Positions 1 to 32,575 of a stretch of 32,575 nt of DNA are shown in pieces. The notes beneath the pieces were generated by a model. That model had not been told where the DNA came from. It made no database searches and was given only the letters and a program-made list of their open reading frames with translations. This stretch comes from a virus. How positions within the stretch are numbered: the stretch's first letter is position 1; every line of letters begins with the position of its first letter. The stretch covers positions 1-32,575 of the IMG/VR virus record IMGVR_UViG_3300032334_000942; one strand, given 5' to 3'. A program made the translations under genes and the position numbers.

Positions 1-295
1 ACTCACGATTACCCAACTTATCACCACGTGGTCCAGCTGCTGCTCCACGATTCTGTGTTTCAGTTGCTGCTTCACGCAGACCAGCATACGCTTGGTCTTG
101 TTGTTCTTTAGTAAAGTAGTTCTTACGAAACTTCAATACGATTCTATTTTCATTGATAGGATCTTCACCATAAGGTGCTGGCATGTACACATCTGTATCT
201 TCTTCGATTAGATGATCGTAATGTGACTCATCAACAAACTGACCCATCAGATGTTTACAGTCATACTTTTTATCTGCTACAATAACTCTTACCAT
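1..295 (-). CDS. Conserved phage protein of unknown function, 3' end cut by window edge
   Basis: An open frame starts at ATG 295 and runs off the low-coordinate edge, so only the first 98 residues are visible. A ribosome site (TAGGAGA) lies 5 bases before the ATG, and the helicase gene ends 8 bases upstream, so it belongs to the same operon. The visible part begins MVRVIVADKKYDCKHLMGQF. It has an acidic stretch (HLIEEDTDVY), a basic FRKNYF segment, and a glycine- and arginine-rich GPRGDKLGNRE near the cut. I have an impression that GPRGD-type proteins of this kind recur in T4-like phages, but I do not recognise a function and assign none. Confidence 0.75.
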   Translation of the reverse strand, partial: MVRVIVADKKYDCKHLMGQFVDESHYDHLIEEDTDVYMPAPYGEDPINENRIVLKFRKNYFTKEQQDQAYAGLREAATETQNRGAAAGPRGDKLGNRE

Positions 296-303
296 ATCTT
301 CTC

Positions 304-1692
304 CTAGAACTTAAAACCTTCAAATGTCTCTTCTCTATGTATTCGTTTGCCAAAGTCAGACTTGTCAAATACTGGTCCATCATCAGTTCCAGCATCAGAG
401 ATGTTCGCTTGCGCACTCATCTCTACATTATACAGTCTCATCTTCGATCTGTCAATCCCTACAACAAATCTCTTGTAATAGTTTGGATCGGCATAGCGAT
501 TTTTCAACTGCTTTACCATAATTTGACCAAGACCATCCAACTCTTCACTGGTCATTAGTGCAAACATAAAGTCAACAGTGGCTGGTAATCCAAAAGATTC
601 AGATGTATCAGTTAGTTCTACGTCAGTGTTTGCAAAACCAGATCGAGTCGTTTGAGTAGCTGAAAGCAACGGCACGTTATACTCTACTGCAAGACCACGC
701 AGTTCTTCTGCAATGCTCTTGATATATGTATAAGAGTTAACACTGCCACCATGCTTCATACGTGAGGATGCGCAGATGTTCAGATAGTCAATGATAACAA
801 CATCAGGAAGGAAGTCACGCTTGAGTTTTAGTTCTTCAAGCAGAGAACGAAAGTGACCAGCATGGGCGGAGGCAGTGGGATATTCTTTGATGATCAATTT
901 TCCCTGCGTTTTCTTCTGAACCTTTGTGATTCGGTTTGTGAAGATTTCCTTGTCGATAATCTTTAGTTCATCCATTCCAAGGTTCAACAGGTTTGCATCG
1001 ATACGTTCTGCGATACGTTCTTCAGCCATCTCCATGGTTATGTATAAAACATTCAACCCTTGCATCAATGTACTAGCAGCAAAGTGACACATGAACAATG
1101 ACTTACCCACACCAGTTCCTGCCAGTGCTACGTTCAATGTTTTCTTTGAGAGTCCACCTTTGGTGATTTTGTTGAAGAGTTCCAGATCGAAAGAAACTTT
1201 CTCTTCCACCCGATGATAAAAATCATAGCGAGTATCAAAGTCCTCAAGATAGTCATGACCAACATGGCGATCGAAGCTAACACCAAGTGCATCAGAAAGT
1301 AAATTGGGAATAGCTTCTTGGTTGTGCTTGTCATCTTTACCTTCGATAATTTTGATTGATGCTAGGATAGCATTGTATACTGCACGTTGCTTACAAAACT
1401 TTTCAGTCTCAGCAACGAGCCAGTCTTCATTCGTTTCCTTCGAGGTTAGGTCATTGATGTAAGCATCAACTTCCTTTACGTCACCACCAAGATCACTGCG
1501 GTTACCCAGCTGAATAGCAAGGATCTCCAGAGTTATTGGTTTGTTGTATGTATCGTAAAAGTGTGTTATCTCTTCTGCAATCATCTTCTCCTTACGATCA
1601 GAGAAGTAATCAGTCTTTATGAAGGGAAGTGTTTTACGGCAATACTGTTCATTATGTACAAGATTCGAAAGAATCGTTTTTTCAATGCGCAT
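304..1692 (-). CDS. 41: Replicative DNA helicase (T4 gp41, DnaB type)
   Basis: This is the replication-fork helicase that unwinds DNA 5' to 3' on the lagging strand and works with primase. The 462-residue length is close to T4 gp41. The N-terminal part (about 1-150) is the DnaB-like helical region, followed by a RecA-like ATPase core. The Walker A motif AGTGVGKS lies near residue 192, the Walker B region VVIIDYLNI near 300, and the LLSATQTTR motif downstream fits DnaB motif H3. The frame could start at TTG 1695, but ATG 1692 is preferred because it forms a TGATG overlap with the upstream stop. The uvsX, small gene, 41 order parallels T4 uvsX-40-41. No primase gene lies in the window. Confidence 0.95.
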   Translation of the reverse strand: MRIEKTILSNLVHNEQYCRKTLPFIKTDYFSDRKEKMIAEEITHFYDTYNKPITLEILAIQLGNRSDLGGDVKEVDAYINDLTSKETNEDWLVAETEKFCKQRAVYNAILASIKIIEGKDDKHNQEAIPNLLSDALGVSFDRHVGHDYLEDFDTRYDFYHRVEEKVSFDLELFNKITKGGLSKKTLNVALAGTGVGKSLFMCHFAASTLMQGLNVLYITMEMAEERIAERIDANLLNLGMDELKIIDKEIFTNRITKVQKKTQGKLIIKEYPTASAHAGHFRSLLEELKLKRDFLPDVVIIDYLNICASSRMKHGGSVNSYTYIKSIAEELRGLAVEYNVPLLSATQTTRSGFANTDVELTDTSESFGLPATVDFMFALMTSEELDGLGQIMVKQLKNRYADPNYYKRFVVGIDRSKMRLYNVEMSAQANISDAGTDDGPVFDKSDFGKRIHREETFEGFKF

Positions 1693-1991
1693 CAATTAGT
1701 TCCACCAGTGTAAATGAGTTCGTTCTTTGCAAGCTGTTCTTGAATTAGTTCTTGAAGAAAGCCACCAAGAACATATTCTACCTCTTCCTTATCGAAGGTG
1801 TCAAGGTTTCCAGGATTCCTGTGGATCTCATAGTCAAACTTCAGAGTCACAGCATCTTCATCGCCATGCTCTATAAACTTGACTTCTCCGTAAGAGAATA
1901 CCATACCCTCGTACTTACCCTCAAGAAATTTTAAGGCAACTGTATACTCACCTGTTGCCTCTGCTTTCTCAACGAATGTATACTTAATCAT
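1692..1991 (-). CDS. Hypothetical protein between uvsX and gene 41
   Basis: This is a 99-residue acidic protein that I do not recognise. It overlaps the end of uvsX by 8 bases and meets gene 41 as TGATG, so it is translationally coupled on both sides. The sequence alternates beta-type segments (YTVALKFLEGKYEGMVFSYG, then VTLKFDYEIH) and ends in a helix (VEYVLGGFLQELIQEQL). In T4 the same slot holds gene 40, a 114-residue head-vertex assembly factor. The position and size match, but I see no sequence motif that would support gp40, so the name is not assigned. Confidence 0.85.
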   Translation of the reverse strand: MIKYTFVEKAEATGEYTVALKFLEGKYEGMVFSYGEVKFIEHGDEDAVTLKFDYEIHRNPGNLDTFDKEEVEYVLGGFLQELIQEQLAKNELIYTGGTN

Positions 1992-3057
1992 CGATCTTTG
2001 CTAATTCTTGTTCAATCTCATCGTCGTTCATATTTTGCATAATGGAACCTGACGATACCTGATAGTTCTTTACTACCCAGTCTTGAAAAGACTTGTCAGT
2101 GAGAACCTGCATCCAAAACTCCTTGGAGTCTGTATCTTTGATTCGCCACTTCTTATCTTCAATAACACCTGTCTCCATATTAACACGTGAGTACCAACCA
2201 TTGGAAGGTTTAACAACATGACCAGATTCAAGTGCCATCTCTAGCAAACCAGACCACTTAGAGATACCACCATCAAACATAACAGTTACAGGGATCTTTG
2301 CTTTCTCACGAACATAACGAGACTTCTCTACGTTGATAATGAAGTTGTAACCCATTAGTTCAGTTCCATCTTTCTCTTGTTGACGACCAAGGATAAAGAT
2401 GTTATCAGCTGAGTAGTAAGAGCCAGTGCCACCACCAACGATTGCTTTAGGATACAAACCAATTTCCATGTAAGTATGGTTAACCACAACCATTGGAATA
2501 TCCTTCATGGTAAGATGCGGTGTTACCATACGAAACAGTGACTTCATCTGTTTGGCACGAGACATATCGGCAACAGACTTTCCATCTAGTGCATCCTCAA
2601 CTTCTTTCTTCGAAGCAAGGTTACCAATAGAATCAATCACGATCATTATTTTTTCGTTTCGTTCGATACCTGACAACTGCTGCATGATGTCGAATTTGAG
2701 TTGCTCAACATCTGTAACAGGAGTATGGAGCACCCTGTTTGTGTCAATACCAAAGCTGTCAAAGTAAGACTGCGGAGTACCAAACTCAGAGTCATAAAAG
2801 AGAAGTGCTGCATCAGGATACTTGTCCATGTAAGATTTAGCCATCAACAATGTGAAAGCAGTCTTGAAGTGTTTACTTGGACCAGCCCACATCGTGAGTC
2901 CTGGAGTTAAGCCACCATCGAGACGACCACTCAATGCTACGTTGATAGCAGGAATAGAAGTTGGAATCATATCCTTCTTCTGAAAGAATTTTGAGTTCGC
3001 AAGAACTGCTGAATCCTTGATAGTAGTGTTTTTCTTAATCTTGTCAAGTATGCTCAT
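1984..3057 (-). CDS. uvsX: RecA-like recombinase UvsX
   Basis: UvsX forms filaments on single-stranded DNA and catalyses strand exchange for recombination-dependent replication and repair. It works with UvsY, which is also in this window. The protein has 357 residues against about 390 in T4. The Walker A motif is GPSKHFKT near residue 59, with the serine and lysine arrangement typical of UvsX. The Walker B strand IMIVIDSIGNL follows near residue 140. A glycine-rich loop (VGGGTGSYYSADNIFIL) resembles the DNA-binding loop region of RecA proteins. The C-terminal end is acidic (NDDEIEQELAKIDD), as in other UvsX proteins. The gene begins 1 base after the thioredoxin stop and probably shares its promoter. 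Confidence 0.95.
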   Translation of the reverse strand: MSILDKIKKNTTIKDSAVLANSKFFQKKDMIPTSIPAINVALSGRLDGGLTPGLTMWAGPSKHFKTAFTLLMAKSYMDKYPDAALLFYDSEFGTPQSYFDSFGIDTNRVLHTPVTDVEQLKFDIMQQLSGIERNEKIMIVIDSIGNLASKKEVEDALDGKSVADMSRAKQMKSLFRMVTPHLTMKDIPMVVVNHTYMEIGLYPKAIVGGGTGSYYSADNIFILGRQQEKDGTELMGYNFIINVEKSRYVREKAKIPVTVMFDGGISKWSGLLEMALESGHVVKPSNGWYSRVNMETGVIEDKKWRIKDTDSKEFWMQVLTDKSFQDWVVKNYQVSSGSIMQNMNDDEIEQELAKIDD

Positions 3058-3058
3058 G

Positions 3059-3310
3059 TTATCCTTTCAGGAATGTAAATAGGTCTGATTGATTGAGAGA
3101 ACCAGTCACACGTTTCAATTCATTGTTATTCTCATCAAGAAGAATCATTGTTGGCACTGAACGAATGCCATATCGAACGACAGCATCACTGTTTTTATCA
3201 ATATCAATTTCTTCGATAGGAATGTTAATCTTGTCTTGTGCGCCATGAATAACTTCGGTCAGCATCTTGCATGGACCGCACCAGTCTGCGTAAAATTTTA
3301 GTACTCTCAT
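3059..3310 (-). CDS. Thioredoxin (phage-encoded)
   Basis: This is a small dithiol-disulfide oxidoreductase of 83 residues. The active-site segment is FYADWCGPCKML with the canonical CGPC. The conserved cis-proline loop VRYGIRSVPTMILLDENN and the terminal helix are both present, so the fold is complete though short. The frame extends up to 3349, but that part overlaps a consensus promoter. ATG 3310 has AAAGGA in front and leaves almost no residues before the first strand, so it is chosen. It is placed directly before uvsX. T4 encodes its own thioredoxin to reduce phage ribonucleotide reductase. The partner here is not in the window. Phage T7 DNA polymerase uses host thioredoxin, but the adjacent polymerase here is family B, so that role is unlikely. 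Confidence 0.9.
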   Translation of the reverse strand: MRVLKFYADWCGPCKMLTEVIHGAQDKINIPIEEIDIDKNSDAVVRYGIRSVPTMILLDENNNELKRVTGSLNQSDLFTFLKG

Positions 3311-3320
3311 ATGTTCCTTT

Positions 3321-3349
3321 ATTATACCTGATAAAATTTCCAATGTCAA
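3321..3349 (-). promoter_or_regulatory. Consensus sigma70 promoter before thioredoxin-uvsX
   Basis: On the minus strand TTGACA (3349-3344) is followed after exactly 17 bases by TATAAT (3326-3321), a perfect match in both hexamers. The expected start site would leave only about 4 bases before ATG 3310. The AAAGGA ribosome site would then be mostly outside the transcript and serve only read-through messages from upstream. Confidence 0.85.
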
Positions 3350-3889
3350 CTATGGATTGTTTGGAGAATGTGGTAAGTCAAATACCATTGTGATTCTTGG
3401 AACGTCTCCAACATTTTTCGTTCCATGTGGTGTCTTGTTATCGAACCAAAAGAAAGTCCCTGGTTTGATAATAACACTTTGACCATTCACTGTGTATATG
3501 TATTCTCCTTGTATGGAGAGATGATATCGGTCTCTAGTTAGATAGTAAGTTCCCTCATCAATGTGAGTTCCAACGATATGACCAACACCAAGTTTAAGGA
3601 AGGCGAGTCGGTCAAACTCTGCACATCCATTCTTGCGGAGCCAGCGACGAGTCTCCGTATACTTCTTGTAGATATCTGTCTTCACTGATATCTCACTATC
3701 CTTTGGATGCTGTCCTTCTTTCTCAACAGCACCGATAACCAACTGAAGCACTGACACAGGTAACTCATGATTCTGGTCAGCATTCTCCATTTTCTTTTGT
3801 GCATCCCAGTCGGTAGGGTACTTGTTAATCTCAGCAAGTATCTTGCTTACATCAACATTGCTTCTGATCAATCTAATGTTCTTAGCCAA
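3350..3889 (-). CDS. Aspartyl/asparaginyl beta-hydroxylase-like 2-oxoglutarate oxygenase
   Basis: The C-terminal half shows the double-stranded beta-helix signature of the Asp/Asn hydroxylase family (Pfam Asp_Arg_Hydrox). The first metal motif is HxD in GTHIDEG. It is followed by RYHLSIQGEY, the GTFFWFDNKTPHGTKN segment with the second metal histidine, and VPRITMVFD with the arginine expected to bind 2-oxoglutarate. The family hydroxylates protein or small-molecule substrates, and the target here is unknown. The frame reaches ATG 3922, inside the polymerase gene. TTG 3889 has a strong GGAGGA 5 bases upstream and overlaps the polymerase stop by 8 bases, so I prefer it (179 residues). The gene sits between DNA polymerase and the thioredoxin promoter. 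Confidence 0.8.
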   Translation of the reverse strand: MAKNIRLIRSNVDVSKILAEINKYPTDWDAQKKMENADQNHELPVSVLQLVIGAVEKEGQHPKDSEISVKTDIYKKYTETRRWLRKNGCAEFDRLAFLKLGVGHIVGTHIDEGTYYLTRDRYHLSIQGEYIYTVNGQSVIIKPGTFFWFDNKTPHGTKNVGDVPRITMVFDLPHSPNNP

Positions 3890-6368
3890 AGAAGTCCTCC
3901 AGTGAAGATTTCTCTTCAACATTCCAACCTAGTGGTTGGATAACAATTTGTAGTGCATCAAGAAATACCTTCTCGAACTGTATATCATAGTTCACATACT
4001 TATGCAAGTCAAGTTCCTTTGGCAACTCATTTGTAAACGAGATGATGTTTTCTTGAATAGTGTTCGGTGTCTTGAGATACACAAACTTAATCTTCTCGCC
4101 TTCACGAATGAGAGGATACTTACCTTCCAACTTAGCCTTCTTGAGATAGTGATTGTAAAGCAAAGCGCCACGCACATGCATCGGTGTTTTGTCACCATAG
4201 ATCTTTGAAGAGGATGTATACTGCTGTAGATTATTCACCGAACGAGGAAAGGCAATCTGTTCAACTGGCAACTGATTAAACTCTTTGCGGAAGTTGATAA
4301 TGAATTTATGTAGGACTGATTGGTCACCATCAAGAATAACAGCGATTGATTCTTTCAGCTTGTTACGGATGATCTGTGGTGTCGATGACTTGACCATCTC
4401 AAGACCCATAACCTTTAGCTTCGGTGTTGCATACTGAACACCCTCAGAGTTATGTACGTTGAGGATATATCGTTTCTTGGCAGTCCACAATCCCTTGTCG
4501 GCAAGTACCTCTCGCTTCATCTGCATCTTTTGATCATATGCGTTCATGTACTCAGCAAGTTCTTCATATCCCTTGTCGATAAATGGTTGGAACACATCTT
4601 CACAGATCTTGTCCATGAATGCAATCTTTTGATTCGTGTCCTTGCCAACACAGGTTGTCTCAACGAGATCTTCCAATGTAAGGTAGATCGAGTCAGTATC
4701 AATCGCAATGACATAATCTTTACCAGTGGTCTTCATTGTCTTGTTCATAAAGACATTCAACTTGTTTGCCATCCAACGAATGGACAACTGACCAGACAAA
4801 GTAATACCCTCTGCCATGCGGATATCAAAGTAGCGGAAGTATTGGTTACCCATTGCACCATAAGCAGAGTTTAGGGCAATCTTCATCGCCATCTGCAGAT
4901 TGTTCAGTCGGCTAATCTCTTTGCGTAGATCATTGTTTGTTTTGTCATGCTCATACTCTTGCTGAACCTTCAGCATCTGTTTCTTGAAACGAGAACGATT
5001 AGCGTACATCTGTTCCATGACCGCAGGCATGAATCCTTGCTTCTCTTTGGTATACGATACACCATTGGCAGTTAATGTAATGTTTTGTTCCTTCAACATC
5101 GTTGTGTTAATCTCTTTGTTGAGCAACTGTTCGACATTGACATTCATCTTACCTGCAAGCAAAGTCTCAGGAGAGATGTTGTACTGCATAATCAAGTGAG
5201 GATACAGCGAGTTCAAGTCAAAGGAAGCAACCCACTTATGCATACCAACGATAGGATCTTTAACGTGTGCGCCTTCAAACGCACTGTCTTTGCGATTAGA
5301 GTTATTCTGCGGTATAGCTATACCTCTATCACGCAGATTGTTGTAGATGATAGCGTCCCACATGCGCACCTGCGAGAACACATCTTCGTAGTTGATCTTG
5401 GCGTTGTAAGCCATGGTAATTTGCAACTCGATCAACTTCATCTTGTCTTCAAGTCTGTCAACCAACGCTACGTCTTGTATGTTATACTCAACAAACTCTT
5501 TCCAGTAGTCAGTATAAAACTCTTTGAACGAGTTGCCTGGATTTTCTTTCTTACGCTCGCCGAGTTCAACGAATGCGATATGATCCAAGCGATATGATTC
5601 CTGTGTAGTATATGTATACTTTTTGTAGAGGTCAAGATAATCAAGAACAGCAACACCTTGAATTTCATAAGCAATCTCTTCGTTACCACGAATGGTAATG
5701 GTGCGCTCACGAACGAGTTCCCATGGAGAAAGTTTCTTGCTGTAAGTATCACCCAGCGTTGCATCGATGCGACGAATGAGATAAGGAATGTCAAACAGAT
5801 TGCAGTTCCAACCAGTGACAACATCTGGTGTATTCAACGACCAGTAGTTGACAAACTCTCGAAGCAGATCGAGTTCATTTGAGCAGTAACGATACTGAAC
5901 ATTCGTATCAGTGTTTGTGTATGGCTTACTACCAAAGGTAATCACTCTCTTTGTCGCATTATCCTGCAACGTAATAAGTAAGATCTCTTCGTTGGCAGTC
6001 TTCATGTTGGGAAAGCCAGACTCGGTGCTGGTTTCAATATCGATGGTCCATATGCGAATGTTCTCGATATCAAACTTCAGTTCACCTTTGAAGTTATCAG
6101 AGATATACTGCGCAACGTAATTGGTGTTACCGTAGATCTCGAAACCTTCTACATCTTTGTATCGATCGATGTAGTCTTTGGTATCACGCATCGTCCCAGG
6201 ATGCAGTGATGCTACGTAGTTGCCCTGAAGTGTTTTATAATCGGTAGGTGTCTTTGAGGGAACAAAGATCGTAGGTTGAAAATCTTCTTTGCGTTTGTAC
6301 TGGTTGCCTTTGGCATCATAGCCACGAACCAGCATCTTACTGCCATATTGATATACGTTTGTGTACAT
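3882..6368 (-). CDS. 43: Family B DNA polymerase (T4 gp43)
   Basis: This is the replicative DNA polymerase with 3'-5' proofreading, 828 residues against 898 in T4. Exonuclease motifs are Exo I IDIETSTE (about 109), Exo II NLFDIPYLIRR (about 189) and Exo III YNIQDVALVD (about 294). Polymerase motifs are A SFDLNSLYPHLIM (catalytic Asp near 383), B KIALNSAYGAMGNQ (about 495) and C IAIDTDSIYL (Asp 556 and 558). A KKRY element (AKKRYIL) follows. The C-terminal SSLEDFFG looks like a sliding-clamp-binding peptide, as at the end of T4-type polymerases. The start codon follows the DexA-like gene's stop by a one-base overlap, so both are expressed together from the promoter at 6960-6988. Confidence 0.97.
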   Translation of the reverse strand: MYTNVYQYGSKMLVRGYDAKGNQYKRKEDFQPTIFVPSKTPTDYKTLQGNYVASLHPGTMRDTKDYIDRYKDVEGFEIYGNTNYVAQYISDNFKGELKFDIENIRIWTIDIETSTESGFPNMKTANEEILLITLQDNATKRVITFGSKPYTNTDTNVQYRYCSNELDLLREFVNYWSLNTPDVVTGWNCNLFDIPYLIRRIDATLGDTYSKKLSPWELVRERTITIRGNEEIAYEIQGVAVLDYLDLYKKYTYTTQESYRLDHIAFVELGERKKENPGNSFKEFYTDYWKEFVEYNIQDVALVDRLEDKMKLIELQITMAYNAKINYEDVFSQVRMWDAIIYNNLRDRGIAIPQNNSNRKDSAFEGAHVKDPIVGMHKWVASFDLNSLYPHLIMQYNISPETLLAGKMNVNVEQLLNKEINTTMLKEQNITLTANGVSYTKEKQGFMPAVMEQMYANRSRFKKQMLKVQQEYEHDKTNNDLRKEISRLNNLQMAMKIALNSAYGAMGNQYFRYFDIRMAEGITLSGQLSIRWMANKLNVFMNKTMKTTGKDYVIAIDTDSIYLTLEDLVETTCVGKDTNQKIAFMDKICEDVFQPFIDKGYEELAEYMNAYDQKMQMKREVLADKGLWTAKKRYILNVHNSEGVQYATPKLKVMGLEMVKSSTPQIIRNKLKESIAVILDGDQSVLHKFIINFRKEFNQLPVEQIAFPRSVNNLQQYTSSSKIYGDKTPMHVRGALLYNHYLKKAKLEGKYPLIREGEKIKFVYLKTPNTIQENIISFTNELPKELDLHKYVNYDIQFEKVFLDALQIVIQPLGWNVEEKSSLEDFFG

Positions 6369-6934
6369 TATTTTCCATAGATCAACATCATAATATCATA
6401 AGCACAGTCATGTGTTGGATGATGCTTAATGACATTGTGTGATTTAAAGGTTGGGTGTGCGATATCGCAGTAGCCGTTCTTACCTGTATCTTTGAGCAGG
6501 TCGATGGCAGTACGCATATCTCTCCAGTTATTATACGGGAAAATTAGCTCTTGGTCAAGTTGCCGAGTGATGGAATCAATAACCATTTGATCAAGCGAAC
6601 CACGTGCCCAGATTGTTTGATCCTTCTCTGGGAACTGTGCTGCATACTCACGCAGCGCACGTACAGCTTCCAATGCAGACATGTCGAGGTCAGTTGGTTT
6701 GAGACTGATACCACGCACGTACTCATGCTGCTTTGACCACCAGTCAATGGTGTCCTTCTGTGCTACACGTTTGAATTGTTTGAGTTGTTCTTGCACATCA
6801 AACTTAACAAACAAAGCATCTTCGAGTAGTTGATTGTACTCATAGTCTTTGCCGAGTTCAAAGTGAATTATTGAAGCGGATAGAATTACGCTTGTAGACT
6901 CAGTGCCAAGAGTCTCGATGTCGAACATGAACAT
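6368..6934 (-). CDS. dexA: DexA-like DEDD 3'-5' exonuclease
   Basis: This is a 188-residue nuclease of the DnaQ-like (DEDD) superfamily. The first motif MFDIETLG carries the Asp and Glu metal ligands at the N-terminus. The second region WARGSLDQMVIDSI supplies the next Asp. The C-terminal HHPTHDCAYDIMML supplies the last histidine and aspartate. The layout and size fit T4 DexA (227 residues) and the related Rv2179c-type nucleases. In T4 DexA degrades single-stranded DNA and is not essential. The ribosome site GGAGGA lies 8 bases before ATG. The next gene is DNA polymerase, with TAATG-type coupling. The specific gene symbol is less certain than the nuclease assignment. Confidence 0.8.
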   Translation of the reverse strand: MFMFDIETLGTESTSVILSASIIHFELGKDYEYNQLLEDALFVKFDVQEQLKQFKRVAQKDTIDWWSKQHEYVRGISLKPTDLDMSALEAVRALREYAAQFPEKDQTIWARGSLDQMVIDSITRQLDQELIFPYNNWRDMRTAIDLLKDTGKNGYCDIAHPTFKSHNVIKHHPTHDCAYDIMMLIYGK

Positions 6935-6959
6935 AATGAAAAATCCTCCAGATATAACA

Positions 6960-6988
6960 ATTATACCTGAAGGATCGATAAAAGTAAA
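6960..6988 (-). promoter_or_regulatory. Sigma70-type promoter before dexA-43
   Basis: The minus strand reads TTTACT (6988-6983), 17 bases, then TATAAT (6965-6960). It lies in the short gap between the upstream Sm-like gene and dexA, about 25 bases before the start codon. It would drive the exonuclease and DNA polymerase unit. Confidence 0.75.
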
Positions 6989-6992
6989 GGGA

Positions 6993-7280
6993 TTATTTTG
7001 GAATTACGTTTGCAATTACGATGCCTGAACCAAAGAGTCGGTTATATTCGTTTACAAGTTTTTGATCGGGTTCACCTTCAGCTGCGATTGCTGTAGTGCG
7101 AATTGAGATTTTACCTTCTGCATATGGCATGTATGGGGCAATACCAACTCCTACACCACCATCACGTTCCTGTAACATTACTGATGCAGGTTCGGTGACT
7201 ATGTAATATTCTGGATTGACATCAGTAACATCACCCATCATTACTTCGCCATTGATCATCTTAAAAATTTTCACTGTCAT
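6993..7280 (-). CDS. Small Sm-like (beta-barrel) conserved phage protein
   Basis: This 95-residue protein opens with MTVKIFKMINGEVMMGDV, a pattern of short strand, glycine turn and strand. It continues with YYIVTEPASVMLQ and a MPYAEG loop. The end is FGSGIVIANVIP. The K-x-x-NGE-x-x-G opening resembles Sm/LSM-type small barrels, which often bind RNA or proteins. This is a fold-level inference only. A second protein of similar style occurs at 22929-23408. It overlaps the upstream gene by ATGA. I do not know its function. Confidence 0.85.
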   Translation of the reverse strand: MTVKIFKMINGEVMMGDVTDVNPEYYIVTEPASVMLQERDGGVGVGIAPYMPYAEGKISIRTTAIAAEGEPDQKLVNEYNRLFGSGIVIANVIPK

Positions 7281-7489
7281 GTTTTATCCTGTTCAACTAG
7301 ATTATCTATAAAGTCTGATGCACCTGTAAAGGCACTAAAGTATTTCACAATCACATCACCATTGTATATGTGTTGAGCAACTATGAGCACAAACTTATTT
7401 GAATACACAGATACCTTGAAACGCCACTCTCCTCTACGCACTGTAGTAAAGGTGGTCATGTTCGGGAAGTATCTTGCTTTGCTGCTCAT
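7277..7489 (-). CDS. Hypothetical 70-residue protein
   Basis: I do not recognise this basic 70-residue protein. It has a beta-rich middle (WRFKVSVYSNKFVLIVAQHI) and an acidic C-terminal helix (SDFIDNLVEQDKT). Its stop overlaps the next gene as ATGA, so the two are probably translated together. There is no ribosome site in front of ATG 7489. Instead a late-promoter-like CATAAATA box ends 5 bases before the ATG, which would make the transcript leaderless. An internal ATG at residue 11 also lacks a ribosome site. Confidence 0.75.
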   Translation of the reverse strand: MSSKARYFPNMTTFTTVRRGEWRFKVSVYSNKFVLIVAQHIYNGDVIVKYFSAFTGASDFIDNLVEQDKT

Positions 7490-7494
7490 ACATT

Positions 7495-7502
7495 TATTTA
7501 TG
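7495..7502 (-). promoter_or_regulatory. T4-late-like promoter box
   Basis: CATAAATA on the minus strand differs from the T4 late consensus TATAAATA at one base. It follows a UUCG-loop hairpin by 5 bases. It ends exactly 5 bases before ATG 7489, so by T4 geometry the transcript would start at or next to the start codon. Confidence 0.55.
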
Positions 7503-7507
7503 TGCAG

Positions 7508-7527
7508 CAGGGAGCCGAAGCCCCCTG
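7508..7527 (-). terminator. UUCG-loop hairpin after the 55-residue gene
   Basis: The minus-strand sequence folds into an 8-bp stem (CAGGGGGC with GCTCCCTG, one G-U pair) capped by a TTCG tetraloop. It lies 17 bases after the stop of the small gene. No T-run follows, so it may be a weak terminator or a message-stabilising 3' end rather than a full intrinsic terminator. Confidence 0.6.
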
Positions 7528-7544
7528 TGTTTAACTTTTATCAG

Positions 7545-7712
7545 TTATACAAGACTTCTCATACGAATCCTTGCATAGTACTCACGTTCCAATGCTTCTA
7601 CTTGAGTTGCATTTTGTGGATTGTTTCGTACGATATATTGCTCAAGTGTCGTTGATCTGTCTTTGAAAAGATCTGAAAAGAATTCCTTAAAGGCGAGAAG
7701 CAGCTTGATCAT
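7545..7712 (-). CDS. Small conserved-looking phage protein, 55 residues
   Basis: This short gene begins at ATG 7712 with an excellent ribosome site (AGGAGG, 6 bases of spacing). It overlaps the last 26 bases of the Hsp20 gene in another frame. The product starts MIKLLLAFKEFFSDLFKDRS and contains LEQYIVRNNPQNATQVEALE before a basic end. The hydrophobic, amphipathic N-terminus could be a helix that touches membrane or partner protein. The NPQN-x-x-QVE pattern looks familiar from small proteins of other T4-like phages, but the function is unknown. The strong ribosome site and the terminator-like hairpin after the stop support a real gene. Confidence 0.8.
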   Translation of the reverse strand: MIKLLLAFKEFFSDLFKDRSTTLEQYIVRNNPQNATQVEALEREYYARIRMRSLV

Positions 7713-8184
7713 ATGCATCCTCCTGCAGTAATTCCTTACCCTTACGAGACTTCACTTGAATTTTCTTTGGTTTCTTTTCTTCTGGAATCAAACGCTCCAA
7801 GAAGATTTTAAGCATACCATTGAACATCTCAGCGTCTTTAACTTCGATGTGGTCATCGATAGCAAAGGAACGAGTGAAGGCACGATTAGCGATTCCACGG
7901 AAAAGGAAATTCTCTGGATTCTCATCAGCTTTAATGTTACCACGAACCATTAACTTACCATCTTCCATTTCGATATCAATGTCAGACTGGCCAAAACCAG
8001 CAACAGCCAACTCAATGGTGTAGTGGTTATCGTCATGCTTGATGATATTGTATGGAGGATAGTTTGGAATGTTCTTGGTCAGGTCTTCATGCATCTTCTG
8101 CATGCGAGCCATTGGCTCTTCGAATCCAACAAAGAAACGATCAAAGTCCTTGAATCCAGGACCAAATAGTGCTAGATGTGTCAT
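7687..8184 (-). CDS. hsp20: Hsp20 small heat-shock protein (IbpA-like)
   Basis: This is a 165-residue ATP-independent holdase chaperone. The N-terminal region includes FGPGFKDFDRFFVGFEE, which resembles the IbpA start. The alpha-crystallin domain (about 45-145) begins PPYNIIKHDDNHYTIELAVA and contains FLFRGIANRAFTRSFAI. It ends with GMLKIFLERLIPEEKKPKKI, the G-x-L beta-9 segment followed by the IPEE(K/x)KP signature. Related hsp20 genes are common in T4-like marine phages, where they are thought to help fold phage proteins. The start is ATG 8184 with GGAGAG upstream. It follows a 74-residue gene by 9 bases and overlaps the following small gene. Confidence 0.93.
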   Translation of the reverse strand: MTHLALFGPGFKDFDRFFVGFEEPMARMQKMHEDLTKNIPNYPPYNIIKHDDNHYTIELAVAGFGQSDIDIEMEDGKLMVRGNIKADENPENFLFRGIANRAFTRSFAIDDHIEVKDAEMFNGMLKIFLERLIPEEKKPKKIQVKSRKGKELLQEDAYDQAASRL

Positions 8185-8193
8185 GATCTCTCC

Positions 8194-8418
8194 TTACTTA
8201 GTTGCAAATGCTTTCTTCGCATCAAAGGTGTATGCTGCCATACCCAATGCACTGAAGAAGTCACTGTACGATTTAGCTACGTTCTTCGCAAAGGAAGACT
8301 GTGCAGCGATAAAAGTATTGAGAGGTTTTTTGAGTTCTTCGTTTTTGACGTACGTCTCAACGAATTTAGTTTTGACACTTTGGAACGTGTCGATGGATGT
8401 GTTGATATTGTTCAACAT
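8194..8418 (-). CDS. Hypothetical helical protein, 74 residues
   Basis: This is a mostly helical protein with alternating charged and hydrophobic residues and no cysteine. It contains VKNEELKKPLNTFIAAQSSF and FAKNVAKSYSDFFSALGM. The repeated lysine and aromatic pattern slightly recalls phasin-type proteins that coat polyhydroxyalkanoate granules, but the match is too weak to name it. It has a good ribosome site (AGGAG) before ATG 8418. The long structured leader at 8419-8572 lies immediately upstream, and the Hsp20 gene follows 9 bases after the stop, so the two are probably one transcript. Confidence 0.8.
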   Translation of the reverse strand: MLNNINTSIDTFQSVKTKFVETYVKNEELKKPLNTFIAAQSSFAKNVAKSYSDFFSALGMAAYTFDAKKAFATK

Positions 8419-8572
8419 AGTTTTCTCCTATTAAGCGAGTAGTTAAAGTGGTACCCCGAAGGCATACCGTAAAATCCTGCTTACTGGCTACAGGGACAGC
8501 TTGTCGTACTGCCAGCTTTAGACGCTCCTAAGGTAGAAGAGCCTTACGTTCCCATCCCGATGGGACAGAAAC
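8419..8572 (-). ncRNA. Candidate structured RNA or long folded 5' leader
   Basis: No reading frame of note occurs here, but the minus-strand RNA can fold almost end to end. In order it has CCCAT/ATGGG around CGGG; GCTCTT/AGGAGC around a 7-base loop; CTGGC/GCCAG enclosing TAC/GTA and GACA/TGTC; a weak GTAA/TTAC; and a strong hairpin at 8450-8468 closed by a C(UUCG)G tetraloop. It ends about 30 bases before ATG 8418. A late-promoter-like CTAAATA box sits just upstream at 8573-8579, so a transcript would begin with this structure. I cannot match it to a known riboswitch or ribozyme. It could be a leader, an sRNA or a remnant. Confidence 0.5.
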
Positions 8573-8579
8573 TATTTAG
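8573..8579 (-). promoter_or_regulatory. T4-late-like promoter box before the structured leader
   Basis: CTAAATA on the minus strand overlaps the TAA stop of the 64-residue gene. A T4-type late start 6 bases downstream would fall at the edge of the folded RNA. Short AT-rich boxes can occur by chance, so support comes from placement only. Confidence 0.4.
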
Positions 8580-8770
8580 GCAGCTGGTGTTTCTGCAGCC
8601 TTAGCAGCAGCTTCAGCAGCTTGAACCTGTTCTGAACCTTGTTGTTGAATCTTGTTCACCAACTGGAAAATGGCTTCGAAGGGATGCTTACCCAATGATG
8701 CCAAAATAGCGTTCACTTCGTCAAGTGTCAGTTCGAGTTTAATTGTAAGTTGTTGCGCTTGTTCGCTCAT
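8576..8770 (-). CDS. Hypothetical small helical protein, 64 residues
   Basis: This short acidic protein reads TIKLELTLDEVNAILASLG near its start, then a helix FEAIFQLVNKIQQQGSEQVQ, and ends in an alanine-rich tail (AAEAAAKAAETPAA). The pattern of strand, LDEVN-x-ILASLG helix and second helix is reminiscent of small conserved phage proteins, without a known role. GGAG precedes ATG 8770 at normal spacing. It follows regA with a 30-base gap. A CTAAATA box inside the end of regA could drive it. Confidence 0.75.
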   Translation of the reverse strand: MSEQAQQLTIKLELTLDEVNAILASLGKHPFEAIFQLVNKIQQQGSEQVQAAEAAAKAAETPAA

Positions 8771-8800
8771 GTTATCTCCAAAATGTAAGATGATTTAGGT

Positions 8801-9217
8801 TTACTTCTTTTTGCCTATGTTGTATTTAGGCACCAATTCCCACTCTTCCTTCTCTTTGTGGCTAACCACTTTGATCTGGGAGAGCGATGCTTTTGGGTCT
8901 GCCTTAGCTACATCAAGTATCTTCAACAGTCCCCAATCTTGCAACAAGCCAGCGATCGTATTTCTACGTTCTACATCATTGGCTGTGATGTTCGATTCCT
9001 TACCGTCCAATGCAAAGAGTTCTTTGAAGTGAACGATGTAATATCTGCCTTGCTTATGTAAAATATGGCAAGACTGATATAGTTTTTTGTCTTTTCTGGA
9101 TGCGATCCCGATGCGGGTCAGAGTCTCACGAACCTTCAAAAAATTGTCTGGTTCAGGAAGAGTCACTTCGAGCATGGAGTCTGGCGTCCAATCATAATAG
9201 ATCATTTCGACAGTCAT
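8801..9217 (-). CDS. regA: RegA translational repressor
   Basis: T4 RegA binds ribosome-start regions of early phage mRNAs and blocks their translation. This protein has 138 residues against 122 in T4. It is very similar by eye across the core: FLKVRETLTRIGIASRKDKK, LYQSCHILHKQGRYYIVHFK, the LLQDWGLLKI segment and the EWELVPKYNIG end all resemble T4 RegA. It carries about 14 extra residues before the position equivalent to the T4 start. ATG 9217 overlaps the gp62 stop as ATGA, and AGGTGG precedes it. The gene order 45-44-62-regA-43 of T4 is largely kept, with insertions. Confidence 0.95.
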   Translation of the reverse strand: MTVEMIYYDWTPDSMLEVTLPEPDNFLKVRETLTRIGIASRKDKKLYQSCHILHKQGRYYIVHFKELFALDGKESNITANDVERRNTIAGLLQDWGLLKILDVAKADPKASLSQIKVVSHKEKEEWELVPKYNIGKKK

Positions 9218-9597
9218 TTTCTACCACCTGTATATTGTTTTTCTTCAATGGTTTTCAATTGTTCTGGAGTTAAAATTCCAAGAACTTGTTTCGCTTTTTC
9301 ACTGGAATAGCCGTAGCAGTCCATGACCAATCTAAGATTCTTTTCCTCCTCACGTTTAAACCATTTGGAGAATCTTTTCTTTCTCGGTATACTATTTAGT
9401 AAAAAATTAAATTGCCATTTTACAGATGCGTAGTGCCGCTGATTCATTTCATTGGCATACATAACAGTGTCAGGGAAGAAGGATAATCCTCTATTCACCA
9501 TCCATGCTGAATACTCTTTCTCGTTACTTGGATCCTCCTTGATCAGATCTTTCTTTGTTTCGTTGATGGCATTGAGAAAATCAAAGGGAGTTGTCAT
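9214..9597 (-). CDS. 62: Clamp loader small subunit (T4 gp62)
   Basis: gp62 pairs with the gp44 ATPase to load the sliding clamp. The 127-residue protein shows the pattern I associate with gp62 of marine T4-like phages: TTPFDFLNAIN, WMVNRGLSFFPDTVMYANEM, WQFNFLLNSIPRKKRFSKW and an ILTPEQ helix near the end. The T4 protein is longer (187). The frame could begin at TTG 9603, but ATG 9597 lies at a better distance from AGAGG. The gene overlaps the end of the upstream membrane protein gene by 17 bases and regA by 4, so the three are coupled. Confidence 0.85.
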   Translation of the reverse strand: MTTPFDFLNAINETKKDLIKEDPSNEKEYSAWMVNRGLSFFPDTVMYANEMNQRHYASVKWQFNFLLNSIPRKKRFSKWFKREEEKNLRLVMDCYGYSSEKAKQVLGILTPEQLKTIEEKQYTGGRK

Positions 9598-9889
9598 TTG
9601 CAAATACCTCTTTTAGATTTTCTGCAGTTGCAGCAAATTTGGTATCTGGAAATCTGCTACTAAGGTTTTGCTCAAGTTGTTGTCGTGTCTCACCCTGTGC
9701 CATAAACTCATGTGTTTCCATATTATGTATATATAGCATACCATTCACACGTTGTATTTTTATACGAATCACATTGCTGGAAATTTCTTCCAGTCGACTT
9801 ATCATGACGTTAATCTTTCTCAGCGCAAACCATTCTCTTGCAAACCACCCAAAAGCAAATGCAAAAATTATTATCAGAAGTTCTTCCAT
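9581..9889 (-). CDS. Membrane-anchored hypothetical protein in the clamp-loader operon
   Basis: This 102-residue protein starts with a clear hydrophobic helix (MEELLIIIFAFAFGWFAREW, residues 1-20). A basic and coiled stretch (ALRKINVMISRLEEISSN) follows. The soluble domain has two strands (VIRIKIQRVNGMLYIHNMET) and a helix (ETRQQLEQNLSSRF). The arrangement suggests an N-terminal membrane anchor with a small cytoplasmic domain. I do not recognise the family. It lies 7 bases after gene 44 and overlaps gene 62. Membrane proteins inside the clamp-loader operon are unusual, but no replication role can be inferred from the sequence. Confidence 0.8.
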   Translation of the reverse strand: MEELLIIIFAFAFGWFAREWFALRKINVMISRLEEISSNVIRIKIQRVNGMLYIHNMETHEFMAQGETRQQLEQNLSSRFPDTKFAATAENLKEVFANDNSL

Positions 9890-9896
9890 AGCAACC

Positions 9897-10838
9897 TCAC
9901 TTAAATTTACACTGCATCATGATCTCAGTCATCGCTGCCATAGTATTTAGTTCATGGTTCGCAACGAACGCATCTTTGTATTGATAGTCGGCAAGCACAA
10001 GAACCATGGTAGGAATACTAACTGGCTCCATGTACTCAGTGGCTTTATCATAAAGATGATTGAAGAGAGAACTGGTTTCAATGTCAGAGTTCTGTGCAAT
10101 CCACTGGCGTGTTTTCTTGAAGTCTTTATCCTTTAGGTGTCCAACCAAAGTTTTGTAAGATTCGTCAGACATGTTTACCAGCAAGCCAGCATCAATCTTT
10201 CCAGACACAGAGTAACGCTGCAACTCATTCAGAATGCGACGATAGTCAGGAAAGTGTTTGTTGATTAACTCAACTACTACCTTGGTGTCAAAGTCAACTC
10301 CCTCGGTCTTTAGAATCTGTGTGACACGTTTAAAGAAACCTGCAGCAATGGCTGGCTTTTCAGCATTGTCAATCTTAAAGTCAATCACGGCACATCGGCT
10401 ATGCAATGGCTCAATGATTTTATTCTTGAAGTTACATGTAAAGATAAAGCGACAGTTGTTTGAAAACTCTTCGATAAATCCACGCAACGCTGGTTGAACC
10501 GATTGAGCATTCATATAGTCAGCTTCATCAAGGATAACAACCTTCTTGGCATCAGTCAACGAAACTGTTGACGCAAATCCCTTTACAGTGGTGCGCAGCA
10601 TATCAATGGAACGACCTTCATCAGATCCATTGATAAACAAAACATCGGCACCAACTTCATTACACAACGCACGAGCCACTGTGGTCTTACCTACACCAGC
10701 TGTTCCTGAGAACAGAAAGGTAGGCAACTCACCAGTTGCGATGTACTCCTTGAAAGTTTTCTTCAAACCTTCAGGAAGGATACACTCATCAATGGTGGCA
10801 GGGCGATACTTCTCAACCCACAAATATTGGTCACTCAT
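9897..10838 (-). CDS. 44: Clamp loader large subunit, AAA+ ATPase (T4 gp44)
   Basis: This ATPase opens and loads the gp45 clamp at primer ends. It has 313 residues, close to T4 gp44 (319). The N-terminus WVEKYRPATIDE is typical of the RFC/DnaX family. Walker A is SGTAGVGKTT (about 44-53) and Walker B VVILDEADYM (about 100). The arginine-finger motif HSRC lies near residue 146. The lid domain and C-terminal helical collar follow. ATG 10838 has GGAG 5 bases upstream. A strong promoter at 10862-10890 overlaps the end of the upstream Tat-signal gene, so this gene can be expressed separately from the clamp. Confidence 0.96.
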   Translation of the reverse strand: MSDQYLWVEKYRPATIDECILPEGLKKTFKEYIATGELPTFLFSGTAGVGKTTVARALCNEVGADVLFINGSDEGRSIDMLRTTVKGFASTVSLTDAKKVVILDEADYMNAQSVQPALRGFIEEFSNNCRFIFTCNFKNKIIEPLHSRCAVIDFKIDNAEKPAIAAGFFKRVTQILKTEGVDFDTKVVVELINKHFPDYRRILNELQRYSVSGKIDAGLLVNMSDESYKTLVGHLKDKDFKKTRQWIAQNSDIETSSLFNHLYDKATEYMEPVSIPTMVLVLADYQYKDAFVANHELNTMAAMTEIMMQCKFK

Positions 10839-10861
10839 ATCAACTCCATAATAAAGAAATA

Positions 10862-10890
10862 ATTATACACTAAAAGAATCAGGCAGTCAA
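10862..10890 (-). promoter_or_regulatory. Near-consensus sigma70 promoter before gene 44
   Basis: TTGACT (10890-10885), 17 bases, TATAAT (10867-10862) on the minus strand. Only one base of the two hexamers differs from consensus. The -35 element lies inside the last codons of the Tat-signal gene. Confidence 0.85.
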
Positions 10891-11322
10891 TACCTTCTTC
10901 CACTGTCCATTGATATTCAAATACAACTCGCCATCTGGTCCAGGCACCATCTTAACTGATTGTTGTTTCTCTGTTCCTGGCACAAAGTTCTTTCCATTTA
11001 TTAACATTGTTGTGCTGCCATCAGAAGAAATACGCATACGTTCTTGTCCCATACTACTACTGCCGATAGCGTACATACCATTATATGCTGGAGGTGGTGG
11101 TGGAGCAATCTCTCCGTATGTTGCCATAAGACATAGAGTAGGTGGTGCTTGTTCCTCTAGTAATGCAAGTACCTCAGGATCAGAAGTTACAACTGGAGCA
11201 GGAACTGGTACAGGCGCAGGCACTTCCTTGATCTTCTCAACAACCAAAGGTGCAGCTGTTGCACCCATGGCTAGGAAACCAAGTAGACCACCAGATCGTA
11301 GGAATTTTCTACGCTCAAGCAT
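10879..11322 (-). CDS. Tat-signal, proline-rich exported protein of unknown function
   Basis: The first residues MLERRKFLRSGG fit the twin-arginine signal (RRxFL with a following basic residue). A hydrophobic core (LLGFLAMGATAAPLV) follows, so Tat export across the inner membrane is predicted. Next is a Val/Pro-rich linker (EVPAPVPVPAPVV), a second proline run (APPPPPAYNGMY), and a C-terminal domain of short strands with many glycines ending INGQWKKVL. I recognise no catalytic motif. The gene starts 3 bases after the gp45 stop and ends over the promoter of gene 44. It could be a periplasmic or virion-associated protein, but its function is unknown. Confidence 0.8.
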   Translation of the reverse strand: MLERRKFLRSGGLLGFLAMGATAAPLVVEKIKEVPAPVPVPAPVVTSDPEVLALLEEQAPPTLCLMATYGEIAPPPPPAYNGMYAIGSSSMGQERMRISSDGSTTMLINGKNFVPGTEKQQSVKMVPGPDGELYLNINGQWKKVLTA

Positions 11323-11325
11323 GGC

Positions 11326-11979
11326 TTACTCGAAGGTAGAGTCAGCTTCAATGGCAACGAAGTAAATCGTGTCACCATTCTTAAAGCGAGAGATCTTCTT
11401 GCTAGAGATAGATACTGCATAGTCAGCAGGAAGCATCTTCAGATTCTCAACTTTCATTGCTACGTTGAATGTAGACTCAGTAGTTCCAACTTCAATGTCA
11501 TAGGTATTGGCAGTAGCATTCTTGCGATCACCAACGACCATGGTCACCTTACCATCTTTACCGATAATGGAAAGATCAGGTGCACGAAGTACCGATGCGG
11601 TACGAATAGCCATTGCCAGCGTTGCACTGGTCAGGTTGAAGTCAATATCGCTTGTGGGGAATGCGATCTCTTTCTGTGGGTAAGAAAGAACAGACTTATC
11701 GGCTGCGTAGTATTTAATACTGTTACCACCTTCCTTCATGGTAACATACTTCTCAGAGAACACCAAGTCGGGATCGGTGAAGAGAGATAGCGCACCCAAG
11801 AATTCATTCAAGTCATAGATGCCAAACTCAGCTGGGAATGCTTCTGCAACTGCAGCAGATGCCATAATGTTTTTCTGCGCAGAGATGGTTGATAGTTTGC
11901 CATTGTCACGCAGCACAAGGTTGCTATTGATACCAGCAAAGTTCTTCAATAGTCCAAGTGTGTCTTTAGATAATTTCAT
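11326..11979 (-). CDS. 45: Sliding clamp, DNA polymerase processivity factor (T4 gp45)
   Basis: gp45 forms a trimeric ring that tethers gp43 to DNA and in T4 also activates late transcription with gp55 and gp33. The protein has 217 residues against 228 in T4. The start MKLSKDTLGLLKNFAGIN and the region FGIYDLNEFLGALSLF match T4-type clamps, as do the YAADKSVL and MAIRTASVLRAPDLSI segments. GGAG precedes ATG 11979 at 8 bases. It has its own promoter at 12019-12047. The Tat-signal gene and then gene 44 follow it. The linked presence of gp55 in the window fits a T4-like late transcription system. Confidence 0.95.
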   Translation of the reverse strand: MKLSKDTLGLLKNFAGINSNLVLRDNGKLSTISAQKNIMASAAVAEAFPAEFGIYDLNEFLGALSLFTDPDLVFSEKYVTMKEGGNSIKYYAADKSVLSYPQKEIAFPTSDIDFNLTSATLAMAIRTASVLRAPDLSIIGKDGKVTMVVGDRKNATANTYDIEVGTTESTFNVAMKVENLKMLPADYAVSISSKKISRFKNGDTIYFVAIEADSTFE

Positions 11980-12018
11980 TGTTTCTCCTAAAAGGGTTTA
12001 TCATAATATGTATAAATC

Positions 12019-12047
12019 ATTATACTCTAATTTTGCTTTGGAAGCAA
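12019..12047 (-). promoter_or_regulatory. Sigma70-type promoter before gene 45
   Basis: TTGCTT (12047-12042), 17 bases, TATAAT (12024-12019) on the minus strand. The -35 region lies within an inverted repeat (TTTGCTT CCA AAGCAAA) directly after the SPFH gene stop, which could also act as a short terminator or operator. Confidence 0.75.
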
Positions 12048-12049
12048 AT

Positions 12050-12850
12050 TTATTTGTTGGTTTGCACAGTTGGAGTAACAACACCATTGATCACCAAAGT
12101 CTGTCCCTTGAAGTTAGCAATGGCACGTGGCAGTTCACGAATAGCATCTGCTTCGGCTTCTGCTTTCAACAGTGGGATGGCCATAGGGTTGGCTTGCATA
12201 GATTCGTTACGCTTACGAGCAGTGGCAACTTTAACTTCTTCAGTCTTGTATTCGTTCTTTGCCTTTACCAATTCATTGGCAGATGCAACAACTGAATCAG
12301 CAGGAACAATGTTACGAATCAATACTTGACTAATAACAATGGTACCATCCATCTTCTCATCAGCAAGAGTACGGATAACCTGTTCTTTGATTTCAGTTTC
12401 CATTGCTTGACGAGCATCACCCATCTCTAATGCTTCGTACTTGCGAGCAGACTTGTAGATGGCGTTACGAGTAGCATTGAACACATAGTTATACATCAAG
12501 TAAACATCGCCATCGTGACTGGCATGAAAACTCTTGTTCTTGCTGTTGTAGATCTCAGCCACTTGACTTTGGTTGATGTTATATGTGATCATAGCATCAA
12601 AGTCTTTCATGGTGCTGTTATCCTTGGCCAGCGGAGTCATGTCTTCAACTTTGACAGTGATCTCTTTGACTGGGAAGGTGATAACATTGCCAATGATAGT
12701 CTGGTTAAAAGATCCAGGTAGCAATTCTTCAGTCTTAACCTGTCGATCAAATCCAACACGCAAACCAACTTCGCCAGTCTCAATACGTGCACAACCAGTA
12801 GCCAATGACATAGCTGCAACGATAGCGGTAACTTTCAAAACATTTTTCAT
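12050..12850 (-). CDS. SPFH/prohibitin-like (band 7) lipoprotein
   Basis: The 266-residue product begins with a short signal (MKNVLKVTAIVAAMSLATGC) ending in a lipobox-like ATGC, so Cys20 is probably lipid-modified. The SPFH domain follows: ETGEVGLRVGF, VITFPVKEITVKVEDMTPLA, and the MKDFDAMITYNIN stretch are typical of prohibitins. A coiled-coil region (ELVKAKNEYKTEEVKVATAR, then KAEAEADAIRE) is the flotillin/prohibitin-like helix. Such proteins form membrane-bound rings. Its role in phage infection is unknown; host membrane control or protection of a phage factor is possible. ATG 12850 has AAGGA at 6 bases, and the longer TTG 12856 start is less likely. A two-helix membrane peptide is encoded just upstream. 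Confidence 0.85.
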   Translation of the reverse strand: MKNVLKVTAIVAAMSLATGCARIETGEVGLRVGFDRQVKTEELLPGSFNQTIIGNVITFPVKEITVKVEDMTPLAKDNSTMKDFDAMITYNINQSQVAEIYNSKNKSFHASHDGDVYLMYNYVFNATRNAIYKSARKYEALEMGDARQAMETEIKEQVIRTLADEKMDGTIVISQVLIRNIVPADSVVASANELVKAKNEYKTEEVKVATARKRNESMQANPMAIPLLKAEAEADAIRELPRAIANFKGQTLVINGVVTPTVQTNK

Positions 12851-12859
12851 TATCAATCC

Positions 12860-13036
12860 TTAAAATAAAACAACAATAGCAATCATAACACCGACTGCCA
12901 ACAAAGAACACAAGAAACTAAACAGAAGTGTTTTTGTTAAATCCCACTTCTCGCTTCCCTTCATCTGCCTAAATGCAGGAATTGCAAAATAAAATCCAGC
13001 GAACAGAATGGCGAATACTAACCAAAGACGAATCAT
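12860..13036 (-). CDS. Small two-helix membrane protein, 58 residues
   Basis: This short gene starts at ATG 13036, overlapping the upstream stop as ATGA, and ends 9 bases before the SPFH start. The product has a first hydrophobic helix (LWLVFAILFAGFYFAIP), a polar loop (RQMKGSEKWDLTK) and a second helix (LLFSFLCSLLAVGVMIAIVV). It is thus a hairpin membrane protein. Tight coupling to both neighbours supports reality. A functional link to the SPFH lipoprotein (a small membrane partner) is inference only. Holin-like topology is another possibility, but nothing else here suggests a lysis cassette. Confidence 0.75.
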   Translation of the reverse strand: MIRLWLVFAILFAGFYFAIPAFRQMKGSEKWDLTKTLLFSFLCSLLAVGVMIAIVVLF

Positions 13037-13338
13037 ACCTTGCTACCTTTATATGCATTAAATTCTTTTACGAGACGCTCATGTTCATCTGCTGAACAAT
13101 ACAAAGACCACTCATTAACAACATCATTCACAAAGTAACCAATTATAGTTTTGATAGAACGATGATCATAATTACGCTCAATAGAAAACGCATTCATAAT
13201 TTTCCAATCGACAGAGCAAGCGCCATTAGATATCTCACCTTTGATGACATCCTTTAATCTCTTGTTTTCGTTTCTCAAATCCTCAAGTTCACATTTAAGA
13301 TTTGAATAAGTCAGTTTATCAATAGAATTAAAAAACAT
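13033..13338 (-). CDS. Hypothetical protein with N-terminal coiled coil
   Basis: This 101-residue protein is not recognised. Residues about 10-35 (LKCELEDLRNENKRLKDVIK) look like a short coiled coil. The rest holds aromatic and charged residues (WKIMNAFSIERNYDHRSIK, YFVNDVVNEWSLYCSADEHE). Its start joins the preceding stop as TAATG and its stop overlaps the membrane peptide start as ATGA. It therefore belongs to a coupled four-gene run that ends with the SPFH lipoprotein. Confidence 0.8.
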   Translation of the reverse strand: MFFNSIDKLTYSNLKCELEDLRNENKRLKDVIKGEISNGACSVDWKIMNAFSIERNYDHRSIKTIIGYFVNDVVNEWSLYCSADEHERLVKEFNAYKGSKV

Positions 13339-13673
13339 TATACATCCTTTGAGTATTTCACATCATGTTCATACAAGAACATCAGGCAACACATTGCATG
13401 TGCCAAGTGGTTCTTACCAGTCTCGGGATCGTTTTGCTCTCCCTCTTTCCATGCCCACAGGTGTCTCTGCATTGCATCGAAGTATCTACGTTTTGAATCT
13501 GGAACACGTATCCAGTTATCACGTTCGTATTTCTGTGCACCGAAAGTCAGAATCTCTACTGTTGCTTTCAATGCAAGTGGAGGCAACAAACCATACTCGA
13601 GTTTGTCACCATCAAATTTACGCCCACCAGTTGTAGCTGCTTGGGACTTTTTAACTTCTTCTTTAGTAGCCAT
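13338..13673 (-). CDS. dATP/dGTP diphosphohydrolase-like (MazG-related) protein
   Basis: The 111-residue sequence fits the phage family known as dATP/dGTP diphosphohydrolase N-terminal domain (formerly DUF5664). It has GGRKFDGDKLEYGLLPP, LTFGAQKYERDNW, a RRYFDAMQRHLWAWKEGE helix and the GKNHLAHAMCCLMFLYE end, in which acidic and histidine residues would hold metal. The family is related to all-alpha NTP pyrophosphatases such as MazG and acts on purine deoxynucleotides in some phages. No PurZ-type partner is in the window, so a link to modified bases is not supported. It lies after a terminator hairpin at 13693-13721, and no clear promoter was found. Confidence 0.75.
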   Translation of the reverse strand: MATKEEVKKSQAATTGGRKFDGDKLEYGLLPPLALKATVEILTFGAQKYERDNWIRVPDSKRRYFDAMQRHLWAWKEGEQNDPETGKNHLAHAMCCLMFLYEHDVKYSKDV

Positions 13674-13692
13674 ATTTACCCATAATAAAAAA

Positions 13693-13721
13693 TGGGACTG
13701 ACCACGATGCAGCCAGTCCCA
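13693..13721 (-). terminator. Intrinsic terminator after the winged-helix-like gene
   Basis: Minus-strand TGGGACTG pairs perfectly with CAGTCCCA around a 13-base loop, followed directly by six T residues (13692-13687). It lies 17 bases after the stop of the gene at 13739. Confidence 0.88.
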
Positions 13722-13738
13722 AACTTACTCAGCCCTGA

Positions 13739-14002
13739 TTAGGCAGTGCGAGTAAAAACAGAAGAACCAGCAACTGCATTTGCCAACGCAACCATATGTC
13801 GGCTAGGTTTGCCGATACGATATTTGGTTGCCTTTGTACCATCAGACAGCGTTGCGCTGTTGGTGTAGATGCAGTTACCCTTGGTACGCAACTGACGAAT
13901 TGCTTCGTGCGGATTCTTCAAACCGAAAGAACCAGCGATCTGACGAGGTGTAACAGCAGCACCAGTTTCAAGGTACTTCAACAATTTTTCTTGTCGACTC
14001 AT
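13739..14002 (-). CDS. Small winged-helix-like DNA-binding protein (predicted)
   Basis: The product (87 residues) reads MSRQEKLLKYLETGAAVTPR, then QIAGSFGLKNPHEAIRQLRT. This is a helix, turn, helix pattern with a basic recognition helix, followed by a beta wing (GNCIYTNSATLSDGTKATKY) and a short tail. It is typical of small wHTH regulators. The frame could start 10 codons earlier at 14032, but that part overlaps the upstream terminator tail and has no ribosome site. ATG 14002 has GGAG 11 bases away, a long but usable spacing. It stands alone between two intrinsic terminators, so it may need its own promoter, which I could not find. It might regulate phage or host genes. Confidence 0.75.
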   Translation of the reverse strand: MSRQEKLLKYLETGAAVTPRQIAGSFGLKNPHEAIRQLRTKGNCIYTNSATLSDGTKATKYRIGKPSRHMVALANAVAGSSVFTRTA

Positions 14003-14039
14003 AGTTTTATTAACTCCATAATATGCCATCATAAAAAAT

Positions 14040-14068
14040 ACGGAACAGCGATGGCGTTACTGTCCCGT
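14040..14068 (-). terminator. Intrinsic terminator after the 125-residue gene
   Basis: Minus-strand ACGGGACAG pairs with CTGTTCCGT (one G-U) around an 11-base loop and is followed by ATTTTTT. It lies 19 bases after the stop at 14088. Confidence 0.88.
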
Positions 14069-14087
14069 GTTGTAGAAGTATCTACAA

Positions 14088-14465
14088 TCAGACTTCGATT
14101 CCATTGGCTTTTAGTTCAGCCATGAATTCTTCGTCACTGATTGATTCTACTCCATCTTCCTCAGAGTTGTCAAGTATCTTTTGCAACTTTGACTTCTCCA
14201 ATGAATTCATTTCCTCGGGAGTCAAACCTTTGGAACTAGGTCCAGGGAAAGACAGAATACCACGAGAGATCTGGTTATGCTTTGACAACCAGTGTGGATA
14301 ACCAATCTTTGCAGCACCATCTTCACGTTTTGCAAAAATCTCATGCCAGATATGATACATATCTTTGGAGGCAAGGGTATCTGCAGTTGCGAGTTCGGGA
14401 TGATGTTCCACGAAGGCATCGATACATTTACGTTGTCCTTTGGACAGATCTGAATATTTCAACAT
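14088..14465 (-). CDS. Conserved-looking hypothetical protein, 125 residues
   Basis: I do not recognise this family. The N-terminal half is helical and polar (SDLSKGQRKCIDAFVEHHPE, then MYHIWHEIFAKREDGAAKIG). A central WLSKHNQISRGILSFPGP segment and an acidic C-terminus (NSEEDGVESISDEEFMAELK) follow. The WL-x-K-x-N and FPGP patterns suggest a specific binding surface but give no function. GGAG precedes ATG 14465 by 9 bases. It follows the CobS-like gene by 19 bases and ends before a strong terminator, so it is probably the last gene of the cobS transcript. Confidence 0.8.
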   Translation of the reverse strand: MLKYSDLSKGQRKCIDAFVEHHPELATADTLASKDMYHIWHEIFAKREDGAAKIGYPHWLSKHNQISRGILSFPGPSSKGLTPEEMNSLEKSKLQKILDNSEEDGVESISDEEFMAELKANGIEV

Positions 14466-14484
14466 AATATAAGTCTCCTAACAA

Positions 14485-15660
14485 TTAAAAGGGAATTTCG
14501 TTGTCAATTACTTGACTAGCTGGTGTTTCTTCAACAGCCACCTCACCACTCGAAACCTTATCGAACAGGTCAACAAAAGCCAGACGAGTAGCATCATCAA
14601 ATCGGTTGGTACACAATTCAATTGCTTTCTTCTGATTCTTGAAGATCGAGAAGGCACGTACAATATGAATCAGACGACGAGTAGTGATAGTCTCATCCAC
14701 ACCACCAGAGTCAAACGTGCGACGAATAGCGTCAGCCCACTTGACCATAGTATCAGCAAATTTCTCATCGACACAACCATATGACTTCATAAGGTTCATG
14801 ACGATTTTCATTTCTACTTTAGCATCAGGATATTCCTGATTGAAGGTTACTGCGAATCGTTCCAAGAATGCTTCGTTAAGCACGTTGGTACCGATGTAAC
14901 GACCATCATCGCTACCCTTACCTTTAGTGTTCGCAGTGGCAAACATGTTAAAGCCAAGAGCAGGATAGATCATTTCGTTCTTGAGTTTGTAGTAGAAAGG
15001 TTTGCCCTCAAGAATCGGTTGCAAGCACAGCAATGCGTTAGCCGAGCCAGCGTCAATTTCGTCAAGCAGTAAAGGGATACCGAGACGCATTGCGATAACG
15101 ACTGGACCTTCAACGATCTCCACGTTACCATCGATAAGGGTTTTTGTACCTACCAGCTGATCTTCGTCAGTCTGGCTGTTCAGGTTGATGCGGATAAGGG
15201 GACGACGATGCTTCGCACAGATTTGCTCAATGGAAGTCGACTTACCATTACCAGTTGGACCACTGACATATGCAGGGTAGAATTGCTTGGACACAACGAT
15301 TTGTTCCAAGTCTTTGTAGTTACCGAAGGGAACATAGTTCGCATCGATTTTGGGAATGAGGGATTCAGTATTAGTAAAGTCCACAGACACTGCTTCAGCT
15401 TTATGTTTAAATTGTTTAGGGGTCGGTGAATCGTTTGCAGGTTCAGCCAAAGGTGATGTCATGCTACCTCCAGGGATCGCATACAAACCACGACCGACTG
15501 CAGTAGCCATGAGCCACAAGGGATGGAACTGGTTACCCATTTCCTCACGAATTTCCAGCAGTTGCTTGCGGGAAACAACACCAGATGTTTTGACGTCAGG
15601 GTACTTTGAAAACAATTTATCTTCGAAAACTGTTTTCTGACCCTCAGTAATTTTAGCCAT
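14485..15660 (-). CDS. cobS: CobS-like AAA+ ATPase (MoxR-type)
   Basis: This 391-residue AAA+ protein has Walker A SGPTGNGKS near residue 134 and Walker B LLLDEIDAGS near 198. The LVGTKTLIDGNVEIVEGPVV segment between them is typical of CobS/MoxR ATPases. Sensor 1 is MFATANTKGKG, and NEAFLERFAVTF carries the arginine finger. In bacteria CobS powers cobalt insertion with CobT and CobN, and cobS is common in T4-like marine phages. Here a CobT-like gene is nearby, but CobN is not, so the pair may act on another target. The first 85 residues are a separate region. ATG 15663 and 15660 are adjacent; 15660 has better spacing to GGAG. Confidence 0.88.
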   Translation of the reverse strand: MAKITEGQKTVFEDKLFSKYPDVKTSGVVSRKQLLEIREEMGNQFHPLWLMATAVGRGLYAIPGGSMTSPLAEPANDSPTPKQFKHKAEAVSVDFTNTESLIPKIDANYVPFGNYKDLEQIVVSKQFYPAYVSGPTGNGKSTSIEQICAKHRRPLIRINLNSQTDEDQLVGTKTLIDGNVEIVEGPVVIAMRLGIPLLLDEIDAGSANALLCLQPILEGKPFYYKLKNEMIYPALGFNMFATANTKGKGSDDGRYIGTNVLNEAFLERFAVTFNQEYPDAKVEMKIVMNLMKSYGCVDEKFADTMVKWADAIRRTFDSGGVDETITTRRLIHIVRAFSIFKNQKKAIELCTNRFDDATRLAFVDLFDKVSSGEVAVEETPASQVIDNEIPF

Positions 15661-15683
15661 CATTCACTCCATTCATAATAAAG

Positions 15684-15712
15684 ATTATACACCAAACTGA
15701 AGCCAAAGTAAA
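15684..15712 (-). promoter_or_regulatory. Sigma70-type promoter (proximal) before cobS-like gene
   Basis: TTTACT (15712-15707), 17 bases, TATAAT (15689-15684) on the minus strand, about 24 bases before the cobS-like start. A second promoter lies 60 bases upstream. Confidence 0.8.
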
Positions 15713-15743
15713 GTGTTTGCACGAAACTCAACTCCATACAATA

Positions 15744-15772
15744 ATTATACCCTAAAGATGAATTATTGTAAA
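15744..15772 (-). promoter_or_regulatory. Sigma70-type promoter (distal) before cobS-like gene
   Basis: TTTACA (15772-15767), 17 bases, TATAAT (15749-15744). The whole element, including most spacer bases, is nearly identical to the promoter at 16000-16028. It lies just after a terminator-like hairpin. Confidence 0.8.
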
Positions 15773-15789
15773 CCCCCTAAAGTTGCAAG

Positions 15790-15815
15790 AAAACAACGAA
15801 CTAAGTCGTTGTTTT
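15790..15815 (-). terminator. Terminator-like hairpin, second of two, after the 45-residue gene
   Basis: Minus-strand AACAACGA pairs with TCGTTGTT (about 10 bp with flanking A-T pairs) around a 6-base loop, followed by TTTTCTT. The inverse orientation also has a T-run, so it could work in both directions. Confidence 0.7.
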
Positions 15816-15817
15816 TA

Positions 15818-15835
15818 AAGGGGAAAATTCCCCTT
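15818..15835 (-). terminator. Terminator-like hairpin, first of two, after the 45-residue gene
   Basis: An exact palindrome AAGGGG-AATTTT-CCCCTT on the minus strand begins 3 bases after the stop codon of the small gene. It is followed by TTTAAAAA, a poor T-run, and by a second hairpin. Confidence 0.55.
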
Positions 15836-15838
15836 CGC

Positions 15839-15976
15839 TTAGTAGGGTTTATAAAACTCCTTCAATGCGGTTTGCAATTTTAGGGCAGAAAGACAAATTT
15901 CAAAAGTTTCGCCGTTTACCGAAAGGTCGGCTAAAAAATCTAAAAATTCGGAAAACTCTACGTCTGATTTAAACAT
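15839..15976 (-). CDS. Small acidic protein between cobT-like and cobS-like genes, 45 residues
   Basis: This short frame begins at ATG 15976 with a TAGGAG ribosome site 6 bases upstream and its own strong promoter at 16000-16028. The product starts MFKSDVEFSEFLDFLADLSV and continues GETFEICLSALKLQ, so it appears to be two amphipathic helices with an acidic N-terminal half. No family is recognised. The transcript from the promoter would begin with a small AAGGT/ACCTT hairpin and end at two consecutive hairpins after the stop, so the gene looks like a self-contained small transcription unit. Strong expression is implied by the promoter. A regulator or inhibitor role is possible but unproven. 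Confidence 0.72.
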   Translation of the reverse strand: MFKSDVEFSEFLDFLADLSVNGETFEICLSALKLQTALKEFYKPY

Positions 15977-15999
15977 AACAACTCCTAAGGTGAAACCTT

Positions 16000-16028
16000 A
16001 TTATACCCTAAAGTTGAATTATTGTAAA
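16000..16028 (-). promoter_or_regulatory. Sigma70-type promoter before the 45-residue gene
   Basis: TTTACA (16028-16023), 17 bases, TATAAT (16005-16000) on the minus strand. The sequence right after the -10 box can form an AAGGT-TTC-ACCTT hairpin at the expected 5' end of the RNA. Confidence 0.82.
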
Positions 16029-16031
16029 CCC

Positions 16032-18182
16032 CTACGCCACCAGAGACACAAACCGATTCAGAAGCAGTCGGCTGGTCTTCTTGACATCCAAGAATTTTGT
16101 GAATTGCTTCGCAATCTGCTTGGAGTTCATATCGGTACTTACCGTCAACTTACCCTCATCGGTTTCCATTTTGCTGGCTGGCAACAGGTACAACTCATCA
16201 CGACCAGCATTGCTCAACATGGAAAAGTCCTGAGTGCGAAAGTCTTTCTTGATCTGCTGAATGATTGCATACTCATGAGCACCATTTGCACACTCAGGAA
16301 CATTGTAACGAATAAACGAAGCCATGTCACGCTGACTATTGCGAATCACATGGAAGCCAATGGTCGAAGCATTGTAACGATCCTTGATGATACGCAGAAA
16401 CACTTTAGTCTGTTCAGTGCCATCACCAGAGATGCTGTACTCACGACGAGTTATTGGGTCACGCAGATAATTAACCTGCTTGCAACGAACACCAGCAGAA
16501 TTGTATCTCTGATGATTGATGTTTGTCATACCCTGAATACCATGACCCTCGCCATCGGTCAACGTGATGAATGATGTTTTCTCCACGTTGTTGTTCTTGA
16601 TAAACTTACCGAGATAGTCAACCATAAACAACAAACCTTCATTGAGTGGTGTGCTGTTCAGTGAATACTGCGGAGACCATGCCCATGGCTTTCTGATCAA
16701 CAACTCAACCATGCGATTGAATTCAGTATTGGACATTTTGTTTGAGAAAAATTCGAACAAATTGAAGTTACCGCAAACAAAACCTTTGAAATTGGGATCA
16801 ACAGGTTGTGTAGCATAGGGATTATACCCTTCTTCCTGATAACCATTGGTAAAGGCAAACACCTGATATGCGATTTGAGCACGTTGGCAGAACATTGCAA
16901 GATTGATAACTTGCTTTACTGTGTCTTCCATCACTTCATTCATCGAGCCAGACCAGTCAAGCAAGAACACCATGCCATGATTCTTTGCATCAGGAACAAC
17001 AGTGATACGTTTGAACATATCGTCGGTCAACTTGTATGCATGCAACTTGCGCACATTCAATTCACCAGTCTTGGCAACAGTGCTACGCTTGTAAGCAGTT
17101 GCAGACTTCTTCATCTCAAACTCTTTCACTAGGTAGTTAACCACACGTGAGGAATCAGTCTTGAATTTTTCCAGTGACTTTGTCTGACAAGCAATATATG
17201 TGTCAGCTGCCTTTGCATCGCCCATGCGATTAACAAGTTTAGTGCGATACTGTTCCAACTCAATGGGCAACTCAGTCAGAATTCTTTTGTAACCGATGAT
17301 GGGTTCACTGCGGGTCTTTAACACTGGTTCATAGATCTCAACCTGAGTAGTTACGTCTGCCAAGTTGCTGAGACGTTGACGCAATGCTTTCTCGGTAGTG
17401 GACTCAACTTCTTCTTCAGCTACTTCCTCATTGATTTTAGCATTGGGGTCTGATCCAGTTGAGTGTTGTTTACCATCCTCATCTTCTTCGAGTTCTTTGG
17501 TATCGGTATCTTCTTCGTCTTCTTCAATGTCATCAAACATATCTGAATCTGATTCGTATTCAACTTCTTCTAGGTCATCCATGTCTTCCTTGGACATTTT
17601 GATGTCTAGTTGTTGCTCAGCCAGCGACTGTTTGAATTTCTTGCGCTCTTCCATCGTGAAGGCAAGCAGTTCTTTGGCAAGCAGGTAAACGTCTTCAATG
17701 CTGTCGCAACGATCAGCGGCACGAACAAATTCCATTTCTTCAGTTGTGAATTTTACACCACAGTTAAAACCACACTTGTAGTAAAGGTTGATTCGATCAA
17801 TCAGCAATAGCTTGGACATGTCCTTACCTTTGATCTCAAAGAAGTCACGTTCATTGAGTTCACGATACGCACGCAGGAAAGATGCACGCAGACCTGGATA
17901 TTTGTTTTTGATTTTCTTTTCGATGCGTACGTCTTCGATGACATTCATGTAGCCATGAAGAGCACGTGTTCCATCTTCTTTGATGTAGTCGTCGGTTGTA
18001 AACAACGCATGACCAACTTCGTGACCGATAAGCATTTCTTCAACGTCATCGGACATCTCTTTCCATTGCGGAAGAGTAAGGGTACGTGAACGAATATCCA
18101 TGGACGCTGTAGACACAGGCGCACGAACGATGTTCAGATTTTCGTTGGCCAGAAGTCTAGCCAGCAGGTCACGTGAATTCAT
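16032..18182 (-). CDS. cobT: CobT-like protein with HExxH metallopeptidase motif and VWA domain
   Basis: This large protein (716 residues) has an N-terminal zinc-peptidase-like region (LIGHEVGHALFTT, near residue 52, followed by MNVIEDVRIEKK). A very acidic stretch (DDLEEVEYESDSDMFDDIEE and beyond) follows. The C-terminal VWA domain has a complete MIDAS start (FLLDWSGSMNE), a later DG element (TLTDGEGHG), and an FRTQDFSMLSN region. This is the CobT layout of acidic linker plus VWA. With the CobS-like AAA+ protein it resembles a MoxR-VWA pair, which inserts metals or remodels proteins. Whether it makes cobalamin is not shown. ATG 18182 has GGAG 8 bases upstream and is preferred to TTG 18200. 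Confidence 0.85.
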   Translation of the reverse strand: MNSRDLLARLLANENLNIVRAPVSTASMDIRSRTLTLPQWKEMSDDVEEMLIGHEVGHALFTTDDYIKEDGTRALHGYMNVIEDVRIEKKIKNKYPGLRASFLRAYRELNERDFFEIKGKDMSKLLLIDRINLYYKCGFNCGVKFTTEEMEFVRAADRCDSIEDVYLLAKELLAFTMEERKKFKQSLAEQQLDIKMSKEDMDDLEEVEYESDSDMFDDIEEDEEDTDTKELEEDEDGKQHSTGSDPNAKINEEVAEEEVESTTEKALRQRLSNLADVTTQVEIYEPVLKTRSEPIIGYKRILTELPIELEQYRTKLVNRMGDAKAADTYIACQTKSLEKFKTDSSRVVNYLVKEFEMKKSATAYKRSTVAKTGELNVRKLHAYKLTDDMFKRITVVPDAKNHGMVFLLDWSGSMNEVMEDTVKQVINLAMFCQRAQIAYQVFAFTNGYQEEGYNPYATQPVDPNFKGFVCGNFNLFEFFSNKMSNTEFNRMVELLIRKPWAWSPQYSLNSTPLNEGLLFMVDYLGKFIKNNNVEKTSFITLTDGEGHGIQGMTNINHQRYNSAGVRCKQVNYLRDPITRREYSISGDGTEQTKVFLRIIKDRYNASTIGFHVIRNSQRDMASFIRYNVPECANGAHEYAIIQQIKKDFRTQDFSMLSNAGRDELYLLPASKMETDEGKLTVSTDMNSKQIAKQFTKFLDVKKTSRLLLNRFVSLVA

Positions 18183-18207
18183 AAAGTTTTCTCCATTCAA
18201 TACATTA

Positions 18208-18236
18208 ATTATGCATGAAAACTGAATTAAAGTAAA
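18208..18236 (-). promoter_or_regulatory. Sigma70-type promoter before cobT-like gene
   Basis: TTTACT (18236-18231), 17 bases, CATAAT (18213-18208) on the minus strand, about 25 bases before ATG 18182. It follows the gp46 terminator. Confidence 0.72.
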
Positions 18237-18281
18237 GCGATTTGTTTGGAAACACGTAACTCGTTGATTCCAGAGGAGAAA

Positions 18282-18306
18282 ATAACCCTACAAAGCGTAA
18301 GGTTAT
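18282..18306 (-). terminator. Intrinsic terminator after gene 46
   Basis: Minus-strand ATAACCTTAC pairs with GTAGGGTTAT (10 bp, one wobble) around GCTTT, followed by TTTTC. The stem starts at the stop codon of gene 46. Confidence 0.78.
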
Positions 18307-20018
18307 CCCGTGGAGATAAGTGAAAAGTCGTTCTTCTTCTCAAATTTGATGACTGATCTGAATTTGTCAAACAGCTGGTCGCCCTTGTGGCTGATGACAA
18401 ATACGTTTGACTTTTCAAACTGACCCATGACCGAAAGAAAGTAATCAGTTCCAGCGTTATCCAACGACGAATCAAAGATCTCATCCAGTATCAACAGGTT
18501 GGTATTGACGCTGTTTTTCATCTTGGCAATCTGACGCCATGTAAAAAGAATAGCAAGATCGATACGCATTTTCTCACCCTCAGAGAAACTTGCGTAGGTA
18601 AATTCATCACGATAACGAGACTTGATCTTTTCGTTGAACGATTCATCAAGTTCAAAGTGCACATAAAATTCCATGGCATTCAGATACTTGTTGATCAACT
18701 TGTTCATGGCAGGAAGATACTCACGTATGATCGCTGTCTTGATACCAGTGTCCTTCAGCAAAACAGAAGCAACGTCCTGAAAGTTTTTAATTTCTTGAAG
18801 AGATGTCTTGACATCAATCATATCCATTGCTGCTTTGGCAAGTTCTTTTAATTTTAACTTCTCATCATCTAGGTTTGATGTATCAGTTTTGGTAGACTCA
18901 ATCTCAGCTTGCATCTCTGAATTTTGTCGGTTCAGGATTGAGATTGACGAGTTGCGTGTTGATAGTTCAATCGTCTTGTCAGAGATCTTTCTTGTAATGT
19001 CAGATATTTCCTGTAATTTATCGTTGAGTTTGGAGAGGATCGTTTCAAGTTCTTCAATCTTCGACTTATTGTTTTCGATGTTGACCGATATTTCCTGAAC
19101 CACTTTTGTGCGGTGAGACTCTTCAATTTCTTGCGTGCATGATGGGCAGACATGATTGTCTGAAAAGAAGGTTTTGTTGTGCTCGCACTCTTCGATTTTA
19201 CTGGTAAGTTTTGATCTGATATGTTTTGCTTTATCGAGATCTGCAGCAACTCCTTCCTTATCACTGATGCGTTCTTTAAGACCATTGATCTCCTGCACGA
19301 TGATAGATATCTCGCTCTCCGTATGTAGAATCTCAGCAGAGTTTGTAAGAATCTTTGATTTGATATTTTCGATGGCAGTCGTTTTCGCTTCAGTAATTGT
19401 CTTGATGATTGCTTGTTGTGATTCGACTTTCGTTTTTGCAGAGGAGAGTTGGTTCTCAATTTTCGTAATAGCATCTTTGGTCTCACTTATCTTTTCCTTC
19501 AACAACTGATTCATTGTTGAGAAAATTTTAATATCAAGTATATCTTCGATTACTTCACGACGTTGATTAGATGGAAGTTGCATAAAGGGAACAAAGGAAG
19601 CTGACCCAAGTATAACTACCTGAGTGAATGTCTTGTAGTTCAATCGAAGAATTTGTTGCTCAAGAATCTTTTGATAGTCTCTGTTTGCAGAGTCCTGATT
19701 CATTAGCACATCGTTCTGATAGATCTCAAACAGATTTGGTTTGATACCACGACGAATGCGATACTCAACATTTGCAACAGAGAAGTTAATCTCTACCATG
19801 CAATTCTTTTGGTTGATACTGTTTACCAGCTGACCTTTGTTGATGTTACGGAATGGTTTACCGAACAGTGCAAAGCAGAGTGCATCAAGGATTGTGGACT
19901 TACCCTCACCATTGCGACCAATGATAAGAGTAGTAGGGGATTTGTCAAGAAGAACTGTGTTAGCTGAGTTTCCAGTTGAAAGAAAATTCATCCAACTTAT
20001 AGATTTGAATATAATCAT
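18303..20018 (-). CDS. 46: Recombination nuclease subunit, Rad50/SbcC-like (T4 gp46)
   Basis: gp46 is the ABC-type ATPase of the gp46/gp47 complex, which resects DNA ends for recombination-dependent replication and degrades host DNA in T4. It has 571 residues, near T4 (560). Walker A is GRNGEGKSTILDAL (about 34). Long coiled coils occupy about residues 170-410 and are interrupted by a zinc hook CPSC at 291-294. The ABC signature FSEGEKMRIDLAI and Walker B LLILDEIFDSSLD sit in the last quarter. The N-terminal MIIFKSISWMNFLSTGN matches the family. Its start overlaps the gp47 stop as ATGA, so the two subunits are translationally coupled. Confidence 0.96.
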   Translation of the reverse strand: MIIFKSISWMNFLSTGNSANTVLLDKSPTTLIIGRNGEGKSTILDALCFALFGKPFRNINKGQLVNSINQKNCMVEINFSVANVEYRIRRGIKPNLFEIYQNDVLMNQDSANRDYQKILEQQILRLNYKTFTQVVILGSASFVPFMQLPSNQRREVIEDILDIKIFSTMNQLLKEKISETKDAITKIENQLSSAKTKVESQQAIIKTITEAKTTAIENIKSKILTNSAEILHTESEISIIVQEINGLKERISDKEGVAADLDKAKHIRSKLTSKIEECEHNKTFFSDNHVCPSCTQEIEESHRTKVVQEISVNIENNKSKIEELETILSKLNDKLQEISDITRKISDKTIELSTRNSSISILNRQNSEMQAEIESTKTDTSNLDDEKLKLKELAKAAMDMIDVKTSLQEIKNFQDVASVLLKDTGIKTAIIREYLPAMNKLINKYLNAMEFYVHFELDESFNEKIKSRYRDEFTYASFSEGEKMRIDLAILFTWRQIAKMKNSVNTNLLILDEIFDSSLDNAGTDYFLSVMGQFEKSNVFVISHKGDQLFDKFRSVIKFEKKNDFSLISTG

Positions 20019-21064
20019 ACTTCGATGTTGACTGCCTCTGTGTAAAGGGTACGCATGAATGTTTTAATCTTTTCTTTATCGGCATCTGTTTGAATAGAGT
20101 CGATATAATTACTTAGCACATCAAGTGTGTCTTCAAGATTGATATCTGAAGATACTTCGCCTTCGTTAAACTCCGAGAGATCTTCAACGATCTTGATCTC
20201 GGCGCAACCCTTAGTATACAGCTTTTGAACGTATTTGTCAAATTTGTAATAGTCGGTTTTGTTTACCACAACCAACTTTACATACTTACCTTGCAGATCC
20301 AATCCATCCAGATCTTCCAATGTGCCAGTATCATCATACTCATGACGAGAGAACATCGTGTAAGGATTCTGATAAAATTGCAACTGTCGTGTATCAAGAT
20401 CAAACAAGTGGAAACCACGAGGATCGTTATAATCCTGCCATGTTAGTTCATAAGGATTCCCGAGGTAATAGATATGATTGTCATTACTACGGTGATGATA
20501 GTGACCACTGAATACCAGATCAAACTTTCTAAAAGTGTCGGTTGCGAATCCTTCATTACTTTGCATTCCTCTGTACATTGCGAAGCCAGCAATCTCAAAG
20601 TGACCCATGCAGATTTCTGCTTTGGATTCTTTCATAGTTTGCATGGAGTGTTCATAATTATCTGTGCAGATCCATGGTGCAAAACAAATGTCTGTACCAT
20701 GCACATCGAGAGTCACTGCCTCATCGATAATCTGAATGTTTTTATATTCCTTCAACAGCAACTCAGGAGAGTTAACTTCATTGGTGTTCTTGAAGTATGT
20801 GTCATGGTTACCTGCAATCATGATCACATCAATATCTTTCTCTGTCAACTTATCAAAGAACATTTTCTTGGCACGACCCAGTGAATAAAAGTTTACATAC
20901 TTGCGTCTATCAAAGGTGTCACCGAGAATGAGAACAGTTTTAATCTCATGTTCTTCTAGTGTTGGAAAGAAAGTATTGTCATAGAATTTTTCGTAGAAGT
21001 CGAGAAATGCCTGACTGTCGTTACGTGCACCGAAGTGCTGGTCTGTGATAATGGCTACTCTCAA
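20015..21064 (-). CDS. 47: Recombination nuclease subunit, Mre11/SbcD-like (T4 gp47)
   Basis: This metallophosphoesterase nuclease acts with gp46. It has 349 residues (T4 339). Motifs in order are IITDQHFGARND (Asp8 and His10), LGDTFDRR, MIAGNHDTYF and FSGHYHHRSND, which together form the two-metal site. The first codon appears to be TTG (21064), overlapping the upstream stop as TTGA. No better-placed ATG exists near the conserved start, since the next residues are already part of the first motif. The weak start could keep gp47 levels below those of its neighbours. Confidence 0.95.
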   Translation of the reverse strand: MRVAIITDQHFGARNDSQAFLDFYEKFYDNTFFPTLEEHEIKTVLILGDTFDRRKYVNFYSLGRAKKMFFDKLTEKDIDVIMIAGNHDTYFKNTNEVNSPELLLKEYKNIQIIDEAVTLDVHGTDICFAPWICTDNYEHSMQTMKESKAEICMGHFEIAGFAMYRGMQSNEGFATDTFRKFDLVFSGHYHHRSNDNHIYYLGNPYELTWQDYNDPRGFHLFDLDTRQLQFYQNPYTMFSRHEYDDTGTLEDLDGLDLQGKYVKLVVVNKTDYYKFDKYVQKLYTKGCAEIKIVEDLSEFNEGEVSSDINLEDTLDVLSNYIDSIQTDADKEKIKTFMRTLYTEAVNIEV

Positions 21065-22218
21065 ATGAACCCGACCTTTCTTTCTTTAGGTTTATTAGTC
21101 TGCTTGTTGAATACCTCAGCAATAGACCACTTGTCTTGCGTACCATCAAGTTTAACCTCAAGTCTCTTTGCAAGCAACTCTGCTTCTTCCTGTGTAAGAT
21201 TTTCAAAGGTAACAATGTCAAAGCAACGTCCAGGTCTTACAAGAGCAGAGTCAATGTCACGAATGCTTGGAAGGTTGGTAGAAAAGATCATCTTCTTACC
21301 TTTGGTAGTTACAAGACCATCACCTACGTTTAGGAATCGGTGCATCATTGTATTACCATCGCTACGTGACTTCAAGAATGCATCGCTGTCTTCCAACACC
21401 ATGATTGTTTCATCACCTTCAATGAAACGTGCAAAGAAACTATCCTTCTCAAGAATCTGAGAATCGTATGAAACGATAGCTGAGGAATTTGTTAGTGCAA
21501 GCATACCACGAATGAATGTGGTCTTGCCAGTGCCTGGAGGTCCAATCAACAACAGAATGTTTGCTGATGATTCCAAGTAACGATGGTAGTATGATTCCAG
21601 CGACTCACCTTTAAGGAAAGGATACATCTCTTCAACTGGAAGACGATCACGATTCAATGGCACGTTGACAGATTCACCCTGACTACCGTATACCCACTCG
21701 ATGTGGGAAGTAACGATGTCAAACTTTTCTTCAACAGTGACAATAACATTTTCGCAGAAGTCAACATCACCGAAAGCACGAATAGTTGTTGTATTGCTAT
21801 CAACACTGTAAGTGATATAGTTCGATTCTTTCACGAAGATAATAAAGCCATTGGAACTGCTACCCTGAACATACAGAACGTCTTGATATTCGTTCTCTGC
21901 CCATGTTGCCCATGTCTCACGATTGCACAGAACTGTTGTTTCACGATGCACCGTATTTTTGCCAGCAGCAATACGTTTTTGCAAAAGATCTGAAGTGATC
22001 AGGTCATCAAAATCACTTACGCCCAAGAATATTTTTTCATTATTTTCCATAATACGTCCACAGTTTAAAAGTTTATCCATAGCATCCCAGGTAAAATGCT
22101 TTAGCGTTTTTCTCGATTTACGGTTACCTTTACGCCTTCTTCTTCTAATAGGTGGGTAACTACGTACCACATCACGTATACCATGCGATTCTAATAATTG
22201 TCTAAGGTAAGGTTCCAT
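21061..22218 (-). CDS. AAA+ ATPase, Bcs1-like or proteasome-type core, unknown role
   Basis: This is a 385-residue protein. The N-terminal part is basic (PPIRRRRRKGNRKSRKTLKH). A middle region of unknown fold follows. The AAA core has Walker A IGPPGTGKTTF (about 226-236), Walker B MVLEDSDAFL, and the sensor and arginine segment FSTNLPSIRDIDSALVRPGR, followed by FDIVTFENLT. The DxxLxRPGR pattern is typical of classical AAA proteins such as Bcs1 and FtsH. It lies between the late sigma gene 55 and gene 47 with overlaps on both sides. T4 has no equivalent here, and the substrate is unknown. ATG 22218 is chosen; GTG 22227 is an alternative. Confidence 0.88.
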   Translation of the reverse strand: MEPYLRQLLESHGIRDVVRSYPPIRRRRRKGNRKSRKTLKHFTWDAMDKLLNCGRIMENNEKIFLGVSDFDDLITSDLLQKRIAAGKNTVHRETTVLCNRETWATWAENEYQDVLYVQGSSSNGFIIFVKESNYITYSVDSNTTTIRAFGDVDFCENVIVTVEEKFDIVTSHIEWVYGSQGESVNVPLNRDRLPVEEMYPFLKGESLESYYHRYLESSANILLLIGPPGTGKTTFIRGMLALTNSSAIVSYDSQILEKDSFFARFIEGDETIMVLEDSDAFLKSRSDGNTMMHRFLNVGDGLVTTKGKKMIFSTNLPSIRDIDSALVRPGRCFDIVTFENLTQEEAELLAKRLEVKLDGTQDKWSIAEVFNKQTNKPKERKVGFI

Positions 22219-22783
22219 CGTTATCACTCACTTCATCAATAATTTCTACACTATCCATAAAGTTCTCAAGAGTCTTTGCTTTCGCAGCAGCAAGTTTCTT
22301 TGCTTTCTTCTTGGCATATGGGTCTTCAAAGTCGCTATTATTTTGCAGAAAATCTAAGTAAGCATTGTTGTAAGCACCATTCTCATCATGATCTTGTAAC
22401 TCAAACGCATCAAATGGCATCTCCATTATAATCTTGTTCTTGATAAATGTCTGCTTCTTTTCCTTTGCTATACGACGAAGGAAAGCGTAGTAGATAATCT
22501 GTGTGAAGTAAGCAAATGGGTTCTTTGATTTGGTGGGATCAAAGTTAGTGAAGTACTGAAGACAGTTCTCCAACCCATCTGATATCATTTCTTCACGATA
22601 AGAGTAGTTAATGAAATTTGGTTTGTATGATAGATGTGTTGCAATTTTAAGAATACAGTCGCCAAGATAGTTTGTTACACGAGGTTTTTCTTCCCCTGCT
22701 TCTTCTGCAGCTTTTACTTTTTCGTGGTATTCTTTTATCGCTTCATAAAAATCAGCGTTGTTAACGTAATGTGCTTTTGCCAT
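22202..22783 (-). CDS. 55: Late-transcription sigma factor (T4 gp55)
   Basis: gp55 directs host RNA polymerase to phage late promoters (TATAAATA type), helped by the sliding clamp. The 193-residue length is close to T4 (185). The conserved core is here: KPNFINYSYREEMISDGLEN, CLQYFTNFDPTKSKNPFAYF, and TQIIYYAFLRRIAKEKKQ. These correspond to sigma region 2-like parts that read the promoter. The C-terminus has acidic and basic stretches that should reach the clamp. It has its own sigma70-type promoter (22819-22847), allowing production before late genes are switched on. It overlaps the AAA+ gene by about 17 bases. Confidence 0.95.
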   Translation of the reverse strand: MAKAHYVNNADFYEAIKEYHEKVKAAEEAGEEKPRVTNYLGDCILKIATHLSYKPNFINYSYREEMISDGLENCLQYFTNFDPTKSKNPFAYFTQIIYYAFLRRIAKEKKQTFIKNKIIMEMPFDAFELQDHDENGAYNNAYLDFLQNNSDFEDPYAKKKAKKLAAAKAKTLENFMDSVEIIDEVSDNDGTLP

Positions 22784-22818
22784 TTATATTTTCCGATCTA
22801 CAAAGAGATCTAATCAGT

Positions 22819-22847
22819 AGTATACTACACTATAGTGAAAAAAGCAA
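22819..22847 (-). promoter_or_regulatory. Sigma70-type promoter before gene 55
   Basis: TTGCTT (22847-22842), 17 bases, TATACT (22824-22819) on the minus strand. The -35 hexamer is the last part of the stem of the upstream terminator hairpin. Confidence 0.75.
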
Positions 22848-22878
22848 GTTGGAAACTATTTCACTTCCAAACTTGCTT
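22842..22878 (-). terminator. Intrinsic terminator after the Sm-like gene
   Basis: Minus-strand AAGCAAGTTTGGAA pairs with TTCCAACTTGCTT (one bulge) around a 10-base loop and runs into six T residues. A second, weaker inverted repeat (CCTTGACA/TGTCAAGG) lies just upstream at about 22884-22916. Confidence 0.87.
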
Positions 22879-22928
22879 CCAACCTTGACAACAGGCATAA
22901 TGGTCGGTGTCAAGGATGATCAATCGAA

Positions 22929-23408
22929 CTAATGGATTGTGTCGTTACCCTCAACGAAGTAACCATCCACTTCCCTCTCCTCGCTATGTTTCTTATCGCC
23001 ATACATTATGGCAGCAAGTCGGTCGACTGCCTTCTCAACATCGTCAACGGTAATCGCTTCTTGCTCTTCTTCCTCATCCATAAACATAGACTGGGGAACT
23101 TCAATCATACGCTCATACTGATTTACCATACGTACGTAGAATGGAACAAGCAACTCATGCAGTGGCTTATTGAACATAACAGCAGCTTTTGGAATTGTGA
23201 ATATGCGGTCTGTTGCGAACTGACAGAATGGACCGCCAGTGATAGTCTCACCAACAGATCCATCGGGACGTTGCACAGGATACTGACGTAGTGTCATTGG
23301 AAACATAACAGTGATATCGTTATCTGTTTCCTCGGTTCTAACACCCATCAGTTGTTCTCCACTGACAAGTTTTAGAATTACATAATCTTGATTTGGTTCG
23401 AGTGTCAA
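22929..23408 (-). CDS. Sm-like conserved phage protein with acidic C-terminal part
   Basis: This 159-residue protein opens QDYVILKLVSGEQLMGVRTE, the strand, G-E, strand pattern also seen in the 95-residue protein at 6993-7280. That suggests a small Sm-like barrel (about 1-85), followed by FYVRMVNQYERMIEVP and an acidic tail (DEEEEQEAITVDDVEKAVDR). The start is probably TTG 23408, overlapping the uvsW stop as TTGA with AGAGG 7 bases before it. The two similar proteins might be distant paralogues. Function is unknown. A strong terminator follows, so uvsY, uvsW and this gene form one unit. Confidence 0.85.
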   Translation of the reverse strand: MTLEPNQDYVILKLVSGEQLMGVRTEETDNDITVMFPMTLRQYPVQRPDGSVGETITGGPFCQFATDRIFTIPKAAVMFNKPLHELLVPFYVRMVNQYERMIEVPQSMFMDEEEEQEAITVDDVEKAVDRLAAIMYGDKKHSEEREVDGYFVEGNDTIH

Positions 23409-24886
23409 AGTGTAACCTCTACAAGTTTGTATGTGAATTTTTCTTCTGCATAAGTTTTAACACGTTCAGCAAAGTGATTTAATGTATGATTCTTCCACGA
23501 CTTCCAGTGAAGATCATCTGCAAGATCGTACAGATTACACTCTGTCTTTCCATCTTTAAGACGCAACCCACGACCTATCGATTGCAAGTTGCGAATCTTA
23601 CTTTTCGTTGGTGACGCAAATATAACATTCTCCAACGAAGGTATATTAATACCAGTTGAGAAAGTTCCATACGAAGCAATGATGATAGCATCAGATTCGC
23701 TTTCAGTGATATGACGAATTGCTTCACGATCACTGGTAGCAGTTCCACCAAAGACAAAAAATATCTTTCTATCATCATGCGCTTTCTCTTTTATGAAATC
23801 GTGCAGTACCTTTCCATGTTTCTCAACATATTGAAAGAGAACCAAAGTGTTACCCTTACAATTAAGTGCTAAATTTCGTATAAAATTGTTACGTTTTTCG
23901 TGAGAAACGATAAAAGACATCTCATCTTGGTACAGATTTTTACTTCTGCTTTGACGAGTAGGCTCATCGTACTTTAACACTATACACGTTATATTTAGCG
24001 TGGCAAGTCGATGTGAGTCCATCAGTTCTCTGGTAGTGGTAACTCGATGCACTGGACCGAACATACCTTCTAGCACTAAACGATGAATCTTCTTGTTGTC
24101 CAGCGTACCTGTGGTTCCGATACGGTAACGTACTTGATCCATCTTTTCCATTACAGTGGTGAGAGACTTTGCTTTAAACTGATGTGCTTCATCACCGAAG
24201 ATAACATCAAAGTTTTGAAACCACGACTTAGGTTGTAGATAGACAGACTGCCATGTAGTGATAAGAACATCTCTTGAGAAGTCTTTAGTAAAGCCAGAGT
24301 AAAGTTTCTGACAGTGATAAGATGTCTTCCATCCATTGGCAGATGAGTAATCTTCAAAGTCGGCAAACAACTGCTCTACAAGTGATGTTGTTGGAACTAT
24401 GATAATACACTTGCGACCACTCTCTAGGTGATGACGCATTGTTGTGTAGATGATAAAGGATTTGCCTGAGGCAGTTGGAGATAGAAGTAGAATGCGTTCG
24501 TTGCGAATCGCTTCTGTAACTGCTTCTACCTGATAGTCACGAATCTCAATAGGTTTGCCATGACCCATCGGCTCTAACCATTTTGCATAGTCCATTACCT
24601 GCTCTGGTGTTATCTCAGAAGTAGTGACTACGTCATTGACATATTCTATTTCATACTTATTGCGTTCTGCAAACTCTTGCACATAACGAAGTAAACCAAC
24701 ATATAGAGACTTGCGATACATATCGTACATACGGACTTTACCGTCCCAAAGTCTTGCTCTATACTGCGGAGTAAACCTTGCTCCAGGATATTCATAGGTA
24801 AAGAAGTCAGAGAGTTCTTGTTCTACTGATGGATCCGAAAATACTCTCAGATTAACATGGTTTACTTTTTCAATTGTTATCTTCAT
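23405..24886 (-). CDS. uvsW: Recombination helicase UvsW
   Basis: UvsW is a superfamily 2 helicase that remodels forks and unwinds R-loops, helping the switch from origin- to recombination-dependent replication. It has 493 residues (T4 503). The N-terminal DNA-binding part (about 1-110) includes FTPQYRARLWDGKVRMYD. Motif Q is RDYQVEAV, Walker A SPTASGKSFII (about 136) and DEAH IFGDEAHQF (about 229). Motif III RIGTTGTLD and motif VI LQSIGRGLRLK complete the set. It follows uvsY with a one-base TAATG overlap and precedes the Sm-like gene. It is likely expressed from the uvsY promoter. Confidence 0.95.
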   Translation of the reverse strand: MKITIEKVNHVNLRVFSDPSVEQELSDFFTYEYPGARFTPQYRARLWDGKVRMYDMYRKSLYVGLLRYVQEFAERNKYEIEYVNDVVTTSEITPEQVMDYAKWLEPMGHGKPIEIRDYQVEAVTEAIRNERILLLSPTASGKSFIIYTTMRHHLESGRKCIIIVPTTSLVEQLFADFEDYSSANGWKTSYHCQKLYSGFTKDFSRDVLITTWQSVYLQPKSWFQNFDVIFGDEAHQFKAKSLTTVMEKMDQVRYRIGTTGTLDNKKIHRLVLEGMFGPVHRVTTTRELMDSHRLATLNITCIVLKYDEPTRQSRSKNLYQDEMSFIVSHEKRNNFIRNLALNCKGNTLVLFQYVEKHGKVLHDFIKEKAHDDRKIFFVFGGTATSDREAIRHITESESDAIIIASYGTFSTGINIPSLENVIFASPTKSKIRNLQSIGRGLRLKDGKTECNLYDLADDLHWKSWKNHTLNHFAERVKTYAEEKFTYKLVEVTL

Positions 24887-25323
24887 TATCCACCAGCAAC
24901 AAACTTCTTAAAATCAACTGCTGAACGAATCTGCCAGTCTCTAGACTTAACCTGAGTGAGAACTGATTCAAGCATGTATACCATCGTTGCGATGTATTCG
25001 ATTTTAGTATTTAACAAATTGAGATCTGAATCGCCTGTGAGAAATTCATCCATCTCGTTCTTAAGTGGCTTGACACCTTGCCACTGATTCCATGTACGTT
25101 CTGCTAATTCGTCACGACCCATCTCACCACGATAGTAACGAAACTTAGCCTGACGCAGTGTGTTATAGTCAGCACGCATCTTGGCTAATTTTAATTTTGA
25201 TTGGATTAGATGACGCAGATACTTCGCATGTAGTTGACTTGTCCTAATCGCTTCACGATCAAGATGATTGTCATCTATATGGGTATCGGTATCCCACTCT
25301 TCCTGTAGCTGTTCAATGTTCAT
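24886..25323 (-). CDS. uvsY: Recombination mediator UvsY
   Basis: UvsY loads UvsX onto single-stranded DNA covered by gp32. The 145-residue length is close to T4 (137). It begins MNIEQLQEEWDTDTHIDDNH. Family-like segments include LHAKYLRHLIQSKLKLAKMR, the KFRYYRGEMGRDEL stretch with basic and aromatic residues, and a hydrophobic VYMLESVLTQV helix near the end used for hexamer formation. A 9-codon longer start (25350) lies over a hairpin, while ATG 25323 has GGAG at 5 bases and is preferred. The promoter at 25349-25377 overlaps the end of gene 3. Confidence 0.92.
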   Translation of the reverse strand: MNIEQLQEEWDTDTHIDDNHLDREAIRTSQLHAKYLRHLIQSKLKLAKMRADYNTLRQAKFRYYRGEMGRDELAERTWNQWQGVKPLKNEMDEFLTGDSDLNLLNTKIEYIATMVYMLESVLTQVKSRDWQIRSAVDFKKFVAGG

Positions 25324-25348
25324 AATAACTCCATGGATGTTTCCATCC

Positions 25349-25377
25349 ATTATACATCAATTTATTGTAAAAGTCAA
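25349..25377 (-). promoter_or_regulatory. Near-consensus sigma70 promoter before uvsY
   Basis: TTGACT (25377-25372), 17 bases, TATAAT (25354-25349) on the minus strand. The -35 box overlaps the stop codon of gene 3. Immediately after the -10 box a 7-bp perfect hairpin with a GAAA loop (25333-25350) sits at the expected 5' end of the mRNA, just before GGAG. Confidence 0.87.
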
Positions 25378-25907
25378 GTAGTTACAAACTCGTAGTAAGA
25401 GAAGCGGAAGGTTGCTCTTCCAACAAGATAGTTAACATCTGTACTTGTTGATTGGAAGGTAAGGGATTCTATAGAGGATGGAAATATGTCAATGAAGCGC
25501 ACAGTTTTAGAAACCATATTACTGTTATCAAGGATTTGCAAAGTAGCATCAGAGTAATTGGTTGATAGCTCATTTAGTGTATTGATTTGATCCTGATTAG
25601 TCAGGTTCACATACTGTAAATAACTTTGCGGGAAACCAAGCGCCACGATCCAGTTGTATACAGCAAGGTAGTTTTTCATGTCTTCATCGACAAGAAACTC
25701 TAACTGCAATGAGTCATATGTTAATCTATCTCCAGGTATTGGGACAGAAGCAAATGGGTTTGCGAACTCTGGCTCACCAAGTGTAATCCCTGGCAGATTA
25801 ACCTGCTGAGAGAAGTACGTTAGGTCAGGTAGTTTCTGAATAGAGAAACGATATCCATTGGGGTTCAATGGATTGATATTTGGCGGAGTTGAAGTAATTA
25901 TGGTCAT
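25374..25907 (-). CDS. 3: Tail terminator/completion protein (T4 gp3)
   Basis: gp3 caps the growing tail tube and sheath. The length (177 residues) equals that of T4 gp3 (176). The segments LEFLVDEDMKNYLAVYNWI, ATLQILDNSNMVSKTVRFID and the closing YLVGRATFRFSYYEFV have the same order and pattern as T4 gp3 (VDEELK, YILDNSK, TIPYTYFQV). The fold is the tail-tube-like one shared with gp19. The ATG has no ribosome site, but a TATAAATA late box ends exactly 5 bases before it, so transcripts may start at the ATG. It follows the major capsid gene and a strong terminator. Confidence 0.85.
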   Translation of the reverse strand: MTIITSTPPNINPLNPNGYRFSIQKLPDLTYFSQQVNLPGITLGEPEFANPFASVPIPGDRLTYDSLQLEFLVDEDMKNYLAVYNWIVALGFPQSYLQYVNLTNQDQINTLNELSTNYSDATLQILDNSNMVSKTVRFIDIFPSSIESLTFQSTSTDVNYLVGRATFRFSYYEFVTT

Positions 25908-25912
25908 ACTAT

Positions 25913-25920
25913 TATTTATA
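25913..25920 (-). promoter_or_regulatory. T4 late promoter, exact TATAAATA
   Basis: The exact T4 late consensus lies 5 bases upstream of ATG 25907 and 5 bases downstream of the gp23 terminator stem. It would be read by host polymerase with gp55. Confidence 0.75.
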
Positions 25921-25925
25921 ACAAA

Positions 25926-25951
25926 AAAAGGGAGACCGAAGCCTCCCTTTT
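25926..25951 (-). terminator. Intrinsic terminator after gene 23
   Basis: Minus-strand AAAAGGGAGGC pairs with GTCTCCCTTTT around a TTCG loop, followed by a run of T. It is a textbook terminator with a stabilising tetraloop. Confidence 0.92.
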
Positions 25952-25984
25952 AAAGTACCTATCTTGCGTAGGCTTAAAACTTGA

Positions 25985-27289
25985 TTACATCAAGTTGTTA
26001 ACCTTAACTTTACGGTAGTAGTAGTTGTTGCCTGAAGACAAGCCATCACCAGCAGCATCCAAAGAAGTGAATGGGTTTGCGACCATGCCGTAGCGAGTCT
26101 TGAAACCAATCTTTGGTTGGAAGGTAGATGGGTCAACTGCACGAACCAACTGAAGTGGAACGTATGGGCAGTAGAACACACCAGCGTCAAAAGCAGAAGT
26201 GCCTTTGTAACCAGCCATGAAGAACTGTTGACCAGTACCAGCAGAAGTGTTAGCAACGGTATATGGATCAACATACACTTTGTAACGACCATTCAATACA
26301 CCAGCGAATACTGTTGATGTTTCGTCAACATTCAAGTTGGTAGACAATGCAGGAGCATAGTCAAGAACACCAGCCATTGCCAATGCAGAAGCTACATCGC
26401 TTGAGCAAACAATGAAGTTACCCTTGCCACGACGAGTTGCTTGCGCAATTGCGTTTGCTTCACGTTCGATTTGGAACAAGAGACCTTTGAATTTCTCAAC
26501 AGACCAACGACCATTAGAGTCAACGTCCAAGTCAAAAGTACCAGCAGTAGCAGTACCTTGTTGTGCACCAACTTTAGCAGAGGTGTAAATTGTACGGATA
26601 ACTTCACGATTGATTTCAGCCAAGATTTCTGTAGACAGAATGTTTGACAATTCGCCTTCTGCATCAAGACCATGAACTGATTTCAAGTCTTGTGCAAGTT
26701 CGATTGTGTATTCTGCTTTCAACTGACGAGACTTAGCAACAACGCTGGTCTTCTCGATTGAGAATGCCATTTCGTTGAAACGTGAACCAGCTTCAGCATC
26801 AGTAGTAGTTTGGCCAACACCAGTAGTATAAGTACCAGCGTATGGGTTAGAACCAGCATGTGCAGGAGAAGCAGCACCAGAAGTATCTGTATCAGCTTCG
26901 TTGAACAATGCTTCAGTACCAGTTTGGCTAGCGTAACGGCTCTTCATTGCGAAGATCAAACCAGTTGGTTGTGTCATTGGCTGAACACCGCAAATGTCAT
27001 AAGCGATCATTTGTGGAGCAGAACGACGAACCAAGCTGATCAATACTGGATCAAAACCAGTAACGCCACCACCATCACCAGCAGAACCACCACCAAGTGT
27101 GCCGATTGCGCCACCAGTGCCGTTTGCATGAGTTTCGAACAAAGCACTGCGCTCTTCACGCAATGAACGCTCTGTGTTTTCTAGGAGAACAGCTGTAACT
27201 TCTTTACGGTAGCTGTCTTTGATTGGGGTTACGCCCTCGTGATTGAGGATCGGTGCCCACTTTTCGATTAATTGTTGACGAGTAGTCAT
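25985..27289 (-). CDS. 23: Major capsid protein (T4 gp23)
   Basis: The main head subunit precursor has 434 residues against 521 in T4. The N-terminal helix WAPILNHEGVTPIKDSYRKE and the region VRRSAPQMIAYDICGVQPMT, QPTGLIFAMKSRY match T4-type gp23. EMAFSIEKTSVVAKSRQLKA, the AEYTIELAQDLKSVHGLDAE stretch and the TRYGMVANPF segment also fit. A site of type L-x-E (LFE, about 50-52) could be where gp21 cuts off the N-terminal part during maturation; this is inferred from the T4 rule. A weak AAGGAT site precedes ATG. A strong terminator follows the gene, and the scaffold gene ends 18 bases upstream. Confidence 0.97.
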   Translation of the reverse strand: MTTRQQLIEKWAPILNHEGVTPIKDSYRKEVTAVLLENTERSLREERSALFETHANGTGGAIGTLGGGSAGDGGGVTGFDPVLISLVRRSAPQMIAYDICGVQPMTQPTGLIFAMKSRYASQTGTEALFNEADTDTSGAASPAHAGSNPYAGTYTTGVGQTTTDAEAGSRFNEMAFSIEKTSVVAKSRQLKAEYTIELAQDLKSVHGLDAEGELSNILSTEILAEINREVIRTIYTSAKVGAQQGTATAGTFDLDVDSNGRWSVEKFKGLLFQIEREANAIAQATRRGKGNFIVCSSDVASALAMAGVLDYAPALSTNLNVDETSTVFAGVLNGRYKVYVDPYTVANTSAGTGQQFFMAGYKGTSAFDAGVFYCPYVPLQLVRAVDPSTFQPKIGFKTRYGMVANPFTSLDAAGDGLSSGNNYYYRKVKVNNLM

Positions 27290-27307
27290 TTTTTAAATCC
27301 TTTTAGA

Positions 27308-28207
27308 TTATTTTTTAATGGAATTCAGAACGGACAAATAAGACTTCATCATTGGATCAACTGATTTGAATTCTTCAGTAATAACTGGAGAATCTGTAAC
27401 CACTGATTCAACTAATGATGTAGATTTGTTTGTAAAGTAATTTTCACGAATTGTCTGTAGTTTCTTCTTGAAAGAATCAACGTCTTCATAGCTAAGTTCT
27501 TCGGCAAGACCTTTGAACTTTTCTACATCAGTGTCAGCCAAACCATCAGCAGCTTCAGAGACAGCAGCGATACGCTTCTGTTCATTAATTTGCTTTGATA
27601 GGTCAACATTGGTGGCAACAGTCTCGTCCAACTTTGTTTCAAGTTGTTGGAGTTTCTCTTGCATGTCACCTAGTACGTCAAACTTTTCTTCTGGGACTTC
27701 AATGTAGTGCTCTGCGAACAGACCCTTCATTCCTTCAACAAAAGATTCAAGTATTTCAGACTTCATACCAGATTCAAGGGCGATCTCATTCTGTGCAATC
27801 CACTGCTCAACTACGTAGTTGAGGTATCCATCAACTTTGTCAACTAACCCCTCTTTGATTTCATCAACTTGCTCAGCAAGCTGATTGTCAAACTCTTCTT
27901 GCAGTTTAGTCACTTCGGCTTTTACACGAGTGATAACTGCAGCTTCGAAGATTGTAGCAGCTTTGGTTTTGAACTCTTCAGAGAGATCTTCACCATTAGT
28001 AAGAGCAGCAACGTCTTCAGTAACGTCAACTGTAATCTCACGAGCAACTTTTTCTTCTGTAACTTCTACAACTTCTTCAGTTGTATCTTCTTGCGTAGTA
28101 TCATCGGCAACAATTTCAGTTGTATCCTCAACTACGACTTCTGTGGTTTCTTCGTGAAGCGTTTTTGCTTCAGCGAGTAATTCAGCGATTTTTCTTTCGA
28201 TAGACAT
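27308..28207 (-). CDS. 22: Prohead core scaffolding protein (T4 gp22)
   Basis: gp22 forms the internal scaffold and is degraded by gp21 as the head matures. This protein has 299 residues (T4 269). It is very acidic, with an expanded N-terminal region rich in Glu, Thr and Val (EDTTEIVADDTTQEDTTEEV). Long coiled-coil segments follow (VTKLQEEFDNQLAEQVDEIK, LQQLETKLDETV). Residues MKSEILESFVEGMKGLFAEH and the C-terminal PMMKSYLSVLNSIKK match gp22 of T4-like phages. AGGAG precedes ATG 28207, and a late box lies at 28250-28256. The Glu/Thr-rich N-terminal part is longer than in T4. Confidence 0.93.
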   Translation of the reverse strand: MSIERKIAELLAEAKTLHEETTEVVVEDTTEIVADDTTQEDTTEEVVEVTEEKVAREITVDVTEDVAALTNGEDLSEEFKTKAATIFEAAVITRVKAEVTKLQEEFDNQLAEQVDEIKEGLVDKVDGYLNYVVEQWIAQNEIALESGMKSEILESFVEGMKGLFAEHYIEVPEEKFDVLGDMQEKLQQLETKLDETVATNVDLSKQINEQKRIAAVSEAADGLADTDVEKFKGLAEELSYEDVDSFKKKLQTIRENYFTNKSTSLVESVVTDSPVITEEFKSVDPMMKSYLSVLNSIKK

Positions 28208-28249
28208 CTGTATCTCCTGTAACTGGATGAGTTCTATGTTATTATTTAT

Positions 28250-28256
28250 TATTTAG
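28250..28256 (-). promoter_or_regulatory. T4-late-like promoter box before gene 22
   Basis: CTAAATA on the minus strand, followed by another overlapping AATAAATA, spans the stop of gene 21 about 40 bases before the gene 22 start. It would drive 22 and 23, the highly expressed head genes. Confidence 0.55.
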
Positions 28257-28906
28257 CGAATTTTACCCAAGAAGTGCTGTAAGGCACGTAACTTGGTTTC
28301 GTTAAGACTTGCAGAAGAAGTTCTCTTGATTAAAGATCTGGCTTCTTCTATATTCTTTTGCACATATTTTCCATCAACAAAAACCCACTCATGTCCTTCC
28401 ATAATGCCTCGAACAAAAGCATCTGGAGCAGAAGGGTCGGCTACGATGTCTGCTGCAGTTGACAGCATAAAATCGTCTTGAACAATTTGGACACCTTCAC
28501 TATTAGATTTAAGTGAACCAAGTGCTCGACTAGAAACGCCAAGATTTGCGCCACCATCAAGAAGACCTTTTGCAATCTTACCCATTGGTGTGTCTAGAAT
28601 TTTTGCTTTCCCGATGTAGTTGGTTCCCTCTTTCCTTAGACCAACGATCATATGTGAAACACGATCTAAGTTGATAGAAGGACTGTCTGGGTGACCCAAC
28701 TCACCATAAGCACGATTTTTATCGATATACTCTTCGCAATAACGCTGGACTTCTTTGTCCATTACCTTCTCTGGGTACATACGTCCATTGCGATTCTTTA
28801 ATTCTGATTGTAGGAAAATACCTTCGATGAAGTATTGTTTTCCTTTACCTAATTTTTCTTCTACGATCACCTTAGTGGTGTCATAGACTTCTGTGATAAG
28901 TTTCAT
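28253..28906 (-). CDS. 21: Prohead core protease (T4 gp21)
   Basis: gp21 is the serine protease that processes the prohead. This protein has 217 residues (T4 212). The region KQYFIEGIFLQSELKNRNGR, MYPEKVMDKEV resembles the start of herpesvirus-type and T4 proteases. The catalytic histidine lies in YGELGHPDSPS (His72), and the serine in LGVSSRALGS (Ser125 or 126). PSAPDAFVRGIMEGHEW follows. The spacing between histidine and serine matches T4. Scaffold, capsid and core proteins encoded next to it are its expected substrates. The ATG follows the upstream gene by 2 bases. Confidence 0.95.
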   Translation of the reverse strand: MKLITEVYDTTKVIVEEKLGKGKQYFIEGIFLQSELKNRNGRMYPEKVMDKEVQRYCEEYIDKNRAYGELGHPDSPSINLDRVSHMIVGLRKEGTNYIGKAKILDTPMGKIAKGLLDGGANLGVSSRALGSLKSNSEGVQIVQDDFMLSTAADIVADPSAPDAFVRGIMEGHEWVFVDGKYVQKNIEEARSLIKRTSSASLNETKLRALQHFLGKIR

Positions 28907-28908
28907 TG

Positions 28909-29370
28909 TTATACCTTATCTGGAGATCCAGTTACTGTGGTAGAAGCACCGATACGGGTAATGTCGTCATATGAACCGTAGATACCAGTTTCTACTTTAT
29001 CATCATATCCTGCGATCTTACGTAGTTGTAGATATACAGCAGCTTCGCCACCAGCAATCGTTACAACGATATCACTGGTATTACCAATACTATCAACAAA
29101 ACCCAAACCTTCAAAGTCAAAGTTAGTTGGTTGATCAGCTGCGATTGACATGATGGTTACGCTATTACGAACGATAGTAATAGTAGATGATGGTGCACCA
29201 GTCCAGTGAGCACCAACGATATTAACAGTAGGTGTTCCACCAACAGTCAATGCCTGATTGGTATGAAGTATATCGCTTGCAAGAGAGATAGTAGCTGATG
29301 CAGCAGTGCCAGCAACTTTTACTACTGCCTCTTGATGGGCTTTTTTAAGTACGGTTTTTACAACAGCCAT
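28909..29370 (-). CDS. Hypothetical beta-rich protein, likely virion-associated
   Basis: This 153-residue protein is rich in Ala, Thr, Val and Gly and almost lacks long helices: SATISLASDILHTNQALTVG, IVRNSVTIMSIAADQP, VDSIGNTSDIVVTIAGGEAA. It looks like a beta-sandwich. Its place between the prohead core genes and gp21 matches a conserved slot of structural unknowns in marine T4-like phages. No enzyme motif is visible. The start is 1 base after the preceding stop, and AGAGAG precedes it. A role as a small head or decoration protein is possible but not shown. Confidence 0.85.
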   Translation of the reverse strand: MAVVKTVLKKAHQEAVVKVAGTAASATISLASDILHTNQALTVGGTPTVNIVGAHWTGAPSSTITIVRNSVTIMSIAADQPTNFDFEGLGFVDSIGNTSDIVVTIAGGEAAVYLQLRKIAGYDDKVETGIYGSYDDITRIGASTTVTGSPDKV

Positions 29371-29371
29371 T

Positions 29372-29911
29372 TTAGATCTCTCTTAATATTCTCATGAAAT
29401 TGTTTTTACTCTCACGCATGTAATCAACAATCTCTGGTTTGTCTTGTAATAAATTATTTAGGGTTTCTTGTGTATCCTCATTTATTGCAACGATGTTACC
29501 ATCGGCTAACTGATACTCAAGTTTACCACTAAACTCAACTGCCGATCTTTCTTTGATGGCGATAACGACAGGGTCAACTGAAAATAAATTGGAAGAAGCA
29601 AGTTCAATATAAGATTCGATTAAAGTATCTGTAATTTTTTCTACATTATGATATTGACGAATATAGTGTGCTACTTTTTCTTCGGGTACAGTTGTATTAA
29701 TATCTTCTAGTAACTTTTGATTTTCAATGTATCGTTTGGCGTATGTTTTTGCTTCTTCCAAACTTTTAAAATTCTCTTCTAACTTGTGACCATCGATAAT
29801 CAGTGAGTAATCCTTATTGACAGTTACATCACTGTCATAGCAAGTGTATTTGTCCAGCACTCCGAGACTTTCGAAGAGTTTGGATCTTAACTCGCTAAAG
29901 GGTTTACTCAT
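29372..29911 (-). CDS. Putative prohead core protein (gp68 position)
   Basis: This 179-residue acidic protein begins MSKPFSELRSKLFESLGVLD and contains mostly helix, such as HKLEENFKSLEEAKTYAKRY and VEKITDTLIESYIELASSNL, ending RESKNNFMRILREI. The gene order portal, 67, this gene, unknown, 21 equals T4 20-67-68-21. It might therefore be gp68, but T4 gp68 has 141 residues and I cannot show similarity by motif. It overlaps the stop of the 59-residue gene 67 by 8 bases. It is probably packed in the prohead core and cut by gp21. Confidence 0.85.
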   Translation of the reverse strand: MSKPFSELRSKLFESLGVLDKYTCYDSDVTVNKDYSLIIDGHKLEENFKSLEEAKTYAKRYIENQKLLEDINTTVPEEKVAHYIRQYHNVEKITDTLIESYIELASSNLFSVDPVVIAIKERSAVEFSGKLEYQLADGNIVAINEDTQETLNNLLQDKPEIVDYMRESKNNFMRILREI

Positions 29912-30083
29912 TATCTACAGTTTCTGCTTCTGCAGTTTTAAACATATTAGCTGCAACATCCTGACGCATAGCATCTAGTTTAACAGAAATCTTCTCTGCC
30001 ATAGCAGCATTAAATTGTTCTTCTGTGCTAACTGCACTACCTGTTGCGATTGCGTCAATTAAATTTCTTACTGATTCGCTCAT
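29904..30083 (-). CDS. 67: Small prohead core protein (T4 gp67-like), 59 residues
   Basis: A 59-residue frame begins at ATG 30083, overlapping the portal stop as ATGA, and its end overlaps the next gene by 8 bases. The product begins MSESVRNLIDAIATGSAVST. It goes on FNAAMAEKISVKLDAMRQDV and an acidic end. This NLIDAIA, then AMAEKI, then LD-x-MR pattern is what I associate with gp67 of marine T4-like phages. T4 gp67 (80 residues) shapes the prohead core and is cleaved by gp21. The tight overlaps on both sides strongly support a real gene despite its short length. Confidence 0.85.
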   Translation of the reverse strand: MSESVRNLIDAIATGSAVSTEEQFNAAMAEKISVKLDAMRQDVAANMFKTAEAETVDNE

Positions 30084-31621
30084 TGCTGTGCTCCATCTTG
30101 TTGTTCATCGGGTTGCATATTCATTGATCCCTGAGCAGCTGCACGTTCCTGTTGATCAGCTTGTCTCTCAGCAATCTTTTCTTTTTCTTCTTCGATCTCT
30201 TTATCGATCTCTTCAATGTCGTCTTCAGTTTGGCGTAGAACATTTCTACGAATCCAATTTTCAGAGTAGTACTTACTTGCGTAAGGTTCTACCAACTGCA
30301 ACTGATTCAAACGACCTGTTAAAATCTCAGAGTCTTTGACTTCTGAGTAGTAATTATCTTCGATAAAGTCAAAACGAATTTTCTTTGTCATCTCTTCCCA
30401 CTCGTCTGCACGAATAATACCCTTTGCGATTAACTGAACACGAAGGACATCAAGGAATAGATATGAAAATTTCTTACGAATACGTTGGATGAATTTATTA
30501 AACTTAATTTCATCACGAGTAATTTCTGACGAGCGACCCAGATTAAATGACTGGTCTGGACGAAGTCTTGTGATAGGTACATTCAATGCTTGGAACAGTT
30601 TGTTCTGGAAATACTGAATGTCTTCAATTTGTCCCAGAGTTTGTCCTCCTGGTAAGGTAGTAATCTCAGTACCCTTGCCACCTTCTCTTCGTGGCATCCA
30701 GAAGTCTTCCATCATGGACATATGCTTACGATCGTCACGCACTTCGCCAGTGGTTGCATCATAAACTACTTTGTTTCTAAACTTGTTCATAATATCATTG
30801 ACGTATTGTTCTGCTTTCATCTTTGGCAGATTACCAACATCAATGTAAAATATTCTACGTTCTGGAGCACGAGAGATACGGTAGATGACCAGTGCATCTT
30901 CCATCATCTTCAACTGGTTAACTGGCTTAATTGCTTTATGCAAATAAGATAGAACCATTCCAGTATTCTGATCAATGCGACCAGAAGGAATAAACACTAC
31001 TGAGTCAAGAGACATCTTAACACCTTGCATAGTTTGCTCGGTAATGCCCTTGTCATTGTACAGGTAGTATTCCTCTACAGACTTAACTAACTCAACACCA
31101 TTATCAGACTTTGATTTCTCAACATGTTTGATACGGCGAATTTTACGTGGATCAATATAACGTAATTCCTGAACACCCTTTTTGGCATTATTAGGATCTA
31201 CCATAATATTGAAGAACAAACGACCATCTACATACCATTGACGAAATAGGTCATGTCCTCTGTTGTCGAAGTCCAGTAAATACAGAACTTGTTCAAACTC
31301 TTCACGAATTTTTTTCTTGATAGAATCAGGAACTTTTAAATCATCTAAAACTATCTCGATTGGCTGCTTATCTTCTTGAGCGATAATTGCTTCATTGATA
31401 ATATCTTCAATTGCTGAATCACAGTCAGCATACTGAGATATTTCTCTGTAACGACGAATAAGGTCATTCTCGGTCTTGATAACTCCCTCAAGATCCATGA
31501 CCATACCATAGTGCGCAGCAGCTGCATTAACAACAGTTGCGCCATCGTCATAGGAAGGAGGAACTATTGATTGTAGTTCCTTCTCCTGTTTACGTTTTAT
31601 CTCAAAACCAAAAATCTGCAT
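30080..31621 (-). CDS. 20: Portal vertex protein (T4 gp20)
   Basis: gp20 forms the dodecameric portal through which DNA is packaged and where the tail joins. It has 513 residues (T4 524). Family segments include LIRRYREISQYADCDSAIED, IINEAIIAQEDKQPI, VPDSIKKKIREEFEQVLYLL, RQWYVDGRLFFNIM, the QELRYIDPRKIRRI region, and RISRAPERRIFYIDVGNLP. The wing and crown part LNVPITRLRPDQSFNLGRSS is also clear. The C-terminus is a Gln/Glu-rich coil (EIDKEIEEEKEKIAERQADQ). It lies after the tail tube gene and a UUCG hairpin (31630-31643). The stop overlaps the gp67-like start. Confidence 0.97.
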   Translation of the reverse strand: MQIFGFEIKRKQEKELQSIVPPSYDDGATVVNAAAAHYGMVMDLEGVIKTENDLIRRYREISQYADCDSAIEDIINEAIIAQEDKQPIEIVLDDLKVPDSIKKKIREEFEQVLYLLDFDNRGHDLFRQWYVDGRLFFNIMVDPNNAKKGVQELRYIDPRKIRRIKHVEKSKSDNGVELVKSVEEYYLYNDKGITEQTMQGVKMSLDSVVFIPSGRIDQNTGMVLSYLHKAIKPVNQLKMMEDALVIYRISRAPERRIFYIDVGNLPKMKAEQYVNDIMNKFRNKVVYDATTGEVRDDRKHMSMMEDFWMPRREGGKGTEITTLPGGQTLGQIEDIQYFQNKLFQALNVPITRLRPDQSFNLGRSSEITRDEIKFNKFIQRIRKKFSYLFLDVLRVQLIAKGIIRADEWEEMTKKIRFDFIEDNYYSEVKDSEILTGRLNQLQLVEPYASKYYSENWIRRNVLRQTEDDIEEIDKEIEEEKEKIAERQADQQERAAAQGSMNMQPDEQQDGAQQ

Positions 31622-31629
31622 TATGTATT

Positions 31630-31643
31630 ACCCTCGAAAGGGT
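31630..31643 (-). terminator. Short UUCG-loop hairpin between genes 19 and 20
   Basis: Minus-strand ACCCT pairs with AGGGT around TTCG, 8 bases after the gene 19 stop. There is no T-run, so it may stabilise the upstream message or attenuate read-through rather than stop all transcription. Confidence 0.5.
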
Positions 31644-31651
31644 TCTCCCGA

Positions 31652-32245
31652 TTATATTGGGAAAGAACCGATTGGCGTGTTAATAGTTGCATTAACACCG
31701 ACGCCACCATTGGCACCAGTTGATGTATTAGAAGTCCAATAGTTGTATTGGAATGTCAGTGGGAATGTTTCGATTGCATTAACTGTATCAAAGTCCAATT
31801 CGATTGTTCCAACTTCAGTTGGATAAGCGTCATGGAAAGTGTAAGACTTGATAACAGCGCCATTACGGTCCAGTTGGTTAACTGAAAGGTCAACTTGATA
31901 AGCATTTGGATTTGTCAATCCAGTTGTACCGATCAAATTCTGAATACCGTTTGACCACTGCTCAAGAGCATTACGGATATTGAAGTTTGTGTCATTATAG
32001 ATCTGCACTGACCATGGTGCAAAGCTACGCTCACCAGCGAAGTTTACTGCACGACCACGATACTGAACACCGAAGTTTTCAATAGTAGAAGCTGGTAGTT
32101 GAGCAGACTTACAAAGAAATTGACTTTGCTGTCCTGCTACGATACCCAGCGTTACAAACGCAGGGAATGTTAGTTGCACATAAAACTGATTGGCACGTGC
32201 ACCACCACCAGTTAATTGCGCTTTAAAATCTGAAATATTTGCCAT
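31652..32245 (-). CDS. 19: Tail tube protein (T4 gp19)
   Basis: gp19 stacks as hexameric rings inside the contractile sheath. It has 197 residues (T4 163). The sequence ANQFYVQLTFPAF near the start, LCKSAQLPASTIENFGVQYR, GRAVNFAGERSFAPWSVQIY and the NDTNFNIRNALEQWSNGIQN stretch are typical of gp19 in T4-like phages. The C-terminal FPLTFQYNYWTS closes the barrel. A glycine and asparagine tail extends the end. AAGGAG precedes ATG 32245. A CTAAATA late box (32279-32285) lies after the gp18 stop, so this gene can be transcribed from its own late start. Confidence 0.94.
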   Translation of the reverse strand: MANISDFKAQLTGGGARANQFYVQLTFPAFVTLGIVAGQQSQFLCKSAQLPASTIENFGVQYRGRAVNFAGERSFAPWSVQIYNDTNFNIRNALEQWSNGIQNLIGTTGLTNPNAYQVDLSVNQLDRNGAVIKSYTFHDAYPTEVGTIELDFDTVNAIETFPLTFQYNYWTSNTSTGANGGVGVNATINTPIGSFPI

Positions 32246-32278
32246 GTTAATTATCTCCTTGAGGCATTCTGTTCTTTA

Positions 32279-32285
32279 TATTTAG
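32279..32285 (-). promoter_or_regulatory. T4-late-like promoter box before gene 19
   Basis: CTAAATA followed by TAAAG on the minus strand, 33 bases before the gene 19 start and 1 base after a UUCG-loop hairpin. Confidence 0.55.
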
Positions 32286-32286
32286 G

Positions 32287-32304
32287 GAGGATCCGAAGAC
32301 CCTC
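32287..32304 (-). terminator. UUCG-loop hairpin after gene 18
   Basis: Minus-strand GAGGGTC pairs with GATCCTC (one G-T) around a TTCG loop, 9 bases after the gp18 stop. No T-run follows. The late box comes immediately after. Confidence 0.6.
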
Positions 32305-32313
32305 TCTGTATAA

Positions 32314-32575
32314 TTAAGCACCTACCTCATTGAAACTGATCGAAGAACGAGCAGCAACAAAGTTGAGGGTAATGAAGTTGATAGAACGATTTGGTTTAAT
32401 GAAGATATCGGCAACGAATTCGTTACGGTCAATAACTTCACCAGTATTGTTTGTATCATCACACTTAACTCTAAAGTCTGTGATACCACGGCGACCTTGA
32501 ATATCACGTAGGAAAGGAGTTACAAGTGCAACAAATTGTGCTCTAGTAAATTCGTCATTCAATTCAAACAATGAA
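32314..32575 (-). CDS. 18: Tail sheath protein, C-terminal fragment (T4 gp18)
   Basis: Only the last 87 codons or so are in the window, and the frame is open through the high-coordinate edge. The visible sequence FELNDEFTRAQFVALVTPFL, the DFRVKCDDTNNTGEVIDRNE stretch, and ADIFIKPNRSINFITLNFVA are the conserved C-terminal part of T4-type sheath proteins, which interlocks neighbouring subunits in the contractile sheath. The next gene is the tail tube, as in T4 (18-19-20). The true start lies outside the window. Confidence 0.93.
   Translation of the reverse strand, partial: SLFELNDEFTRAQFVALVTPFLRDIQGRRGITDFRVKCDDTNNTGEVIDRNEFVADIFIKPNRSINFITLNFVAARSSISFNEVGA

Follow-up and report, generated by a model that had tools for sequence, protein, structure and literature searches.

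The CobS-like and CobT-like genes that lie side by side in the viral DNA analysed here (32,575 nucleotides, "the window") probably encode not a cobaltochelatase but a MoxR-type ATPase and a substrate-binding partner with a zincin domain, acting on a replication or recombination target. The original prediction had suggested that the pair may be a MoxR-VWA remodelling system rather than a vitamin B12 enzyme, and the evidence below supports that reading with a peptidase-like domain: the VWA domain resembles those of NorD and Midasin, the N-terminus is zincin-like, the motif HExxH is a feature that true CobT lacks, and CobN was not found in the window. The features of the locus are collected in Table 1.

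Table 1. Positions in the window of the gene pair, its motifs and predicted domains, and the putative promoters around it
Feature	Position	Strand	Remarks
Zincin-VWA protein ("peptidase", CobT-like)	16032..18182	-	716 aa, ATG at 18182; phrog_459
N-terminal zincin-like domain (predicted), residues 1-185	17628..18182	-	AlphaFold2 pLDDT 87.9, pTM 0.84
HEVGH, residues 54-58	18009..18023	-	Predicted zinc ligands H54 and H58, catalytic E55; invariant, n=48 relatives
NVIEDVRIE, residues 80-88	17919..17945	-	E83 is candidate third zinc ligand; N80, E83, D84, R86, E88 invariant
Acidic, probably disordered linker, residues 190-270	17373..17615	-	42% Asp/Glu versus 13% elsewhere in the protein; pLDDT <50 at 195-252
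MIDAS motif DWSGSM, residues 409-414; T511 and D543 complete the site	16941..16958	-	
VWA domain, about residues 400-672	16167..16985	-	NorD VWA Z 16.1, Midasin MIDAS Z 16.0
CobS-like MoxR-clade AAA+ ATPase	14485..15663	-	392 aa; phrog_249; AAA_5
Walker A of CobS-like ATPase, GPTGNGKS, residues 135-142	15238..15261	-	
Sigma-70-type promoter before zincin-VWA gene, TTTACT-N17-CATAAT	18208..18236	-	Identical in L001
Sigma-70-type promoter before 45-aa ORF, TTTACA-N17-TATAAT	16000..16028	-	4 matches in window versus 0.06 expected
Possible 45-aa ORF between the two genes	15839..15976	-	Also in L001, which is 98% identical
Sigma-70-type promoter upstream of CobS-like gene	15744..15772	-	
Sigma-70-type promoter directly before CobS-like gene	15684..15712	-	Similar ones here in many relatives

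The CobS-like AAA+ ATPase that had been predicted is present as an open reading frame with a Walker A motif, and it has further motifs at residues 242 (ATAN) and 263 (NEAFLERF). Matches to AAA_5 (E 1e-13) and CbbQ_C (E 1e-5) place it in the AAA_5/MoxR clade, and the phrog_249 profile covers its residues 84-375 (E 1.7e-101). Its relatives are Midasin, CobS, CbbQ and NorQ, with Midasin the top match of its AAA+ region in a sequence search of the PDB. The adjacent gene encodes a VWA protein with an intact MIDAS, the arrangement of a MoxR AAA+/VWA pair. All the elements claimed for this partner (HEVGH, NVIEDVRIE, the acidic linker and the MIDAS) are found in one 716-aa reading frame, which the phrog_459 profile matches from residue 5 to residue 716 (E 3.5e-184). 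In 48 relatives with identities down to 36%, no substitution occurs at H54, E55, H58, N80, E83, D84, R86, E88, D409, S411, S413, T511 or D543, so the zincin and MIDAS motifs are not chance occurrences. HExxH is also present in the archaeal virus HVTV-1, in a pelagiphage, in plasmid homologues and in Ochrobactrum, Rhizobium, Roseobacter, Vibrio, Gordonia and Tsukamurella phages. Two phage relatives, Nican01 and BUCTxx99, have lost it (SEISK and REVST stand in its place) and retain the pair, and protease activity is therefore not essential throughout the family.

The N-terminus of the partner is predicted to be a zinc-protease-like (zincin) domain. In the AlphaFold2 model HEVGH lies within a helix (residues 45-61) and E83 in the helix that follows (residues 73-94). 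This is the zincin arrangement, in which the helix with HExxH is followed by one that carries a conserved Glu, and every one of these residues is invariant. When this model was used in fold searches, the first nine Foldseek rows and the first 20 VIA rows were all zincins, the top matches being minigluzincins (selecase, abylysin and jannalysin), ArdC and IrrE/PprI; the closest structural neighbours of this region are zinc metallopeptidases. These matches are individually modest (best Z 6.4, Foldseek E-values never <0.01), and the case for the fold is made by their agreement among themselves and with the HExxH motif. The suggestion that the pair is perhaps proteolytic accordingly stands as far as a predicted zincin domain and an invariant HExxH are concerned, and proteolysis itself is something that we infer. 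The closest folds to the VWA domain are NorD of the NorQ-NorD complex and the MIDAS domain of Midasin. Neither the VWA protein nor its family profile gave a meaningful match in sequence searches of the PDB. CobT chains were not among the matches of the fold search, whose library may predate the CobT structures, so that their absence carries no weight.

These likenesses have limits. NorD is the best VWA match and NorQ is homologous to the AAA+ protein; the resemblance covers the VWA domain of NorD, and NorQ-NorD inserts iron into nitric oxide reductase. Midasin (Rea1/MDN1), which resembles both window proteins in the searches above, is a single giant eukaryotic polypeptide that acts on ribosome precursors, and we know of no zincin domain in it. 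To our knowledge, the minigluzincins, ArdC and IrrE/PprI all lack a fused VWA domain, and none of them has a MoxR ATPase as partner.

The partner had been regarded as an addition to the CobS usual in cyanophages. This did not hold, nor is the partner peculiar to the window: it occurs in 463 records of the phage collection, where it is usually annotated "peptidase", and the AAA gene occurs in 462. A search with an Ochrobactrum phage homologue returned these 463 records again, without any further branch. In 71 of 80 loci the two genes share strand and order, and the remaining nine are truncated by a contig end. As to the co-occurrence that the original prediction proposed to check, the genes adjoin in all 71 testable relatives. 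The window genes are the same as phrog_459 ("peptidase") and phrog_249 ("porphyrin biosynthesis"), core genes of T4-like cyanophages; cultured cyanophage members are about 30-36% identical to the window pair, and in Synechococcus phage S-PM2 the pair is ordered alike and likewise lies between gp46/gp47 and gp45/gp44.

Location among replication and recombination genes is a property of the pair in unrelated phages and in plasmids, conjugative plasmids included; the genes around it have to do with DNA and not with B12. The putative promoters of the pair, called by consensus match only, are of the host (sigma-70) type. Related loci have other short ORFs between the two genes, which belong to no recognised family. 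PADLOC gave no meaningful defence-system match, and a literature search found no paper on plasmid DUF3150 with an AAA/VWA pair.

A published alternative holds that the two proteins are viral cobaltochelatase subunits that join host CobN and boost cobalamin synthesis, for example for a B12-dependent ribonucleotide reductase, and that CobT has mistakenly been called a peptidase (Liu et al. 2021, PMC8651126). Both window proteins are indeed remotely homologous to CobS and CobT, CobNST having a homologous AAA+ ring protein and a homologous N-terminal domain plus VWA, and the CobN family is matched in Synechococcus elongatus, a control genome in our CobN search. However, the CobS-like protein scores 106.7 bits against NCBIfam PD_CobS (TIGR01650), for which the cut-off is 558.55 bits, and Pfam CobT (PF06213) and CobT_C (PF11775) match neither the zincin-VWA protein nor, as listed, any of its 48 relatives. 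Directly compared with true CobT, the full profile matches weakly and in the VWA core only, and the N-domain profile has a probability of 1.6%; the link surfaced only through bridging phage proteins (window to bridge, E 5e-11; bridge to CobT, E 5e-10). One bridging protein, from a Salmonella SSU5-like phage, matches PF06213 at 4e-38 and yet keeps HEVAH. It follows that the window domain is homologous to the N-terminus of CobT, and that the zinc site, intact in the window protein, has been lost from B12 CobT (HExxH is present in 0 of 30 true B12 CobT proteins). The N-terminal domain of B12 CobT thus appears to be a decayed zincin, a link not mentioned in the papers searched. Since the tree of these proteins has long branches and no root, the direction of loss is argued from the fold and from the two further losses in phages, not from rooting. 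CobN (PF02514) was found neither in the window, which is a fragment and where its absence had already been noted, nor in 13 complete phages that carry the pair. HVTV-1 belongs to the family that Liu et al. discuss and has HExxH all the same, and another relative is from a Pelagibacter phage, SAR11 being without B12-dependent methionine synthases (PMC12478193). The pair also has DNA genes rather than B12 genes as neighbours. A chelatase role is highly improbable, and the present evidence contradicts the view that the peptidase name is a mistake.

That a remodelling pair might include a peptidase is not a new idea: Iyer et al. (2021, PMC7824862) described a MoxR-vWA pair with a fused metallopeptidase in group 2.2 jumbo phages, the same architecture as that of the window when likened by description, and proposed a virion-assembly chaperone and protease that folds and trims structural proteins. 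A MoxR-VWA pair has also been reported in tail formation of an archaeal virus (PMC7824862). The window, however, already has at other positions a head maturation protease of the T4 type as well as scaffold and head genes, and its sole exact TATAAATA late-type promoter is at 25920 beside the head genes, whereas the neighbourhood and promoters of the pair point to the replication phase. That neighbourhood is moreover kept in conjugative plasmids, which build no virion, and we regard a role in assembly as quite unlikely. It is also unlikely that the pair is a pure remodelling ATPase whose zinc-stabilised N-domain is non-proteolytic, a zincin fold that binds substrate or metal without cutting. The pair persists where HExxH is lost, in Nican01, BUCTxx99 and B12 CobT, and the scaffold must therefore be useful without catalysis; but E55, which is needed for catalysis and not for metal binding, is invariant in 48 of 48 close relatives.

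The remodelling pair with a zincin partner could work as follows. Copies of the CobS-like protein would assemble into an AAA+ ring driven by ATP, on which the partner would dock through its VWA domain, the MIDAS metal site binding an acidic residue of the target or of the ring. The flexible acidic linker would tether the zincin domain, in which H54, H58 and probably E83 would hold zinc with E55 as catalytic base. The zincin domain would clip or grip the target while the ring is pulling on it or remodelling it. The target would most likely be a phage DNA replication or recombination protein, or a host protein on phage DNA, because genes for replication and recombination lie next to the pair and its promoters are of the host type, and we place its action in the replication phase by inference. 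A wider proposal is possible but doubtful, namely that mobile elements of several kinds (phages, archaeal viruses, conjugative plasmids) have a zinc-protease system, powered by ATP, with which proteins are cleared from DNA or cut there during replication or recombination, and that B12 CobT is a relative with a decayed protease site.

In marine phages the pair is, as a matter of routine, classed with auxiliary B12 metabolism, and ecological arguments about nucleotide synthesis draw on it. If it is a replication-phase remodelling protease, ecological inferences based on B12 would fail, and the contradictory readings of Liu et al. (2021) and Iyer et al. (2021) would be separable by experiment. 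The apparently decayed zincin at the N-terminus of B12 CobT suggests, in a way that can be tested, where a domain of this vitamin B12 enzyme came from. The gene pair is common in phages, but its kinship to that enzyme and its place among DNA-replication genes change how it is to be interpreted.

The window comes from a T4-like phage and covers a fragment of its genome. Encoded here are UvsX, UvsY, DNA polymerase, the replicative helicase, gp44 (clamp loader), gp45 (clamp), gp46, gp47, late sigma factor gp55 and a DNA helicase at the UvsW position, together with the portal, tail tube, scaffold, head maturation protease and major head protein; the last shares about 63% identity with its counterparts in T4-like cyanophages. 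The CobS-like/CobT-like pair reported in the original prediction is real, and both of its reading frames were confirmed. The longer open frame of the 716-aa protein begins with a TTG at 18200, which is less likely to be the start than the ATG at 18182, itself preceded by a GGAG-type ribosome site. The place of the 45-aa frame between the two genes is occupied by different short frames in relatives. The predicted lipoprotein is a prohibitin-like protein within a T4-like phage, and cyanophage core genes have been reported to include hsp20.

Coordinates of the gene pair and other features in the window
Feature	Position	Strand	Remarks
AAA+ ATPase, 392 aa	14485-15663	minus	phrog_249 'porphyrin biosynthesis'
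CobT-like protein, 716 aa	16032-18182	minus	phrog_459 'peptidase'
45-aa ORF	15839-15976	minus	own predicted promoter
Second AAA ATPase, function unassigned	21061-22227	minus	PF00004, E 5e-10; between gp47 and gp55
Predicted lipoprotein, SPFH/Band 7 domain	12050-12856	minus	PF01145, E 9e-16; phrog_200 'lipoprotein'
HSP20/alpha-crystallin protein	7687-8184	minus	E 4e-18
Fourth TTTAC-N18-TATAAT copy	6960-6988	minus	upstream of predicted exonuclease gene
Late-type site	25920		adjoining head genes

MoxR-VWA systems consist of an ATPase ring and a VWA partner that binds substrate, and the window pair follows this plan. The solved relatives of its AAA+ protein are Midasin, CobS, CbbQ and NorQ, and the partner's VWA domain, which lies in the C-terminal half of the full-length model, is closest to NorD of the NorQ-NorD complex (Z 16.1) and to the Midasin MIDAS domain (Z 16.0). 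MIDAS residues D409, S411, S413, T511 and D543 are invariant among 48 relatives (down to 36% identity), and assignment to this class of machine is well supported. The N-terminal residues 1-185, modelled alone with the alignment of the same relatives (pLDDT 87.9), are predicted to contain three strands, a helix (45-61) bearing HEVGH and a second helix (73-94) bearing E83. The best nine Foldseek matches in the PDB were all zincin metallopeptidases or zincin-like proteins (selecase, abylysin, jannalysin, ArdC), at E-values of only 0.015 to 0.3; with a second structural aligner the best 20 matches were all zincins (Z 4.7 to 6.4), foremost ArdC, abylysin, IrrE/PprI, BlaR1 and ZMPSTE24. The scores are modest with both aligners, and the assignment is persuasive because distinct zincin families agree and the active-site helix coincides with the motif. 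H54, E55, H58, N80, E83, D84, R86 and E88 are invariant in the 48 relatives, H54 and H58 are predicted zinc ligands with E83 as the candidate third, and proteolysis by the protein is likely because E55 never varies. Predicted viral structures place the same domain in very different phages and in haloarchaeal viruses. Pseudomonas phage Nican01 (locus L145, 4010-6091; SEISK) and Stenotrophomonas phage BUCTxx99 (locus L146, 4007-5992; REVST) keep the pair and have lost both zinc-binding histidines; such relatives show that the scaffold can function without the site, and these natural variants are usable as controls.

The pair belongs to a widespread phage family and is not unusual within it. The original prediction implied that the partner comes on top of the CobS usual in cyanophages, which is not so: 463 phage records have the partner and 462 the ATPase, and their breakdowns by organism are almost identical. 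The two genes are adjacent on the same strand in 71 of 80 metagenomic relatives, and in the other nine the contig stops within or shortly past the partner gene. In T4-like phages the pair lies between gp46/gp47 and gp45 (the S-PM2 order is gp55, gp47, gp46, peptidase, CobS, gp45, gp44), and the window retains this framework. The DLP6 pair comes after UvsX and a primase/helicase, and that of Vibrio phage ICP2 before a primase and helicase. Nearby genes in the Rhizobium, Pseudomonas, Stenotrophomonas and SSU5 phages are those for DNA ligase, primase or polymerase III alpha, and the HVTV-1 pair shares its region with RecB, replication factor C, Hef nuclease and a SprT-like protein. A Providencia plasmid has SSB, RecT and exonuclease genes and then a homologous pair, and the AAA gene of IncC and Comamonas plasmids adjoins SSB, Bet and exonuclease. 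These three conjugative-type plasmids (L084, L138, L140) carry the CobS-like ATPase with DUF3150, and the Providencia plasmid also has the HExxH-VWA gene; the plasmid modules are alike in gene content and probably not of independent origin. No recombination genes were present in the stretch read of an IncHI-type E. coli plasmid with AAA, DUF3150 and VWA genes, and no recognisable replication gene in those of Gordonia and Tsukamurella phages.

Is the pair nevertheless a vitamin B12 enzyme? As the original prediction noted, the window has no CobN (PF02514); nor do 13 complete phage records carrying the pair, and the window CobS scores far under the curated cut-off. Pelagibacter is among the hosts, and SAR11 is without B12-dependent methionine synthases (PMC12478193). 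The proposal of a MoxR-VWA remodelling pair rather than a B12 enzyme is supported by the VWA match (Z 16), the zincin-like N-domain and the absence of CobN from these sequences. Liu et al. 2021 (PMC8651126) consider the 'peptidase' name mistaken; the present data contradict this, because the archaeal virus HVTV-1, of the Druskaviridae that they discuss, itself has HECGH and NAAEDGAIE.

The 'CobT-like' label is correct as to homology, by way of a 'porphyrin biosynthesis' protein from a phage-plasmid of Salmonella that is closely related to phage SSU5. Direct comparison of the window family with true CobT is weak. The Salmonella protein is matched by two Pfam families, CobT at E 4e-38 and CobT_C at E 2e-114, yet retains HEVAH and NALEDVFIE; in single profile comparisons its group matched the window family at E 5e-11, with HEVGH aligned on HEVAH, and true CobT at E 5e-10. 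Of 30 true CobT proteins collected from genomes of alphaproteobacteria, none has HExxH within it, the sole match (L126) being upstream of the CobT region in an over-long open frame; from this and the intermediate links, it is the B12 enzyme that lacks the zinc site. Aligned with the Salmonella protein, true CobT has residues such as AYALR at HEVAH and keeps the second-motif glutamate (e.g. AVEQARVE). B12 CobT forms one tight clade, distant from that of the T4-like phages and neighboured by a protein of a Roseobacter phage; because the tree is unrooted and long-branched, we claim no direction of gene transfer.

When might the pair act? TTTAC-N18-TATAAT is present four times in the window (0.06 expected), three of them at the pair, many relatives have similar promoters upstream of the ATPase gene, and the only exact TATAAATA late-type site in the window is at the head genes. 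These signals, consensus matches and not an expression measurement, suggest that transcription relies on the host sigma factor and precedes the late phase. Iyer et al. 2021 (PMC7824862) had already recognised in jumbo phages a MoxR-vWA pair that includes a fused metallopeptidase, and suggested that it serves to assemble virions. Such a role is possible but less likely here: the window encodes a dedicated head protease, and the promoters and neighbours of the pair argue for an earlier one. The original observation is confirmed and its interpretation supported; the pair would be a ring driven by ATP whose MIDAS adaptor bears a zincin domain, and would act on some replication- or recombination-phase protein, a target that we infer from the neighbourhood only. 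The pair discriminates between the two published readings, and is of added interest in that the B12 chelatase subunit CobT appears to be a relative whose zinc site has decayed.
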